A stretch of 64,000 nt of DNA. Origin: Stygiolobus caldivivus. GTDB taxonomy: Archaea > Thermoproteota > Thermoprotei_A > Sulfolobales > Sulfolobaceae. A program made the position numbers and the translations under genes. The notes beneath the pieces are model-generated. The model searched no databases and was not told the origin of the DNA. It saw only the letters and a list, made by a program, of their open reading frames with translations. The number at the start of each line of letters is the position of its first letter. Position 1 is the first letter of the stretch. Of the stretch, positions 1 through 64,000 are shown piece by piece. The stretch spans positions 1,736,001-1,800,000 of the forward strand of contig NZ_AP024597.1 in NCBI RefSeq assembly GCF_019704315.1, given 5' to 3'.

Positions 1-48
1 AAATCTAAATAGTAAAGATAATTATCAAAAGATAATAGGGGCCATTTA

Positions 49-270
49 CGGATCCATTGCAATTTCTATTTGTCTTATTGAAGTGGTATTTTAACTGTTA
101 AATTATACGTCAAGTAAAATTAATACTAAAATGTCGATAGGACGGATAATAAGGGGGTTATGACTTAAATTAAATAGAACATCATACGAGTATTTAGATC
201 ATTTGTAATAGAATTATATTAATTCGATAGAGAGTATTTCAATTTGTAATAGAGGCATGAGCGACCCTAT
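49..270 (+). repeat. Dispersed non-coding repeat A, copy 1
   Basis: This is a 222-bp AT-rich block with no reading frame. By eye it aligns along its whole length with 41358-41577 and more loosely with 786-1000; partial copies are at 42434-42500 and 63516-63637. The 5' part carries the near-palindrome TTAACTGTTAA, and the 3' end reads TATTTCAATTTG followed by a GCGACCC motif. It lies directly upstream of an integrase remnant. Function is unknown. Confidence 0.7.
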
Positions 271-295
271 ACTTTCGTATATCAAATATTAATAC

Positions 296-313
296 GGTAA
301 AGGAATCTTTACC
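296..313 (+). promoter_or_regulatory. Palindromic operator-like site upstream of integrase remnant 1
   Basis: GGTAAAG-GAAT-CTTTACC is an inverted repeat with 7-bp arms and a 4-bp centre. The equivalent position upstream of the second integrase remnant (41237-41250, minus strand) holds CAAAG-GAAT-CTTTG. The sequence that follows, CTTTCAAYTCYACG, is also conserved between the two. The arms differ but stay self-complementary, so the palindrome itself seems to be what is kept. A repressor site or an RNA hairpin would both fit. Confidence 0.5.
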
Positions 314-386
314 GTCTTCTTTCAATTCTACGTCTTTCGTTCTATTAGAATAAGTATTTAAACCTACATTACTTAACACTCTTCAA

Positions 387-623
387 ATGCCTTCATTTTA
401 CGTAAGTTCTAATTTCTATGTTAAAGAGATTAAAGGTAAGTATTATGTTTACGTCATAGAGAAGGACAAAGAGGGTAAGCAGAGGCAACATTACATAGGT
501 CCTTTAGAGGAGATAATAGAAAATTACATTAGTATTGGGGGCAGTGGGGGTGTCCCCCACACGCCGCGGCCGGGATTTGAACCCGGGTCAGGGGCTCGAC
601 AGGCCCCCATCCTAGACCGCTAG
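387..623 (+). pseudogene. SSV-type integrase N-terminal remnant, int(N), at tRNA-Asp
   Basis: This 78-codon ORF begins with the fusellovirus integrase N-terminal signature (YYVYVIEK, then YIGPLEEIIENYI near residues 18-48). It then reads into the antisense of the tRNA-Asp gene, giving the peptide PGFEPGSG, which is the translated T-arm. SSV1 integrase has the same order: a YYVYKLE...YVGPL block followed by PPGFEPGT where its attachment site lies inside the gene. Integration of SSV-like viruses splits the integrase at this point, so this is the stranded N-terminal half; the catalytic C-terminal half (R..HRH..Y) is not in the window. It is not expected to be an active recombinase. Confidence 0.85.
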
Positions 624-634
624 ACTACCGCGGC
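562..634 (-). tRNA. tRNA-Asp (GUC)
   Basis: On the minus strand the acceptor GCCGCGG pairs with CCGCGGC and the discriminator is G. The anticodon stem GGGGC/GCCCC encloses loop CTGTCGA, giving anticodon GTC. The T-arm is CCGGG-TTCAAAT-CCCGG. No intron is seen. The 3' half overlaps the int(N) remnant at 387-623, marking the tRNA as the chromosomal attachment site of a past integration. Confidence 0.93.
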
Positions 635-785
635 AATTATCTTTACCACTGAAAATTATTTAAAGTTTACGTGAATACATTAAAATCAAGACTTAAAGGG
701 CTGTGAAGCTTCTCGATTTAGAGTAATGAACACCGGCTAAATTATTTATTTCCACACTAGTTCCAGACCGGTTTAAGTACCTTTT

Positions 786-1000
786 GTAAAGTTTATTTGC
801 CTTAATGAGACGGTATATTAACGGTTAATTACATACCGAGGGAAGAGGAATGATAATACAAGGAAGCTAGTGAGACAGACAATAAGGATATTATAATTTT
901 AATGACACAGAACATTCGCCTATATTGCATTATTTATACGTACGGTTATACTAATTCGAGAGAAAATATTTCAATTTAAAATGGACGCCTTGGTGACCCT
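786..1000 (+). repeat. Dispersed non-coding repeat A, copy 2
   Basis: This is a diverged copy of repeat A between tRNA-Asp and the MFS gene. Shared landmarks are TTATTTGCCTTA, GGTATATTAACGGTTAA, TATACTAATTCGA and TATTTCAATTT, ending in GTGACCCT, in the same order and spacing as copy 1. It has the same orientation as copy 1. The rest of 635-1160 holds no gene; an AT-rich stretch just before 1161 is presumably the MFS promoter. Confidence 0.6.
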
Positions 1001-1160
1001 GAAAATCCCAAACGTCCAAATATTCTCTAGAAGGCGATTTTAGAAGGCATTGATCGAAAAATTGAAATTACAAAACTAAAATTTATAAATAAACAATAAA
1101 GACATACTCACATAAAAGTATAAAAAGCTTAAATAGTTAAGTATTGTAAAAATTTTTGCC

Positions 1161-2600
1161 ATGACGGATCCATCAGGGAAATCACCAAAAGGTTCACCTG
1201 ATATATATTCTAAAGTCGCGGAACTGACGGCTAGGATTGATAGATTACCTACTATGGTATTACCGATCTCAGTGATCTTAGCGTTAGCTTTCGGCTACTT
1301 TATTGCCCTATATGACGTGATCGACATAGGTGTGGCGTTTTCCGGGACCTCTTTACCTTATACGGGGCTGACCTCATCGCAAGCATCTACTGTGATCTCA
1401 ATGGGGCTATTCGGCTACATCCCCGGGGCTATAATCCTAGGGTACTTAGCTGATAGACTGGGGAGGAAGCCGGTGTTAATGTTGACCGCTTTACTAACCG
1501 CGGTAGGTAGTCTAGGTAATGCCTTGTCTTTTAATTACCCTATGTTCCTCATATTTAGGTTTATAACGGGTATGGGGATTGGAGGTGACTTAATCCTAGT
1601 ACCTACATATATAGTAGAGATGGTACCGGCTGTGAAAAGGGGGCAATATTTTAACTTAGTGTATATAGCCGGGTGGGCTGGGTTAGGACTAGGGCCTTTC
1701 TTAGCATCGGTAATAGACGTGCTTAACCCCGCAATTGGTTGGAGGGTGATCTTCCTCATAGGTGCTACATTAGCGTTTATAGTCCTAGTGATCAGGTCCC
1801 ACGCAGATGAGACAGTAAGGATGTTAGCCTTGAAAGGAAAAGTGGATCAAGCTGAGGCCTTAGTGAGGAGGATGGAGGAAGAAGCCAAAGTTAAGGCTAA
1901 AGTGGCTGAACTACCTCCTTATAACCCACTTCAATACAAAGTAGAAGAGAAAAACCCGCTTAGTGTATTCCTAAATAAGAGGTACGCTATCAGGATAATC
2001 ACGGTCATGACATCAATATTCTTCTTCTACTTCGGGGAATACCCTTACTTGACCGAGTTCTTATTGTGGATTAACGGTATATACGGGAGTAATAAGCCTT
2101 TAATTAACGAGTATACGGTCTTGTACGGAGCTGCTGGAGTAGGGACATTTTTAGGAGCTATTGCGTTGAGGTTTATAGTAGAGAAGGTGAGGAGGGCAAT
2201 ACTGACTACTATTGCTTATGCAGTAGGCATGCTCCTAGGTGTGTTATTATCAGTCTATTTCGTACTCCAAGGTAACACAACGTTAGCTTTCATATCTATG
2301 TTCCTGACAAACTTTATAGGAGTTGGTTGGAGCAACCAGATGAACTATTTGAACGGTACTGAGAACGTACCTACCTATGCGAGGGCAACGTCTTTTGCAT
2401 TTTCCGACGGTTTTGCACACTTAGGTGCCGCTATATCCACAGCGATAATTTTAGGGTTTGTACCGGTACTGGGTTCACTAAATACGTGGGTGTTGTTCCA
2501 AGTCCCTATGGTAATCATGGGGATTATCCTGATATTTGTATTACCGAACACGATCGGGCAAAGCTTAGAAAAAGTAAACGAGGCTGAAGCTGGGATCTAG
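1161..2600 (+). CDS. Major facilitator superfamily transporter
   Basis: This 479-residue integral membrane protein fits the usual MFS size and about 12 membrane segments. The diagnostic loop-2/3 motif is visible as GYLADRLGRKPVLM near residue 95, with a second-half counterpart around the VEKVRRAI region. A cytoplasmic loop of about 70 residues rich in Lys and Glu (around 215-275) separates the two six-helix halves. The family moves sugars, organic acids or metabolites by proton symport or antiport; it most resembles the sugar/metabolite:H+ symporter branch, but the substrate cannot be read from sequence. The gene is monocistronic, in an otherwise accessory-looking region. Confidence 0.88.
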   Translation: MTDPSGKSPKGSPDIYSKVAELTARIDRLPTMVLPISVILALAFGYFIALYDVIDIGVAFSGTSLPYTGLTSSQASTVISMGLFGYIPGAIILGYLADRLGRKPVLMLTALLTAVGSLGNALSFNYPMFLIFRFITGMGIGGDLILVPTYIVEMVPAVKRGQYFNLVYIAGWAGLGLGPFLASVIDVLNPAIGWRVIFLIGATLAFIVLVIRSHADETVRMLALKGKVDQAEALVRRMEEEAKVKAKVAELPPYNPLQYKVEEKNPLSVFLNKRYAIRIITVMTSIFFFYFGEYPYLTEFLLWINGIYGSNKPLINEYTVLYGAAGVGTFLGAIALRFIVEKVRRAILTTIAYAVGMLLGVLLSVYFVLQGNTTLAFISMFLTNFIGVGWSNQMNYLNGTENVPTYARATSFAFSDGFAHLGAAISTAIILGFVPVLGSLNTWVLFQVPMVIMGIILIFVLPNTIGQSLEKVNEAEAGI

Positions 2601-2779
2601 AAAAAACAAGGTATAAGACAGTATTATAATTTTTTGCTTTCCTCCTTAAAACTAGTAGATTTAATCAAAATATGTCATTCTATGTTTTTTTTTGTTTATA
2701 AACTATCTAATATAGTTACTGAGTAATTAACAACTTATTATTTACGTATAAATATGTAAAAAAGACCAAAAACCATTTC

Positions 2780-3299
2780 TTGGAACGTAATAGGGGTAGG
2801 GAGGTTCAGATCTTCAGCATGACTAGCACGGCGTACCAATACCCAGGCTTCATCAGTTACGACGCAGAGGCTAAAGTGTTATACTTATTACTCAAAGTCT
2901 ACCCGTCGGGTAACCTCAACAGCTTGTACATGAACGTGACGATAGAGTTCCAGTTCGTCACTCCTCAGCAAACCGTAGACCTTAACGTGACAGCCCCCGT
3001 AGTAGTCTCAGCCCTTGCAGTTACAGTCATGGTATACCCGCCAGAGTCAAAGCGGGCAAACTGTCAGTGTAATCAACGTCACTACCGTAAACTCCTCCTT
3101 AAACTTAGGCTATGTAGCGGCGTTGGCACCGAAGACGGAAATAGACGCCGAGAGGTTAACTAACGGCTTTGTGGCGTTACGCCGTTACCGTGAGCGTAGC
3201 TACTCCAACTACCTAGTATATCTGCTTTACCGCATTTTTACTCTTAAAAATAAGACAATTTTCATGACTTTGTCCATAAATAACTGTGTACTAAGATAG
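2780..3299 (+). pseudogene. Frameshifted fragment of a secreted or surface protein
   Basis: Two overlapping frames read as one protein. The first (TTG at 2780) is rich in beta-strand and Thr/Val/Asn, for example VTIEFQFVTPQQTVDLNV. It degenerates after about 3040, where the next frame continues sensibly as QSGQTVSVINVTTVNSSLNL. A shift near 3040-3050 therefore joins them. No signal peptide or start-proximal domain is visible, so the N-terminus is probably also missing. The composition resembles crenarchaeal extracellular proteins. I do not recognise a family; it could be a decayed S-layer-like or thermopsin-type paralogue. Confidence 0.5.
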
Positions 3300-3406
3300 T
3301 GTGAAAGTTCGTGACAGAAGATAAAGGTAGCTAATTTAACTTACTCCGTATCGACAAAGGTAAGCCTATTCCTCTAGCTCTGGGACTATAGAAAAGGAAT
3401 GCCTTT

Positions 3407-4435
3407 CTAAGCGTCGATTTCCTTTCCTATAAGTTTCTTTACTTCTTTTTCTAGCCACAAGTCCCTCCTAGTTATAAAAGTAATAGCTACACCACTTTTA
3501 CCCATTCTCCCGGTTCTACCTATTCTGTGTATGTATGTCTTTAAATCTTGCGGGGCGTCAAAGTTAATCACCTTATGGACTAAAGGGATGTCCAAACCCC
3601 TAGAGGCCACGTCTGTCGTAACTAAGACGTCATATTCACCTCTTCTGAACGCGTCGATGTTCTGGTTCCTTACCCTTTGCGGGAGGTCTCCCCTTAGTTC
3701 TACTGCGTTATCTAGCATTTCCACGAGTTTTGCGACCCTACTCCTAGTCCTTACAAACACAATAATCCCTTTCTCTTCTTCTTTCCTTAAGCTCTTTACT
3801 TTAGACCTCCAGTCGTCTTCTACTTGCAGGAACTTATGCTCAACGTTAGCTAGGCCCTCGCATACATAAACCCTTTCAGGGTTTGTAACAAATTTGGACG
3901 CTAGTTCTTCGATTTCTTTAGGAATAGTAGCTGAAAATAGACCTGTAATTTTCCTGTTGGATGTATGTGACAAGATCATCTCTACATCTTCAATAAACCC
4001 CATATCTAACATTAAGTCTGCCTCATCTATTATAACTACTTCAAATTCCTCGAGGTCTATTTCCCCCTTTCCCCACAAGTCTAAAAGCCTCCCTGGGGTA
4101 GCTACCACCACGTCAGCTCCCTTTAACTCCCTAAGCTGTTTGTTGTAGGGCATACCACCGTATATCTCGGCTACTTTAACCGACTTATACTTACCAATAG
4201 ACTTTATATGGGATGAGACTTGTCTGGTGAGCTCCCTAGTGGGTGTAATTACTAACGATTTGTACCCTAATTCTACTATAGGGATACCAAAGGCTGCAGT
4301 CTTCCCGCTCCCTGTTTTTGCCCTTACTATTACGTTTTTCCCGTTAATCATTAACGGGATTGTCTTTTTCTGGACCTCAGTAAGCTCGCTGAAGCCCATA
4401 TCTTTCAAAGCTTTATCTACTTCTTCACTAAACAT
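3407..4435 (-). CDS. DEAD-box ATP-dependent RNA helicase
   Basis: This is a superfamily 2 helicase that remodels RNA using ATP. All core motifs are present: Q-motif FSELTEVQ, motif I AKTGSGKT, Ia PTRELTRQ, II DEAD, III SAT, V DVASRGLDIP and VI HRIGRTGR. Upstream in-frame codons exist to 4501, but the family N-terminus (MFSEEVDKALKDMGF) begins at the Met at 4435, giving 342 residues, a minimal two-RecA-domain enzyme without extra C-terminal domains. It is divergent from the DUF202 gene across a gap of about 50 bp, so the promoters must overlap. Confidence 0.93.
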   Translation of the reverse strand: MFSEEVDKALKDMGFSELTEVQKKTIPLMINGKNVIVRAKTGSGKTAAFGIPIVELGYKSLVITPTRELTRQVSSHIKSIGKYKSVKVAEIYGGMPYNKQLRELKGADVVVATPGRLLDLWGKGEIDLEEFEVVIIDEADLMLDMGFIEDVEMILSHTSNRKITGLFSATIPKEIEELASKFVTNPERVYVCEGLANVEHKFLQVEDDWRSKVKSLRKEEEKGIIVFVRTRSRVAKLVEMLDNAVELRGDLPQRVRNQNIDAFRRGEYDVLVTTDVASRGLDIPLVHKVINFDAPQDLKTYIHRIGRTGRMGKSGVAITFITRRDLWLEKEVKKLIGKEIDA

Positions 4436-4483
4436 AAACGCTAAGTAGTCCCCGCTACTAATAAGCTTATAGGTGTACCCAAA

Positions 4484-4828
4484 ATTAGTGCAAGAGATCA
4501 TCTAGCTGCTAAAAGGACGTTTCTAGCCTGGGTTAGGACATCAATAGCGTTAATGGGGTTTGGTTTCGTCATAGCAAAGTTCCAGATCTTTTTACACGTC
4601 CTAGCCCATGAACCTCTGTCTTCTAACTCATTAGTAGGTGGTGTTATAATGATAGTAATGGGTATTGCTACGTTATTATACGGTTTTTATGAATACTTAC
4701 AAGAGGAAAAGCAGCTAAATGCAAACAAATTTGAAGTTAGGCTTACCCCCATGTGGGTTTACACGACTCTACTCACAGTCTTAGCAGTAGCACTTGTAAT
4801 AAGCCTTTACATAAGTGAGTACCCATAG
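4484..4828 (+). CDS. DUF202 family small membrane protein, likely ATT start
   Basis: DUF202 (YidH-like) proteins have three membrane helices and a conserved N-terminal block of the type DHLAxERTFLAWxRTSxAL. The first ATG here is at 4553, but the in-frame codons upstream spell ARDHLAAKRTFLAWVRTS, so the gene must start earlier. The frame is open back to 4445 with no ATG, GTG or TTG. The ATT at 4484 gives the family-like start and has GGTG 8 nt upstream. Function of the family is unknown. The end overlaps the convergent EF-Tu-like gene by 22 bp. If only canonical starts are allowed the product is 4553-4828. Confidence 0.75.
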   Translation: MSARDHLAAKRTFLAWVRTSIALMGFGFVIAKFQIFLHVLAHEPLSSNSLVGGVIMIVMGIATLLYGFYEYLQEEKQLNANKFEVRLTPMWVYTTLLTVLAVALVISLYISEYP

Positions 4829-5655
4829 ACCCTCGGTGTCTTAGGCTTAGCGTTCATGTTAAGTATTATTGCTCTCTTTATTGTAACGGGGATTTCCCCG
4901 TTTAGCTTTATTTCGTTTCCGTTAATTGTAGCTAAAATTTTAAAGCCCCCTGCGACTACGTGGACGCTTGTGGCATCTGAAGACCACTTAAATTTAGTAT
5001 AGCCTGAAATTACGTTAGTGGTCTTGACACCAGGTTTCACTAAAGCGGTTACTCCTTCTATATCTTCAAGTTTCACGTTCCTAAGTGCGAAACCTATCCT
5101 GGTTCCCGGTAATACACCTTCTTGATCCTCGTCAAGCACTTGGATACTTTTGACCTCGACTTCTTTTTTCATAGGTAAGGCTATTAACTTGTCGTGTGCT
5201 CTGACTTCCGTTAGAGCGAAACCTAAGACTACGACGCCGACACCTTTAACGTTAAATGCCCTATCAATATATACGTAGCCTAGGTCGCTTACCGGTTCGT
5301 CCAGTTCGGTGAAATCCGAGACCATATTCACGATCGATAGTTCCTTAAATACCTTGTTAAAAGTCTCCTTATCTGGAGGAGGGACTACTACACCCTTTAG
5401 TCCTGAAGCTTCAGCTAATAAAGCCAGTTCACCTTCAAGGGATGTAAGTTGGTTCATGACTAGGTAGAATGAGGAAGATATAGAAAGGGCTTCAGCTTGG
5501 TCTAATAATTTCTGCGGTGTTAAAACCGATCTTATCAGATCCCCTATCTTCCTATAGTAAATGTTGTTCTCGGTTTTTTTACCCAATTTTTCAGCAGTGG
5601 TCTTTGCAAGCTCCTCATTTGACGCGAGGACAGTCGTTATTGAACCTTTAAGCAT
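4807..5655 (-). CDS. EF-Tu/SelB-like protein with a degenerate G domain
   Basis: This protein has 282 residues. The second half resembles domain 2 and part of domain 3 of translational GTPases (beta-rich, DLGYVYIDRAFNVKGVGVV around residues 123-141, then EVEVKSIQVLDED and GTRIGFALRNV). The first 115 residues occupy the place of a G domain but contain no P-loop GxxxxGKS/T, no DxxG and no NKxD. It therefore cannot bind GTP in the normal way. Similar elongation-factor-like proteins occur in other archaea. A ribosome- or tRNA-related role is inference from fold only. Confidence 0.6.
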   Translation of the reverse strand: MLKGSITTVLASNEELAKTTAEKLGKKTENNIYYRKIGDLIRSVLTPQKLLDQAEALSISSSFYLVMNQLTSLEGELALLAEASGLKGVVVPPPDKETFNKVFKELSIVNMVSDFTELDEPVSDLGYVYIDRAFNVKGVGVVVLGFALTEVRAHDKLIALPMKKEVEVKSIQVLDEDQEGVLPGTRIGFALRNVKLEDIEGVTALVKPGVKTTNVISGYTKFKWSSDATSVHVVAGGFKILATINGNEIKLNGEIPVTIKRAIILNMNAKPKTPRVYGYSLM

Positions 5656-5681
5656 ATTAGGTGTGTAAACAGCAGGGGAAT

Positions 5682-6602
5682 TTAAAAGACTAATGTAAGA
5701 TAAGCGACAAGGAAATAAACAATCATCAGCATTATTGATTCCTTGAGACCTAAGTTCTTGTCCATGAGGATGAAAATGGCGAAAGTATTTGCTATTAGTG
5801 TTGCTACGACCTCGTTCATCCCGAGCTGGAGGTTTACATCATTAAAAATGCCTACTATTGCGAGTAATACGGTTGCGTTCTCTATTTTACTCCCAACAAA
5901 GTCAAAAATAGCGAGCGAACCGCCTTTCTCTGAAGTATATGTTAACCTAATAGCCGTAATTGTCTCTTCCAGTTCTCCAGCTAGAGGTGTGAGGACTAGG
6001 GCTAACCATATGGACGGGATATGTAAATATGCTGACAGCCTTGCTACGTCGTTAACAAAAGGTTCTGAAAAAAGGATTAAGAGGAAAGCTCCTACGACTA
6101 GGTATAATGACGCTTTAACAATGTCCTTACCCTCGATTTCCTCTTTATCCTCTGTCACGAACTTCCTTACTCTGTAATAAGCGTAATAGGCGTAAAGTGC
6201 AATAAGGGGGATAGAGGTGTAAATATTGAGCGAACCGTACATGAGTACAAAAAGTAGGGCGACAGTAGACGCTATCAGGAACTTGTGCTCTACTGTATAG
6301 TCTTCTGCGATGGTAAGGCTCTTTCTCCACCTTATAAAATTATATACTCCTAAGAGGCCGATCCCGAAGGTGAATAAAAGTACATTACCCCCGATGGCGG
6401 AACCCAATGCTATATATGGCTCATTCCTTAAGGAAGCAGTGATCACAAAAACTGTCTCCGGTAACGCGGTTAACAGCCCCATAATTATGCCTCCGGTCAT
6501 GCCTTGCCCCATGACTTTCTCGATTTTTTCCGCACCCCTCGAGATAAGCTCGGCTGATAATACTAGGACTGGGAATATTATCAGGAGGTTATCGTCTATC
6601 AA
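5682..6602 (-). CDS. Cation/Ca2+ exchanger family (CaCA) membrane protein
   Basis: This 306-residue protein has about ten membrane helices in two inverted halves. Both alpha-repeats are visible: one near residues 43-75 (TALPETVF..., then GSAIGGNVLLFT) and one near residues 205-245 (PLAGELEETITAIR, then FVGSKIENATVLLA). These are the ion-binding helices of Na+/Ca2+ exchangers. In acidophiles such proteins are usually H+ or Na+ coupled cation antiporters. The ion is not decidable. The upstream neighbour on the other strand is the HAD hydrolase. Confidence 0.8.
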   Translation of the reverse strand: MIDDNLLIIFPVLVLSAELISRGAEKIEKVMGQGMTGGIIMGLLTALPETVFVITASLRNEPYIALGSAIGGNVLLFTFGIGLLGVYNFIRWRKSLTIAEDYTVEHKFLIASTVALLFVLMYGSLNIYTSIPLIALYAYYAYYRVRKFVTEDKEEIEGKDIVKASLYLVVGAFLLILFSEPFVNDVARLSAYLHIPSIWLALVLTPLAGELEETITAIRLTYTSEKGGSLAIFDFVGSKIENATVLLAIVGIFNDVNLQLGMNEVVATLIANTFAIFILMDKNLGLKESIMLMIVYFLVAYLTLVF

Positions 6603-6777
6603 TATGTGATATAATCACTTCATGACCCTATAAGCTTTATCGAAAATAAGCATGTTTTACAGTCTACATGAGACTTCAAGGTTTAGAACGTTTACACGGA
6701 TTTTTGACTTAGGCCCTTTAAAAGTATATATAGTCTATAGGGGCTACATTAAAAAGACCTTATCACTTACACATATT

Positions 6778-7428
6778 ATGGGCAAAATAGTATCCGTAGA
6801 CTTAGGTGATACGTTAGTAGCGTTTAGACCAAGAAAATACGAACTTATATATGAAGTCCTCAGGGAAGAGGGTTATGAAAACTTGTCCTTAAAGAAAGTG
6901 TACAGAGCGTATATTAATACCATGGCTAAGTATAATTTTCCAGACCAGAACGGGGTTAACCCTTTTGACGTGAGGGAGTTCCTCTACAACTTGTCAATTA
7001 ACCCTAATAATATGAGGCTCGTAAAGAAGATATCGGAGATAGATAGAGGGGATGAATATTACACCTATGATGACGCGATCGACTTCCTGGAATTTTTAAA
7101 AAGTAACGACTATAGCATAGCACTAGTATCTAATGCTACACCTAGAGCAAAACGGGTGGTAAGGGAATTAAATTTGGACAAGTATTTCGACCTTGAGGTT
7201 TACTCATTTGAAGTGGGGAAAGTCAAGCCTAACCCAGCTATCTTTAGTATAGTGATAAAAAAATTGGGTTACCCTGAGTACCACATTGGAGATATTAAAG
7301 AAATGGACGTGTACGGGGCAAAAAGGGCAGGAATTAGGTCGATTTTACTTAATAGGTTTTCATTTTATGAAAACGAGGGGATAAAAAGTCTGAAAGAAGT
7401 CACTGCTTATCTACGCGTAGGGACTTAG
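6778..7428 (+). CDS. HAD-superfamily hydrolase
   Basis: The start is placed at the ATG at 6778 (MGKIVSVDLGDTLVAF) because motif I should lie at the N-terminus; the 42 upstream in-frame codons look like non-coding leader. HAD motifs are I DLGDT, II VSNAT, III a Lys in the EVGKVKPNPAIF stretch and IV GDIKEMD. The helical cap between motifs I and II places it with phosphoglycolate-phosphatase or haloacid-dehalogenase-like enzymes. The substrate is unknown. It converges on the ABC permease gene with a 4-bp overlap. Confidence 0.85.
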   Translation: MGKIVSVDLGDTLVAFRPRKYELIYEVLREEGYENLSLKKVYRAYINTMAKYNFPDQNGVNPFDVREFLYNLSINPNNMRLVKKISEIDRGDEYYTYDDAIDFLEFLKSNDYSIALVSNATPRAKRVVRELNLDKYFDLEVYSFEVGKVKPNPAIFSIVIKKLGYPEYHIGDIKEMDVYGAKRAGIRSILLNRFSFYENEGIKSLKEVTAYLRVGT

Positions 7429-8786
7429 GTCACAGAAGTGACTATTTTTTCTATAGTAGTCTGCCAATACGAACCCCAGAAGAAAAACGGTACACTGATA
7501 ATTACTAAGGCTAATGTACCTGATAGGAACACTACTGGGAGTGGCAAAAACGCTATTACTTCAAGAACAGCAAAAGGTATTATGCTAAGGAAAGCAACTA
7601 AAAACCTGCCCAGCGTAAAAGTCTGGATGGTCTGAAGTGAGGTACGGTAAAACCTTGAATTTATAGAAATTAAGAATATAGCACTTAAAGGCAAATCTGT
7701 AATGGTCGCTAACCCTAGGATGAACTGGTTACTCAGTATTTCAAAAATACCTATAGGAAGCAATATCACGACCAGTGAAATGGCCTTACTCACCAAATAA
7801 TTCCTAAAGAACTCTAAGGGGCTCATTATATTAATATCTAGCCATATAGGCTCTGAAATTAGGGCTGAGCTTGACAGGGATACAGTCAAGAACCAAGAGA
7901 TAATTATTACATAAAAATTAATTGTCGATAGTGAGAATATCTTGAACAAGTACACAAAGTAAATCCCCGCACCTAGTAGTGAGGTAACCAGTAATATTTG
8001 CCATAACTTAACCCTTCTGGACACGTAGGTCGAGGTACCCATAAAGTTAACTCTCCCACCGATTTCTAACACATTCAAGTTCTTCACTAACATAGCTAAT
8101 AGGGGCGACTTAGCTTTTTCGAAGCTAATTTGTTCTTTAACTTCACCTTTCTCGGACGTTATAGTTACGTTAGAGTACTTCGTAAACGAGAACTGGCTGA
8201 GGGCTAAAACAAATAGACTAATAGAAAATAAAGACAAAATAGTAAAACCTTGTATTTGATATCCGATAAACATAGACATTGGGCTAAAGGGGAACCCTAA
8301 AGAAGCTGAAAAGAACCAAACGGCCAAAGGAACGGCAATAAGTATTTTTCTCTTATTGTCTAAAGGATATACTATTGCGGGCAAGGAAGAGGAAGAAAAA
8401 CTCAGGAGTATGGGGATAAAAATTCCGTATACCCCTACAGCTAGTATAAACCATGAAATAAACAAGATCGATAACGCTAAGTTTACTACTAATGAACCTA
8501 TAATTATCGATGTAACTAACATCTTATCATCTATTGGTAGCATTGCTAGAAAATCACTATCTGACTTGGAAACCATACCAAACCGTGTATTAAACATTGA
8601 AGTTACTACCAGCAGTGTGGAGTAAAAAATAGAGAATAATGAAAATTCTCTAGTGATATATTGGGGCTCGTGGGAATAACTAGGCAAGGTCATTATGACA
8701 AGGAGTAATGAAAGGGCTATGTACAAAGCGAGAGACCTCTTGGGAACCCTGGAAAAAATTACAAATTCAATAAGTTTACCCCACAT
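7425..8786 (-). CDS. ABC-2 type exporter membrane subunit
   Basis: This 453-residue polytopic protein has roughly ten hydrophobic segments and no soluble enzymatic domain. It overlaps the ATPase gene upstream by 11 bp (8776-8786), so the two are translationally coupled and form one exporter. A hydrophilic loop of about 50 residues near 215-265 separates the halves. The substrate is not evident. Paired ATPase and ABC-2 permease genes of this kind export drugs, lipids or peptides in other prokaryotes. Confidence 0.8.
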
Positions 8787-9486
8787 TGCTCATCAGCCTC
8801 GCGACTATGCTCTCTATTGGTTCGTCCTCTCTTCCCATAGCCCTTAGCTCAGATATCGAACCGCTCCATATTACTGTACCTCGGGATATTACAATAACAT
8901 GGTCTGTTAGTCTTGTGGCAATCGACATAATATGTGTAGACACTAGGAAGGTAGCGTTCATCTGTTTGAGGATACCTATTACCCTTTCTTGGGTAGGTAT
9001 ATCCAAGTAGTTTAGAGGCTCATCAAGGAGGACTATCTCAGGGTTATGCAGGAGGACTAAAGCAATAGCTAATTTCTGTTGGTTTCCCCTAGACAGTTTA
9101 CCTGCTTGGACATTTTCATACTGCCTTAAATCTAATAAATCCATCATTTCTTCGGCTCTTTGTTTGGGGTTACTAACCCCCCTCAGAGATGATATATACT
9201 CTAAGTTTTCTCTTACTGTAAGTATTCTATAAGGCATGGGATCTTCAGGCAAATAACCGAGGATCCGTTTTACCTGCTTGTCTCCAGGTCTCAAACCTTT
9301 TATGTAGACCTCTCCTTGGTCTGGTTTCAATAGACCGGCCAATATTTTCATTGTAGTAGATTTACCGGCTCCGTTAGGCCCTAAAAGGGCATACCTACCC
9401 CCACAAGGGATTGAAAAGGATAAATTATGAAGAGCTTTTATCGATCCAAATTTTTTATAAACGTTATTTACAATAATACAATCCAT
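8776..9486 (-). CDS. ABC transporter ATP-binding protein
   Basis: This 236-residue nucleotide-binding subunit shows Walker [10 protein letters not shown] (about residue 36), Q-loop LPEDPMP, signature [13 protein letters not shown], Walker B IVLLDEP and the switch His in VSTHIMS. It belongs to the ABC-2 (CcmA/DrrA-like) ATPase group. It is the first gene of a two-gene operon with the permease at 7425-8786. The 1.1-kb region upstream is gene-free and carries two MITE-like elements. Confidence 0.93.
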
Positions 9487-9570
9487 ATAATAGATGTTCT
9501 ATTCTGTTATAATTAAATATATTCACGGATTCATGAAACCACATATTGAAAGAACGAGTGTTATACTGGG

Positions 9571-9678
9571 TTATACTCGGTCAGTTAATATAGGGCAAGA
9601 GTACTTTGGTATAAAACGTACGCATTTTCTGGGCAGAAGGACGAGAGGTCTTGCCCTATAGTATCTGAGAAAGTATAA
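9571..9678 (+). repeat. Palindromic MITE-like element C, copy 1
   Basis: This 108-bp element has terminal inverted repeats of about 30 bp. The left end is TTATACTCGGTCAGTTAATA followed by TAGGGCAAGA; the reverse complement of the right end is TTATACTTTCTCAGATACTA followed by TAGGGCAAGA. The centre holds ACGTACGCATT. Copies of the same layout are at 9905-10014, 49249-49355 and 50050-50152. An extra TTATACTGGG lies directly in front, as if a terminus were duplicated. There is no transposase in the element. Confidence 0.75.
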
Positions 9679-9904
9679 GACTCAAGGAGGTTAAAGTTAA
9701 GTTATGAGTCTTGTATGACACCGTATATTGAGTTACGGTAGACCTCAATTTATCTAATTATTTTTTATACTTACTTAAACCTTAGAGGCCAAGGTGTTTA
9801 GTTTATATGTAGTAGAACCTCTGACTATGACCCCTTCCACAGAGTTAAGGGCGTTATACGCTGTGAAAAATTTACCCTTAACCCTCAAGGTCTGACTAAG
9901 AATA

Positions 9905-10014
9905 TTATACTTGGCCAGTTTATAAAGGACAGATAATAGTAACCTTAACTTAAAGTGTGCATATTTGCCGAGAATACGAAGGGGACTTGTCCTCTAGTAT
10001 TTGACTGAGTATAA
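9905..10014 (+). repeat. Palindromic MITE-like element C, copy 2
   Basis: This 110-bp copy lies 226 bp from copy 1 in the same orientation. The left end is TTATACTTGGCCAGTTTATA followed by AAGGACAG; the reverse complement of the right end is TTATACTCAGTCAAATACTA followed by GAGGACAA. The TTAAAGTGTGCATA centre matches the other copies. AATA flanks both sides closely and could be a target duplication, though in such AT-rich DNA that is weak. Confidence 0.7.
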
Positions 10015-10560
10015 GTAATAATATTCGACCTTTCCGCCGTGGCTATATTAAAAAGTTAAAATAAATTATCCATAATTATCCGATAACTTTTAAATTTTAC
10101 TGATACTTACTCAAGGGTATATTAAATATTTTTCACTATTAACGAGAGTAAAGCAAATAAAGTAGGAAGTATATGTATATGAATTAGACTGTTACTCAAA
10201 AAAAGTTAAAAGAAAAACAAGAGGTGCGGTGGGGAAAAATTCGGCGAGGTGGTGAGTGATGTACTGAGTTAAAGAGGTGGAAGAGGCTTATAAAGTTAAC
10301 TTGTTTGCAGTGAGAATGAAGATTTTTTTAAGATATTTTTCCCATAACGGTAATGATTTTACTTCTGTTGAAACGTGATACGCCTGAGACTTTAAAGACG
10401 ATTTATCTTGTACGATACGGCGAATTGTTTTAGAGAAGCCGTTACGCTATGGACTAAAACCGAGTATGATTATGTTAAAAGATTTTCTCTGTAATTTTTC
10501 TAAGTAAATTGAAAAATTATAAAATCTGAATATATGTTGATTTAAATAAACGGAGTAGAA

Positions 10561-10568
10561 TTTAAATT
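10561..10568 (+). promoter_or_regulatory. TATA box of the tetrapyrrole operon
   Basis: TTTAAATT is centred about 26 bp upstream of the GTG start at 10591, the standard archaeal TATA-to-start distance. There is no Shine-Dalgarno sequence in front of the GTG. Together these indicate a leaderless transcript starting at or next to the first codon. Confidence 0.5.
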
Positions 10569-10590
10569 AATCGAATTTATAATAACAGTA

Positions 10591-11265
10591 GTGGACGTGC
10601 AAAATTACACGTATTTACCAATCTTTCTTAATGTTGAAGGGTTAAGGGTTCTAGTAGTAGGTGGAGGTACTGTAGGTACAAAGAGGGCTTTGAAATTTAT
10701 CGAGTCTGGGGCAAATGTAACAGTAGTAAGTTTAGACTTTTCAGAAGAATTATTGGACGTAAAGAAAAAAGGAGAAAAGAGAATTAACCTAGTTAAGGCT
10801 GACGCTATGACGTTAATAGACGTAAATTTTCTAGAACAATTTAATATTATAGTTACCGCTACGTCCAATAGGGAGGTAAATTCCAAACTTTGTACCATGG
10901 CAAAGTCCTTAAATAAGTTGTGCAATGACCCGACAGACCCTACAGAGTCCAGTTTCATAATCCCCTTGTATTCCATAGAGGACTCTATAGGCGTCGCCGT
11001 GACAACTTTCGGTAAATCTAGTTTATCTTCAAAGTTCATCCTAGAGTTAATAAAGGAAAAAGTACTGACAGATGAAGTTAAAAGGCTCGTCAGTGTAATG
11101 GGGTTAGTAAAGGAAGTAATAAAGTCAAAGGTAGACGACCCTAAAAAGAGGTTCCCGCTGTATTCTAAGGTATTTAATGATGAGAGATTTAGGGACTATG
11201 TGAAAAACGGTCAGATAGATAAATCTATAAAAAGAGTGGAGGAGATCATAGATGAATCAGCTTAA
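10591..11265 (+). CDS. Precorrin-2 dehydrogenase (siroheme synthase, Met8/CysG N-terminal type)
   Basis: This enzyme oxidises precorrin-2 to sirohydrochlorin with NAD+ (some members also chelate Fe2+). It is the branch toward siroheme and, in archaea, toward heme by the Ahb route. The Rossmann motif VVGGGTVGTKRAL is at residues 21-33, and 224 residues is the normal length for a stand-alone Met8-like protein. The start is GTG. It leads the operon, followed by hemA (14-bp overlap), hemB, hemL, hemC and hemD. The uroporphyrinogen-III methyltransferase that must supply precorrin-2 is not in the window. Confidence 0.88.
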   Translation: MDVQNYTYLPIFLNVEGLRVLVVGGGTVGTKRALKFIESGANVTVVSLDFSEELLDVKKKGEKRINLVKADAMTLIDVNFLEQFNIIVTATSNREVNSKLCTMAKSLNKLCNDPTDPTESSFIIPLYSIEDSIGVAVTTFGKSSLSSKFILELIKEKVLTDEVKRLVSVMGLVKEVIKSKVDDPKKRFPLYSKVFNDERFRDYVKNGQIDKSIKRVEEIIDESA

Positions 11266-12484
11266 ATTAGATAACTATTATGCACTAATTTACACTTATA
11301 AAACAATAGGACTTGATAAGTTATATGAACATTATATAAAAGATGATGAATTAAAACAGTTAAAAATCTCTGATGAGATAGAAGTTTGCGTTTTACAAAC
11401 ATGTAATAGGGTAGAGGCTTACCTTTATCTACATAATTCAGGAGATATCGAGAGCTTCCTAGAGAAACTTGATTCTTTTCACAAAACCAAAATAACTAAA
11501 GATGCTACTATATTACAAGGTAAAGATGTAGTTAAGCACTTATTTGAGGTAGCGTCAGGAATAGATTCTTTAGCTATTGGAGAATATGAAATACTAGGTC
11601 AAATAAAAGATACGGCCGAGAAGTGTAAGAGGTTAAAGATAGCAAGAGATGCACTTGACTTACTTTTTACTTCCGCTGTAAAGACCGGAAGGAGAGTAAG
11701 AAGCGAAACGGATATATCTAAAGGAAAAACCGGGGTCTACTCCTTAGCTATCGACTATGCTATTAAAAAGTTTGGCCAGTTAAAAGGTTTAAGAGTAGCA
11801 ATAGTCGGTGCTGGAGAAATAGGTAGTAAGATTGCGCATATGCTTAAAGACTCTGGGGCAACCGACGTTACAATATTCAATAGGACGTTAAGTAAGGCAT
11901 TAGACGTAGCCAGTAGGTACGGTTACAAGGCCAAGGGACTCAACTTTGATGATATACGTGATTATGACTTAGTGTTTTTGGCGATCTATTATCCAGAAAA
12001 AATTAGGTTAGAGGGACCAAAGTTAATAATTGATTTATCTATCCCAAATATTGCTGAAGGAAGAAACGTAGTAACTCTAGAAACCCTTAAAGCTATATCA
12101 AATCAGATAATGGAGAAGAAAATGACCGAAATAGAGAAAGCTAGGAAAATAATAGAGAATGAAATAGAGAAGTTTAGAAAAGAAATAGATACTTACAACC
12201 TTAATAGGATGATATCGCTCTTTATGAGTAGAATCGAGGAGATAAGGAAGGAAGAAGTCCAAGAGGCTATAAACGTCCTGGTCAAACAGGGTTCTATTTC
12301 TGAGGACACTGTATCTGAAATCATAGACAAGATGTCTTCATCATTGTTAAAGAAAGTTTTCTCTCCGGTGTTAGAGGATATCAGAAAAACTCCTAATAGG
12401 ATGGAATATTTAAACTATCTAATAGAGGTCTTAGGAAATGGTAACGTTTCCGACAGTAAGGCCGAGAAGACTAAGAAACAATAA
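11252..12484 (+). CDS. hemA: Glutamyl-tRNA reductase
   Basis: This enzyme reduces glutamyl-tRNA-Glu to glutamate-1-semialdehyde with NADPH, the committed step of C5 tetrapyrrole synthesis. The catalytic Cys lies in LQTCNRVEAY (about residue 50) and the GEYEILGQIKD signature follows near residue 110. The NADPH Rossmann motif is VAIVGAGEIGSKIA, and a helical dimerisation domain occupies the C-terminus. The ATG is preceded by a good Shine-Dalgarno, GGAGGAG with 7-nt spacing, inside the end of the upstream gene. The 410-residue length is typical. Confidence 0.95.
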   Translation: MNQLKLDNYYALIYTYKTIGLDKLYEHYIKDDELKQLKISDEIEVCVLQTCNRVEAYLYLHNSGDIESFLEKLDSFHKTKITKDATILQGKDVVKHLFEVASGIDSLAIGEYEILGQIKDTAEKCKRLKIARDALDLLFTSAVKTGRRVRSETDISKGKTGVYSLAIDYAIKKFGQLKGLRVAIVGAGEIGSKIAHMLKDSGATDVTIFNRTLSKALDVASRYGYKAKGLNFDDIRDYDLVFLAIYYPEKIRLEGPKLIIDLSIPNIAEGRNVVTLETLKAISNQIMEKKMTEIEKARKIIENEIEKFRKEIDTYNLNRMISLFMSRIEEIRKEEVQEAINVLVKQGSISEDTVSEIIDKMSSSLLKKVFSPVLEDIRKTPNRMEYLNYLIEVLGNGNVSDSKAEKTKKQ

Positions 12485-13448
12485 GATAATAAGGGATCTC
12501 ATAGCTCAAACATCCATAAACGTATCTCAACTGGTCTTACCAATTTTCGTAAAAGAAAATATAAATGAACCGGAAAAGATAGAAAGTATGCCTGAAATAT
12601 TCAGATACCCACCAAATGATTATCTAACAAAATTTGTTCAACAGGCATATGAGTTAGGGATAAGGAGTTTTATACTATTTGGGATCCCCTCATATAAAGA
12701 CGATTTTGCGTCCTCAGCTTACGCAAAAGATGGAATAATACAGAAGAGCTTAGGTCTTCTTAGACAGACCTTTGGGGACAAGATACTCCTTATAGCTGAT
12801 GAGTGTACGGACGAATATATAAGTCACGGGCATTGCGGGGTTGTGATAAATAAGAACGGTAAAGCAATAATTGATAATGATGAAAGCTTAGAAGTCCACG
12901 CTAGGATAGCCCTTAGCCAGGCTGAAGCTGGAGCAGATATAATAGCACCTTCTTCAATGATGGACGGGGTAGTAGGGGCTATAAGGAAGAAACTAGATGA
13001 GAACGGTTATAGGGATATAAGCATTATGTCTTACAGCGTAAAGTACGCTTCAACTTTCTATTCTCCCTTTAGAGATGCAGCTTATTCAAAACCGGCATTT
13101 GGAGATAGAAGGGGTTACCAAATGGATCCAAGAAACTCCTTTGAGGCATTAAAAGAAGCTGAGCTAGACATAGAAGAAGGAGCAGACATTCTAATGGTTA
13201 AACCTGCACATACGTATCTTGATGTGATCAGAATTGTAAAAGATAATTTTCCGTATTACCCATTAGCAGCTTATCACGTAAGCGGGGAATATAGCATGAT
13301 TAAAGCAGCAGCTATAAACGGTTGGATAGACGAAAGGACAGCTGTACTTGAGATCACTACTGCGATAAAAAGGGCAGGAGCCGACATTATTATCACCTAT
13401 TTTGCACCTAAAATTGCGGAATGGCTTAAAGAGGGGGTACCTTTTTGA
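12438..13448 (+). CDS. hemB: Porphobilinogen synthase (delta-aminolevulinate dehydratase)
   Basis: This enzyme condenses two 5-aminolevulinate molecules to porphobilinogen. The Schiff-base lysines lie in [12 protein letters not shown] and [11 protein letters not shown], and 336 residues is normal. The metal-binding segment reads [15 protein letters not shown]. Zinc enzymes normally have DxCxCxxYxxHGHCG, so the middle Cys is replaced by Asp here while the outer two remain. The site is intermediate between the Zn (three Cys) and Mg (Asp-rich) types. It overlaps hemA by 47 bp. Confidence 0.94.
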
Positions 13449-14704
13449 GCGAGAACTTGTGGAAGGAGGCCCTAAAATTATTCGCAGGTGGAGTCAATAG
13501 CCCTGTTCGCGCAGCTGTTAAACCGTATCCTTTTTACGTAGAAAAGGCTGAAGGAGCATATCTATATACCGTAGATGGAAAAAGGTTAATAGACTATGTT
13601 TTAGGATATGGCCCATTATTTTTAGGGCATAGACACCCTTATGTGGAAAACAAGATTATTGAACAGTTGCAAAAAGGTTGGTTATACGGTACACCGAGCC
13701 CAATTGAGGTCAAGCTTGCTGAAAAAATAATTAGTCACATCCCGTCAGCTCAAAAGATAAGATTTGTGAATAGCGGTACGGAAGCTACGATGCTAGCATT
13801 GAGGTTAGCTCGTGGATACACGGGCAGAGAGAAGATATTAAAATTTAATGGTAATTATCACGGTGCTCACGACTACGGACTAGTAGAAGCTGGGAGCGCA
13901 GCTACAGAATTTAATGTATCTACTTCAAACGGAATACCAGCATTAGTAAGAAATACTGTAGAAATCTGTGAATATAACGACTTAGGCTGTGTTGAAAAGA
14001 AACTAAAGAACGAGGATATCGCGGGAGTAATTGTTGAGCCCATAATGGGTAATATGGGACTTATTTTACCGGAAAAAGGCTTCTTAGAAGGACTTAGGGA
14101 ACTGACTAGGTCATACAATACATTACTAATTTTTGACGAAGTGATTACAGGTTTCAGGCTGGGTCTTAGCGGAGCCCAAGGATATTTCAACGTAATACCG
14201 GACTTAACGACCTTAGGAAAGATAATAGGAGGAGGATTACCTATAGGAGCTGTGGCCGGAAAATCTGAAATTATTGACTTACTCACTCCTTCGGGGAAAG
14301 TATTTAATGCCGGGACCTTTAACGCTAACCCTTTAAGCATGGCCGCAGGAGTAGCGACTATTGAGGTGTTAGAAAGAGAAAAAGTCTATGATACAGCGAG
14401 GGATTCAGCTAACGCTTTTAGTGAAGAACTTAAGACGTTATTGGAAAAGAAGGGCATTACCTTCACTCTTAACAGAGTTGAAAGCATGTTTCAAGTATTC
14501 TTCGGCGTAAGAGAAGTCAAAAACGCCACACAAGCAAAGCAATCAGATAAGAGTTTCTATTTCAGAGTACACCAGAAGATGCTAGAACAAGGAGTATTTA
14601 TACCGCCTAGTCAATTCGAGGTAATTTTCTCGTCTGGTGTACATAACTCCCATATAGTTAATGCTACATTAGAGGCCGTTAAGAAGGTGATAACTGAGTT
14701 ATGA
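13445..14704 (+). CDS. hemL: Glutamate-1-semialdehyde 2,1-aminomutase
   Basis: This PLP enzyme converts glutamate-1-semialdehyde to 5-aminolevulinate. Family marks are [10 protein letters not shown] at the N-terminus, [15 protein letters not shown] (phosphate cup), [12 protein letters not shown], and the PLP lysine in [15 protein letters not shown]. It has 419 residues and starts at TTG, which overlaps the TGA of hemB, so translation is coupled. The operon carries the steps of the C5 pathway from HemA to HemD. Confidence 0.95.
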
Positions 14705-15612
14705 AAATCAGAATAGCTGCTAGGGGTAGCAAGCTGAGTAGAATTCAAGTGAAAATGGTGGAGGATGAGCTGAGGAAGTTAGGGATTGAGACTTCATTCA
14801 TAGAAGTTAAAACAAAAGCGGATTTATTCCAACACTCGTCATTATCACAGCTAGGTAAAGGTGTTTTTGAAAAGGAAGTAAACCAAGCTGTAGTTGACGG
14901 GTTGGCAGACATTGCGGTGCATAGCATGAAAGATATGCTCAGCGAGTCTCCTGAAGACCTGGAATTGTACGCTGTACTCAAGAGAGATCCGCCTTATGAC
15001 GTCATCATCTCAAATTCTGGTGATATTTTCAGTGTAGAAAGTGGTAAAGTAATCGGGACTAGTAGTGTTAGGAGAAGGAATTCGGTATTATTTTATAGGA
15101 GGGATCTAGTTGTAAGGGAATTACGGGGAAATATTGATACAAGGGTGAAGAAGCTTAAAAACGGGGAATATGACGCAATAATAGTAGCTGAAGCCTCCAT
15201 AACAAGAATGGCTCAGTATGATAGTGAGTTCCGAAGCTTGAAATATTATAGGCTCGAACCGACCGTAATGACACCAGAGGCTAACCAAGGAATTATAGCT
15301 ATAGTGGGGAGAAAGGCTAGCCCTAATTTGAAAGAGATATTTAAACCGATAAACCACGAAAAGACTTTTCGTGAAGCGATAGCTGAAAGGACTGCGTTGA
15401 ACATAATCGGAGGAGGGTGCCACTCTCCTTTAGGGGTATTAGTAGAAGAATTAGACGAAAAAGAATACAAGGGTATTATTACATATGTGGATACAAGGAA
15501 AAAAATAAGTGTAGAAGGGGTTTATAATGGAGAGCCCAAAGAGGTAGGTGAGAAATTAGGGAGAGAGATGCTAAAGGAGATAAAAAATGAAGGTATTACT
15601 ACTAAGACCTGA
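14701..15612 (+). CDS. hemC: Hydroxymethylbilane synthase (porphobilinogen deaminase)
   Basis: This enzyme polymerises four porphobilinogens into hydroxymethylbilane on a dipyrromethane cofactor. [13 protein letters not shown] at the N-terminus, [17 protein letters not shown] and LRGNIDTR are the substrate and cofactor binding motifs. The cofactor-anchoring Cys is in GGGCHSPLG (about residue 240). The ATG overlaps the stop of hemL (ATGA). At 303 residues it has the usual length. Confidence 0.95.
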
Positions 15613-16249
15613 GGGTAGTGAAATACCATATAATAGCGAAATACATATTGTTAACATTCCGGTGCTGAGCCCGGTCTGTGTAGACCATATTTTACCGATT
15701 AACCCAGAGGCAATAGGGTTTACGAGTGTAAATGCGGTAAAATGTTTTAAATACTTCGATAAAATTAGATCGAATACGCGAATTTACGCCGTAGGTCCCT
15801 CAACAGCCAAAGCAATAGAAAAATTGTATCGGGACAAAGGTGTAAGGATACCAGACACATACACGGTAGACTCGATGGTTAAGAAAATACTAGAAGACTT
15901 TAAGGACCAAGCAAATATAGCCCTTGTCAGGAGTAAAGTAGGTTATGAAAGGGATAAGGGAACATACCCTAACATAGTCCAAATAGTGGACTATGACCTA
16001 ATAATCAACCATGAAAACCTAAGGGAAGTTAAGGAATTACTCTCAAAATGTGAGTATGAATTCGTAGTAGTTACGAGTTCTCTCATAGCAAAATTAGTCA
16101 GAGACTACATAAAAGAGTGTACTAAGGTAATCAGCATAGGGCCTTCAACTACTAAGGCACTAGAAGGGGTTAACAATATATATGAAGCTAAAGAACATGA
16201 TATGGATGGAGTATTTACTTTATTGAAAGAGCTTTTGAGGGATGATTAA
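15587..16249 (+). CDS. hemD: Uroporphyrinogen-III synthase
   Basis: This enzyme cyclises hydroxymethylbilane with inversion of ring D. Sequence conservation in the family is always low. The N-terminal VLLLRPEG, the GFTSVNAVKCF segment near residue 45, YAVGPSTAKAIE near residue 65 and VISIGPSTTKALE near residue 180 match the two-domain HemD pattern. The length (220) and the position directly after hemC (26-bp overlap) support the call. Confidence 0.88.
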   Translation: MKVLLLRPEGSEIPYNSEIHIVNIPVLSPVCVDHILPINPEAIGFTSVNAVKCFKYFDKIRSNTRIYAVGPSTAKAIEKLYRDKGVRIPDTYTVDSMVKKILEDFKDQANIALVRSKVGYERDKGTYPNIVQIVDYDLIINHENLREVKELLSKCEYEFVVVTSSLIAKLVRDYIKECTKVISIGPSTTKALEGVNNIYEAKEHDMDGVFTLLKELLRDD

Positions 16250-16515
16250 TGGATGATATTACCTTACGAAACTTTACCCTTAAAGCCTTAAAGGAAATTA
16301 TAGGAGATGTAGATGAAAATACTCTAGAGTTAAAATTTAAGCAAGGGTTTAAGGATAAGGTAGATGTCTATGGAAAATTCGAGAACAAAAATGGACTTTA
16401 TGAGTTTGCCCTAAGCTTTGACGAAAAGGGGAAGGTCAAGCGGAGTCATGTAAATTTGATAATGCCGAAAGACATCAAAGACGAAATGGAAAGAAGAACA
16501 AGTGTTGATGGGTAA
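16249..16515 (+). CDS. Small conserved protein of unknown function in the heme operon
   Basis: This 88-residue soluble protein has mixed charge and is predicted as alpha then beta-hairpin, with repeated basic/aromatic strands such as KVDVYGKFENKNGLYEFALS. There is no recognised motif, Cys or membrane segment. The ATG overlaps the TAA of hemD, so it is coupled to the operon. I do not recognise the family. A role connected with tetrapyrroles is only suggested by position. Confidence 0.6.
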   Translation: MDDITLRNFTLKALKEIIGDVDENTLELKFKQGFKDKVDVYGKFENKNGLYEFALSFDEKGKVKRSHVNLIMPKDIKDEMERRTSVDG

Positions 16516-16520
16516 GAGTA

Positions 16521-18164
16521 TTGAAAGTTTTATTAATAGTAATAGATGGAATGGCTTTCCATATAGTAGAGAAAATAAGGCACAAACTACCTACTGTAAA
16601 TGGGTTAATCGAGAAGGGGTTTTTCGGAAAATTAGAATCTGTCTTCCCTTCTTTAACGCCGATAGCCCTAGCTTCTTTGGTTACCGGAAATAGTCCTAAA
16701 CTCAACGGAGTTACTGCACCTAAAGTTTTCATGAAAAATAAACCTTTATCTAATGAGCTTTCAGCATATACGAGTGAACCTTTAAAGACAGACCCGATCT
16801 GGGTCTATTTAGGTAAGAATGGATATAAAGTTCTAGTTACCTCTTCACCTCAAGCCCTTCCTGATAGATGGAAAGTAGAGGGTACCACGCTATTAGACCC
16901 TTACAAAAGCAAGATGAAAAAATGCAGTGATGCTAAGGTATTAACAGAAGGTGAAAACAAGGTTTTAGGGAAAATTTGGCTCGTAGAGAAAACCTCAGCT
17001 AATAAGTTTTACGTATCATATCCTTCACCTAGCAGTGAAAAGACTTTAGAGATAGAAAATAACCAGTGGAGTAGTCCTATATTAGTTAGAGGAAAATGCG
17101 GTAAAGAAGAATTCAACGGAGTAACTCTCCTGCATGCAAGGGAGAAAGACATATACCTTGCACCGATAGCTTTTGACAACAAAAAATGGGGGAATGACCT
17201 CAATTTATTGGAAAAAGTCTGGAATGACGTCTCCCTAGTTCACGGTATGATGATGGACGGAGATCACATTTCACTTCATAGAGATATGATAAACTTTGAG
17301 GAGTACGTGGAAACTGTAAAAAAGACCTTTAATTTCTTTATGAATTACACTAAATATTTATTAGATAATGTAAAATGGGACTTTGCCTTAACTTACCTAC
17401 CAGTAGTGGATAACGTCCAACACTTACTCTACGGTATCGAAGATGAGAAAGCTTCAGAGTACGTATTTCAGAGTTATTTAATGGCTGATGAATTCATAAA
17501 AATGCAACTCGATTATGCTGACTTAGTGATAGTAGTTTCAGACCACGGCGTTGAAAAAATAAAGAAAAAAGTATTCGTAAATAAATTGTTAGAAAGAATA
17601 AATGTGCTTTCCATAAATGAAAAGGACGAAATTGACTGGTCTAAGACTAAGGCTTATTATGGTGGGGGAGGACAAATCAGGATAAACTTAAAAGGTAGAG
17701 AAGAAAAGGGTGTAGTTTCACTAAAGGAGTTTCCTAAACTAGTAAGGTACATCGTAAGGAACTTAGAAAACTTAACCGATGGTAATGATAAAGTGTTTAC
17801 ATCTATATATGCTAGTGAGTCACCTGCACCAGACCGTGAGGGGGACATAAAAATTGGAGGGATAAGGGAATTTTATGGGATCAGCAGTATAGTAAGAAAG
17901 GATATGGAAGTAATAGAAACTATAATACCATATAAGAATAATAGTGGAGAACATGGCTATTTCAGGAAGAATGACCTTTACGGTGTGATAATAGCTAAGT
18001 ATAGGCAATCTGAACTTAAAAGACCTGAAACTATTCAACAAGCAAGGATAATCGATGTAGCACCTACAATTCTCAAACTTTTCGGAATAAATAATATTAA
18101 AATGGAAGGAAGACCAATTATAAAATTGTTAGAAGCATATGAAAGTTCCCATCGCATATTCTAA
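16521..18164 (+). CDS. Alkaline-phosphatase-superfamily phosphodiesterase/nucleotide pyrophosphatase-like enzyme
   Basis: This 547-residue protein starts at TTG. The N-terminal VLLIVIDGMA carries the first metal-binding Asp, and the nucleophile region is SVFPSLTPIALASLVTG, with Thr or Ser as catalytic residue. VDNVQHLL (about residue 295) and VVSDHGVEK (about residue 338) supply the remaining metal ligands. A late GEHGYFR motif matches this group. Members hydrolyse phosphodiesters, pyrophosphates or phosphonates; the substrate is unknown. No signal peptide is seen. It overlaps the next gene by 26 bp. Confidence 0.82.
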   Translation: MKVLLIVIDGMAFHIVEKIRHKLPTVNGLIEKGFFGKLESVFPSLTPIALASLVTGNSPKLNGVTAPKVFMKNKPLSNELSAYTSEPLKTDPIWVYLGKNGYKVLVTSSPQALPDRWKVEGTTLLDPYKSKMKKCSDAKVLTEGENKVLGKIWLVEKTSANKFYVSYPSPSSEKTLEIENNQWSSPILVRGKCGKEEFNGVTLLHAREKDIYLAPIAFDNKKWGNDLNLLEKVWNDVSLVHGMMMDGDHISLHRDMINFEEYVETVKKTFNFFMNYTKYLLDNVKWDFALTYLPVVDNVQHLLYGIEDEKASEYVFQSYLMADEFIKMQLDYADLVIVVSDHGVEKIKKKVFVNKLLERINVLSINEKDEIDWSKTKAYYGGGGQIRINLKGREEKGVVSLKEFPKLVRYIVRNLENLTDGNDKVFTSIYASESPAPDREGDIKIGGIREFYGISSIVRKDMEVIETIIPYKNNSGEHGYFRKNDLYGVIIAKYRQSELKRPETIQQARIIDVAPTILKLFGINNIKMEGRPIIKLLEAYESSHRIF

Positions 18165-19518
18165 GAGGACGAAGAAGCCAATAGGAATAAGTTATGAAGA
18201 ATATGGGATGCCCTATACTGAGTTCGTTGATGAAAGGGGCGAAATTAAGTCAATATTTGAAGGGGAACCTAAAAGGAAAACTCCCTTACCTCTCACCGTG
18301 AACGTCAAATTCCTGCACGAGACAAAGTTACTTAGGAACCCTCATATACTACCTTTTCTACCTTTTTTCCAAGATTTACCTAAGAGTTACGTATACCGAA
18401 AACCTAAGCCAATTGAAAATATAGAGATAGAGAGACTAATTATAGGGGGAGGTACTTCTGGTATCGCTACTTTAGATAGTAAATCGCTTTTAATAACACG
18501 CGAATTATTCGGAGATATAATTTTCGATATTTCACCCTCTCCATTTCTTGAAAAAAATGAAATTATTAAGAGATTAAAAGAAAAGGTAAAGGAAAATGAA
18601 CAGAGAGTCCTCTACGGGAATTACATAGGGAAGTTTGATGAGGGGATCCTAGTTGAACTAAGGGACAAATTCCTCCTCGTGAACGCTAAGAAGGTCGTAG
18701 TGTCTACAGGGGCTAGGACCTTAAAGCCTATCTTTAACGGAAATTGGGAACCGGGTATAGTATCGCGCGAATTCTATCTTAAAAAACTTGGCCCAGAGAA
18801 AAACGGGAAAATATTAGTTTTAGGGTTTAATGACTTAGCAGCAAAAACAGCATTAAATGCAAATAACGCTATAATACTTGCACCTAAACATATTGAATTC
18901 TCTTTTTCACCATATTTTAGAGAATTAATAGAGGAAAAAGGAATAGAAATAAAGAGAGATTATATAACAGAGGTCAAGAGCACTAACCAGAAAATCGTCG
19001 TAAATACGGAAAGCAATACTTACGAAGTCTCGCTAGTCGTCTTTTCAACACTAAAACAGCCGAGGATAGAAGTTACAAGCAGCATGGGAATACCTTATAC
19101 CTATGAAGGACATCTTTACAAACCTATAAAAACTAATAGCGGGGTAGACTTTACTGGAGGAACACTAGGGATAGTTGACGAGTATTTAAGTTTTCTAAGC
19201 GGAGAAGCTCTAAACAATCCTGATAAACTTGAAGAATTCAAAAAATTACACTATACTGAAGCTCAAAATAATTCTTTATCTGAGTCCCCATATTATTACG
19301 GGAGTAAAGGTGTGGTATGTGAATGTGAAGAAGTATATCTCGAGGATATTGAATACGCTAAATCACTGGGCATGAGAGATACGGAAGAAGTGAAAAGGGT
19401 CACTGGTTTGGGGACTGGAAAATGTCAGGGTAAGGCATGCGTAATTACCAGTGCGGATTATATGAAAAGTCCAGTCCTAATCTCTTTTAGGACACCTATT
19501 TACCCGGTGAGACTATGA
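18139..19518 (+). CDS. FAD/NAD-dependent oxidoreductase with BFD-like [2Fe-2S] region (sarcosine oxidase alpha-like)
   Basis: This 459-residue protein has an FAD-binding Rossmann start in RLIIGGGTSGIATL around residue 101 and a second nucleotide-binding motif in GKILVLGFNDLAAKTAL. The C-terminus contains VVCECEEVYLEDIEYA and GTGKCQGKAC, the four-Cys pattern of BFD-like [2Fe-2S] domains in sarcosine oxidase alpha subunits, HcnB and dye-linked amino-acid dehydrogenases. It is coupled to the next gene (4-bp overlap), which is beta-subunit-like. The pair probably oxidises an N-methyl or amino acid substrate. Confidence 0.78.
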   Translation: MKVPIAYSKRTKKPIGISYEEYGMPYTEFVDERGEIKSIFEGEPKRKTPLPLTVNVKFLHETKLLRNPHILPFLPFFQDLPKSYVYRKPKPIENIEIERLIIGGGTSGIATLDSKSLLITRELFGDIIFDISPSPFLEKNEIIKRLKEKVKENEQRVLYGNYIGKFDEGILVELRDKFLLVNAKKVVVSTGARTLKPIFNGNWEPGIVSREFYLKKLGPEKNGKILVLGFNDLAAKTALNANNAIILAPKHIEFSFSPYFRELIEEKGIEIKRDYITEVKSTNQKIVVNTESNTYEVSLVVFSTLKQPRIEVTSSMGIPYTYEGHLYKPIKTNSGVDFTGGTLGIVDEYLSFLSGEALNNPDKLEEFKKLHYTEAQNNSLSESPYYYGSKGVVCECEEVYLEDIEYAKSLGMRDTEEVKRVTGLGTGKCQGKACVITSADYMKSPVLISFRTPIYPVRL

Positions 19519-20624
19519 TCATCGTAGGTGCCGGGTCTCACGGTCTGAGTTTAGCATATCATCTGGTTAAGAAGGGTTTTGATAAGGACATAAAGATCGT
19601 AGAAATGAGAAGAATAGGTTTCGGGTCTAGTAGTAGAAACGCCTCTAGGTTCCGTTATCACTTTAACAGCAGAGAAAACATTAACTACGCCAAGAAAGCT
19701 ATACCTTATCTCCTAAGTCATGCCAATGAGTTGAAGCTTAACCCATTACTTTACTTTACGGGGTATCTATGGGTATTAAGGGATGAAAAACAAATATCAA
19801 TGTTAAAGAAATTACACAATAGATGGAGTAGTGAAGGAATAGGGGGAAAATTTGTAGAATGCGAAGAGTTTGGCTTTATCAAATATGATGGGCTATGTTA
19901 TTACGCACCACAAGATGGGGCCTTCCACCACGATTATATCCTCTATAGTTATTATATTGAAGTAAAAGGCAAAGCCGAAATTATCATAGACGAAGCGAAG
20001 AGAATAGTGTTTAAAGGTGAAAGGGTAAAAGGTGTTGAACTAGCTCACGGGGGAGTGTTAGAAGATAACGAAGTGGTAGTAACAGCTGGTGCCTGGACCG
20101 GTAAACTATTAGAAAACTCAGGGATTAAATTACCTATCTACCCTGAGAAAAAAGAGATTTTTATAACAGAGGACATTAGTTTTAGAGTCAAGCCCCTTGT
20201 AATTGATACACTAAACAAAGTCTATTTTTCCCAGACTTTGAAAGGTGAAATAATAGGAGGGACTGAAACACCCATACCTTATGGTTTCTTACCCTTTACA
20301 AACTCTCTTGCAGAGTTGTCCCATTTCCTGAGAGCTGTGAGAGAGACTATTAAGGGGGCTGAAGGTATAGGGATTTTGAGGGGATGGAGCGGGTATTATG
20401 AGATGACACCCGATAGTTCCCATATAATGGGGTATGATGAAGAATGGCCTGAAGGGCTTTATGTTAATGCAGGATATAGCGGACATGGGATGATGTTTGC
20501 ACCATATTCAGGAAAGATAATGGCTGAATTGATTTTAGACGGAGTTATGAGGGAAGAAATGAGACCTTATCTTCCCAACAGGTTCAGGACTAATAAGCTG
20601 ATTGAGGAAAACTTAGTCATCTGA
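19515..20624 (+). CDS. FAD-dependent amine/amino-acid oxidoreductase (sarcosine oxidase beta/DAO family)
   Basis: This 369-residue flavoprotein begins MIIVGAGSHGLSLAYHL, the dinucleotide-binding motif of the DAO fold. GFGSSSRNASRFRYHF around residue 35 is the flavin-contacting segment typical of sarcosine oxidase, glycine oxidase and proline dehydrogenase beta subunits. The C-terminal GLYVNAGYSGHGMMFAP binds FAD. It overlaps the alpha-like partner upstream and converges with the metallo-beta-lactamase gene by 12 bp. The substrate is not decidable. Confidence 0.8.
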   Translation: MIIVGAGSHGLSLAYHLVKKGFDKDIKIVEMRRIGFGSSSRNASRFRYHFNSRENINYAKKAIPYLLSHANELKLNPLLYFTGYLWVLRDEKQISMLKKLHNRWSSEGIGGKFVECEEFGFIKYDGLCYYAPQDGAFHHDYILYSYYIEVKGKAEIIIDEAKRIVFKGERVKGVELAHGGVLEDNEVVVTAGAWTGKLLENSGIKLPIYPEKKEIFITEDISFRVKPLVIDTLNKVYFSQTLKGEIIGGTETPIPYGFLPFTNSLAELSHFLRAVRETIKGAEGIGILRGWSGYYEMTPDSSHIMGYDEEWPEGLYVNAGYSGHGMMFAPYSGKIMAELILDGVMREEMRPYLPNRFRTNKLIEENLVI

Positions 20625-21632
20625 CGGGGAAGATAGGGAAGTACTTGTTACCAGTGGGAGGACTTTCACTTTTTTCCTTAAATATTTCGTTATGTAGGCT
20701 GCTAATTCTTTGGCGTACTTGCTCCTACTACCGTCCAATACTATTAAGTCTGCAGTACTTGTCTCTATATACTTCAGGGTATCTTCAAAATCTCCGTGGC
20801 TGCTAAATCCTATCGTATATGAATTAGTGTCCACTTGTTTTATAAAGTCCTTAATAAGCCAACCGTCCAAAAGAAAGTTAGTGGTCCCTTTGCCCCTCTT
20901 TTTAAATTCAGTAGCGTGCTTAAATTCGACGTACCACCCATCCTTAATTATTTTTTTACCTTCTTCTGTCTTTTTATTTATATATTTCCCTATATTTTCT
21001 CCATATTTATCAGCTATCTTAGTCAGTTTCTCTACCTTATCTTCTACTATATACGGTGCATCGACCTTATATTTTCGCAGGATTTTCATAGCTTCTTGCA
21101 TCTTACCGTAATAAGCGTATATAGTAACGGGGCCTTTTAGTAGTGAGTCAGCTATATAATCCGCAAATAACATCTCTATATCGTCCTTATATTTTCTAAC
21201 GAATATCGGACTACCATAAGTGGCGTCTATTATTAAAACGTCTGGGTTAAGTATTGGAGTACCTTTACCTGGGTTCCTAAAGTCGCCAGTATATGCTATC
21301 TCGATATCTTTATCAGTTTCTACGACTACTTGCGAAGCACCCATTATATGTTCAGCCTTCTCTAGCTGGATTTTCTCGCCTAAGAGATCGACTTTAATCC
21401 CGTAGTCAAGAGGTAGCTGTTTATGCTTTGGTATATTATACCCTAGAGCTTGTAAGGACTCTAACGTAATAGGGGAAGCTATTATACTAGTACATTCCGT
21501 AATACTCTTGTTTAGTCCACCTATATGGTCTGCGTGGAAATGAGTAACAGCCCTAAAAAGCCTTTTATGGTGACCGTCTATCACGAAATTATTACCTACT
21601 AAGATTGCACCGTTCTCTTGGATATCGAACAC
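20613..21632 (-). CDS. Metallo-beta-lactamase-fold nuclease, beside DNA ligase
   Basis: This 339-residue protein has the metal-binding motif THFHADHIGG at residues 31-40. Further ligands are AEHIMGAS and YTGDFRNPG, and IIDATYGSP and GFSSHGDFEDTL resemble motifs of beta-CASP or SNM1-like nucleases. Such enzymes cut RNA or trim DNA ends. It is transcribed in the same direction as the ATP-dependent DNA ligase just upstream (40-bp gap). The arrangement suggests a co-transcribed nuclease-ligase pair, possibly for DNA repair, which is inference. Confidence 0.8.
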   Translation of the reverse strand: MFDIQENGAILVGNNFVIDGHHKRLFRAVTHFHADHIGGLNKSITECTSIIASPITLESLQALGYNIPKHKQLPLDYGIKVDLLGEKIQLEKAEHIMGASQVVVETDKDIEIAYTGDFRNPGKGTPILNPDVLIIDATYGSPIFVRKYKDDIEMLFADYIADSLLKGPVTIYAYYGKMQEAMKILRKYKVDAPYIVEDKVEKLTKIADKYGENIGKYINKKTEEGKKIIKDGWYVEFKHATEFKKRGKGTTNFLLDGWLIKDFIKQVDTNSYTIGFSSHGDFEDTLKYIETSTADLIVLDGSRSKYAKELAAYITKYLRKKVKVLPLVTSTSLSSPSDD

Positions 21633-21671
21633 AGTAAAAGAATATGTAGTAACAATATATGAACTTTGATT

Positions 21672-23474
21672 TTAAGGTGTCTCGGACTCGCTTCCTTCCT
21701 CTTTCTTCTTAAGTTTTAATTTGTACATTTCTAATATTTCTTGAGGTGTTGTAGCCTCCTCAACACTCTTGTCGTCTCTCCACCTTATAAAGCGTGGAAA
21801 CCTAATAGATAGACCCGCCTCCTTACTCACTTCACCTTTACAACAGGTGTGTTGAGGTGATAGAGTGATCTCTGCCCCTATTATTTCAGCTACATATTTG
21901 GGTTTAACCCATATGTCTGGATCAAGTTCTGATTCGACTCTTGGATCCTTTGAATCTAGTTTAATTTCTGTCAGTTTCTTCTGCAGTTCGTCTAGTTCTG
22001 CATCACTGAAACCCGAGGCTACTTTACATACAGTGTAAAATATATCTGACTCTGGATCGTAAGCTGCCATTAATAATGAACTTAGCTTACCTCCCCTTTT
22101 TCCCCTTCCGTAAAAAGCACCTACTACTACTAGATCCACGCTATCAGCCATCTCACTTTGGTAATCTCTCTTCAGTTTTATCCACAAGAACCCCCTAGCA
22201 CCGGCTTGGTAAATAGAGTCCCTACCTACGGCTTTTACCATTATACCTTCAGCACCCTCAGAAATCGCTTGGTAAAAATATTCCTTTAATTTCTCTACGT
22301 CATCAGTAAAGATGTGATGTGCAATATGTAATTTATCGTTAGGTTTTACGATCTCCTCTAGCTTCTTTCTCCTCTCCGGTAATGGCCTTAAAGTGTAATC
22401 CTCACCATTATAATACATGAGGTCAAACAAGTATACATTGACAGGATAATCTTCTACTGCCTCGTGGATGTCATTTTTCCTTTTCCTATGCATTAGTTCT
22501 TGGAATGGTAATATTTCACCGCTTTCCTTATCTACAGCTACTATTTCCCCCTCTACTATGACCTCATCAGCAACGACGTAGTCTTTAACAAAGTCCCTAA
22601 CATCGGGATATTGTTTAGTAATATTCTCTAGTCTTCGTGAGAATATATACACATCGTTGCCCTTTTTATGGATTTGAGCCCTTTCTCCATCATACTTGTA
22701 ATCAACTAATGCTTGACCCCCTACTTTAGAAAGGATCTCGACCGGATCGTTTAGCCTTTCTGCTAGCATAGGCCTTATCGGTATTCCGACTTCTGGCTTT
22801 AGGTTCTTAAGTGCTTCTATGCCCTCTGATGCTACTACTTTAGCGATATTGCCTAAATCAGCTCTTAAGTTATAGGCCCTCTCTATTATAGGCCGAGTAT
22901 GGGTACCTCCACCAAAGGCATTAGCCAGGGCATCCATTATAGTAGCATCCCCTATACCGACCCTTAGCCTCCCGTCTATGAACCTGATGATAAACTTTGC
23001 CTCTAACGGGTCTGCCTTTTTTAGCAGCCCGGCTAGGGAACGGATTTTCACATCTCTACTCCCTTCTCCTTCAGCTAACGCAATTTTACTTAGAGAATTA
23101 TATACCTCTTCCACAGTTAACGGAGACGAAGAGGATGCCCCTAAAAATGACAGTATTGTAGTCCCACCACTTGATTTCTTTAACCTATATGCTACTTCAC
23201 CTAGATCACCTATCTTCTTCAGCTCAGAATCTATAACGTCCTCCTTCACGTTAATTCCGATAGAAAGTGCCTTTATCATTAGTTTTTCTCCTAGACCGAT
23301 TTCGGGATAGCCATAAAAGTCTGGCCATAGTTTCCCTTGAATAATATATACTACCTTATCTATGACAGCTTTATCAGATTTTTTAAAAAGGTCTGTTAAT
23401 AACGACGTAATTTGTATCCTAGACGTTATTCTCTCCAGCTTATCAAAGTATTCAGCGATTAGTTTAAACTCCAT
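21672..23474 (-). CDS. lig: ATP-dependent DNA ligase
   Basis: This enzyme seals nicks in DNA during replication and repair. The adenylated Lys lies in [16 protein letters not shown] (motif I). [12 protein letters not shown]-type motif [12 protein letters not shown] (motif IV), EGIMVKAV (IVa) and WIKLKRDY (V) follow in order. The DNA-binding domain occupies the first 230 residues and the OB domain the last 150. The start is set at the ATG at 23474 ([19 protein letters not shown]) to match the crenarchaeal family; in-frame codons run upstream to 23525 and would overlap the guide-RNA candidate. Confidence 0.95.
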
Positions 23475-23504
23475 CATTTTAATATGTTGATCAAAAAGTG
23501 TAAT

Positions 23505-23562
23505 AAGGATGATGAGATCTGGCAAGACCGATTTTATGACGAATCAGAGTTACCCTGATAAA
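23505..23562 (+). ncRNA. C/D box guide sRNA (candidate)
   Basis: The order is C box ATGATGA (23509-23515), 12-nt guide, D'-like CCGA (23528-23531), 4-nt spacer, C' box ATGACGA (23536-23542), 12-nt guide, and D box CTGA (23555-23558). Twelve-nucleotide C-to-D' and C'-to-D spacings are the archaeal rule for sRNAs that direct 2'-O-methylation by fibrillarin, and both spacings are met exactly. It sits between the divergent ligase and dcd genes. The targets would be the sequences complementary to 23516-23527 and 23543-23554, five bases from each D box. I cannot search rRNA for them. Confidence 0.62.
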
Positions 23563-23625
23563 GATACGAGTCAGAAAGCGTAGCAATTTCCCTTAAATAC
23601 GTTCTTATACAAAAATTAAGTTGAT

Positions 23626-24159
23626 ATGATTCTAGGAGATAGGGACCTTAAATATTACTTAGAAAAGAAGTGGATAATCGTTGACCCGTTAAGGGAGGAT
23701 AGTGTCAGAGAGAACGGGATAGACCTCCGTATAGGGGAAGAAATAGCCAGGTTTGAGGAGACTAAAGACAGAGTATTTGACCCAGAGAACCCCGACTATT
23801 CATTTTTTAAGCTAGAGAAAGGTAATGAGTTTGTTATCAGGCCTTACGAGCACGTATTACTCACTACGGAGGAGTACATCAGACTACCTAATGACGTAAT
23901 GTCATTTGTGAACTTACGCTCTTCTTTCGCAAGACTCGGGCTTTTCATCCCCCCTACGATCGTCGATGCCGGCTTTGAAGGACAGATCACGATAGAAGTG
24001 GTAGGCTCGTCTTTCCCCGTAAAGTTAAAGAGAGGGACTAGGTTCCTGCACTTAATCTTTGCTAAAACACTTACGCCTGTTGAGAACCCTTACCAAGGAA
24101 AATACCAAGGACAAAAGGGAGTTACTGTGCCAAAATTTTTTAAAACAAATCACAGCTGA
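23626..24159 (+). CDS. dcd: dCTP deaminase
   Basis: This enzyme deaminates dCTP to dUTP (or is bifunctional to dUMP), feeding dTTP synthesis. The trimeric dUTPase-like fold is recognisable from the [14 protein letters not shown] start, [26 protein letters not shown] (with the SS-R signature) and [15 protein letters not shown] (catalytic Glu). At 177 residues it has the typical length. It is divergent from DNA ligase and overlaps the convergent RHH gene by 10 bp. Confidence 0.94.
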
Positions 24160-24863
24160 ACTGTTAAACGCCAACCTTTTGAGTTAGCGTCGTAAATTAC
24201 GAAAGCCTCTCTAGCTAATTTCCTGAAAAGCTTAGCTTCCTTAGGGTCAAGTTTACTCGCGGCTTCTTCTAGATCCGAAGTGTTAAGCGTTGATATATCT
24301 TCAAGGAATTTATTGTAAAAGTCTTGGCTCATGGCTATTCGTTCTGTTTCTAAGTATATTATCTTGGCTCCCTCCCTTTCAAGCTTAGCGAAAAACGCGG
24401 AAGGGTCTCTTAATGATTTCAGTTCTGATTCAAATACTATTCCTTCCTCTTGTAAACGCTCTATACTTCTCTTCTTAGGCTGTTGTGGTTGCTGTTCTCT
24501 TTTTGTTTCTAATATCCTTGATCCGGCTGTAGTTCTCTTTTCCTCAGTCTTCTCTATACTTTTGTTGTTACTTTCAAGTTCTTCAATTTTCTCTGTAAGT
24601 TCAGCGATCTTTCTCTTTAATTCCTCTATCTGAGAAGTAAATGGATTAATATAGTCAATAATTTTCCTTTCTAACTTATTTGTTATTTGGTTTATAACAT
24701 CAGCGTTATTTATGTCAATACTTATCGGGTTAGATACGGTAGTTTGTCTTCCCAATAATACGCTACGAACATACTCAGAAAGTAGTACATATCCTTCTTG
24801 ACGTGCTTTATCCTCTAATTGTCTATACTCTTCATCGGTAAGCTTTATTTGGATCACTTTCAT
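24150..24863 (-). CDS. Ribbon-helix-helix protein with coiled coil and C-terminal domain, function unknown
   Basis: This protein has 237 residues. Residues 1-36 ([20 protein letters not shown], then LSEYVRSVL) fit an RHH/CopG DNA-binding fold. Residues about 75-112 form a Glu/Lys-rich coiled coil ([18 protein letters not shown]), followed by a charged Gln-rich linker (QQPQQPKK). The last 90 residues look like a helical or winged-helix domain. An oligomeric DNA-binding protein is likely. I do not recognise a characterised family. Confidence 0.65.
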
Positions 24864-24915
24864 AAATAAGACTTAAACTTTTATTAATAAAAAACTACTT
24901 TCCTTAGTTTTGAGA

Positions 24916-25629
24916 TTACGCTTTCTGTGTTTGTTTTTCAAGGACAGATGAGATTAAATTCTCTTCAGTAGGAACTCCTATGAACTCCACAGAGCCGTTT
25001 ATTGCCATAGCAGGAACTGACATAACTTGGTATTTCTCAGCAATATCTTGGTTTTCATAGGCCTCTATTACTTCTGAAACTACATTACACTTGTTAGCTT
25101 TGCATGCCTCATATGCTACCATATGGGCCATTAGGGCAGCATAAGGACAATACGGACATGAGGGAGTGACTACTGTTTCTATTTTAACAAAACCGTTAAG
25201 CTTATCCTTTATTGCTGAGATGGTCTCTTGACTTAATCCGCTCTCATTTAACGAGAGTCGTACAGCAGTTTCAACTAATGCCCTAATTTCTTCTCCCAGT
25301 GGGGCACCCGTCCATCTTATATACCCTTTCATAAAAGCTACAGTAGGGATTCTCTCCACATTAAACTCCTCAAAGACTTTTAGGTCATCTTGTTTAGCCT
25401 TATCTACCACGTGGACATGTAATAAGCTCTGTCCATTATTTTTAGGAGCCGCATCGCTCATAAATTCTAAGAATCTCTTGGTAACATCACAGTAATGGCA
25501 ATGCTCATCTTGTGAATTTACAAAAACATATACATCTACAGGGTTTTTCATATCTTTAAGGGCGTCTTGTAACGCTTGTTTAACTTCATCTGTAAAAAGT
25601 TCTGCAAATTCTTCTTCCATCCTAACCAC
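24916..25629 (-). CDS. pdo: Protein disulfide oxidoreductase (two-thioredoxin-fold Pdo)
   Basis: This 237-residue cytoplasmic enzyme of hyperthermophiles forms and exchanges protein disulfides. Two thioredoxin folds each carry a CXXC: CHYC in QDEHCHYCDVTKRF (N-terminal, about residues 39-42) and CPYC in VTPSCPYCPYAALM (C-terminal, about residues 159-162). Both sites are intact. Translation may start at residue 1 or at the Met of MEEEFAEL three codons later. It is reduced by a thioredoxin-reductase-like flavoprotein in relatives, which is not in this window. Confidence 0.93.
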   Translation of the reverse strand: MVRMEEEFAELFTDEVKQALQDALKDMKNPVDVYVFVNSQDEHCHYCDVTKRFLEFMSDAAPKNNGQSLLHVHVVDKAKQDDLKVFEEFNVERIPTVAFMKGYIRWTGAPLGEEIRALVETAVRLSLNESGLSQETISAIKDKLNGFVKIETVVTPSCPYCPYAALMAHMVAYEACKANKCNVVSEVIEAYENQDIAEKYQVMSVPAMAINGSVEFIGVPTEENLISSVLEKQTQKA

Positions 25630-25671
25630 GCTATTGATCTTTTTTCGCTTAGCCGAATAAAAAAGTAACTA

Positions 25672-26361
25672 CTATAAATTCAAAATTTCGTCCTTTTTGC
25701 ATTTAATTTGGTTAGGCTTTAAAACAGCTATATTATCTGAATTAGGATCAACCTCCCTAAAAATTATGCCTTGAAATTTCTTTACCTTAACCCGCGGGTT
25801 AAGCCAGCAGTCTGGATCCAAGCCAGCTTTTATGCAAGTTTCAGCTAAGAAAGTTTCGCTATCCCAACAATATTCCATTGGAACCTGAGGGAGAAGGAGG
25901 CCACTGTGCATTATTCCGTGTTCTACTATTAGTCCGTCCTCTCCAACTTTTACAAAATTTACTAAATCTTTTCTATTATCCACTACGATCTCCTCAGGTC
26001 TCGTTAGAACTGTAACCTCTATTATTACATCATCAATTTCATTTTTTCTTAAGGGAGGAAACCTCGGGTCGGAAAAAGCAGCCCCTATAGCTGCACGTCT
26101 TACTATGTCCTTAAGTGATGCTACAGCTTCTACATACCCTATACATCCCCTTAGAGATGTAGTAGAACCTGATTTTTTCTCTAAGGTCACGAATGCCAGT
26201 CCTTTCTTTTCCATAACAGGCAAAAATAAGGACTCATCTACGTTCTTTCTTAGACCGATCTCAACTTCTATTGCTTGACGAGCTATTTTAACTAGCCTCT
26301 TACCTATATCTTCAGTGAGCTCATTGACTGTAATTAACTGGTCGTTGCTTAGGCTCATCAC
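25672..26361 (-). CDS. AMMECR1 domain protein
   Basis: This 229-residue protein contains the AMMECR1 signature [14 protein letters not shown], followed by [10 protein letters not shown] and [11 protein letters not shown] in conserved positions. The [10 protein letters not shown] segment and a C-terminal [10 protein letters not shown] strand complete the domain. AMMECR1 proteins occur in all domains of life; the biochemical role is unsettled. It overlaps the upstream Mut7-C gene by 41 bp in the same direction. Confidence 0.92.
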
Positions 26362-26797
26362 TCTTTAATAATGTTCTCGCCCTAATAAGGGTGTTTTCTA
26401 TTGTCCTCCAATGAGAACCTTTCCAGTACTTCTTATGACACTTGGTACATTCCCAATAATTATCATTAATTTTCTTTAAAACACCATTACACACTGAACA
26501 CCTTGAAAAGTTTGGGTCTATTATAGAAAGATCAATATGATACTTTAAGGCTAGCTTAGCAAGGACCTCTTCTATCTTTAGTCCCGGCAATACGTAAAAG
26601 CATTCTAAACCTTTCTTCCTGGCTCTAGAACATAAACCTCTATCCCTAGTTAAAATTATCCTATTTTCCTCTGAAGCTATCCTCAAAATTTTCCAATCTT
26701 CAAAACTGTTACTGTAAGCTGTATCGTAGCCGAGAATCCTCAACCACCTTGCAAGTTTTCCTAGCATTGCATCTACGACAAATTTCTGGCTTTGCAT
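26321..26797 (-). CDS. Mut7-C (PIN-like) RNase domain protein with zinc ribbon
   Basis: This 158-residue protein starts [20 protein letters not shown], the hallmark of the Mut7-C/DUF82 family with catalytic Asp residues in VVDAML and ILTRDRGL. The C-terminal [11 protein letters not shown] and [16 protein letters not shown] blocks form a four-Cys zinc ribbon. The family is predicted to be a PIN-fold ribonuclease. It overlaps AMMECR1 downstream and touches the small membrane protein gene upstream. Confidence 0.88.
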
Positions 26798-27048
26798 TAT
26801 ACATTATACAATATTACGAATATTAAAAGCCACGATGCAAAGAGTATAGACACCCCTCTACCTAAGAGATCCCATTTAGTTAGACCGACGTTCTTGATTA
26901 GACCGTATACTATACCTATAGAAAATGCGTAAGCCATGAGGGGGACAATAAGACTGCCTATTTCATCTTTAACTAATATGAAGGAGATTATCCCGCTAAG
27001 TACTCCAATTACTGCCCTCAGTACCAAGATTTTATCTTCTTTTTCCAC
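26797..27048 (-). CDS. Small membrane protein, about three TM helices
   Basis: This hydrophobic protein has segments around LRAVIGVLSGIISFIL, SLIVPLMAYAFSIGIVYGLI and GVSILFASWLLIFVIL. Reading from the first ATG would extend the gene into the divergent NFACT gene. The GTG at 27048 (VEKEDKILVLRAV) gives an 83-residue product that avoids that overlap, so it is preferred. The stop touches the ATG of the Mut7-C gene, making a three-gene operon. Function is unknown. Confidence 0.6.
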   Translation of the reverse strand: MEKEDKILVLRAVIGVLSGIISFILVKDEIGSLIVPLMAYAFSIGIVYGLIKNVGLTKWDLLGRGVSILFASWLLIFVILYNV

Positions 27049-27079
27049 GGTAATTAATAGTGGAAAGGGGGTAAAATAA

Positions 27080-28870
27080 TTGAACAAAAAGACGAGCATG
27101 TCATACATCGACCTATTGGCATGGTATACTGAAAACAAGGATAAAATAGAAGGGTGTAGGATAGATAACATCTTTAAAATAGAGGGGCTAGAAGCCTATT
27201 TGTTTAAATTGTATTGCAAGGGGGAGTATAAAAACCTCGTCCTAGAGCCGGGGAAACGAATACATTTTACCAAATACGAGAGACAAAAACTATCCACGTC
27301 TGAAGTCTCTATACTTAGGGAGCTCTTAAGGGATAGGATAATAAGGGAAATATCGATTTTAGGGTCAGAGAGGATCATTAAGATAGTCGCCTCCGAAAAA
27401 ACTATCTATCTGGAACTACTACCTAGAGGTTTACTGGTAATTACAGATGAAAATAACAGGATATTATTTTCTACAGAATATAAGGAATTTAAAGATAGAG
27501 TAATCAAACTAGGCTTAGGATATACTCCTCCACCTTCGTTTAAACCACCAACTAAGGAGGAAATAGAAAAACTGCTTAAGAAAAATAACTTAAGCAGAGT
27601 TCTCGGGGTCCCCCAAGAAATAATCGAAGCTCTTAACATTAAGGCTGTTAATGAAAGTGAGTTAGAAGAAGCTAAAAAGAAGGTCGATGATCTGATAAAG
27701 AAAATAGTCAGTGGTAATTTCGAGAAATGTTTATTAAAAGGTGTGACTGTTTTGCCTGTAAAGGTAGAACATTGTATACAAATGGAAAGCTATAATGATG
27801 CCCTAGATGAATTTTTCACCGCTGAAGAAAAAGATTTAATTAAGAGTGAAATAGATAAAAAATTAGAAGAAGATAGAAAAAAACTGGAAAAGACAATAGA
27901 AGATACGAAGAGACAAATTGAGGAATACGAGAAAAAAGCAGAAGAATTAAGGAGTATAGCACAACTAATAGTAGCTAACTATGACACCGTAAATACGATA
28001 TTAGCCCAGTCAAACAAACGAAATACCGTAAAGGCGGTAATAAGCGGGGTCGAAGTGGAGTTAGACCCTACACTCACAGTCTACAAGAACTCATCAAAGT
28101 ATTATGACATGGCAAAAGAATACATAGAAAAAGCAAAAAAGGCTAAGCTAGTACTCAATGAGTTACAATTAAAAATGGAAGAACTGGAAAAACAGATAAT
28201 AGAAAGAAAAGAAGAGATCTTAGTCTCGTCTAGGAAAAAAGAGTGGTACGAGAAGTACCATTGGAGTATTACGAGAAACGGTTTTCTCGTTATCGCAGGG
28301 AGAGATGTAGACCAAAACGAGAGCATTGTCAGAAAGTTACTTGAAGATAGAGATATTTTCTTGCATTCAGATATCCAAGGTGCAGCCGCAACTGTCCTAA
28401 AAACTGAAGGAAGAGAACCTAAAGAAGAAGATATAGTTGATGCCGCTACAATATCAGCTTGCTATTCTAAAGCCTGGAAATCGGGGATGGCATCGATAGA
28501 CGTATTTTGGGTATACGGGGACCAAGTGAGTAAGTCTCCCCCCAGTGGAGAATACTTAAAGAAAGGGTCTTTTATGATATACGGAAAGAAAAATTATATT
28601 AAGAATGTTAAACTAGAACTAGCAGTAGGACTTTTAAGAAAAGATAACGAAATAAAAATTATAGTGGGAAATACGGATAATGTGTCATCAAAGACCGATA
28701 TGTACGTAGTTGTTTCACCCGGTGATGAGGATCCGTCAAAACTAGGGGAAAAGATAATAAAGTATTTTCACGATAAATTTGGAATTCAGGGTCTAAAGGC
28801 GATCAAAGAGGACCTAATAAGAGAGATCCCGGGCAAGTCTAGGATACTTATGAAAAAAATTAAAACATGA
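27080..28870 (+). CDS. rqcH: NFACT family protein (RqcH/Tae2/NEMF-like, ribosome quality control)
   Basis: This 596-residue protein has an NFACT-N domain (residues 1-180, including EGCRIDNIFKIEGLEAYLF), a helix-hairpin-helix region, and two long coiled coils (about 255-300 and 345-380). The NFACT-R domain follows (WYEKYHWSITRNGFLVIAGR, then DIFLHSDIQGA). RqcH-type proteins bind obstructed 50S subunits with peptidyl-tRNA and recruit tRNA for tailing. Start is TTG at 27080, or the ATG at 27098. The gene precedes rio2. Confidence 0.9.
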   Translation: MNKKTSMSYIDLLAWYTENKDKIEGCRIDNIFKIEGLEAYLFKLYCKGEYKNLVLEPGKRIHFTKYERQKLSTSEVSILRELLRDRIIREISILGSERIIKIVASEKTIYLELLPRGLLVITDENNRILFSTEYKEFKDRVIKLGLGYTPPPSFKPPTKEEIEKLLKKNNLSRVLGVPQEIIEALNIKAVNESELEEAKKKVDDLIKKIVSGNFEKCLLKGVTVLPVKVEHCIQMESYNDALDEFFTAEEKDLIKSEIDKKLEEDRKKLEKTIEDTKRQIEEYEKKAEELRSIAQLIVANYDTVNTILAQSNKRNTVKAVISGVEVELDPTLTVYKNSSKYYDMAKEYIEKAKKAKLVLNELQLKMEELEKQIIERKEEILVSSRKKEWYEKYHWSITRNGFLVIAGRDVDQNESIVRKLLEDRDIFLHSDIQGAAATVLKTEGREPKEEDIVDAATISACYSKAWKSGMASIDVFWVYGDQVSKSPPSGEYLKKGSFMIYGKKNYIKNVKLELAVGLLRKDNEIKIIVGNTDNVSSKTDMYVVVSPGDEDPSKLGEKIIKYFHDKFGIQGLKAIKEDLIREIPGKSRILMKKIKT

Positions 28871-28884
28871 AGGAATAATATTTA

Positions 28885-29763
28885 TTGTTAGTAGTTATGC
28901 CTTCTTTAACATTAGCCGAGCGAGCGTCGTTAGTAGGACCTTTAGATTACAAAGTCCTTAAGACCATCTATTCTTTACACAGAAATCACGAGTGGATTAG
29001 AACTTCGGAATTAGTAGAAGAAACCGGGCTCAGTTTAAGAGAACTACAGCCTGTTCTTGTTAAACTTTACGACCTAAGACTATTATCAAAACAGATAGTC
29101 ACTGGAGAACATAGTTATAGGATCACTTTTACAGCTCTTGATATATTAGCTATAAAGAAATTATATGTAGATAAGGTCTTGAAAAGCTTAGGGATCGTGA
29201 TAGGGGTGGGAAAGGAAAGCGAAGTATATATGGGTTATAATTTTAGCGATGAGCCTGTTGTAGTAAAGTTCCACCGGGTAGGAAAGCGTAGTTATAAGAA
29301 TATACGGAAGATAAGGAATATATCAAAAAATAAAGATTGGAGCATTATTTCTGTGGAAAATGCGGAAAAAGAGTATCATGCCCTATCCTGCATTAAGAAA
29401 AACTATGGGTATGTACCAGAGCCTTTCAGTAACGCGTATAATGCAGTAGTTATGGAGCTCGTCGAAGGAAATGAACTATATAGAAGCGAATTAGATGACC
29501 CAAGAGGGGTTTTAGACCAGATTATTTCGACAGTGAGAATAGCCTATAATGAATGCAAAATGATCCACGGGGATTTAAGCGAATATAATGTATTAGTCAG
29601 AGACAACACAGCTTATGTAATAGATTGGCCTCAATGGAGTAGCACTGATAATGAAGACTTGTTGGTAAGAGATATCGACCACATACTCGCATACTTTATT
29701 AAAAGATATGGAATAGAAGAAAATACGGAGAAAATACTAGAGTATATTAAGGGGAAAACATGA
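28885..29763 (+). CDS. rio2: RIO2-type serine/threonine protein kinase
   Basis: This protein has an N-terminal winged helix (residues about 15-90; DYKVLKTIYSLHRNHEWIRT) and a RIO kinase domain. The P-loop is IGVGKESEVYMG, the catalytic Lys is in VVVKFHRVG, the catalytic loop is MIHGDLSEYNVL, and the metal-binding Asp is in VIDWPQW. Rio2 acts in final maturation of the small ribosomal subunit. Start is TTG at 28885 or ATG at 28897. It overlaps the DUF460 gene by 4 bp, next to rqcH, giving a ribosome-centred operon. Confidence 0.94.
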   Translation: MLVVMPSLTLAERASLVGPLDYKVLKTIYSLHRNHEWIRTSELVEETGLSLRELQPVLVKLYDLRLLSKQIVTGEHSYRITFTALDILAIKKLYVDKVLKSLGIVIGVGKESEVYMGYNFSDEPVVVKFHRVGKRSYKNIRKIRNISKNKDWSIISVENAEKEYHALSCIKKNYGYVPEPFSNAYNAVVMELVEGNELYRSELDDPRGVLDQIISTVRIAYNECKMIHGDLSEYNVLVRDNTAYVIDWPQWSSTDNEDLLVRDIDHILAYFIKRYGIEENTEKILEYIKGKT

Positions 29764-31595
29764 GAGTGATGGGAATAGATATAGAGCCTGGCCAAAGTCC
29801 CTCGTCATCGAGGACTCCCTCATACTCAATAGTTGTGGTTAACGATAAAGGTGAAATTGAATATAAAGCTGAAGCAGTACCGCTTACAAGAATATTAAGA
29901 TTAGCATGGGAATTAAGGCCGGGGAAACTAGCTGTTGACAACATATATGAGCTCGCAGCAGAAGAGAAAAAACTGGTCAAAATATTATCTTTATTCCCGG
30001 ACAGACTAGAAGTAGTCCAGGTTACGTATGTAAACGGAACCTTTAAGGATATAAGAGATGTAGCCAGAGAAGCAGGAATAGAAGTCCAAGGAAAACCTAC
30101 ACCTATTAAGACAGCTTATTTAGCAGCTGTGCTAGCGCTAAAGGGTATAGGTACACCAATAAAAATTAAAGAAAATAAAACAAAGATTATAATTTCTAGG
30201 GGTAGAGCGATAGGTCCAGGCGGGATGAGTAGTAACCGATATAAGAGGAATTTAAGGGGATTAATCCTACGTGTAGCTAAGAGGATAAAAGAAGAACTTG
30301 ACTCCCATGGGTTCGATTATGATTACTCTATAAAAAGAAGCAAAGCTGGAATAGAGAGAGCCGTATTCACAGTCTATTCACCTAGAGAGAGCCTATACGG
30401 AATAGTCAGGAAAATGAAAGGACATGACCTTAGGGTAGAAATAAAACCAGTTTATAAATCTAAAATTGAGTTTGGCGATGCTAAAAAAGAGGCCAAACCT
30501 TTAATTGTAGGAATAGACCCCGGAATAGAAGTAGGAATTTCTATTATCGATTTACATGGAAACCCACTCCTGCTAATCTCTAGAAGAAATATAGATAGAG
30601 AGGATATTATAGATATAGTTAGAAAACATGGAAAACCTATTTTAATAGCAACAGACGTAACACCGGTACCAGATACAGTTAAAAAGATCGCATCTACCTT
30701 AAATTCTAAACTTTTTGTTCCAGATAGAAGATTAGGTATGGATGAGAAAATGCTCATGGTTGATAAATATTCCACCCAGTATGGAATAAAAATAGACGAC
30801 CCCCACGTTAGAGATTCTCTGGCCGCAGCTCTAAAAGCATACTATGAAATCTCCCACAAGCTAAACCATGCTAGGGGCTTGCTGAGAAGAATGGATATTG
30901 AAGTGGATGAAGATAAGGTTTTAGAGTGCGTAATTGGAGGTAAGACTATAAATGAATGCATAGAAAAAGAGATAGAAAAAGAGATAGAAGATAATGAGAG
31001 CGAGAGACAGCCACAATTCTCTGCTGTCTCGCATAATACCGACAATAATAATCAAATAGAATCTCTTCAAGAAGAAAATATCCAGCTTAAAAGGGAAATT
31101 GATAAACTGAGGAGAAAAATTAGAGATTTAGCATTCCAGAACACATTACTTCAGAAAAGGATAGATGAAATTAAAATGATGTATAACAAAGAGTTACAAA
31201 AGGAGAGAAAGATTTACGAACTAAAGCTAGAAATCGAAAACTATATTAAGTCGCTGAATAGTCTAAAGGAGCAACTAGAGAACGAGAAAATTGAGAACAA
31301 GGAGTTATTAAGTATAATAGAAGGTTTAGCGGCATCTAAGTTAACAGTAGTAAAAGTCTCAGATTTACCTTCTTATTTACAAATAAATACTAGTGAAAAG
31401 AAAATTATTTTATTAGGCGAAGAAGTTAATAACTCTTTAGTCAAGCTATTCCTAGCCGATTCAATAATAATAGAGAGAGATCTTATTAAAGATATAGAGA
31501 CATTATACAGAGAGAAGATCATAGCAGAATCCGAAAATCTTGACCTTAGGAGACTATTAGATGATTATAGGAGGTCTAGGTTTAGAACAAAATAA
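29760..31595 (+). CDS. DUF460 protein: RNase H-like domains plus long coiled coil
   Basis: This 611-residue archaeal protein has an N-terminal DUF460 region, then an RNase H-like (RuvC/YqgF-type) domain starting at about residue 246 with [17 protein letters not shown]. Acidic catalytic-type residues follow at [12 protein letters not shown] and [11 protein letters not shown]. From about residue 400 it is coiled coil ([19 protein letters not shown]) to near the end. Nucleic-acid cleavage is plausible from the fold but unproven. It is cotranscribed with rio2. Confidence 0.85.
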
Positions 31596-32796
31596 CTTTA
31601 CCCTCGAGGATCAGTTCAGATAACTTCATAATATTCCCTAGCATCTCATCTGTTATCCCTTCTATCTCCCTCTTCATGTTATCTGTTACTTTACCATCTT
31701 CTGTAGTGATCTGGACATTGGCGATCAACGGGTCGTCGATCGGTCTACCTATCTGACCTAAGACTTCTACTTGGACATTCTTAACTCCCTTTACCTCTTG
31801 AGATACTTTTTGAGCTATTAGGTTAGCTACTATATTGTATAATTTGCCGACGTGATTAACAGGGTTTTTACCTGCAGTAGCCTCTAGGGACATAGGGCGC
31901 ATTGGAGTTATCAGGCCTGTTGCTCTGTTACCCCTGCCCGTCATACCATCGTCTCCGTGTTCAGCAGAAGTACCTGTAACCGTAAGGTATACTATTCCTC
32001 TCTCTATCTTATCGCCGGTGTTTATGTTTACCTTTACATCATAGTCTGGGACTAGTTTTGATGCTAAATCGAGTATTTGTTTCTTAGCCTCTTCTTTAAT
32101 GCTTATATAGTGGTTCACGTCTTCAACTAATTGGCTTATTACAGCCATGGCGACTGTTAACTCTATTTTCTTACCTTTTCTTAGCCCCATAACTTTTACG
32201 TCTTCCCCTATTTCTGGAATCTTAGCTTTAGTCTCCTTAGAATTTAATAACCTCTCTGTGTTAAATACTAAATTCTCTAATTTGGAATAAGGAGCAAAAC
32301 CTACCCCAAAGCTGGTATCGTTGGATAAAGGCATTTGTTTATTAGCCTCAAAAATGCCTACTAAATCAGTAGACCCTTTTCCTATTTTATAATCAACTAC
32401 TACATGTTTTTCTGCGTCTAAATACCTGAAATGTTCCTTTATCCAGTCTTTTACGCTTTCTATTATTATTGTACCAACGGGTATACTTTCAGTTCCGTGT
32501 TCTGTTTTTACTTCCGTAGTAGCTCTACCAGAAACTACAATATAGATAGGGTGAAGTACTTCTCCACCTTTAAACTTAGGAGAAGCTTGTCCACCTACTA
32601 GTAACGTCTTGTCTAAATTGTGGTGAAGTATTACACCATAGTTCTTAATGTAATAAAGGGAAAGCTTCCTACTGGCTTCTTCCGATGCAGAGTCTGCTAT
32701 ATAATCAGGATGCCCAACGCCTTTTCTTTCAACTAGTTCTACATCTAAAGAATCTATATCAGCCCAGTGGCTTAATTGAACGTTTATGTTCCTCAT
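31582..32796 (-). CDS. mat: S-adenosylmethionine synthetase, archaeal type
   Basis: This enzyme makes AdoMet from methionine and ATP. The archaeal form is unrelated in detail to bacterial Met[20 protein letters not shown] at residues 21-39, the [13 protein letters not shown] segment and [16 protein letters not shown] are diagnostic, and the 404-residue length is typical. The C-terminus overlaps the convergent DUF460 gene by 14 bp. AdoMet is needed by the SpeE branch (as decarboxylated AdoMet) and by the tetrapyrrole methylations implied in this window. Confidence 0.96.
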
Positions 32797-32830
32797 TATA
32801 CCTTATCCTCACACTAAATCGCTTATAAAT

Positions 32831-33082
32831 TTACTTTTCTTTTCCCATTATGATTTCATAGTCTACACTAATGAACAATATGTTACTCCCTCTAATTAGA
32901 ACCCTACCGTATTTAGCTACAGGGTCCGAAGTCCCTTCCTTAGTCTCCACACAATCCCTTAATACCAAGTTCATTGTACCATCGCTTTGCTCTAATCTAC
33001 CTATATATTCTGATCCGTTCTTTAATTTAACGAGGACTACTTTATTTGTGGCTGTTTTCAGGCTCTTTAATGGGTTTTCCAT
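32831..33082 (-). CDS. LSm (Sm-like) RNA-binding protein
   Basis: The product of 83 residues contains Sm1 ([20 protein letters not shown]) and Sm2 ([14 protein letters not shown]), which build a heptameric RNA-binding ring. MENPLKSL is the usual Sulfolobales N-terminus, so the start at 33082 is preferred over the ATG at 33109. It lies directly upstream of the SAM synthetase gene on the same strand. Confidence 0.93.
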
Positions 33083-33197
33083 CTTCGCTTGCACGATAAG
33101 TCTCCTCAATTTGAAAATGTGTTACTAGCTAATATAAAAGGGTTCTCATCTCTTTTACCTCACGTTTTTTAAGGGAAAAGCCCATAAGATTAACAAT

Positions 33198-33512
33198 GTG
33201 GAATTAATTATATCTGACCCAGAAGAAATTGTAAAAATTTCGAAGACACTTAGTGTAATGGCTAGGGTCAACATACTCAGACTAACAAGTGAAAACCCCC
33301 TTGACATTACTGAACTAAGTGAAATCCTCCACATGAGCAAAGGAAATGTAAGCAACCACGTAGCAGAACTTGAAAGCACAGGTCTTATAGAAATTAATTA
33401 CGAAAATGGGGTTAAAGGTATAAGAAAAGTTATAAAACCTAAGTATGAAAAAATTACAATATTGCTATCAGATACCAGCACTAGCTCTGAGAAAACTCAA
33501 GAAAACGGGTGA
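33198..33512 (+). CDS. Winged-helix (ArsR/MarR-like) transcription regulator
   Basis: This 104-residue protein starts at GTG. A single winged helix is visible: [20 protein letters not shown], then the recognition helix [14 protein letters not shown], and a wing region [14 protein letters not shown]. No metal-binding Cys are present, so it is not an ArsR metal sensor. The C-terminal tail overlaps the convergent pyrG gene by 45 bp. Targets are unknown. Confidence 0.85.
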
Positions 33513-35063
33513 GGGAGATAGAGGTCTGCTTCTATACTCCGGATGGCCTTGCAAACCGACAAAGAATTTATGACCCTTTAATTCAATCATCTCCACTAAA
33601 CCGTTTTCACTAGTCCCCGATATCACCATCCCATTTTTTTGTAGTTTGTCAACATATTCTGGGTTTACTTCATATCTATGTCTATGTCTTTCAAACGCTA
33701 CTGTAGACCCGTAAATCCTACTGGCTATTGTCCCTTCTCTTATGATCACTTTCTGTAGCCCTAGCCTCATGGTACCGCCAACCTGGACTACCCGTTTTTG
33801 CTCGTCCAGGAGAGTTATCACGGGATATGGGGTATTTGGATCAACTTCAGTAGTATGTGCACCTTTTAGCCCCATAACATCCCTAGCAAATTCTACTACT
33901 GCTAATTGCATACCGTAGCATATCCCTAAGAAAGGAATATTGTTCTCTCTAGCTATTTTAATAGCAGATATCTTTCCTTCAACACCTCTAGCCCCAAAAC
34001 CTGGTAAGACTATAATACCGTTAACGTTCTTCAGTTTCTCTAACTCTTCGGGAGATGTCTCTAAATCTGTAGATTCTATCCATAATAAAATGGGTTTAAC
34101 TTTAAGTTTAGCAGCGGCGTGGTAGATGGCTTCTCGTATACTAATATAACTGTCCTTTAACTTAGTGTATTTGCCAACCAGTGCTATCGTAACTTCTTTC
34201 TTACCTTCTTTAAGGTCTGAAATAAACTTCTTCCATTCATCTAGACTAGGTGGTGTATCACTTAGACTGAGCTTTTCCAGGATCTTTTTCGGCAATCCTT
34301 GGTTCTCCAGAATTAACGGGACTTCGTAGGTCATTGAGACATCGTAGTTAGAGAAAATGTTTTCAGGTCTAACATTAGTGAATAAGGCTATTTTCTTTTT
34401 AGTATCGTCGTCTAAAGGTACTACGGACCTCGCGATAATGATATCGGGCTGAATACCTATCCTACGTAATTCTTGGACACTGTGCTGAAGGGGTTTTGTC
34501 TTTATCTCCTCGGTAACTTTAAGGTATTCTACTAGTGCTACATGAACAAATAATACGTTATGTTCCTCTTCTTCTATCCTCAATTGCCTAACTGCCTCTA
34601 AAAAAGGTAAGCTTTCTATATCTCCGACAGTACCACCTATCTCAACTATTGCGATATCCGCATTTGCCTTTTCAGCAGCGTTCCTTATCATCGATTTGAT
34701 TTCATCTGTGACATGGGGGATAATCTGGACAGTTTGCCCTAAATATTTCCCTTCTCTTTCCTTTCTTATTACTTCAAAGTAGACTTTACCCGCCGTTACG
34801 TTGTTATATTTGCTCATGTTAATGTTCACAAACCTCTCATAGTGTCCGAGATCTAGGTCTGTCTCAGCACCGTCATCTGTTACGAAAACTTCGCCATGCA
34901 TATACGGGTTCATAGTCCCTGCGTCTACGTTTAGATAAGGGTCTACCTTCACCAGCGTTACGTTATATCCCCTTGATTTAAGTAGAAGCCCTAAAGACGC
35001 TGAAACGGTACCCTTACCTACACTTGATAATACGCCGCCGGTGACTATAATAAATTTCGTCAA
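33468..35063 (-). CDS. pyrG: CTP synthase
   Basis: This enzyme aminates UTP to CTP using glutamine. The synthetase domain starts [20 protein letters not shown], with [19 protein letters not shown] and [10 protein letters not shown]. The glutamine amidotransferase domain has the nucleophile in [12 protein letters not shown] and a catalytic His-Glu in GHPEYRSRP. At 531 residues it is full-length. It is divergent from hps. Confidence 0.97.
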
Positions 35064-35149
35064 ACGGAAATCACAGCTTATATACTACAAACACCAGCTT
35101 TAAAGCTCAATTGTTTTATTTTTAGTGGGTAATCTATACGGGAGACAAA

Positions 35150-35821
35150 ATGGAATTACTTAAAACTCTTAATAATTCTAGATTATTACAAGTAGCACTA
35201 GATTTTTTAAAAATAGATGACGCAGAAAAAGTCGCCATCGAAACAGTAAGGGCGGGTGCCGACATCATTGAGTGCGGCACACCGCTACTCAAAGCTGAAG
35301 GAATCAACGCTTTAAGGAGGCTTAACCAAGTTAGCAACGGTAAAATAGTCCTCGCTGATACAAAGACAGCTGACGCTGGAGATGTGGAGGCTGAGATCGC
35401 AAACTTGGGTGGAGCCAAGATAATGACAGTGCTTGGTATTATGGATGATGCTACCATTGAAAGTGCAGTTAGAAAAGCACACGAATATGGGATCCTAGTC
35501 CAAGCTGATCTGATAAACGTTAAGAACGTTAGAGAGAGAGCTAAAGAACTTAAGGATTTAGGAGTCGATATAATAGGGTTACATGTAGGTTTAGACGTCC
35601 AAAAGAAAAGGGGGATTAGCGTATCCGACTTAAAGAAAGAAATTAAAGAAGTATCTGAACTGGGGGTCCTGGTGTCTGTTGCAGGGGGGCTAAATAGAGA
35701 AAGAGTCGAAGAATTACTGGATTTACCGATAAACATCTTTGTCGTAGGAGGGGCTATAACCAAGTCAAAAAACCCCTATGATGTCACGGCAGAGATAGTT
35801 AAGGTAATAAAGCAGAAGTGA
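35150..35821 (+). CDS. hps: 3-Hexulose-6-phosphate synthase (OMPDC fold)
   Basis: This 223-residue enzyme interconverts ribulose-5-phosphate plus formaldehyde with hexulose-6-phosphate. In archaea the reverse direction supplies pentoses. [42 protein letters not shown] and [16 protein letters not shown] are diagnostic and separate it from orotidine-5-phosphate decarboxylase. The partner isomerase (PHI) is not adjacent here. The gene runs into the HTH gene downstream. Confidence 0.9.
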
Positions 35822-35844
35822 GAGTATTAAGAGAGGAGGATTAT

Positions 35845-36306
35845 ATGTCTCAACCTGGAGGTCAGACAAAATCAAAAGATGTAAAACTTGTAACGAAGCA
35901 GGTAATTACGCCTGATACCCTCAAAGAAGATAAAAGGAAAGTAAAACTACTATACATAATAAAAGCCCTTGGTGGAGCTTCTGAAAAAGCCCTAGTTATA
36001 GCTTTATACGAAATGAAGGAAAAAGGGCTAGACCTGGGTTATCAGTTTAATAATATAGGCGGAAATATTTTCAGCCCGATGATAAAGGAAGATATTACAT
36101 CGTTGCTATACTTAGGTTACATCGAAAATGACCCAGTAAGTAAGAAGTTAAAAGTAACAAATAACGGGCTGGAATTCCTAGACACTCAGCAAATAGAAGA
36201 TGATTTCAAAAATAACCTGAACCAAATAATGAACGATATTAAACTTAAAGTACAAGCATTAGATGAAGAAAACAAATTAAGGAATAGGAGAAGTAGAAGA
36301 TATTGA
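35845..36306 (+). CDS. Winged-helix-type DNA-binding protein, conserved hypothetical
   Basis: The product has 153 residues from the ATG at 35845 (MSQPGGQTKS). This start is chosen because GAGGAGG sits 5 nt upstream; a GTG at 35818 overlapping the hps stop is the alternative. Residues about 35-110 look like a winged helix (KVKLLYIIKALGGASEKALV, EDITSLLYLGYIEND, KLKVTNNGLEFL), followed by a helical basic tail (RNRRSRRY). Function is unknown. Coupling to hps may be incidental. Confidence 0.7.
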   Translation: MSQPGGQTKSKDVKLVTKQVITPDTLKEDKRKVKLLYIIKALGGASEKALVIALYEMKEKGLDLGYQFNNIGGNIFSPMIKEDITSLLYLGYIENDPVSKKLKVTNNGLEFLDTQQIEDDFKNNLNQIMNDIKLKVQALDEENKLRNRRSRRY

Positions 36307-36414
36307 ACGTTTTTACCAATTTACCAATTTTTTACCTAAATATACGAGTATGCAAGAAAAGAATTATTTTAGGATATTATTAAGAAACTAATTTACTATT
36401 AACAAAATGTAAAT

Positions 36415-36837
36415 CTACATAGTCATAAAGTTTCCTCTTCTGTTTGGCTGTTGTTGGTTCTCCTCTGTTAGAGGCCTGTTCCATATTAATGGGTCTAGTT
36501 TTCCTTCTTTACTTAATTTGAGTACAAGATCCCTGAACTCACTAGTATGTCTAATGTCTAGCTCTAGAAGAGTTTCTAATAAACTCCACGTTGTCTTCAT
36601 GACATCTTCTAGCATCTCTTTCGGCATATGCCTTATTATCTGTGGATCTTGTAACCACTGATCGAAAGCCTTTATTGTCCTCATTATATGCTGGAACGCG
36701 ACCCTCGTGGCAAGGATCAAGTCTAGTCTGTCAACATCACCTGCTTGATATTTCTTCTCCATCTCCTTAACAGTGTTTAATAAATTCTTTTGCATTTTTA
36801 TCCATTCGTCAAGGTTTGAGAGATATCCGTTTTCCAA
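36415..36837 (-). CDS. DUF2153 family protein
   Basis: This 140-residue all-helical protein has the segments [40 protein letters not shown] and [20 protein letters not shown]. It resembles DUF2153, a family restricted largely to Crenarchaeota. There are no catalytic motifs or membrane segments, and the C-terminal tail is Gln/Asn rich. It sits upstream of the Trm112-like gene on the same strand. Function is unknown. Confidence 0.7.
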
Positions 36838-36885
36838 ACGGCTACACCAATATTACTTATGTTACTACAAATTAATAAGCATATG

Positions 36886-37284
36886 TCAAATACTCTCTTT
36901 AATGTTATAAGGTAGCCCTTCAACCAAGATCTCTCTAGGTATTTTATCCTTATATTTTCTCAAAAATTCTACGTCTTCAGTCTCTCTCCTTAGTTTATCT
37001 GGTAGCATTCTTGGTATCTCATCTATAATAGGATACCATCTTTTACACTCAGGACAATATAAAACTCCGCTCACGATTTCTTTCCTAAAACATTCTTCAC
37101 AGGGCAACAACTCCTCCTTTGCATCTTTCACGTTAGTCTTCTTATATGCACAATAGAGTTCACACAACGGTTTTTTCTGATCACCTATTCCCCTTTCCAT
37201 GTCCTTTTCAGAAAAAACATAGTAAGTTAATGGGAAATGCTTACAAATAGGGCAAGCCAAAAGGTCAAGTAACCTATACTTCAT
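36886..37284 (-). CDS. Trm112-like zinc-binding protein
   Basis: This 132-residue protein starts [18 protein letters not shown], the Trm112 signature with the first CxxC. A second pair is in CEECFRKE and a third in [21 protein letters not shown], which is the conserved C-terminal Trm112 motif. Trm112 proteins activate and stabilise AdoMet-dependent methyltransferases acting on tRNA, rRNA and release factor. It overlaps the phosphosugar mutase gene by 4 bp. Confidence 0.87.
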
Positions 37285-38645
37285 CCACTTTCAACAATAC
37301 TCTTTAACTCTTGAGCTAAATTATTTGCTTTTTCTTCGTCCTTTGCCTCTACAAGGATCCTAATTATAGGCTCTGTACCGCTCTTCCTCACTAAGAACCA
37401 ATAATCGCTCGTTACTACTTTAACACCATCTATAGTTAACATCTTACCTTTACCCTCATACATCGAGATAAGTTTAGAGTACAACTTGTTTACGTCATAC
37501 CCCGGCTTCAATTCAACCTTAGTCTTTACTAAGTAATACTTAGGGAGCTTGTCGAAAAGTTCAGCAGAAGTAGCATTCTCCTCAGCCATTAGCTCAAGCA
37601 TCAATGCAAAACTCATAGCCCCATCCCTCACATACTGATGCGGAGGATACATAAACCCTCCATTTTCTTCAAATCCAGCAAGCGCTTTCTCATCTTGTAC
37701 TCTATGAGCAATATCAACACTACCTACTTTCATCCATATTACTTCTAGCCCGAACTTTGACAAGTACTCCTCTACCAGACTTGAACTAGAGACTGCTGTC
37801 ACTACTTTATTGCTAGCATTAGGGTTTTTGACGTGAGCCCAATAGGAAAGTAAAGTAGCACTCCTATCTCCCCACTGTACCCTACCTTCAGAATCAATGA
37901 AGATAGCCCTATCGGCATCACCATCATGCGTAACAGTAAGGTCGACCTTCAACGTCTTTGCTACGTTAGCGGTCTCTTTAAGCGAATCGAAAGTAGGTTC
38001 AGGTTGTCTGGCAGGAAATAATGGGTCAATATTCCCGTTTAGTGTAAATATTTTACACCCCAGCCCTCTGGCCACTAAAGGAGTGGAAAGGCCGCCTACG
38101 CTGTTCGCCGAATCGATTAGGACAGTATAATGCTTCTTAGCAACTTTTTCAGTGTCTACGTGGCTTAAGACCCCTTTAACATAAATATCGATAACCCTAT
38201 CCTCTTTTTTGACTTCATTTGTCAATGAACTCCATTCTTGGGTGTTAAACTTCTCAGTAAAGTATATTTGTTCAATCTCGTCTTCTTTTTCTCTCCTTAT
38301 TTCAATCCCATCATGGTCTATGACTTTTATCCCATTATATGGGGCAGGGTTATGACTAGCTGTCACTATGACACCAGCATCATACCCTAATGTCTTTACA
38401 GCATACTGAAGCGCTGGAGTCGCTGCCATACCGCCGTCATAAACCTGGACACCTACACTTAGTAAACCCGCTTCAACTACCCTCATTAACATATCACCAC
38501 CGGCTCTAGCATCCCTTCCTATGAGGACTTTACTCCCTTTACTAAAATACGTGCCTATAGCCTTTGCTAATTTTAGCGCCATTTCTGGTGTTAACTCTTT
38601 ATTAGTTATCCCTCTAACTCCATCCGTACCGAATAGTTTACCCAT
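37281..38645 (-). CDS. glmM: Phosphosugar mutase (phosphoglucosamine/phosphomannomutase family)
   Basis: This 454-residue enzyme of the alpha-D-phosphohexomutase family has the phospho-Ser loop [17 protein letters not shown] and Mg site [11 protein letters not shown]. The sugar-binding loop is [11 protein letters not shown] and the phosphate-binding loop is [24 protein letters not shown] at the N-terminus is the GlmM/ManB pattern. Archaeal members often act on several sugars, so the GlmM symbol is tentative. Confidence 0.9.
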
Positions 38646-38736
38646 AGTAAGACTTCTTCTCTTTTTTATTTTAATTTTACCCTTAAACCTAGTACAAATA
38701 GGACGTATAAGACAATAAGCAAACTATTAAAAAAAA

Positions 38737-39561
38737 TTAAGTTGGACATTCACCCGTAGGATAGGCTTCGGTTATGATATTTTGAATCATGTTAGATGCC
38801 TGGATTATTTGGGTAAAACTGTCCAAGTGTTGATACACGTATTGGGGCGAATAACCTTCTAACGTAGTGGGGTTAACAATAGGAGTATCGACTATATAAG
38901 TCCCGTTAGGGCCCGAAACCAGTATAGCAAAGTTCAGGTGCGGCGGGACTACGTATAGAGCTGCAGGTTTGCCGTAATTACTAACAGTTACATTTACTTC
39001 ATAATGGATTATGGTATTAGCCACCTCAGTTGCATTTGGGACTCCCATAGACTCCAGTTCTTCGACGAGTACCTGCTCCCCGACCGGTATTAGCTGGTCA
39101 GTTGGAATAGGCGTCCCATTATAGGACGCGTTAAGGTATTCGTTATACACATACGCTACATAAAATTCAAGTTCTCCATCCGATTTAAAGCCAGTAAATA
39201 TCAAGCCCGGTATATTTGCCGGTCGGTGATCAGGATCAGAGTAATGGTACTCTACAGAGACATTTCCGTAGTTCTTTATTACATTATATATTGCCCACGA
39301 AGCAGCTGCACCTACAGGACAGCCTAACCATGATTGTTCGACCACTATCACCTTACCGGGAGGAGCATAGTCTTGGTTATTTACTTTTATAAAAGTCCCA
39401 GCAGGTATTGAGGACTGGGGTAATATAGAGTTTGAAGTAGCTGGTTTAGCTAGCTGTGCTGATGAAGTAGAGAGACTACCGTAATAGTGCATGCCCACAA
39501 GTAAAACCGCTATAACTATTACTACCGCAATTACTATTCCAATTAGACCTTTTTTATTCAT
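38737..39561 (-). CDS. DUF929 family membrane-anchored protein
   Basis: This protein has one N-terminal membrane anchor (GLIGIVIAVVIVIAVLLVGM) followed by an extracytoplasmic domain of about 240 residues. VVEQSWLGCPVGAAASWAIY near residue 80 has a single Cys in a thioredoxin-like setting, which is characteristic of DUF929. The start is set at MNKKGL (39561), placing the anchor at the N-terminus; ATG 39573 is also possible. The family is common in Sulfolobales; function is unknown. Confidence 0.8.
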   Translation of the reverse strand: MNKKGLIGIVIAVVIVIAVLLVGMHYYGSLSTSSAQLAKPATSNSILPQSSIPAGTFIKVNNQDYAPPGKVIVVEQSWLGCPVGAAASWAIYNVIKNYGNVSVEYHYSDPDHRPANIPGLIFTGFKSDGELEFYVAYVYNEYLNASYNGTPIPTDQLIPVGEQVLVEELESMGVPNATEVANTIIHYEVNVTVSNYGKPAALYVVPPHLNFAILVSGPNGTYIVDTPIVNPTTLEGYSPQYVYQHLDSFTQIIQASNMIQNIITEAYPTGECPT

Positions 39562-39864
39562 CGATAATATCATGAAATATAGTTTTATAAATTTTATCCT
39601 AAATAAACTTTATAACAAAATTAAGTTAGACCGTAGAATTTAAACTAAACTTTCATAATATCATCTTTATAATATGAATAAGGTATATTAAACAGCACGT
39701 GTTACCTTTAACAGAAGATTTTACTACTGCTTACACAAACGTAGAAAAAATTAATGGGACTATCTTTGACTTTTCAGCCCCGTATACTAAAAACCCAAGC
39801 AAACGTAGAAAATAAGGTCACCTATTAACAGAATGTAGATATATATACTTGAAACTAGAATAGA

Positions 39865-40488
39865 ATGAATATGGGATTCCCATTCTTCGGACAACAACCT
39901 TCATTTGGATCAGCACTCTGCGGGGGATCTATCGGGCTCGGCGGTAAATCAATGACAGTCCCCGTATCATATCCAATAAACATGCAATATGTAGGCGAAC
40001 AAGTGGTGGCATACTTAAACGGAAGAGGGTTCCAAGTAAACCCTATGATAAGCCAAAACATGGCTGTAATCCAAGCTAGACACTCAAGCTTATTCGGTTT
40101 TTTAACAGATTCAAATAAAGCATACACGGTAAGGATATGCCAAGGACCGGGTATGGTAACTATAGAAACCGGTATAGCGAATTGGATCCAAGACTTAATC
40201 CCACTAGCCATGAGTGGGGGCTTCGCCTTTTTCAGTGACGAGATGTTACACAATAAATTGTTGACAATCTTGGGTGCAGGAGGCACAGCTTTCGACGCGT
40301 ACCACGTTTATCAGCAGTATGCTGGCGAAGAACAGTTACTTAATTTCATCGCTCAAATAGTAGCCAGTGCCCCACCTGCACAAGGTGGTATGTATGGGGG
40401 AGGACCATACGGGAATCCAGCAGGTGGGTATAACTACCCAGGTGGAGGAGGCGGTTACCAAGGTGGAGGATATCAGCCACCGTACTGA
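39865..40488 (+). CDS. Hypothetical protein with Gly/Tyr-rich low-complexity tail
   Basis: This protein has 207 residues. The N-terminal 30 residues are Gly/Phe/Ser rich, residues about 35-170 form an ordered mixed domain (VGEQVVAYLNGRGFQVNPMI, NKLLTILGAGGTAFDAYHVY), and the last 35 residues are almost wholly Gly, Tyr, Pro, Asn and Gln (GGYNYPGGGGGYQ). No signal peptide is clear; a semi-hydrophobic stretch lies at DLIPLAMSGGFAFF. I do not recognise a characterised family. Membrane association or a condensate-like tail are both possible. Confidence 0.7.
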   Translation: MNMGFPFFGQQPSFGSALCGGSIGLGGKSMTVPVSYPINMQYVGEQVVAYLNGRGFQVNPMISQNMAVIQARHSSLFGFLTDSNKAYTVRICQGPGMVTIETGIANWIQDLIPLAMSGGFAFFSDEMLHNKLLTILGAGGTAFDAYHVYQQYAGEEQLLNFIAQIVASAPPAQGGMYGGGPYGNPAGGYNYPGGGGGYQGGGYQPPY

Positions 40489-40899
40489 ACAAAACAATTG
40501 AACTAATGGGTCCTACATAAAGTAGAGCTCGTTTTTGACCAGTATAGCACCACAGAAGCCTGTAAACCAGGAAAATTGAAACCTTTTTTATATCGCTTAT
40601 TGTTAGTATGAAGTAAGGACTTTTTATATAGGAGGAAATTCCATTTACAGTCTACAATGAAATACTAATGGGTTCTTACAATTATTCGTTATAATAGTTT
40701 TTATTATTATATTTTTATTAATTTTATATATATGATATTATATTTTTAATGGATTAATTGACCTTTCTTCAAGGGTAGCAATTCCATTATAAGAATATAC
40801 AAAAAGTCTAATTGGGGGGGATTAAGAGACCACGATAAAACGGGGCTTTAAGTTTAAATTCTTTAATTCTTTATTGTCTAAATGGCTGGGACATACAGT
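40489..40899. other. Gene-free AT-rich interval before tRNA-His
   Basis: There are no convincing reading frames. Positions 40680-40760 are nearly pure A/T. TTTAAATTC near 40853, about 45 bp before the tRNA, could be part of its promoter. Nothing else is supported. Confidence 0.5.
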
Positions 40900-40975
40900 G
40901 GCTCGGGTAGCTCAGCCTGGTTAGAGCGACGGGCTGTGGACCCGTAGGTCCCGGGTTCAAGTCCCGGCCCGAGCC
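40900..40975 (+). tRNA. tRNA-His (GUG)
   Basis: The acceptor GCTCGGG pairs with CCCGAGC, with an encoded extra G at the -1 position and C as discriminator, both hallmarks of tRNA-His. The anticodon loop CTGTGGA gives GTG. There is no intron. The second integrase remnant begins 6 bp after the 3' end and points toward it, so this tRNA has also served as an integration target. Confidence 0.94.
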
Positions 40976-40981
40976 CCTTTA

Positions 40982-41152
40982 CTAGGAGGATACCCCAACA
41001 CTCCCAAGATAGTACTCGATTATCTTATCTAAAGGACCTATGTAAGTTTCCCTCGCGTTACCGTCTTGACCCTTCTCTATCTTATACACGTAATACTTCT
41101 TTCCTCTCTGACGTATCTTATATTGCCCAGCTGAGAAAACCTTATAACTCAT
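40982..41152 (-). pseudogene. SSV-type integrase N-terminal remnant, int(N), at tRNA-His
   Basis: The 56-codon frame reads toward the tRNA. YYVYKIEKGQDGNARETYIG followed by PLDKIIEYYL matches the fusellovirus integrase N-terminus and the remnant at 387-623. After the TAG stop at 40982 another frame runs across the tRNA T-arm as PGLEPGT, the expected att-site peptide, so a small shift has closed the original frame. The start is set at 41152 (MSYKVF) by alignment with remnant 1. The catalytic domain is absent. Confidence 0.82.
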
Positions 41153-41236
41153 ATTTAAACTACGCCCCTTTTCCCTCATATAAGCTTAAAAGCACTGGGC
41201 TATTGCTATGTTCAGTCGTGGAGTTGAAAGAAATGG

Positions 41237-41250
41237 CAAAGATTCCTTTG
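41237..41250 (-). promoter_or_regulatory. Palindromic operator-like site upstream of integrase remnant 2
   Basis: On the minus strand CAAAG-GAAT-CTTTG is followed by CCATTTCTTTCAACTCCACG. It is the counterpart of 296-313, with the same centre and following sequence and changed but still complementary arms. It lies 85 bp upstream of the remnant's start. Confidence 0.5.
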
Positions 41251-41357
41251 ATTTGCAAAAAATTGAATTTCGTGTGTCGGCACAGCTTGTAAAAATTGAA
41301 CTGATCACAGTAGGTAGTGGAATTGAATATATGGCCGTTATAAAAATTGTGTAGTTC

Positions 41358-41577
41358 ACGGATCCCTTGCAATTTCAGTTTGTCTTAGTAAAGTGATATT
41401 TTAACTGTTAATCACGTATTAGGTAAAATTAACGGTGAAAAGCTGGTATGACGGGTAACGAGGAGGTTACAACTTTAATTAAATAGAATGTTTAACCAGT
41501 ATTTAGTTATTTATACATAAAATTATCTTAATTTTTTAGGGATATTTCAATTTGCAACGGAGACGTAAACGACCCCG
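41358..41577 (+). repeat. Dispersed non-coding repeat A, copy 3
   Basis: This is the best match to copy 1. Shared blocks are ACGGATCC, TTGCAATTTC, TTTGTCTTA, ATTTTAACTGTTAA, GGTAAAATTAA-like sequence, TTAATTAAATAGAA and TATTTCAATTTG, ending in ACGACCC. It lies between integrase remnant 2 and vapBC. It points away from the remnant, whereas copy 1 points toward its remnant. No coding potential is seen. Confidence 0.7.
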
Positions 41578-41651
41578 TGAAATGCTCAATAATAGTAGGA
41601 ATTCTAACATGAACCATAATCCTTAAATCTTAGTAATTAAATTTACTTACT

Positions 41652-41891
41652 ATGAGAATAAAAGTTACTAGGAACTTTCAGATTACTATACCAGCAGAGG
41701 TCAGGGAAAAACTTAACATAAGGGAAGGCGAATACGTTGATATGACCGTTGATGAGAAAGAGGGGGTAATAATCGTTAGGCCTTATCGTAGAAAGTGGAC
41801 TACTGTGACGCTAGGTAGGAGGATAAGCCAAGAGGAAATTGATAAGACTATAGAGGAGGTCGTAAAGGATTTCACGAAGAATTATAGTTGA
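41652..41891 (+). CDS. vapB: VapB-type (AbrB/SpoVT fold) antitoxin
   Basis: This 79-residue protein has the swapped-hairpin AbrB domain at the N-terminus (VTRNFQITIPAEVREKLNIR, GEYVDM, GVIIVRPYR) and a charged helical C-terminal tail that would wrap the toxin. It binds its own promoter and neutralises the adjacent PIN-domain RNase in known VapBC pairs. It overlaps the toxin frame. The pair sits beside an integrase remnant and between two repeat A copies. Confidence 0.92.
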   Translation: MRIKVTRNFQITIPAEVREKLNIREGEYVDMTVDEKEGVIIVRPYRRKWTTVTLGRRISQEEIDKTIEEVVKDFTKNYS

Positions 41892-42267
41892 TACAAACGT
41901 CTTAGTGTATTCGACTTTCGAGGACGCCGAAAGACACGAAGAGGCCATCAAGATTTTAACTGAAAACGAGGTGATAATCCCACAAATAGTAGTTTATGAG
42001 TACATATGGGTTTTGGCTAAATTAACGAATAACGTTGACTTAGTTAATCAAAAGCTGGAGGAGCTTAAGGATTTTGAGGTAGTTAAGGAAGAATTAGAAG
42101 ACATAATAAAGGGAGTCGAGATGTTAAAAAAGGACAATAGGCAGTTAAGGATGCTAAACGACTATATAATCCTTGCAATAGCTAAAAGGCTTAATGTTGG
42201 ACTTGCGACTTATGACACTGAACTAGCGAAAGCTGGATTTAGAAACGGTATAAATATTTACTCCTAA
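41869..42267 (+). CDS. vapC: VapC-type PIN-domain toxin, likely ATT start
   Basis: PIN RNase acidic residues are Asp in IIVDTNVLVYS, Glu in YEYIWVLAK, Asp in MLNDYIILAIA and Asp in ATYDTELA. The first ordinary start is the GTG at 41905, but that would delete the first catalytic Asp. The frame is open only back to 41866 and contains no ATG, GTG or TTG. ATT at 41869 gives M-SRRIIVDTN, a normal VapC N-terminus, with GAGGAGGT 8 nt upstream. It overlaps vapB by 23 bp. A frameshift from vapB into vapC is the alternative. Confidence 0.8.
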   Translation: MSRRIIVDTNVLVYSTFEDAERHEEAIKILTENEVIIPQIVVYEYIWVLAKLTNNVDLVNQKLEELKDFEVVKEELEDIIKGVEMLKKDNRQLRMLNDYIILAIAKRLNVGLATYDTELAKAGFRNGINIYS

Positions 42268-42433
42268 CATACTCTTAATAAACGTAAGAAGTTATTTACC
42301 GGGTCTAATTCTTAGTATTTGTTCAGGTAAAGTCTATTATATTTCTATGAGTTATATCTTTTATTATTCAGAAAGATTAGTAAATGAAAGCAACAATTGA
42401 TAGTAATGGGAAGGAGACTGTGTGTAGTTGTTT

Positions 42434-42500
42434 ATGATTTCTATTTGTCCCAGTAAGATGGTATATTAACTGTTAATTATGCCTGAGTAATGTTAATTAT
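42434..42500 (+). repeat. Dispersed non-coding repeat A, copy 4 (5' part only)
   Basis: GATTTCTATTTGTCCCAGTA and GGTATATTAACTGTTAATTA match the 5' third of copies 1 and 3. The 3' half is missing. It lies downstream of vapC in the same orientation as copy 3, so vapBC is bracketed by direct repeats. The rest of 42268-42740 is gene-free. Confidence 0.55.
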
Positions 42501-42635
42501 GTAACGTTTTACCTAAAGTCCTCAGGTCTACATGTTATTACCAATTAGACCCTTAATATTACATAATTTGTTAATGGAGCCCTCAAATTTTTATATGTTC
42601 AAAATAAAGTGGAGTGTAAATGTTCAATTATATTG

Positions 42636-42726
42636 TTAATGTATAAAGGACAAAAATTATATCCCTATTATGATAAACAAGACCTTCAGCATATATGGGC
42701 ATAGACCTTGAAGACATAACTAAGTC
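42636..42726 (+). repeat. Dispersed repeat B, copy 1
   Basis: The block runs GTATAAAGGACAAAAATTAT, ATCCCTATTATGATAAACAA, GACCTTCAGCATAT, GGGCATAGACCTTG, then ACATAACTAAG. It aligns with 49519-49630 and 63722-63823. It lacks the second half of the hairpin seen in the other two copies. The closest gene is coaBC, convergent, 15 bp away. Confidence 0.65.
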
Positions 42727-42740
42727 CAATATTATCATCT

Positions 42741-43976
42741 TTACTGCGTCTTCCGAACGGTATATTCTTCTTTAATTTTATCTAGTAAATATCGTGCTAT
42801 TATGGTCTTATAATTTTTATCTAATTTTTCTACTTTATCATCACTACCTATTATGAATACCTCATTGTATTCAGACGAAAAAGCTATGTCTTTCCTCCGC
42901 GCATTGTTAGCTATTATTAGGTCAAACTTATGTCTTTCTTTCTTCTGCTTAGCCTTCATTATGAGCTCATCATCACTGTTAGCCGTCTCTGCAGCGAACC
43001 CTACTAGGAACACGTTATATTTCCTTATCACTGACGAGATCTTCGGGGTCTTTTCCAGTTTTATTTCAGGTACTTCAGTATGGCTGTCAATTTTACTCTC
43101 CGCAGTCCTTATAGGCCTAAAATCCGCCGGCGCTCCTGCTAGTACTACTATATCGTAACCGGTCTTTACTAGCTTTTCTACTTCATTAGCCATTTCAGCT
43201 GTAGTAGTCACCTCTACGGTCTTAACATACGGTCTATGATGGGTTGACAGCGGACCGTGGACTAGTACTACATCGGCACCCCTAAAGTGGGCTTCGTTAG
43301 CAATGTCTACACCCATAGTACCGCTACTAGGGTTGGAAATAAACCTTACTGGGTCTATGAACTCTCTCGTAGGACCTGCTGTAACCACGACCTTGAGACC
43401 GCTTAAGTCTCTTCCCCTTAATAGATAAGCCACTATGTATTGTGTAAGGTATTCTACATCTGGGTAATGGGCTAAGTCCTTTACGATCATCGGTTCCACG
43501 ACCTCTACCCCTATAGCCCTTAGCTTCTCTACATTTTCCCTTATTTGAGGAGAGCTATACATAGGGAGGTGCATAGCTGGCACTACAATCACTTTTTTAG
43601 CCATACCTATGAAGTTCAGTGCTGTTAAGGGTACAGATGTATCAGCGATCCCGTTGGCTATTTTTGAGATTGTGTTCGCCGTAGCTGGTGCTACTATTAG
43701 CGCGTCATAGTCTTCTGCCAGACTAACGTGCTCTATTTCACCCCCTATTTCAGTAACTACTTCCTCTCCAGTAGCCCAATGGAACATGGTGGGGGAGATT
43801 AGCTTAGTGGCGTCTGGACTCATTATCACTTTAACCTCTGCTCCCCGCCTCATTAGGCTTCTGGCTAAGTCTAAAGACTTGTAGATCGAGACACTCCCGG
43901 TTACACCAAGTAGGAGCTTCTTACCTTTTAATTCATCGGACATTTCCCCGATAATCCTTTTTGATGGGTGTACCAT
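42741..43976 (-). CDS. coaBC: Bifunctional phosphopantothenoylcysteine decarboxylase/phosphopantothenate-cysteine ligase
   Basis: This protein carries two consecutive steps of coenzyme A synthesis. The N-terminal flavoprotein CoaC domain shows GVTGSVSIYKSLDLA, the active-site His in TMFHWATGEEV and APATANTISKIANGIAD. The C-terminal CoaB ligase domain starts VVTAGPTREFIDPVRFISN, followed by GFAAET and NNARRKDIAF. The N-terminus MVHPSKRIIG matches archaeal homologues and supports the 43976 start. At 411 residues it is normal. Confidence 0.95.
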   Translation of the reverse strand: MVHPSKRIIGEMSDELKGKKLLLGVTGSVSIYKSLDLARSLMRRGAEVKVIMSPDATKLISPTMFHWATGEEVVTEIGGEIEHVSLAEDYDALIVAPATANTISKIANGIADTSVPLTALNFIGMAKKVIVVPAMHLPMYSSPQIRENVEKLRAIGVEVVEPMIVKDLAHYPDVEYLTQYIVAYLLRGRDLSGLKVVVTAGPTREFIDPVRFISNPSSGTMGVDIANEAHFRGADVVLVHGPLSTHHRPYVKTVEVTTTAEMANEVEKLVKTGYDIVVLAGAPADFRPIRTAESKIDSHTEVPEIKLEKTPKISSVIRKYNVFLVGFAAETANSDDELIMKAKQKKERHKFDLIIANNARRKDIAFSSEYNEVFIIGSDDKVEKLDKNYKTIIARYLLDKIKEEYTVRKTQ

Positions 43977-44021
43977 TCACTGTCAGACATAAATTTAAAC
44001 TTCGAATAAAAACCTTATACT

Positions 44022-44525
44022 ATGGAGTTTGCCGAGACGAAGAAATACGGGGCATTTGTCGTAAGGTTAGCCAGGATGACTGATATTGACCAAATTGTGA
44101 AGATCAACAGGCTGGCGTTACCGGAAAATTACCCCTATTATTTTTTTGTGGAGCACCTTAAGGAGTATGGTGCAGCTTTTTATGTCGCAGATATTAACGG
44201 GGAAGTAGTAGGGTATATAATGCCTAGGATAGAGTGGGGGTTTAGTAATATTAAACAAGTGCCCAGCTTGGTGAAGAAAGGGCATGTGGTCTCAATTGCC
44301 GTATTAGAAAATTTCAGGAAAATGGGTATTGGTACTGCACTTCTAGAAAACTCTATGAAAGCTATGAAAGGAGTGTATGAAGCAGAAGAAGTATACCTTG
44401 AAGTGAGAGTATCTAATTCCCCTGCTATATCTCTTTATAAAAAACTGGGGTTCTCCGAGGTCAAAGTGTTAAGACACTATTATGCTGATGGTGAAGATGC
44501 GTATCTAATGGCTCGTCCTCTCTAG
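44022..44525 (+). CDS. N-terminal (alpha) acetyltransferase, Ard1/RimI type
   Basis: This is a 167-residue GNAT enzyme. ENYPYYFFVEHLKEYGAAFY and EWGFSNIK are hallmarks of the Sulfolobus Ard1 protein, which acetylates N-termini of many proteins. The acetyl-CoA loop is VLENFRKMGIGTALL (R/QxxGxG/A), and VRVSNSPAISLYKKLGF completes the fold. It is divergent from coaBC and overlaps the convergent phosphoesterase by 21 bp. Confidence 0.94.
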   Translation: MEFAETKKYGAFVVRLARMTDIDQIVKINRLALPENYPYYFFVEHLKEYGAAFYVADINGEVVGYIMPRIEWGFSNIKQVPSLVKKGHVVSIAVLENFRKMGIGTALLENSMKAMKGVYEAEEVYLEVRVSNSPAISLYKKLGFSEVKVLRHYYADGEDAYLMARPL

Positions 44526-44975
44526 TTCTACCCTACTATCATGGGTATTGAAAATGACGTAGTAACCTAACTCCATACTACCAACTGAAATAACTCTTGT
44601 CCTCCCAATACTGTATTCTTTTTGGACTCTGCTATGTCCATGGATAACTATTTCTGGTGATTCTGCTAAGATTTTAGCCTTTACAAACCGAGATCCAGTA
44701 GGGGAGTCGGGTGGAAAATGTGTTATCACTATTTTTGACGAAAAGTCAATAGAAAATACATTAAGAAAAGAACTAGCTATTAATTTGTTCATCTTCCTTA
44801 GGTACTTTTGAGTTGTTACTGTATCCATTTCTCCGAGTATTCCGTAATAGTTAGAAATGTATTGAGGGCATTCAATGTCTCCTAACCCTACGACGAAGTC
44901 CACGTTAAGCGAGTTAAGGAACTCTATCACACCCTCTCTGCATGGCGTTGAAGTAATTAAGACCATTTTTGTCAT
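44505..44975 (-). CDS. Calcineurin-like metallophosphoesterase
   Basis: This protein has about 156 residues from ATG 44975 (44966 also possible). Metal-binding motifs are VVGLGDIE (GD), GILGEMDT (in the GNHD position but lacking the Asn-His), THFPP and IHGHSRV (GHxH-like). It belongs to the short YfcE/MJ0936-type phosphodiesterases. The altered GNHD site weakens the activity call. It is the last gene of the CitG operon, overlapping it by about 60 bp. Confidence 0.78.
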   Translation of the reverse strand: MTKMVLITSTPCREGVIEFLNSLNVDFVVGLGDIECPQYISNYYGILGEMDTVTTQKYLRKMNKLIASSFLNVFSIDFSSKIVITHFPPDSPTGSRFVKAKILAESPEIVIHGHSRVQKEYSIGRTRVISVGSMELGYYVIFNTHDSRVELERTSH

Positions 44976-45813
44976 ACCATTCACCCAGTTTATAAAGTGC
45001 AATACCGACAGCTACTATATCAGCTGTTGACCCCGGGTTATATCCGTTTTTTAAAAGAAAGCGGTCCAATTCATTGACGAGTTTAGGCTCTCCTAACGCT
45101 TCACAAGACATTTTGGAAACCGTTATAGCTGCCCTACCCCCATGTTTTCTCCAGATCAGACCGTCTGGGATTTGACATAGGACTGATAAAAAACCTTCCA
45201 CCACTCCTCTTTCTATCCCTAACTGCTTAATTTTATTGAGGACTAACCTAGAATATTTATAGTCTTCCATCATGTTCTTTATGGAACTGTCTGTAGCGGA
45301 ATGTAGTAAGACTTCATATAAGGAAAACTTCCCCATTGCTTTATAGTCAAAATCGTTATTTATCTCCCCTAGATAGCTTGGGGTAAGTGTCTGCAACGAT
45401 TTTGAAAAATACATGGAGTCGACCTGATCCAGACCCCTTATAGTTTCTGAGGCTTTCCTGAGTGCATCGTCTAGAGACCGGGAAATAGAGGAATAGGCTA
45501 AGGGTACCATTTGAATAAATGTGCCTAGAATAGCAAAATTTATACCTAATTCTTGGCTCTTCACCACAGCCTTATAGAGGGAATCAAATAGAGGCCTCTC
45601 TCTCCTAAGTCCCCTCTTACAAAGTTCTTTATAGTAGTCCTTTGCTGTTAACGCTGAAAGTACCAAGTCCCTGAAGGTAACAGCAGGGATATCCCTCCAC
45701 CTAGAGGCGTTTCCAGGCTTATTATGTAATGACTCTTCCACAGTGGAATAAGAAAGGATAAAAGATATAGAGTTACAAAACTCTTCTAATATAACCTGGG
45801 ACATCCCTATCAC
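44914..45813 (-). CDS. CitG/MdcB-like triphosphoribosyl-dephospho-CoA synthase family protein
   Basis: This is a 299-residue helical protein. Family landmarks are NKPGNASRWRD near the N-terminus, FAILGTFIQMVPLA, LHSATDSSIKN, DGLIWRKHGGRAA and the C-terminal NPGSTADIVAVGIALY. Bacterial CitG/MdcB moves the triphosphoribosyl group of ATP onto dephospho-CoA to build the prosthetic group of citrate or malonate decarboxylase carrier proteins; no such enzyme is seen here. Archaeal members may act on a different acceptor. It overlaps the nucleotidyltransferase gene upstream by 41 bp (start 45804 also possible). Confidence 0.85.
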   Translation of the reverse strand: MIGMSQVILEEFCNSISFILSYSTVEESLHNKPGNASRWRDIPAVTFRDLVLSALTAKDYYKELCKRGLRRERPLFDSLYKAVVKSQELGINFAILGTFIQMVPLAYSSISRSLDDALRKASETIRGLDQVDSMYFSKSLQTLTPSYLGEINNDFDYKAMGKFSLYEVLLHSATDSSIKNMMEDYKYSRLVLNKIKQLGIERGVVEGFLSVLCQIPDGLIWRKHGGRAAITVSKMSCEALGEPKLVNELDRFLLKNGYNPGSTADIVAVGIALYKLGEWYDKNGLNYFNAMQRGCDRVP

Positions 45814-46696
45814 CCACTACTATAATAGGTCTCTCACATTCAACTAACATACCTTTAGCTTCAATCTTCCTTGAACTAAAGAGTAGTGCCGAATATATTC
45901 CTTCATAAGATACAAGTATTTTGGGCCTTAATTTAGTTTCGCCTGAGAGTATGTTAACATTATACAAGGGGACCTCAGAGGGGTAAAACAAGGCCTTACA
46001 GTCACCGCTCTCTAATTCTGCTTTTATAGTTATCTCTCCCCTCCTCTTACATACGTCTTTGCAAGGCCTTTGAGGTCTCGGATCTACAAAGAGAATAGAA
46101 AACTTAACTCCTTTTATTAAACCTCTCATCCTCTTATCGTAAAGTTGCCTAGAATGGTCTATACTTAGCCCGTAGTTGCGCGAGGTCTCTATGACCCATT
46201 CCTTGTCTTCTTCAAAGCCGTTAAAGTTGCTCATTACATCTAGGGCGTTTTTACAGCCGTATACTACCACATCAAGGTCTGATTTGCTGTGGTTAATCCC
46301 AACTAAGAGGCTCCCGGTTACCCCCACCTCAGTAACTCCTAGGGCAGTATAGACATCTAAAAAAATAGCTTCTTGCATAGACTTAGGAGATCGGCGGATT
46401 AGTTCCGTGACTTTCTCTTCGGGTTTTAAATGCTTAAACACTCTGGAGAGCTTTAATATAGGAAACGTCACGCCGTTACAAGGTTCCATAGAAAATTCTT
46501 GGTTAAGTCTAACCATGTTCTTTACACCGTAGTATTTTAGCACCCTTTCGTAACCCCTCCATAGCCCTTTCCCCGTGTAGGTATATTTTAACATCGCGTA
46601 GACGTAACCGTAAGGGTTAACGTTTGAGTACACTAGGTATATATCCCAGTCCTTATCCACTAAAACGTCCTTATCAAGGAAATAACCTCTTCCCAT
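45773..46696 (-). CDS. Nucleotidyltransferase (Pol-beta-like) of the CitG operon
   Basis: In this 307-residue protein the central GVTGSLLVGINHSKSDLDVV near residue 130 is the nucleotidyltransferase signature (GS then DxD). An N-terminal region of about 120 residues of unknown fold precedes it. Residues about 205-220 contain Cys and Arg (RPCKDVCKRRG). In bacteria CitX, an unrelated nucleotidyltransferase, attaches the CitG product to its carrier protein. Pairing a different nucleotidyltransferase with a CitG homologue here suggests an analogous step, which is inference. Confidence 0.78.
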   Translation of the reverse strand: MGRGYFLDKDVLVDKDWDIYLVYSNVNPYGYVYAMLKYTYTGKGLWRGYERVLKYYGVKNMVRLNQEFSMEPCNGVTFPILKLSRVFKHLKPEEKVTELIRRSPKSMQEAIFLDVYTALGVTEVGVTGSLLVGINHSKSDLDVVVYGCKNALDVMSNFNGFEEDKEWVIETSRNYGLSIDHSRQLYDKRMRGLIKGVKFSILFVDPRPQRPCKDVCKRRGEITIKAELESGDCKALFYPSEVPLYNVNILSGETKLRPKILVSYEGIYSALLFSSRKIEAKGMLVECERPIIVVGDRDVPGYIRRVL

Positions 46697-47562
46697 CCTT
46701 TCAACCTCACATAATCTATTGGTGTACCCGCACTTTCGAGAAAACTAAGGTAATCCCTGAACACACCTCCGAATAAGGCGTTGGCAACAAATGCGGAGCC
46801 AACTGAAGATTCCTTAAATTTGAAATTATGTTTAATCCCAAAGGGTATCTCCCACTTTTTACTCCCAGACACTATAATCGGAATTTTATATTGCGCAGAA
46901 TACCACTCAGCTATTATCCTTAAGAGCTGAAGCCCTCTCTCCCAGTTACCATTTGTATATATAGTATTTTTGGTTATTTTAGAGTATTTAGATAGCAAGT
47001 AAGCCACCTCACCGTCCAGAAAACCGGCCGAACTAATACCCGGTATTATGCTCCCCCCTAGCCCGTCTACTACTTTCCCCTCAACGACTACTAAAAGGGA
47101 TGAAAAAGAGGAACCCACTTCGATTAAGACGAAACTATCGTACATCGTTCTGTAGAAAAAAGCTGAAGCCACCTTATCAGCAGTACCCATGTCAATAAGG
47201 TTGATTTTCTTACTTTTGTCGACGCTTATGAGTTCTATTACCCCGGGCAAGGTAAAGGCGTTGTCCAGCGTTCTGGCCGAAACTAGGAAATTCCGCAGAG
47301 GACCTTCTACAGCAGGGTCTTTTAAGGTCATGAGAAATATATCGCGGTCTGTGATTTCAGAGGACCTTTTGAAGGGTAACCCGTGTCCTGAGGGTAAAGC
47401 CACTCCAATAGGTCTGAGATCCGATATGTATTTGACAAGTATGCTAGAGGCCTTATCGACTAAATCCGTAGGAATAGAGAGAAGTTTTAGTGTCCTCCCG
47501 GTTTCGTCGACGAACGCTACCTCATACGTTCCGCTCCCAGGGTCTACTCCCGAAAAAATCAT
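46660..47562 (-). CDS. DUF1464 family protein (ASKHA/acetate-kinase-like fold)
   Basis: In this 300-residue protein FSGVDPGSGTYEVAFVDETG at the N-terminus is the phosphate-1 loop of the ASKHA superfamily. NLIDMGTADKVASAFF and LIEVGSSFSSLLVV (phosphate-2) follow, then GGSIIPGISSAGF. DUF1464 proteins are annotated as predicted butyrate-kinase-like but have no proven substrate. The gene overlaps the nucleotidyltransferase by 37 bp and the upstream RHH gene by 4 bp. Confidence 0.82.
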   Translation of the reverse strand: MIFSGVDPGSGTYEVAFVDETGRTLKLLSIPTDLVDKASSILVKYISDLRPIGVALPSGHGLPFKRSSEITDRDIFLMTLKDPAVEGPLRNFLVSARTLDNAFTLPGVIELISVDKSKKINLIDMGTADKVASAFFYRTMYDSFVLIEVGSSFSSLLVVVEGKVVDGLGGSIIPGISSAGFLDGEVAYLLSKYSKITKNTIYTNGNWERGLQLLRIIAEWYSAQYKIPIIVSGSKKWEIPFGIKHNFKFKESSVGSAFVANALFGGVFRDYLSFLESAGTPIDYVRLKGWEEVISLIRTF

Positions 47563-48095
47563 TGTGAGACCCTTACGACCGCTCCGTTTCTCTCGACCTT
47601 TAGATTTAGTGTGTAGCGTTTCCCTAAACTCCTCAGCAAGGAGCTAACTACACTCTCGAAGTATACGGCGTCTTTTTCATTTTTAAAAAAATACGCTGTG
47701 GCGTTTCCACTATCAGATGGTATTGCTAACCATTTCCCGTCTAGGAACTCTGAAAATAAATTCAGAACGTTAACCATAGTATCTAAAACAGTATCTTGCG
47801 TTTGACTCCTTGACCTTATATATGCATCTAAGTTAACGGCTAGAGTTTCGGGTGGGATATCTAAATTAATATGTAACGCATTTACACTTTTTAAAAGCCT
47901 ATAGAATTCAAACTCGGTTAAAAATAGAGATAGGTTTGTCCCAGCGGACATTAACTTAGTATAAACTAGTATGGCCTCATTAGTAGCGTCGTATATTGTT
48001 TTCTCGCTGTTTTTACAGTAGGTCGTGATCTCTTTGTATGCATCATCAGACATGAAACAAGATTTCCTTCCCATATGTGTACGTTTCCTTCCCAT
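47559..48095 (-). CDS. RHH-like protein heading the CitG operon
   Basis: This 178-residue protein has residues about 9-45 (RKSCFMSDDAYKEITTYCKN, then IYDATNEAILVY) that fit a ribbon-helix-helix DNA-binding domain. The remaining 130 residues are mixed alpha/beta with no recognised motif. The start region is a tandem duplication: ACACATGGGAAGGAAACGT then ACACATATGGGAAGGAAAT, giving MGRKRTH-MGRK. Either ATG (48095 or 48074) may be used. It is likely a regulator of its own operon. Confidence 0.6.
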   Translation of the reverse strand: MGRKRTHMGRKSCFMSDDAYKEITTYCKNSEKTIYDATNEAILVYTKLMSAGTNLSLFLTEFEFYRLLKSVNALHINLDIPPETLAVNLDAYIRSRSQTQDTVLDTMVNVLNLFSEFLDGKWLAIPSDSGNATAYFFKNEKDAVYFESVVSSLLRSLGKRYTLNLKVERNGAVVRVSQ

Positions 48096-48151
48096 GTGTA
48101 TACAAATGTATATCGCTTCTAATTAATTTTTGTGGTGAATAGGATAGGCTG

Positions 48152-48820
48152 TTAGGTAGATATTAAAAACTCTATAAGGTCCTCAAAAAATCTTTGTTCC
48201 TCTATTTTAAACCCCATACGGTCGAGAAAATTCTTTAGGATCTCACCTATACCTTGTGTAAGATTCCCGGTCGACCCTTGGATCGTAATAGTCACATAGA
48301 ACTTGTCTTGATTTGCGTTCTGATCCTTGTTTACGGTTATAATTGGAGAGATATCCGATAATAGTGGAGTCTTATCAAGTAAGTTCTGGATATCGGACTC
48401 AGTTATTATATCCTTTTGCTGAATTAGCCCTTTCACGCTATCAGCATACTGTAACGTAACGTTCTTATACCACAAGAGGATCTCATCGATTATATTCTTA
48501 TCGAGTTTAGTAAAAACCGATAACGGAACCCGTAGAAATCCTCGCCTATTTAGTTTAATCAAATAGGAGAGTAATAAATAACTGGATAAGTACTCAAGGA
48601 TATCTGCATTACGCGTGACTTTTAAAGAGTGAGCAACTTGCATAATTATATCGCTTAACACAGCAGTACGAGGGTTTTCATCATCACTTTTACCGTTAAG
48701 CGAAGTATGTTTAACGTTCAGTAAAGAGTTTACAATATAATTTAGCTCGTCTAGAGCATCACTGTACACCGGTGTTAGTTTAGTGTCACGTTTCTTAGGC
48801 TTACCTCCTTTCTTTGGCAC
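48152..48820 (-). CDS. Hypothetical protein with basic N-terminus
   Basis: This 222-residue protein starts with a strongly basic leader (MPKKGGKPKKRDTK), then is mainly helical (ALDELNYIVNSLLNV, DIIMQVAHSLKVTRNADILE), with a beta segment near residue 175 (KFYVTITIQGSTGNL) and a helical end. There is no membrane segment and no known motif. It is 56 bp upstream of the RHH gene on the same strand, so it may belong to that operon. I do not recognise the family. Confidence 0.6.
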   Translation of the reverse strand: MPKKGGKPKKRDTKLTPVYSDALDELNYIVNSLLNVKHTSLNGKSDDENPRTAVLSDIIMQVAHSLKVTRNADILEYLSSYLLLSYLIKLNRRGFLRVPLSVFTKLDKNIIDEILLWYKNVTLQYADSVKGLIQQKDIITESDIQNLLDKTPLLSDISPIITVNKDQNANQDKFYVTITIQGSTGNLTQGIGEILKNFLDRMGFKIEEQRFFEDLIEFLIST

Positions 48821-48976
48821 GCTATCACAAATTGGCGGTTTTCATATTAAAATTTTCTCGTCAGCCATTTATACTTTTCAACAATTTTAATAATATCTAT
48901 ACAGTTTTTCATATGTATTAAAATAGAATTATTATCAGCTTTACTTAGTTAAAATTGAAAACTTTGATCAAGTAAG

Positions 48977-49036
48977 TTCTCAGTGGCTGCCCACAGAAAA
49001 TGTCACTAATCCATTCGGCTCTTTGTCATCATAAAG
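48977..49036 (-). ncRNA. Possible C/D box sRNA downstream of tRNA-iMet (weak)
   Basis: On the minus strand a perfect C box ATGATGA lies at 49032-49026, 17 nt beyond the tRNA 3' end, and CTGA (D box) lies at 48983-48980, 42 nt later. That is the right overall size for an archaeal sRNA, but D' and C' are degenerate. An alternative is a simple hairpin, GCTCTTT-ATGATGAC-AAAGAGC, which buries the C box. Confidence 0.25.
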
Positions 49037-49049
49037 AGCGGGGGAAAGG

Positions 49050-49141
49050 TAGCGGCGCCAGGATTTGAACCTGGGATCTCGGGGTGTCTCAGGAGAAACA
49101 CCCTATGAGCCCCGCGGGATACCTGGCTACCCTACGCCGCT
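49050..49141 (-). tRNA. Initiator tRNA-Met (CAU) with intron
   Basis: The acceptor AGCGGCG pairs with CGCCGCT with discriminator A. The D-arm is GGGTAGCCAGGTATCCC. The anticodon stem CGGGG/CCCCG carries three or more G-C pairs as in initiators, with loop CTCATA-A and anticodon CAT. After position 37 there is an insertion of about 18 nt with complementary GGGTGT/ACACCC ends, matching an archaeal bulge-helix-bulge intron. The mature length is about 74 nt. Confidence 0.88.
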
Positions 49142-49248
49142 ACTTATTCCCTCCGCTACTCTAATTTATTCGCGCTACGTAATTAAAGCTTTCTATGTAA
49201 TATTAGGGTGAAAACTACAAAAGGGTTAGATAAAACAAACTCTGTACT

Positions 49249-49355
49249 TTATACTCAGTCAAGCACTAAAGGGTAAGTCCTTCGTCGTATTTATAGCGAA
49301 TGCGTATACTTTAGGCTAAAGTTCCTGTTGTCCTTTACAAACTGACCGAGTATAA
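49249..49355 (-). repeat. Palindromic MITE-like element C, copy 3
   Basis: Read on the minus strand it starts TTATACTCGGTCAGTTTGTA, then AAGGACAACA, has centre AAAGTATACGCATTCG, and ends in the inverted copy (reverse complement TTATACTCAGTCAAGCACTA, then AAGGGTAAG). At 107 bp it matches copies 1 and 2 in length, ends and centre. It lies between two intron-containing tRNAs. Confidence 0.75.
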
Positions 49356-49518
49356 TAACTTTTTAAAGATCGCAAAGTAAAGACCATACAATTGTACAAT
49401 AACTCATTTTTACCTAAATTTTAAAGAGATTATGGATAAAACTGTCTTATACGTCATTTTTACCCGCGAGCTAAGAGAGGGTCTTAGATATATTAAAAAT
49501 ATGAACCATAAGAGGACT

Positions 49519-49630
49519 TTATACTCCGTCAATGTGTAAAGGACAAGAATATCCCTATTGTGATAAACAAGACCTTCAGCATATAAGGGCATAGGCCTTG
49601 GCGTTGAAGGTATAACTAGTATAACTTAGT
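49519..49630 (+). repeat. Dispersed repeat B, copy 2
   Basis: The left end TTATACTCCGTCAATGTGTA followed by AAGGACAA is nearly the terminus of element C (copy 3 reads TTATACTCGGTCAGTTTGTA). The body has ATATCCCTATTGTGATAAAC, AAGACCTTCAGCATATAAGG and GCATAGGCCTTGGCGTTGAA, ending GGTATAACTAGTATAA. CCTT...AAGG near the end can fold into a hairpin. It ends 20 bp from the 3' end of tRNA-Ser. Confidence 0.7.
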
Positions 49631-49649
49631 TGCTCTAGTGGGAAAAAGA

Positions 49650-49760
49650 CGCCGGGGGCGGGATTTGAACCCGCGTGCCTCGGAGAGGCAGTAGGTCGCC
49701 CCTCTTTCTCGCTGGAAATGATCTCGAGCCTACCCCCTTGGTCCGCTCGGGCACCCCGGC
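49650..49760 (-). tRNA. tRNA-Ser (CGA) with intron
   Basis: The acceptor GCCGGGG pairs with CCCCGGC with discriminator G (serine-type in archaea). The anticodon stem GTAGG/CCTAC has loop CTCGAG-A, giving anticodon CGA. A long variable arm (TGCCTCTCCGAGGCA) marks a class II tRNA. About 26 nt inserted after position 37 is a canonical-position archaeal intron; 111 nt minus the intron leaves about 85. Confidence 0.88.
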
Positions 49761-50049
49761 AATTAATAGATTAGTAATTGTAACTTTAAAAGTTACACAT
49801 TGATAAAAAGGCGGTTGAAAAGCCCCACATTTTTTATGTAGAGGGCACTTTTACAGTCAAGGTTTTTTACTCGATTAATATTTACTAGAAAAATCGTGAC
49901 AGCTGACTATTACCCTAATCACCTACGTGTACACTTATATTCTATCTTATGTTAAGTTTTTAGAATTTGAAGGCTTAACCATAAATATGTAATATCACAC
50001 GTCAAAATCAGTAAACCCATAATCAGGCATGAGAGTTATACAGAAAATG

Positions 50050-50152
50050 TTACTTGATCAGCGTATAAAGGGCGATGATAGTCCTAAAACGACGCGCATT
50101 GACTGTAGGTTATAGATCGAGTCGTTACTCATTAAGGCCTGACGGAGTATAA
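50050..50152 (+). repeat. Palindromic MITE-like element C, copy 4 (diverged)
   Basis: The left end TTACTTGATCAGCGTATAAA followed by GGGCGATG, centre CTAAAACGACGCGCATTG, and right end whose reverse complement is TTATACTCCGTCAGGCCTTA follow the layout of copies 1-3 at 103 bp. The arms are less complementary than in the other copies. It stops 12 bp short of the spermidine synthase stop codon. The rest of 49761-50049 is AT-rich with no gene. Confidence 0.6.
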
Positions 50153-50163
50153 ATTCTGCCTTT

Positions 50164-51072
50164 CTATGCAGGTACTGCTACGGGCTCTTTTTCCGTAGAC
50201 ACCTTCTTTTCGGTTTCCAATTTACTCCTTATATTCTTAGGAATACTGAAAATCATCTCATGAGTCTCTCCATCATAAAACTTAAGTTCACCGGCTATTC
50301 TCTCCCTTATTAGGTTGTCGATTTGTTTACCCGCAATTGATGAAGGGTTTACGGAATCAGAAGCATAAACAAATCCCCATAGGCTATCAAACCCTGGTAT
50401 GTAAGCAATTGATGCACTAACGTATTTGAATACGTTCCTCAGAGTATTATATATTGCAGAAAAAGTGTCGAGGCTAAATGAGGGTGATGTGGCTTGGGTT
50501 ACTATCCCTCCGTTTTCTTTTAGTATAGCTTTAACGTGTTTATAAAATTCGACAGTGTAGAGGAGCTGAGAAGGTGAGTCTTTTATAGGGTCTGTTAGGT
50601 CTAAAACAACTGCGTCAAATCTCTCTTTTGTTTCTTTAACGTATTTATAACCGTCCCCGATAATAAGTTTCGTTCTAGGGTCATCAAAGCTACCCTGATG
50701 CCACTCCTGTAGGTATTTCTTAGCAAATTCAATTACGACAGGGTCAATGTCGACCATGACGGCTTGGTTAACGCTTTTGTGCTTTAAGACTTCCCTCAGT
50801 GTTGCTCCTTCTCCACCGCCGAGGATCAATACGTCTTTAGGCGAATTAAGAGATAAAAGAAGTGGGTGAACGAGCGTCTCATGGTAAATATACTCATCTG
50901 ATACTGTGGATTGAACCTTACCGTCTATTATTAAGCTCTTACCGAACCTGAAAAGCTCAACTAGAAGGACTCTTTGGAATTCACTTTTCTCTTCCGCTAT
51001 TACTTTCTTAATTGCATGGGCGTGATACTCATAAGGGGTTTGCCATTCAATGTGCCAGTGCCACTCGTACAT
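50164..51072 (-). CDS. speE: Polyamine aminopropyltransferase (spermidine synthase family)
   Basis: This enzyme transfers aminopropyl groups from decarboxylated AdoMet to polyamines; crenarchaeal forms act on several amines. [20 protein letters not shown] near the N-terminus, [32 protein letters not shown] (dcAdoMet-binding) and [19 protein letters not shown] (catalytic Asp) are all present. It has 302 residues with a short acidic/Pro tail. It overlaps the L37e gene by 1 bp. Confidence 0.94.
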
Positions 51073-51257
51073 TATACTAATCTCACTCCGTTAACTTTCT
51101 TATTTTGCCAGCTGTATCTTCTGATCTTCTTAGTCCTCCCGAACCCGCAAGCCGCACAATAGCCTTTTCTTGCATTGAACGCGTTCCTACCGCATCTTCT
51201 GCACCTAATGTGAGTAGATCCCTTATTCATTTTACCGAACGAAGGTGTACCTTTCAT
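51072..51257 (-). CDS. rpl37e: 50S ribosomal protein L37e
   Basis: This 61-residue basic zinc ribosomal protein has two CxxC pairs in [20 protein letters not shown] and [26 protein letters not shown] at the start is the family N-terminus. It is full length. It sits directly upstream of speE on the same strand and divergent from the FKBP gene. Confidence 0.97.
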
Positions 51258-51345
51258 TGCCTTCCATTATCAGATTAACTAACTCGTTTATAACTTTATT
51301 TGCTTAGCTTTAAAAACTAGTAGCTATACTAATTTTAGATACTCA

Positions 51346-52047
51346 ATGTTTAAAGACAAAGATTTCATCTATATTGACTACGTAGCAAGAATAAAAGATA
51401 CGGGGGAGATCTTCGATACTACAATAGAGGAGGAAGCTAAAAAAGCAAACATATATGATAATGAAAAAATTTACAAACCTAAACTCGTAATTCTCGGCGA
51501 AGGGGCTGTAATTAAAGGGCTGGAAGATGCTCTATATCAAATGAATGTGGGAGAGGAAAAAGAAATAGAGATCCCTCCCGAGAAAGCTTATGGAGAGAGA
51601 GACCCTAACAAAGTAAAAACCATGTCTCTGGGTGAGTTGAGGAAACAAGGTATAAGACCTTACCCTAACATGATGTTGAGGATGAGCAACGGAAGTATCG
51701 CGGTAGTCAAGAGTGTTACTGGAGGTAGGGTTATCCTAGACTATAACCACCCCTTGGCTGGGAGAACGTTAGTATATAGAGTAAAAGTGGTAAAGGTTGC
51801 AGAAACTGAGTTGGACAAGGTTAAGGCTTTAATTGAAAGGTATTTTGGGAGCTCAAATATAGATAAATTCGGTGTAGAGGTAGGCAGCGATAAAAAGGAT
51901 GTTAAGATTACTGTGCCTAAGGAGTTTTACCTGGTGGAGGATCTACAGTCTAGAATTTATATAACTGCACGTGATATTATAACGTATGTATTACCCGAAG
52001 CCAATGTATCATTCATTGAAACGTACAATAAGTCGACTTTCAGCTAA
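51346..52047 (+). CDS. FKBP-type peptidyl-prolyl isomerase
   Basis: This 233-residue protein has an FKBP core with a SlyD-like insert: [53 protein letters not shown] and an IF domain at about residues 85-135 ([20 protein letters not shown]). A C-terminal extension of about 80 residues is archaeal-specific. It acts as a folding helper and chaperone in the cytoplasm. It overlaps the convergent egsA gene by 8 bp. Confidence 0.93.
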
Positions 52048-53107
52048 TCACGCCCGTCTCTCTAGCTATTTTTTCAGCTGAACTCCAGCTTAATCCTCTA
52101 TCTCCCAAAATAGTATACCTTTCAGGTCTTATACTGTGGGCTATAGTCAGGGCCTTTATAACTCCTTCTTCAGGTATTCCGACCTCTTTAGCATTAGTCG
52201 GTAATCCTACTCTTTTCATTGCCTTCTTTATCTTTCTCCAGTTTATACCGTGGACATAAGCCATTAGAATAGTACCAATCGCTACTAATTCACCGTGTAA
52301 CCCTTTACCCGGGTATAACATTTCTATTGCATGAGCGAATAAATGCTCTGAACCGCTTGCAGGTCTCGTGCTCCCAGCCATTCCCATAGCTACTCCGCTA
52401 CTAATTAACGCTTCTGTAAGTATTCTCACCCCCGCTCTTAGATCCTTGTTAAGTAATTTTGTGCAAGACAGCGCGTGTTTTGCTGAAAGAAGTGCTAATG
52501 ACGCAGTGTAATCGCCGTAATATTCACCCGTAATCTTAGAAGCCAGCTTCCAGTCCCTCACAGCTATGAATTTTCCTATTGTGTCTCCGACTCCAGCGTT
52601 TATTAACCTTCTAGGTGCTGTTGATAGGATTTGAATATCGGCTATAATACTTAGTGGGCCCTTGGCTTTCACTGATATAGGTTTTCCCATTCCCTTAATT
52701 GCAGCAAAGGGAGATGTAATTCCATCATGAGATGGCGCGGTGGGTATACTTATAAATTCCTTGTCTATTCTGAACGCAACGTATTTAGCTACATCTATTA
52801 CGCTTCCTCCGCCGACTCCTATTATCACATTAGCTTTAATCTGTTTAGCGAATTCTTCAACGTGGTTTACCTCTTCTATATCTGCGCTCTTCACTTCAAT
52901 TACTTCATATTTAAAATTGGATAATGAATCAAATAGCTTCGATGTAATGCTCATTCTAACTATAGGACCAGTTACAACGAGAAAGGGATCTGATAGGTTT
53001 AAGCTTATCAGGTATTCCCTAATACTAGAAATTAAGTCGTTACCGATGTAAACCCTCTTTGGCAGATCTATTATATGTTCTTTACTTTCCACGGTTGTAT
53101 ATAACAA
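52040..53107 (-). CDS. egsA: sn-Glycerol-1-phosphate dehydrogenase
   Basis: This enzyme reduces dihydroxyacetone phosphate to sn-glycerol-1-phosphate, the backbone of archaeal ether lipids. [20 protein letters not shown] (NAD(P) binding), [17 protein letters not shown], and Zn ligands in [20 protein letters not shown] and [10 protein letters not shown] are all present. Start is TTG at 53107, with GTG at 53092 as a shorter option. The 355-residue length is typical. Confidence 0.96.
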
Positions 53108-53163
53108 GAATTTAAATATTAAAAGTTGCTATACATGTGCTTGTAAGTCTACTTCTTTAAGAG

Positions 53164-55089
53164 TTGGTGAATGCTGTGAGTTCAGTTAGGTTAAATATAA
53201 TATCAGCAATATATGGGAACCTGCCTAAAGAAGCCCAAATAACCAAAATAGAATTTGAAGGACCCGAGATTGCAGTATATGTAAAGAACCCTTCTATCTT
53301 AGCAGATAAAGGAGAAATAGTAAAGAAGATAGCTAAAGATATAAAGAAAAGAATAGTAATAAAGGCAGATGAGAAAGCGAGAAAAGATAAGAAAGAAACT
53401 GAAGAAATAATTAAAAATATAGTACCCAAAGAAGCGGAAATTGTTAACATTAAATTCGATGACGAGCTAGGGGAAGTTCTAATTAAAGCTAAAAAACCGG
53501 GGCTTGTAATTGGTAAAGGCGGTACGCTCCAAAACAAGATCTTTTTCGAGACTTTCTGGAGGCCCGTAATAGTAAGAGAGCCCCCTATTAAATCAAGGAC
53601 TATAGACAGTATTTTGACACATATTTATAACGAGACCGAATACCATGCAAAAATACTCAAAGTTTTCGGAGAAAGAATACATAGAGAGTTATTGTTCAAG
53701 GAAAGGTCGGTGAGAGTTACGGCCTTAGGTGGGTTCTATGAAGTAGGAAGGTCAGCTGTATTAGTGGAAACCCCAGAAAGTAAGATTTTACTGGATACCG
53801 GTTTAAATCCAAGTGTTACTGGAGGAGAAAAGTTCTTTCCCAGATTAGACATAGACCAAGTAAGATTAGAAGATATTGACGCAGTAGTAATAACACATGC
53901 CCATCTGGACCACTGTGGGATGGTTCCTTTACTCTTTAAATATGGTTATAATGGCCCGGTGTACACAACTGCACCTACAAGAGATATAATGGCATTAATG
54001 CAATTAGACGCCCTCGATGTAGCTGAAAAAGAAGGAAGACCAGTACCATACACTGCCAAAGAAGTTAGGAAAGAATTGTTACATACAATTACTCTTGACT
54101 ATGAAGAAGTTACAGATATAGCTCCTGATATAAAACTTACGTTTTATAATGCTGGACATATAATAGGTTCTGCAATGGCTCATTTACATATAGGTGAAGG
54201 TACCCATAATATAGTCTATACTGGAGATTTTAAGTACGCTAGGACAAAGTTACTTGATAAAGCTAATGATGAGTTCCTAAGAGTAGATACTATGATTATG
54301 GAAACTACTTACGGTGCACAAGAGCAAGAAGGTAGAGAAGAGGCAGAGGAGAAGTTGATTAGTATTATAAATAATACTTTAAGTAAAGGAGGGAAAGTCC
54401 TAATACCGGTCTTAGCAGTAGGTCGTGGACAAGAAATTATGTTAGTATTGAATGAAGCAATGAAGAATAAGAAGATACCCCAAGTGCCTATTTATGTCAC
54501 CGGTCTAGTCGACGAGATTACAGCTATTCACAACGCATATCCAGAGATGTTAAGTAGGGAAGTTAGAGAGGCTATACTCTACAAGGATGAAAACCCGTTT
54601 ACCTCAGAGTTCTTCCACAGAATAGACGGCTACAGAGAAGATATTGCACAAGGGGAACCGAGCATTATTCTAGCTACATCGGGTATGCTAAATGGAGGAC
54701 CTGCAGTAGAATTCTTTAAAACAATGGCACCTGACAACAGAAATGCGATAGTCTTCGTAAGTTATCAAGCAGAAGGAACTCTAGGTAGAAAAATTAGAGA
54801 TGGTGTTAAGGAGGTACAAATAATAGACAGAGACGGAAGGGTAGAAAATATAAAAATAGCAATGGAAGTAACACATGTCGAAGGGTTTTCAGGGCACTCC
54901 GATAGGAGACAGCTACTTCATTACTTACGTAATTTAAGTGCAAAACCAAGGAATTTAGTGTTAAACCACGGTGAGCCAGGCGCTATAGAGTCATTCAGGA
55001 AGCAAGTTGATAGGGAGAAGGATAAGCTAGGACTAAGGGGGACTAAAATATATACCCCACAGATACTAGATAGTTTAAGGGTAGCTTAG
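53164..55089 (+). CDS. aCPSF1: KH-domain beta-CASP ribonuclease
   Basis: This 641-residue archaeal CPSF1 (FttA) homologue cuts nascent RNA to terminate transcription. Two N-terminal KH-like domains (about residues 1-140; [16 protein letters not shown]) are followed by the metallo-beta-lactamase core with [18 protein letters not shown] and ETTYGAQ. The beta-CASP region then has [11 protein letters not shown] and [14 protein letters not shown], and the final [14 protein letters not shown] and LNHGEPGA. Start is TTG. It is divergent from egsA. Confidence 0.95.
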
Positions 55090-55137
55090 TAAATTAAACA
55101 TAACTTATACCACTTTTTAAAATTTTTAGGTATAAAG

Positions 55138-56016
55138 ATGGATACGGAGACCAGCTTATCCAAATATTTAGTAAATTATCTGAATGAATTGAGAACGAAA
55201 AATAGGATCCCACCAGTAAATTATGCAAATACCGGTTATTCTAAGTTTAAAGCTAAATATATGTTAAAAGATAAATTCTACGGTCACTATGATAGAAAGG
55301 GACTTATACCTCCTTATTATTACAACATGCTAAACCAATACCACTATATGGAAGAAAACTTGTGTTACATAAGCTCTGAGGGAGGGATTGGGTTTTTTTC
55401 TCGGGACGAGGCAGTTAATAGGGCTAAGCATTGTATTTACGATATGATATATGAAGATGGAGATTCCGGATGGGGACACCGAGACTCTTTGCTGGATCCA
55501 TGTCACAATTATGCAGACATTTACGTATCTTATAACGCCAATGCAATTTACTTGGTAGTGACTATGATTACTGCTAAGATTGAGTGGACACAAAGACCTA
55601 TTCTTAGAAACGGGTTAATCACCCTAAGGGGGAATATACTAGGGAATGTAGAGCCCAAATCAATTCTAATCTTTCATTATGAGCCCAATCCCGATTTAGT
55701 AAACAAAAGTTATTATACGCTTGGAAATCCTGTAGCCGGAGTCGTACCGTATCCGTACAAATACCCTAAGCTAAAAACTATAAGGCCATTAGAGTGGGTA
55801 TTTAATAAAGGAATAAGCTCAATCCCACGTATACATTATTCTAAATCTATGGCTAATAATATTTCTTTCTCTATAAGTTTTCCCTTTCTCTTTACTAGAA
55901 GGGGAATGTACTCAATACTTTTTACAAGTATATTGAGAGAACCTATTAATTGGAAACCATATACGAACAAGAGAAAAGGAGAGTGTAACCTCGCTATTTA
56001 TACTATTTTAATATGA
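55138..56016 (+). CDS. CAP (SCP/PR1) superfamily domain protein
   Basis: This protein has 292 residues. The N-terminal half follows the CAP pattern: YLNELRTKNRIPPVNYA, a His in KFYGHYDRKGLIPPYYYN, Glu in YMEENLCYI, and His-Arg in GWGHRDSLLDPCHNYADI, ending in AIYLVVTMIT. No signal peptide is seen, unusual for a family mostly secreted in eukaryotes. The C-terminal 130 residues are beta-rich and unfamiliar. Function is unknown. Confidence 0.75.
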   Translation: MDTETSLSKYLVNYLNELRTKNRIPPVNYANTGYSKFKAKYMLKDKFYGHYDRKGLIPPYYYNMLNQYHYMEENLCYISSEGGIGFFSRDEAVNRAKHCIYDMIYEDGDSGWGHRDSLLDPCHNYADIYVSYNANAIYLVVTMITAKIEWTQRPILRNGLITLRGNILGNVEPKSILIFHYEPNPDLVNKSYYTLGNPVAGVVPYPYKYPKLKTIRPLEWVFNKGISSIPRIHYSKSMANNISFSISFPFLFTRRGMYSILFTSILREPINWKPYTNKRKGECNLAIYTILI

Positions 56017-56175
56017 TGGTGGACATACAAAAGATTGAACAAAATTTTTATATAATATCCTTTGGAAAAATTTCAGCTTATACCTAGTCATACTCTAAAG
56101 TATGACATTATTCCTAAACTCATTTGGCATATCAGGAGGATTAAGAGTCATTTAAGCCTCAGAAAGCATGATTAA

Positions 56176-56267
<92 letters not shown>

Positions 56268-56400
56268 ATAATGTTAAAAAACACTTGCTTATAAGATTAA
56301 GTCCAAATATACTACAGTAATAACGTACTAGTTTAACGAGACTTTAAGTATAATATCTATATTTAATATAGAAGTAAAGAAACAAATAATTATCTTACTC

Positions 56401-56652
56401 TTAGAACCTTAATGATTCACTTCTCCATTGTTTAATTTCTGCAATTGCCTCTTTCCCTTCTACATATTTCATTCTTATTTTACCCTTTTCAAAAACTGCG
56501 TTAATGTATCTTATATTACCGTCATCCCACCTATCATATTCTACAAGCCTACCTAAGTCAAACCTCTTGCCAATATTCCTTAACATCTTTATCTCGTAAT
56601 CCCTTAAAGAAACCTCCCTTTTTGGCGTTATAAAAGCGAAAAGCCTTCTCAC
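56401..56652 (-). CDS. Small hypothetical protein
   Basis: This 83-residue basic protein (net positive) has the predicted strand-rich middle RLVEYDRWDDGNIRYINAVF and KIRMKYVEGKEAI. There is no membrane segment, Cys or recognised motif. The coding look (charged, non-repetitive, clean start with GTGAGAAGGCTT-type Arg-rich beginning) supports a real gene, but the family is unknown. Confidence 0.5.
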   Translation of the reverse strand: MRRLFAFITPKREVSLRDYEIKMLRNIGKRFDLGRLVEYDRWDDGNIRYINAVFEKGKIRMKYVEGKEAIAEIKQWRSESLRF

Positions 56653-56946
56653 AAGAATGATTGATGAATATATCTTATTAAGTTTTAGGATTAGTTTTTA
56701 TATTCTATGTTGTTATAATTTATTTCAAAGAAAATTAGTTGGATTAAACGGCATTTGTATATTTAGTCCTTATATGTAGATAGAGAAATAAAAGTTAACC
56801 AATTTAAATTAAAAGTTTAGTCGGATCTACGCCTTATTCACGCAATATTTTTAAAGTTATAAATAAATATTTTTGAATAAAAATAAAATCCAAGTTAATT
56901 AGAAAAATACGTCATACTTATATAGCTAACACGTATTTTTGATATC
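56653..56946. other. AT-rich intergenic interval
   Basis: This is 294 bp of very AT-rich sequence between two divergent genes. I see no repeat A, B or C copy, RNA gene or ORF here. TTATATAGC near 56920 could be the TATA element of the EVE gene. Confidence 0.5.
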
Positions 56947-57396
56947 GTGGCTTACTGGATAATCCCAGTTCAGGAGGATTTTTGGGAAGCTATTCTTTCT
57001 ATTAATATTTACGGTTATAACAAAGAAAGTATAAAGCAATATGTAAAGAAAGGAGACGGTCTTATATTTTACGTAAATAAATATTATGCTAAAAAATATG
57101 GCGGTAAGTTTGTGGGAATTTATTCGGTAATATCAGACTGGTATACAGACTCTACTATATTATTTCCTGAAGAAAAAATTAAGAATAGGCCCATCTATAT
57201 TTATCGTGTAAAACTAGAAAAAATAGTTGTTGGAGAATGTTCATCAAAGGATATTATCGAGAAGGTCCATTTTATCGAAGATAAATATCAGTTCTCAAAA
57301 TACCTTAGAAACGTACCGGCAAACCTTAAGAGACCTATACCGCTGATAGACGTCCAGCTTATAGAGCAGTGCCTGAAGGAATCTATCTTACTATAG
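56947..57396 (+). CDS. EVE domain protein
   Basis: This 149-residue protein is a complete EVE (PUA-like) domain: AYWIIPVQEDFWEAI at the start, VKKGDGLIFYVNKYYAKKYG, FVGIYSVISDWYTDST, and YIYRVKLEKIV. EVE domains bind modified bases in DNA or RNA and recur in restriction and RNA-modification systems. Start is GTG. The last 14 bp overlap a small convergent gene. No methylase or nuclease partner is adjacent. Confidence 0.87.
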   Translation: MAYWIIPVQEDFWEAILSINIYGYNKESIKQYVKKGDGLIFYVNKYYAKKYGGKFVGIYSVISDWYTDSTILFPEEKIKNRPIYIYRVKLEKIVVGECSSKDIIEKVHFIEDKYQFSKYLRNVPANLKRPIPLIDVQLIEQCLKESILL

Positions 57397-57697
57397 ATAT
57401 AAAGTACCTTATGGCATTTAATAACTCATTTACAAGCCTCTCCAGAAGTAAGTGATAGACAAATATTATCACATATTTAAGCCTTATTACGAATAAAATC
57501 CTTCTAGCTAATTTCATATGTTGGTGGATATATTGCCTAAGTTTTTCACCCGCAGCCTCGAAGTACATCTCCTTTAAGAAGCTTATAAACTTCTTTATTA
57601 CAATTAGAAGTTCCCTATCACTCCTACAATATGAGATCTCGTTAACGTAATTTTCGTATGCCCTCTTAACTATTGCATAATCTACAATGTCTGTCAT
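57383..57697 (-). CDS. Small helical hypothetical protein
   Basis: This 104-residue protein is almost entirely helical, with a hydrophobic stretch RRILFVIRLKYVIIFVYHLL. It overlaps the end of the EVE gene. No motif is recognised; the helical, charged N-terminal half is loosely HEPN-like, but the Rx4-6H motif is not evident. It may be a real gene or a fortuitous frame. Confidence 0.45.
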   Translation of the reverse strand: MTDIVDYAIVKRAYENYVNEISYCRSDRELLIVIKKFISFLKEMYFEAAGEKLRQYIHQHMKLARRILFVIRLKYVIIFVYHLLLERLVNELLNAIRYFISIVR

Positions 57698-57769
57698 GTT
57701 ATATATATTATATGATAATATGTTTAAAGACTGAAGGCAGAAGAATTTACTTAACTACGTGTATTCCCT

Positions 57770-58978
57770 ATGAAGGATAGGATATTTTACCCTTTAAGTA
57801 GTATATTATTACCCATGGACTTGGTAAAAAATAAAAAACTCCTTATGCACGTAGGTCCTGTAGACATTTATGAAGAAGTACTATATGCAGGACTGAAAAA
57901 TAATGTAGGTTTTACATCGGAAGAATTCGTTAATGCATTCCAAAGTTCTCTAAAACGAGTCAGATATCTGTTCCAAGCTGACCAGACATACCAACCGTTC
58001 ATTATACCAGGCGGCGGGACTTCGGCAATGGAGAGCGTAACTTCGTTTCTATCTAGAGGAGATAAAGTCCTAGTAGTTACTAACGGAGTATTTGGCGATA
58101 GATGGCTCAATATTTTCAAAAAATATCCAGTAGAAGTTGACTGCCTAAAGGCTGATGCAGGGGATTACGTTGGAATAGAGTCTATTAGAGAAAAGGTCAA
58201 GCAAAAACATTATAAACTAATCACGTTCACACATGTAGAGACGAGCACTGGAGTAAGGCACCCTATAAAAGAAAGTGTAGAAGAGATTAGAGATTATGTA
58301 GATATAATAGTAGTCGACGGGGTATCAAGTGTAGGTGCTGAAGAAGTGAAGGCAAAAGACTGGAATGTAGATATTTACCTGACCGCAAGCCAAAAAGCCA
58401 TAGGAGCACCCCCGGGACTGGGACTACTGGTAGTTTCTGAAAACGCTATGAAGAATTTAAAAGGAGAAAACATCGCTGGGTATTATCTCGACCTCAATAA
58501 CTGGCTACCAGTAATGAGAGGAATGGAAGAGGGTAAATCAGCTTATTTCTCGACATTACCAGTCCATACGGTGTTCATGCTAAACGAGGCTTTAAAACTG
58601 GTACAGGATGAAGGGATAGAAAACAGAATTAAAAGACATGAAAAAGTAGCCGGAGCCATAAGGGCAGGCATAGAAGGGATGGGGCTTAATGTAGTAGCTA
58701 AAAAGCCTGAGGCTTATAGTAATACGGTTACAGGCGTAATGCTTAAGAAAGTTAAAGCCCAAGACGTATTAGCCGAAATAGTTAAAGAAGGTGTGGAATT
58801 AGCTCCTGGTGTTCACCCTTCACTGCAAGGAAAATATATTAGAATAGGCCACATGGGATGGGTTACACCAAATGATGCTGTCGTGACTATCTCTGCCCTA
58901 GAGAGAACACTTAAACGCCTAGGAGAGGACATTAAGATCGGCGAAGGAGTTAAGGCTACACAATCTTATTTATCATAA
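57770..58978 (+). CDS. Alanine-glyoxylate/serine-pyruvate aminotransferase family (class V PLP enzyme)
   Basis: This 402-residue protein has [62 protein letters not shown] (Asp for PLP nitrogen) and the Schiff-base Lys in [14 protein letters not shown]. Homologues transaminate alanine, serine or glyoxylate, or act on (S)-ureidoglycine or phosphonates. The core starts near [15 protein letters not shown] (57815), so the first 15 residues may not be translated. It is followed after 18 bp by the BluB-like gene. Confidence 0.88.
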
Positions 58979-58996
58979 GATGGATATTTTATCCAT

Positions 58997-59665
58997 ATGG
59001 ATTTATATGAAGCCATAAAGAAAAGGAGGGACGTCAGGAGCTATTACATAAAGGATAAACCAATACCTGATGAAGTTCTGGCTAAGATTTTACTTGCAGC
59101 TCATTTAGCTCCTTCAGTTGGTTACTCTCAACCGTGGAATTTCATTATTATAAAAGATGTAGAAAAAAGATCGAAAATTAAGGAACTAGTACAAATAGAA
59201 AGAGAGAATTTTAGAAAAAAACTGGATGAAGAAAGAAAGAGAATATTTGATAACATTAAAATAGAGGCTATACTTGATACGCCGATAAATTTAGCTGTAA
59301 CTTGTGATCCTAAACGTTTCGGTCCCAATGTACTTGGTAGAACTACAATGCCCGAACTTTGTCAGTATAGCACGGTCTTAGCCATAGAAAACCTTTGGCT
59401 AGCCGCAACAGCGGAAGGAATAGGTGTAGGATGGGTAAGTTTCTTTAAGAAAGATGATGTTAAAAAAATCCTTTCAATACCTGAACATGTTGATCTTGTA
59501 GCATATCTTACACTAGGTTATGTTAATAAGTTCCCTGAAAAACCAGAGCTGGAAGAGAAAGGATGGCTAACCAGAGTACCTTTAGAGGAATTAGTCTATG
59601 AAGACTTTTTCGGTAATAGACCGGAAGAGAAGTTGATCACTGCTTTAAAAAATGTAAAATTTTAG
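58997..59665 (+). CDS. bluB: BluB-like flavin destructase / nitroreductase-fold protein
   Basis: In this 222-residue protein [78 protein letters not shown] and [18 protein letters not shown] follow the BluB pattern closely, more so than generic nitroreductases. BluB breaks down FMNH2 with O2 to 5,6-dimethylbenzimidazole, the lower ligand of cobalamin. No other cobalamin genes are adjacent. Confidence 0.8.
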
Positions 59666-59852
59666 TGCTAACAGCAGAAATAATATAGTATTCTATCATG
59701 AAAACTATAGATACATAAAAAATTAAGAATTCAGGGGATAACGCTAAGGAATAGGCTTTAGGCCCATAAAGCTCTCTAATCGTCATGAGCCCAATTTTAA
59801 CGTCAAAGAAAGTTAATACCAGAGAGAGTAGCCCGAATATAACCTTGTCCAT
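59637..59852 (-). CDS. Small two-TM membrane protein
   Basis: This 71-residue protein has two hydrophobic helices ([20 protein letters not shown] and [19 protein letters not shown]). The stop lies inside the end of the BluB-like gene on the opposite strand. It resembles the many uncharacterised small membrane proteins of Sulfolobales. No motif is recognised. Confidence 0.5.
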
Positions 59853-59897
59853 TAAGTAATATTAAAGATTTTAAAAAATAAGGATTTTTATTTCGCT

Positions 59898-60392
59898 CTA
59901 GTTTGTAGTTTTAGCGGATTTTAAGAATGAAAGTATTCCTCCGGATTTCAATATTTCAAGGGGCATACCGGTAATACCCTTACCTTTTAATACGACATTC
60001 TGGTTCACAACTATCTCTCCGGTCTCTACGTTAACTTTGATATAATCATCTTGGTTTATCTTCTTCGTAGCATCGGGTAGAATTATTACTGGTAACCCGT
60101 TATTTATTGCGTTCCTAAAGAATATCCTTGCAAACGATTCAGCTATAACAGCCCTCACACCGGCAGCCTTTAGTGCAATAGCCGCTTGTTCCCTTGAAGA
60201 ACCCATTCCGAATACTTTTCCTGCTACTAATATGACACCTTGAGAAGCTTTTTTATAAAACTCAGGGTCTAAAGGCTCCATAGCGTGTTGTGCTAAGTAT
60301 TGTGGATCAGTGTACTTTAAGTGCCTTGCGGGGATAATTATGTCTGTATCGATTTTATCACCAAACTTTAGGACTTTCCCCTCAACTATCAT
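59898..60392 (-). CDS. leuD: 3-Isopropylmalate/homoaconitate dehydratase small subunit
   Basis: This 164-residue swivelling subunit of the aconitase superfamily has [20 protein letters not shown] at the N-terminus, [20 protein letters not shown] (substrate-binding loop) and [15 protein letters not shown]. The archaeal two-subunit enzyme serves leucine synthesis, lysine synthesis or both. It overlaps leuC by 4 bp. Confidence 0.93.
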
Positions 60393-61636
60393 GAGAACCG
60401 CCTCGGGTCGGTAATTTTACCCTCAACTGCCGTAGCTGCTGCAACAGCTGGTCCTGCTAAGTATACTTTTGAGTCTGGACTCCCCATTCTTCCTTTAAAG
60501 TTCCTAGAGCTCGTCGAAACCATGACCTCACCTGGACCTGCTACACCAAAATGACCTCCCAGACACGGACCGCACGTACCGTATGTCACTACACACCCCG
60601 CTTGAACTAAGGTATCGATATACCCCGCTTCCATTGCCTTCCTAAATAAATCGTAAGAGGCGGGGATAGCAATACACCTAGTCTTTACCCTTTTACCCTT
60701 CATTATCTTAGCTGCCATCTCGAAATCACTTAGCCTACCATTAGTACATGAACCTATATACACTTGGTCAACCTCAAGCCCTTCAACTTCACCTACGGCT
60801 TTGACGTTATCTACGCTGTGCGGCGCAGCTACTAAAGGTTCTAACTTAGATAGGTCTATCGTGTACTCGTCTTTATACTTAGCTCCGCTATCGGGTTGTA
60901 CTAACTGAGGTTCGTATCCTCTCATTGTTTTAATGTAATTCACCGTTTCGGAATCAGGTATGAACATCAGCGCGTCGGCATTCATCTCTATCCCCATATT
61001 AGATACTGTAGCCCTGAAGTCCATAGGAAAAGCTGAAGGTTCTTTTACAAAGACCTCTATAGACATACCGTTAAAGTAATCCGCTTTAAAGTCACCTAGT
61101 ATCTTTAAGGCTACGTCTTTTCCGTTTATCCACTTATTAGGTTTCCCTTCTAACGTTATCTTAAACGGTTCAGGTACCACTACCCACGTCTTACCCGTAA
61201 TTACTGCTGCCGCAACATCGCTTGCACCTAACCCTTGTGCAAAGGCACCTACAGCACCCGAAGTAGTAGTGTGGCTATCTGCTGCCACTATGACGTAGCC
61301 GGGATTTGCATATTTTTCTAAAAGTATTTGGTGTAATATACCTACATTTATGTCGTGGAAATTTGGGATGGAAAGGTTCTTTACAAAATGCCTGATCTGA
61401 TCCTGAATTTCTGCACTCCTGACATCTGGTGGCGGTGCCAAATGATCAAACGCTATAACTATTTTTCCTTTATCAAATACCTTTAACATACCCGCTTTTT
61501 CCATTACTTCTATCACGTGATACCCAGTTAAGTCGTGGAATGCTGCGATGTCTACGTTAATTTCGGTAACGTCAGCTGGAGAGACAGCTTTACCTGCAGC
61601 CCTACTTAAGATTTTTTCGGTTAATGTTTGAGACAT
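60389..61636 (-). CDS. leuC: 3-Isopropylmalate/homoaconitate dehydratase large subunit
   Basis: This 415-residue subunit carries the [4Fe-4S] cluster. Cluster Cys residues lie in [18 protein letters not shown] and [35 protein letters not shown] and [20 protein letters not shown] are family motifs. It forms the enzyme with the downstream small subunit. Whether it works on isopropylmalate, homocitrate or both cannot be decided here. Confidence 0.93.
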
Positions 61637-61699
61637 CCCGTAGATAAGTTACAAAAGGTAAAAATAAATGTTTATTACGTAAATGGTTCATATTTCGAA

Positions 61700-62530
61700 C
61701 TAAGTAGTAATCACTTTTTTCGAATTATTCTTTCTAGCTATAAAATAAGATACAGCAGTCCCAGCAAAATATAATCCTGAGAGGATAATACCTATAGTAG
61801 TCTCTATTAACCCTCCGGTAGTCCCAGGTGAAATGATCCAGGCTATTATAAACGAGATCATTACACCCCATCTCCAGTTCTTTAGCCATGTATGGGGCTT
61901 TACCAAGCCTAACTTGGTCATGCCCGCCATTACTAAGGGGAGCTCAAAAGCTACACCAGTAGCAGTCATAAGAAGTAATATTGTTGAAACTATTGACTTA
62001 AAACTGAGAGTAGGGTCTATATTTAACGCTAAGTCATATCTGTACACAAAGAGGAACATAAAAGGTAAAATTATAAAATATGCGAACGCAGAACCAGCTG
62101 CGAAAAGGAGAACAGCAGGAATTATTGTTTTTCTGACAAATTTCTTCTCATGTTCATATAAACCTGGTGCAACAAAAGCCCAAAATTCTCTAGCTATAAA
62201 AGGAGATGCTGAAAATATTGCTAAGTATGCTGCTACGGATAACCCAGAAAATATTGGGTCTAGGGTGTTAATTGTTATAGGCTTAAGACCGGGAGGTATT
62301 TCTCTATCTATAAAATCCCTTACAAACAGCACAGCGATACTGTGGTATAAAGAAGGATAAGGGATTGGAACCCGATAAGGACCCAACTGGATAAAGGTTA
62401 TCCCAAAAGTGAAATAAAGAATGAAGAAAAAAGCCAAAATCATTATAACCCTCTTTAGTCTGGTCAGTAATTCCCTAATGTGGTCGAGTAAAGGCAGTTC
62501 TTTATCTTGGGTTTCCTTCTGGTAACTCAT
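61700..62530 (-). CDS. tatC: Sec-independent (Tat) translocase subunit TatC
   Basis: This 276-residue protein has six membrane helices and a cytoplasmic N-terminus LLDHIRELLTRLKRVIMILA that matches the TatC start. SASPFIAREFWAFVAPGLYEHEKKF is the conserved periplasmic-to-helix block and FELPLVMAGMTKLGLVKP the helix 4-5 block. It recognises twin-arginine signals. It overlaps the TatA-like gene upstream by 4 bp. Confidence 0.95.
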   Translation of the reverse strand: MSYQKETQDKELPLLDHIRELLTRLKRVIMILAFFFILYFTFGITFIQLGPYRVPIPYPSLYHSIAVLFVRDFIDREIPPGLKPITINTLDPIFSGLSVAAYLAIFSASPFIAREFWAFVAPGLYEHEKKFVRKTIIPAVLLFAAGSAFAYFIILPFMFLFVYRYDLALNIDPTLSFKSIVSTILLLMTATGVAFELPLVMAGMTKLGLVKPHTWLKNWRWGVMISFIIAWIISPGTTGGLIETTIGIILSGLYFAGTAVSYFIARKNNSKKVITT

Positions 62531-62889
62531 TTACTGACGCCACCTTGCTTCTTTAACCTTTCAATCTCATCCTCTAGCTCCTTTATTCTTTCTTCTAATA
62601 TTTTCACCCTTATGTCGTCAGCTGCCTGGTTTAAGGTCGTTGATGTTTCTCTGAAAGCCCTAGAAGTAACATCATTAGTCTCCCTCACAATTTCATTAGT
62701 TGAACTTGATACGTCCTCTAGCTCCCTCCTTAATTCGTTCATTAACTCACTTTGCTTCTTTTTCAGCTGGTTATATCCCCTAATGGCTGATTTTATAGTA
62801 GATAGGGAGTTTTTATCCCCAGAGAATAGTAAAAGCCCAAGTAAAACTATAACTAAAAAATCGTCTATTGAATTTATCATTTCCCCCAC
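62527..62889 (-). CDS. TatA/TatB-like translocase subunit with long coiled coil
   Basis: In this 120-residue protein a short N-terminal membrane helix (DFLVIVLLGLLLFSGDK) is followed by an amphipathic helix (STIKSAIRGYNQL) and a coiled coil to the end (ILEERIKELEDEIERLKKQ). The helix-hinge-amphipathic layout is that of TatA/B; the GDK at the hinge replaces the usual FG. It lies between tatC and the other TatA gene in one operon, so it is likely the TatB-like partner. Confidence 0.75.
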   Translation of the reverse strand: MGEMINSIDDFLVIVLLGLLLFSGDKNSLSTIKSAIRGYNQLKKKQSELMNELRRELEDVSSSTNEIVRETNDVTSRAFRETSTTLNQAADDIRVKILEERIKELEDEIERLKKQGGVSK

Positions 62890-62899
62890 CTAATGGGGT

Positions 62900-63187
62900 T
62901 TAGCTGTTTTGTTGCTTCTGCTCCTTTTTTAAATCTTCTAACTGTTTTTGTAACTCATCAATTTTCTTCTGAAGGTCTGCCTCTTTAGAAGATTGATTAG
63001 GTTGTATGTTTTGGTTCTGAGCTTGTTGCATTTGCATAAGCTCCATTTCTGCTTCCATTTTTCCCTTCTTGAACTCGCCTGTAGCTCGGCCTAACGACCT
63101 AAATATCTCAGGAATTTTAGTAGCTCCGAAGAACAGTATTATAGCAACCACAATCAGTATTATTATGTCATTAGGAACTGGCCCCAT
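62900..63187 (-). CDS. tatA: Tat translocase pore subunit TatA
   Basis: In this 95-residue protein the N-terminal helix NDIIILIVVAIILFFGATKI is followed by the FG hinge and amphipathic helix PEIFRSLGRATGEFKKG, the classical TatA motif. The tail is Gln/Lys-rich coiled coil. It is first in the operon tatA - tatB-like - tatC, so its own promoter lies in 63188-63250. Confidence 0.93.
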   Translation of the reverse strand: MGPVPNDIIILIVVAIILFFGATKIPEIFRSLGRATGEFKKGKMEAEMELMQMQQAQNQNIQPNQSSKEADLQKKIDELQKQLEDLKKEQKQQNS

Positions 63188-63515
63188 ATTTTATCACATT
63201 TAATAGTTGTCGGCCATACTAATAAACTTTCACTTCATTAATATGTTACTTATATTAATCTATTTATTCACCAAACGAGAATTATCTCTGGGTAGAGTAA
63301 GTATATAAAAGAGGATTTTATTTTAGTCATATACTCATGAATAATTGAGAAATTATTACATGATATTCAAGTAGTGAATCGTTCCCGAGGTAATTTAGGT
63401 ATCTTTTACGATTTCCGTCTATCTAAGTATGGTTTTAGATTATAACTTAATTAAATGTACAGACATAACAATAATTATTAAATAATTAATACATGATATC
63501 GTATAAAAGCGTATT

Positions 63516-63637
63516 ATAAAGAGGTTATAATTTAGGCTATCCACAATGATTCTACGTGTACTATATATTTATGCATTGAATTATACTAATTTTATGGATA
63601 AAATTACAATTTGCAGAGGAACAGTAAAAGGCCCTTG
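63516..63637 (+). repeat. Dispersed non-coding repeat A, copy 5 (3' part)
   Basis: GAGGTTATAATTTAGGC, TATACTAATTTTATGGATAA, AATTACAATTTGCAGAGGAA and GGCCCTT align with the second half of copies 1-3. The 5' part with the TTAACNGTTAA palindrome is not found. It is about 85 bp from repeat B copy 3, the same A-then-B order as at 42434-42726. Apart from these repeats 63188-64000 is AT-rich with no gene. Confidence 0.55.
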
Positions 63638-63721
63638 TGTGATTTAAGCACTTCTTATATTCACATTTATCAAATTTCAATAATAGAAAAAGATTTTGTC
63701 CATTATATTTCTAATATTAAA

Positions 63722-63823
63722 CTATACTCCCAATATGTAAAGGACAACAATATCCCTATTATAGTGTAGTTAGACCCCCAGCATATAAAGACATAGACCT
63801 TGACTTCGAAGGTATAACTAAGT
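63722..63823 (+). repeat. Dispersed repeat B, copy 3
   Basis: CTATACTCCCAATATGTAAA, GGACAACAATATCCCTATTA, CCCCCAGCATATAAAGACAT and AGACCTTGACTTCGAAGGTA, then TAACTAAGTATAAA. ACCTT-GACTTCG-AAGGT is a clear hairpin. The ends TATACTCC and (reverse complement) TTTATACTTAGTTA echo the TTATACT ends of element C. Confidence 0.68.
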
Positions 63824-64000
63824 ATAAAATGGTCGTATCCCTATAAGTTTAAATTTTTATATCAGTATTATAAATTAATTTGTTCTAAAATTAAATGTTC
63901 CAATATATTTATTATGGGCTAAGAATTCTACTTACATTTAAACCCATTTTTTTACGCTTAATCGATTTGACCTAAAATATTCCCCTCTAGATCAAGAGTA

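Follow-up and report, generated by a model that had tools for sequence, protein, structure and literature searches.

A CitG-containing operon of Stygiolobus caldivivus as a candidate for late steps in the biosynthesis of an H4MPT-type one-carbon carrier

Based on gene order and the genome context of relatives, we propose that an operon of the archaeon Stygiolobus caldivivus, in which a homologue of the citrate-lyase accessory enzyme CitG lies next to a nucleotidyltransferase (NTase), very probably belongs to the biosynthesis of an H4MPT-type pterin, and it is likely to carry out the late, tail-assembly steps of this C1 carrier by the reactions set out below. Methanogens and methylotrophs have tetrahydromethanopterin (H4MPT) as their folate-like one-carbon cofactor, and neither methanogenesis nor much of methylotrophy is possible without it. 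H4MPT carries an alpha-ribofuranosyl-5-phosphate diester; the H4MPT-type C1 carrier of Sulfolobus goes by the name 'sulfopterin'. CitG is a strong candidate for the missing ribose-attaching enzyme of the pathway. Two enzyme families, of which one is at present annotated as an accessory enzyme of citrate lyase and the other as an orphan nucleotidyltransferase, thus become candidates for ribosylation and for formation of the phosphodiester, and the little-known Sulfolobus carrier gains a candidate gene set. An account of H4MPT biosynthesis (PMC4683180) calls it incompletely resolved, and in 2011 the number of unknown proteins was estimated at 7 (PMC3087415); we found no literature on DUF1464, the family of a third operon gene, and none tying CitG or triphosphoribosyl to methanopterin.

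The operon lies in a window of 64,000 nucleotides (the whole stretch of DNA that was analysed; contig NZ_AP024597.1, positions 1,736,001 to 1,800,000) and consists of five minus-strand open reading frames (ORFs) called at 44505-48095, with successive overlaps of 4, 37, 41 and about 62 bp (Table 1). The order DUF1464-NTase-CitG-phosphoesterase was kept in 11/11 sampled genomes of the window's family, which excludes chance for the grouping, and the single operon of five overlapping genes described in an earlier, sequence-only reading of this DNA is borne out in its overlaps and, for the last four genes, in its conservation. That reading had also placed coaBC beside the operon on the same strand. 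The gene is indeed nearby and on the minus strand, but it stands outside the unit: between the two lies a plus-strand rimI-type gene, which makes coaBC very unlikely to be in the operon transcript, and its position is not conserved in relatives, being inverted in two (L093 and L101) and coaBC missing nearby in a third (L099). We therefore rejected coaBC as an operon member.

Table 1. Genes of the operon and their neighbours (positions within the window)
Feature	Position	Strand	Length	Remarks
RHH-like gene	47559-48095	-	178 aa	
DUF1464 gene	46660-47562	-	300 aa	PF07318
Pol-beta NTase gene	45773-46696	-	307 aa	
CitG homologue gene	44914-45813	-	299 aa	PF01874
Degenerate metallophosphoesterase gene	44505-45002	-	165 aa	TTG start; ATG at 44975 agrees with relatives
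rimI-type N-acetyltransferase gene	44022-44525	+		Convergent to operon, outside unit
coaBC	42741-43976	-		Outside unit

The evidence for the pathway comes from relatives, in which the operon families are physically linked to mptA/D/E/G/H, dmrX and DUF447 (L102, L105, L164, L165, L156, L176, L158, L171-L174, L190 and others). At one locus from the same order (L102), an 18 kb cluster holds CitG, DUF1464, mptA, mptD, mptE, mptG, dmrX, the mptH-like TIGR00284 gene and DUF447, and at another (L105), NTase, DUF447 and DUF1464 stand together with the same mpt genes. Across 80 named archaeal CitG loci, CitG was found with DUF447/mptG/mptH in Hadesarchaea, Bathyarchaeia and others, and in many Bathyarchaeia the NTase adjoins it. 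No mpt gene is linked to the operon within the family to which the window belongs; the window's genome also has mptG, DUF447 and an mptH-like gene.

The presence of CitG and its partners also follows beta-RFAP synthase (mptG), strongly although with exceptions. Among 200 Thermoproteota genomes, 78 had both MptG and CitG, 6 MptG only, 19 CitG only and 97 neither (p 1.4e-29, a value that ignores relatedness); the exceptions were thus 19/97 CitG genomes without a strong MptG match and 6/84 MptG genomes without CitG. In the same set DUF1464 occurred only with MptG (57/57; p 1.5e-29, likewise ignoring relatedness), and it lay near mptG in 22/46 other DUF1464 genomes and never in a genome without mptG. 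In Halobacteriota, the 3/118 genomes without CitG all lacked MptG as well, and CitG directly precedes DUF447 in 28 of the 30 genomes sampled. The NTase is single-copy in 87/118 Halobacteriota, lies within about 1.1 kb of mptA in 7/22, and is absent from all 21 genomes with a haloarchaea-type MptG; a further seven outside that group have CitG and MptG and no NTase. Both CitG and DUF447 persist in haloarchaea, which are described as folate users. When checked in other genomes, the operon families thus do co-occur, and the role in a cofactor pathway supposed from the sequence alone is upheld by the genome context of relatives.

The window CitG scores 120.4 bits against PF01874 (cut-off 27), and the family motifs KPG, PD..(R/K)(K/R).G and PG..AD are kept, as is NPG.TAD. 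In score and retained motifs it resembles CitG/MdcB (PF01874, EC 2.4.2.52), the ATP:dephospho-CoA triphosphoribosyl transferase. This Pfam membership and the nearby coaBC speak for the earlier suggestion of a CoA-derived cofactor or carrier modification, in which CitG would make triphosphoribosyl-dephospho-CoA and the NTase would attach it to a carrier protein. However, coaBC stands outside the unit, CitG tracks mptG, and the HK of the E. coli 'NTHKG' motif is missing in all archaeal and dephospho-H4MPT-cluster CitGs examined, a comparison that uses one citrate-lyase CitG (E. coli) as its reference. Further, a search of the window neighbourhood and of the annotated loci of relatives found neither citDEF nor mdc genes, as the sequence-only reading had said of citrate lyase and malonate decarboxylase; the conserved neighbours in relatives are methanopterin-biosynthesis (mpt) genes instead. 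On this genome context we rejected the CoA-derived cofactor, which we consider very improbable. These findings suggest that most archaea, and many methylotrophs too, have a gene wrongly annotated as 'triphosphoribosyl-dephospho-CoA synthase'. A solved structure bearing this name as putative (3h9p), named by family only, was matched (E 7e-41) by a profile built from mpt-linked CitGs of archaea, whereas the window protein belongs to the divergent CitGs of Sulfolobaceae.

The cofactor modification had further been thought unique to these archaea, and this does not hold for CitG: a member is near-universal in Halobacteriota (115/118) and is present in bacterial dephospho-H4MPT clusters. In Phyllobacterium, Azoarcus and Azospirillum, CitG is flanked on one side by mch-RimK ligase, or by a hypothetical gene, and on the other by fae, and in the methylotroph gene order mch-orf5-orf7-fae, with orf17 next (PMC3615186), it occupies the orf7 position. 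The methylotroph islands and the archaeal loci have CitG, DUF447, RFAP synthase and mptH-like and dmrX-like genes in common. They differ in that DUF1464 and the NTase were not found in the bacterial clusters scanned, in keeping with dephospho-H4MPT being a cofactor without phosphate and hydroxyglutarate (PMC8141765). The same bacterial clusters mix genes of the H4MPT and methanofuran/methylofuran pathways, and CitG and its partners might on that account be assigned to methanofuran/methylofuran synthesis. That assignment is extremely improbable and was rejected, given that 4HFCP synthase (PF04476) is missing in 13 genomes of the family in which CitG is present; the Haloferax volcanii control likewise has CitG and no PF04476 ring.

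For the H4MPT-type pathway, we propose that CitG takes the 5-triphosphoribosyl group from ATP, setting adenine free, and attaches it in alpha linkage to the terminal hydroxyl of ribitol in the pterin-aniline-ribitol intermediate. ATP is the known donor of the family, whose reaction yields an alpha-ribosyl-5-triphosphate, and the product would be the alpha-ribosyl unit of H4MPT-type cofactors as an activated triphosphate. The NTase would then use this triphosphate like an NTP, passing the phosphoribosyl group to an acceptor hydroxyl, which in methanogens would be that of 2-hydroxyglutarate, with release of pyrophosphate. The two-step logic of CitG and CitX would thereby be transferred to a pterin, and in this sense the earlier chemical analogy of CitG-type triphosphoribosyl transfer plus nucleotidyltransferase proved useful. 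We infer that the alpha-ribosyl step is rather likely to be that of CitG, while the diester step is a tentative assignment for the NTase, with chances slightly short of even.

The NTase has an N-terminal beta domain, a Pol-beta catalytic domain with GS...SDLD (residues 128-142) and a C-terminal OB-like domain. Its Pfam match to NTP_transf_2 is weak (E 0.0018), and G128, S129, D140 and D142 of the superfamily motif GS-x(n)-D[LIV]D are invariant in 16 and in 19 sequences. The family is broad, with numerous paralogues. A Foldseek search of the PDB with the predicted model (pLDDT 86.5) gave no whole-length or whole-fold match and only weak matches, some to the catalytic domains of poly(A) polymerase, CCA-adding enzyme and TUTase, others to OB-fold proteins. 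CitX and MdcG, the latter itself a nucleotidyltransferase, would be similar in chemistry, in that a triphosphoribosyl compound is coupled to a hydroxyl and pyrophosphate is split off; the window NTase differs in its own three-domain architecture. Because this combination with an OB-like domain is unmatched, the acceptor is not readable from the model, which leaves room for another division of labour in the same pathway: CitG might use PRPP or another donor, or build another part of the tail, and the NTase might activate an intermediate with a nucleotide, as CofC does. All context evidence fits this equally, and White, in methanopterin work, reportedly put forward PRPP instead of ATP as the source of the second ribose, which counts against an ATP-using CitG. 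The retained CitG motifs and the ATP donor of the family argue the other way, and we regard this division as unlikely.

At the NTHKG position, the window CitG has NFAILG, while other archaeal and dephospho-H4MPT CitGs mostly have N[TV]xLG; in Sulfolobaceae, NTxLG has become FxLLG or similar. Given this divergence, the acceptor of the Sulfolobaceae CitG may not be the one used by other H4MPT-type CitGs. Extended to all H4MPT-type cofactors of archaea and methylotrophic bacteria, our proposal would have a distinct CitG subfamily add the alpha-ribosyl unit from ATP rather than PRPP, an archaeal NTase make the phosphodiester tail from the triphosphate, and in Sulfolobales a divergent pair, in an operon with DUF1464, serve a cofactor variant; we give this generalization an even chance.

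DUF1464 scores 339.8 bits against PF07318 and carries the ASKHA-like motifs GVDPGSGTYE and NLIDMGTADK. It is predicted to act in the pathway on a small molecule, as a kinase or transferase. It would be an ASKHA-like enzyme tied to the mptG branch, and a kinase in particular is doubtful. No PDB match or solved relative was found, and its AlphaFold model (pLDDT 45) is too poor to interpret. The phosphoesterase gene, present in 11/11 genomes of the same family (as a shorter ORF in one), matches the metallophosphoesterase Pfam weakly (E 1.4e-6). Compared with the YfcE-type two-metal set DxH, GD, GNH, H and GHxH, the first DxH is absent, GNH is replaced by GE[MF] or GDF and GHxH is reduced to GHS, so that only GD, one H and GH are left across the family; the altered metal site noted earlier is thus confirmed, with most ligands lost. 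The protein is probably either non-catalytic or changed in activity.

The small first gene of the overlap series is real, but its label as an RHH protein had been assigned by eye, and no Pfam match supports it. The product, which has a 'CFM' motif near its N-terminus, is likely to be a local regulator. Its family adjoins DUF1464 in 9/11 same-family genomes, co-oriented in 4 and divergent in 5 (a count that joins the c12 and c17 families via profile search and hhalign, 95.5%), and the gene is a facultative neighbour of the operon.

The five ORFs and the overlaps described in the sequence-only reading were recovered at exactly the positions it gave, on a genome consisting of one 2.96 Mb contig. 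Pfam strongly supported its assignments of DUF1464 and CitG, and also supported, at weak scores, those of the nucleotidyltransferase (NTase) and the metallophosphoesterase. Each of the 11 same-family genomes sampled, the window's own among them, keeps the order DUF1464-NTase-CitG-phosphoesterase, with overlaps between adjacent genes at almost all junctions. The small RHH-like genes that come first form one family and adjoin DUF1464 in 9 of these 11 genomes, in the same orientation in 4 and divergently in 5. The reading placed coaBC just beyond the operon on the same strand. A rimI-type gene on the opposite strand lies between them, and in relatives coaBC is either inverted (L093, L101) or missing from the neighbourhood (L099), and we therefore regard it as a neighbour rather than an operon member.

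The analysis searched 200 Thermoproteota for DUF1464, CitG and MptG, the beta-RFAP synthase that is the committed enzyme of tetrahydromethanopterin (H4MPT) synthesis. DUF1464 was present in 57 of the 200 genomes, every one of which also had MptG, while MptG and CitG were both found in 78, MptG alone in 6, CitG alone in 19 and neither in 97. For both pairings p was ~1e-29, computed ignoring shared ancestry and hence to be read as strong association only. By coordinates, DUF1464 lies within 1.5 kb of MptG in 21 of 46 genomes outside the window's family and within ~4 kb in one further; among 14 control genomes it occurred in Sulfolobus acidocaldarius only. One genome of the same order, G143, is an exception to the co-occurrence, carrying CitG and an NTase homologue without MptG and DUF1464.

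Gene neighbourhoods point the same way. In a relative of the same order (L102), a single 18 kb cluster holds TIGR00284, a DHPS-like family treated as MptH in this analysis, together with MptD (DHNA), MptA, MptG, DmrX, DUF1464, DUF447, MptE and CitG; it also carries a second MptG. At L105 the NTase adjoins DUF447 and DUF1464, and MptD, DmrX, MptH, MptG, MptE and MptA are also there. A scan of named genomes yielded 80 archaeal CitG loci, whose neighbours were scored with profiles built in this analysis. L165 contains MptE-DUF447-MptG-DUF1464-DmrX-MptH-MptA-CitG, and L164 the same plus MptD; Hadesarchaea (L156, L176) have CitG-DUF447-DmrX-MptH-DUF1464-MptG, and in Bathyarchaeia (L158, L171-L174, L190) CitG is adjoined by MptH-MptG-DUF447-NTase. 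The NTase was present in 28 of the 80 loci, mostly ~1-2 kb from CitG. The window's own genome encodes MptG, DUF447 and an MptH-like enzyme, all elsewhere on the chromosome; in this family MptG matches the model as two pieces, with the N-terminal third partly unmatched. The methanofuran gene PF04476 turned up in none of 13 genomes of this family.

In Phyllobacterium, Azoarcus and Azospirillum, dephospho-H4MPT clusters carried on plasmids include a gene with the annotation triphosphoribosyl-dephospho-CoA synthase, flanked by mch-RimK ligase (or a hypothetical gene) on one side and fae on the other; no NTase was found in the bacterial clusters scanned. This is the orf7 position of Methylosinus mch-orf5-orf7-fae, with orf5 encoding MyfB, a RimK-like protein of the methylofuran pathway (PMC3615186). 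Every gene of the M. extorquens cluster is reported essential for growth on methanol, and the cofactor dephospho-H4MPT has neither the phosphate nor the hydroxyglutarate (PMC8141765). In a CitG tree rooted on E. coli CitG (topology only), the bacterial sequences are nested among archaeal ones, and the clade of the window's protein falls together with sequences from the same order, among them that of the L102 mpt cluster. These CitGs, among which a structure has been solved (3h9p), have in common with the E. coli enzyme KPG, PG..AD and a motif resembling PD..(R/K)(K/R).G but lack the HK of its NTHKG, the counterpart being N[TV]xLG in most and FxLLG or similar in Sulfolobaceae.

In Halobacteriota, CitG is a single gene in 115 of 118 genomes; the other three lack MptG too, and CitG without MptG occurred in just one genome (p 1.5e-5). 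DUF447 directly follows CitG, often overlapping it, in 28 of 30 loci fetched. One copy of the NTase is present in 87 of the 118, and in 7 of 22 NTase loci the gene lies ~1.1 kb or less from MptA; this orphan nucleotidyltransferase family adjoins mptA in L234-L237, L239, L241 and L242. No NTase was found in the three genomes without CitG and MptG, in seven others, or in any of 21 with a low-scoring, haloarchaea-type MptG, which we infer to be haloarchaea from that MptG type and the mostly high GC of the loci read. L222 (Natrinema) and the high-GC loci L223-L226, L266, L267 and L274 represent haloarchaeal-type genomes that retain CitG-DUF447 together with a homologue of MptG and have no NTase. 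Haloarchaea, however, are described as folate users without methanopterin-specific enzymes (PMC8305020). Such genomes may make an unrecognised pterin.

With release of adenine, CitG attaches the 5-triphosphoribosyl of ATP to a hydroxyl group of ribose through an alpha linkage; CitX or MdcG then links the phosphoribosyl part to the hydroxyl of a serine, with loss of pyrophosphate. The ribitol of H4MPT bears precisely such a group, an alpha-ribofuranosyl-5-phosphate, which is esterified to 2-hydroxyglutarate. On the simplest reading, CitG would install the alpha-ribosyl in triphosphate form and the NTase would form the diester at the expense of that triphosphate. This scheme fits the distribution: CitG occurs wherever an H4MPT-like pterin is made, dephospho-H4MPT included, and the NTase mainly where a full diester tail is expected. 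The literature search found no CitG-methanopterin link; it does not settle priority, the key mutant study lying outside it.

The GS...DxD signature of the NTase is invariant, and its confidently predicted model (pLDDT 86.5) shows an additional domain at the N-terminus and an OB-like C-terminal part, with no PDB match over its whole length. Its family is broad, paralogous and archaeal, and this breadth and paralogy weaken one-to-one transfer of function. Most metal ligands of the phosphoesterase are gone throughout its family. DUF1464, with ASKHA-like sequence motifs, measures ~300 residues in Sulfolobaceae vs ~380 elsewhere, which, together with the divergent CitG, suggests a variant cofactor. 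Sulfopterin has its aminophenyl-ribitol in common with methanopterin. The C1 carrier of S. solfataricus is a modified folate named sulfopterin (PMC3432047, PMC3697235).

Coordinates of the own-genome MptG and of other features
Feature	Location	Remark
MptG, own genome	L128 6509-7381	Away from any mpt gene; adjoins RsmB/F-type methyltransferase gene, radical SAM gene nearby
Conserved uncharacterised protein	window 48152-48820	Directly upstream of RHH-like gene; pair in 4/11 same-family genomes (cluster c16)
Putative VapB-VapC type toxin-antitoxin pair	window 41652-42267	By eye; VapC-like ORF may begin upstream of listed GTG
Second, low-scoring MptG paralogue, some Halobacteriota	L229 8824; L230 2840	~2-3 kb from CitG-DUF447
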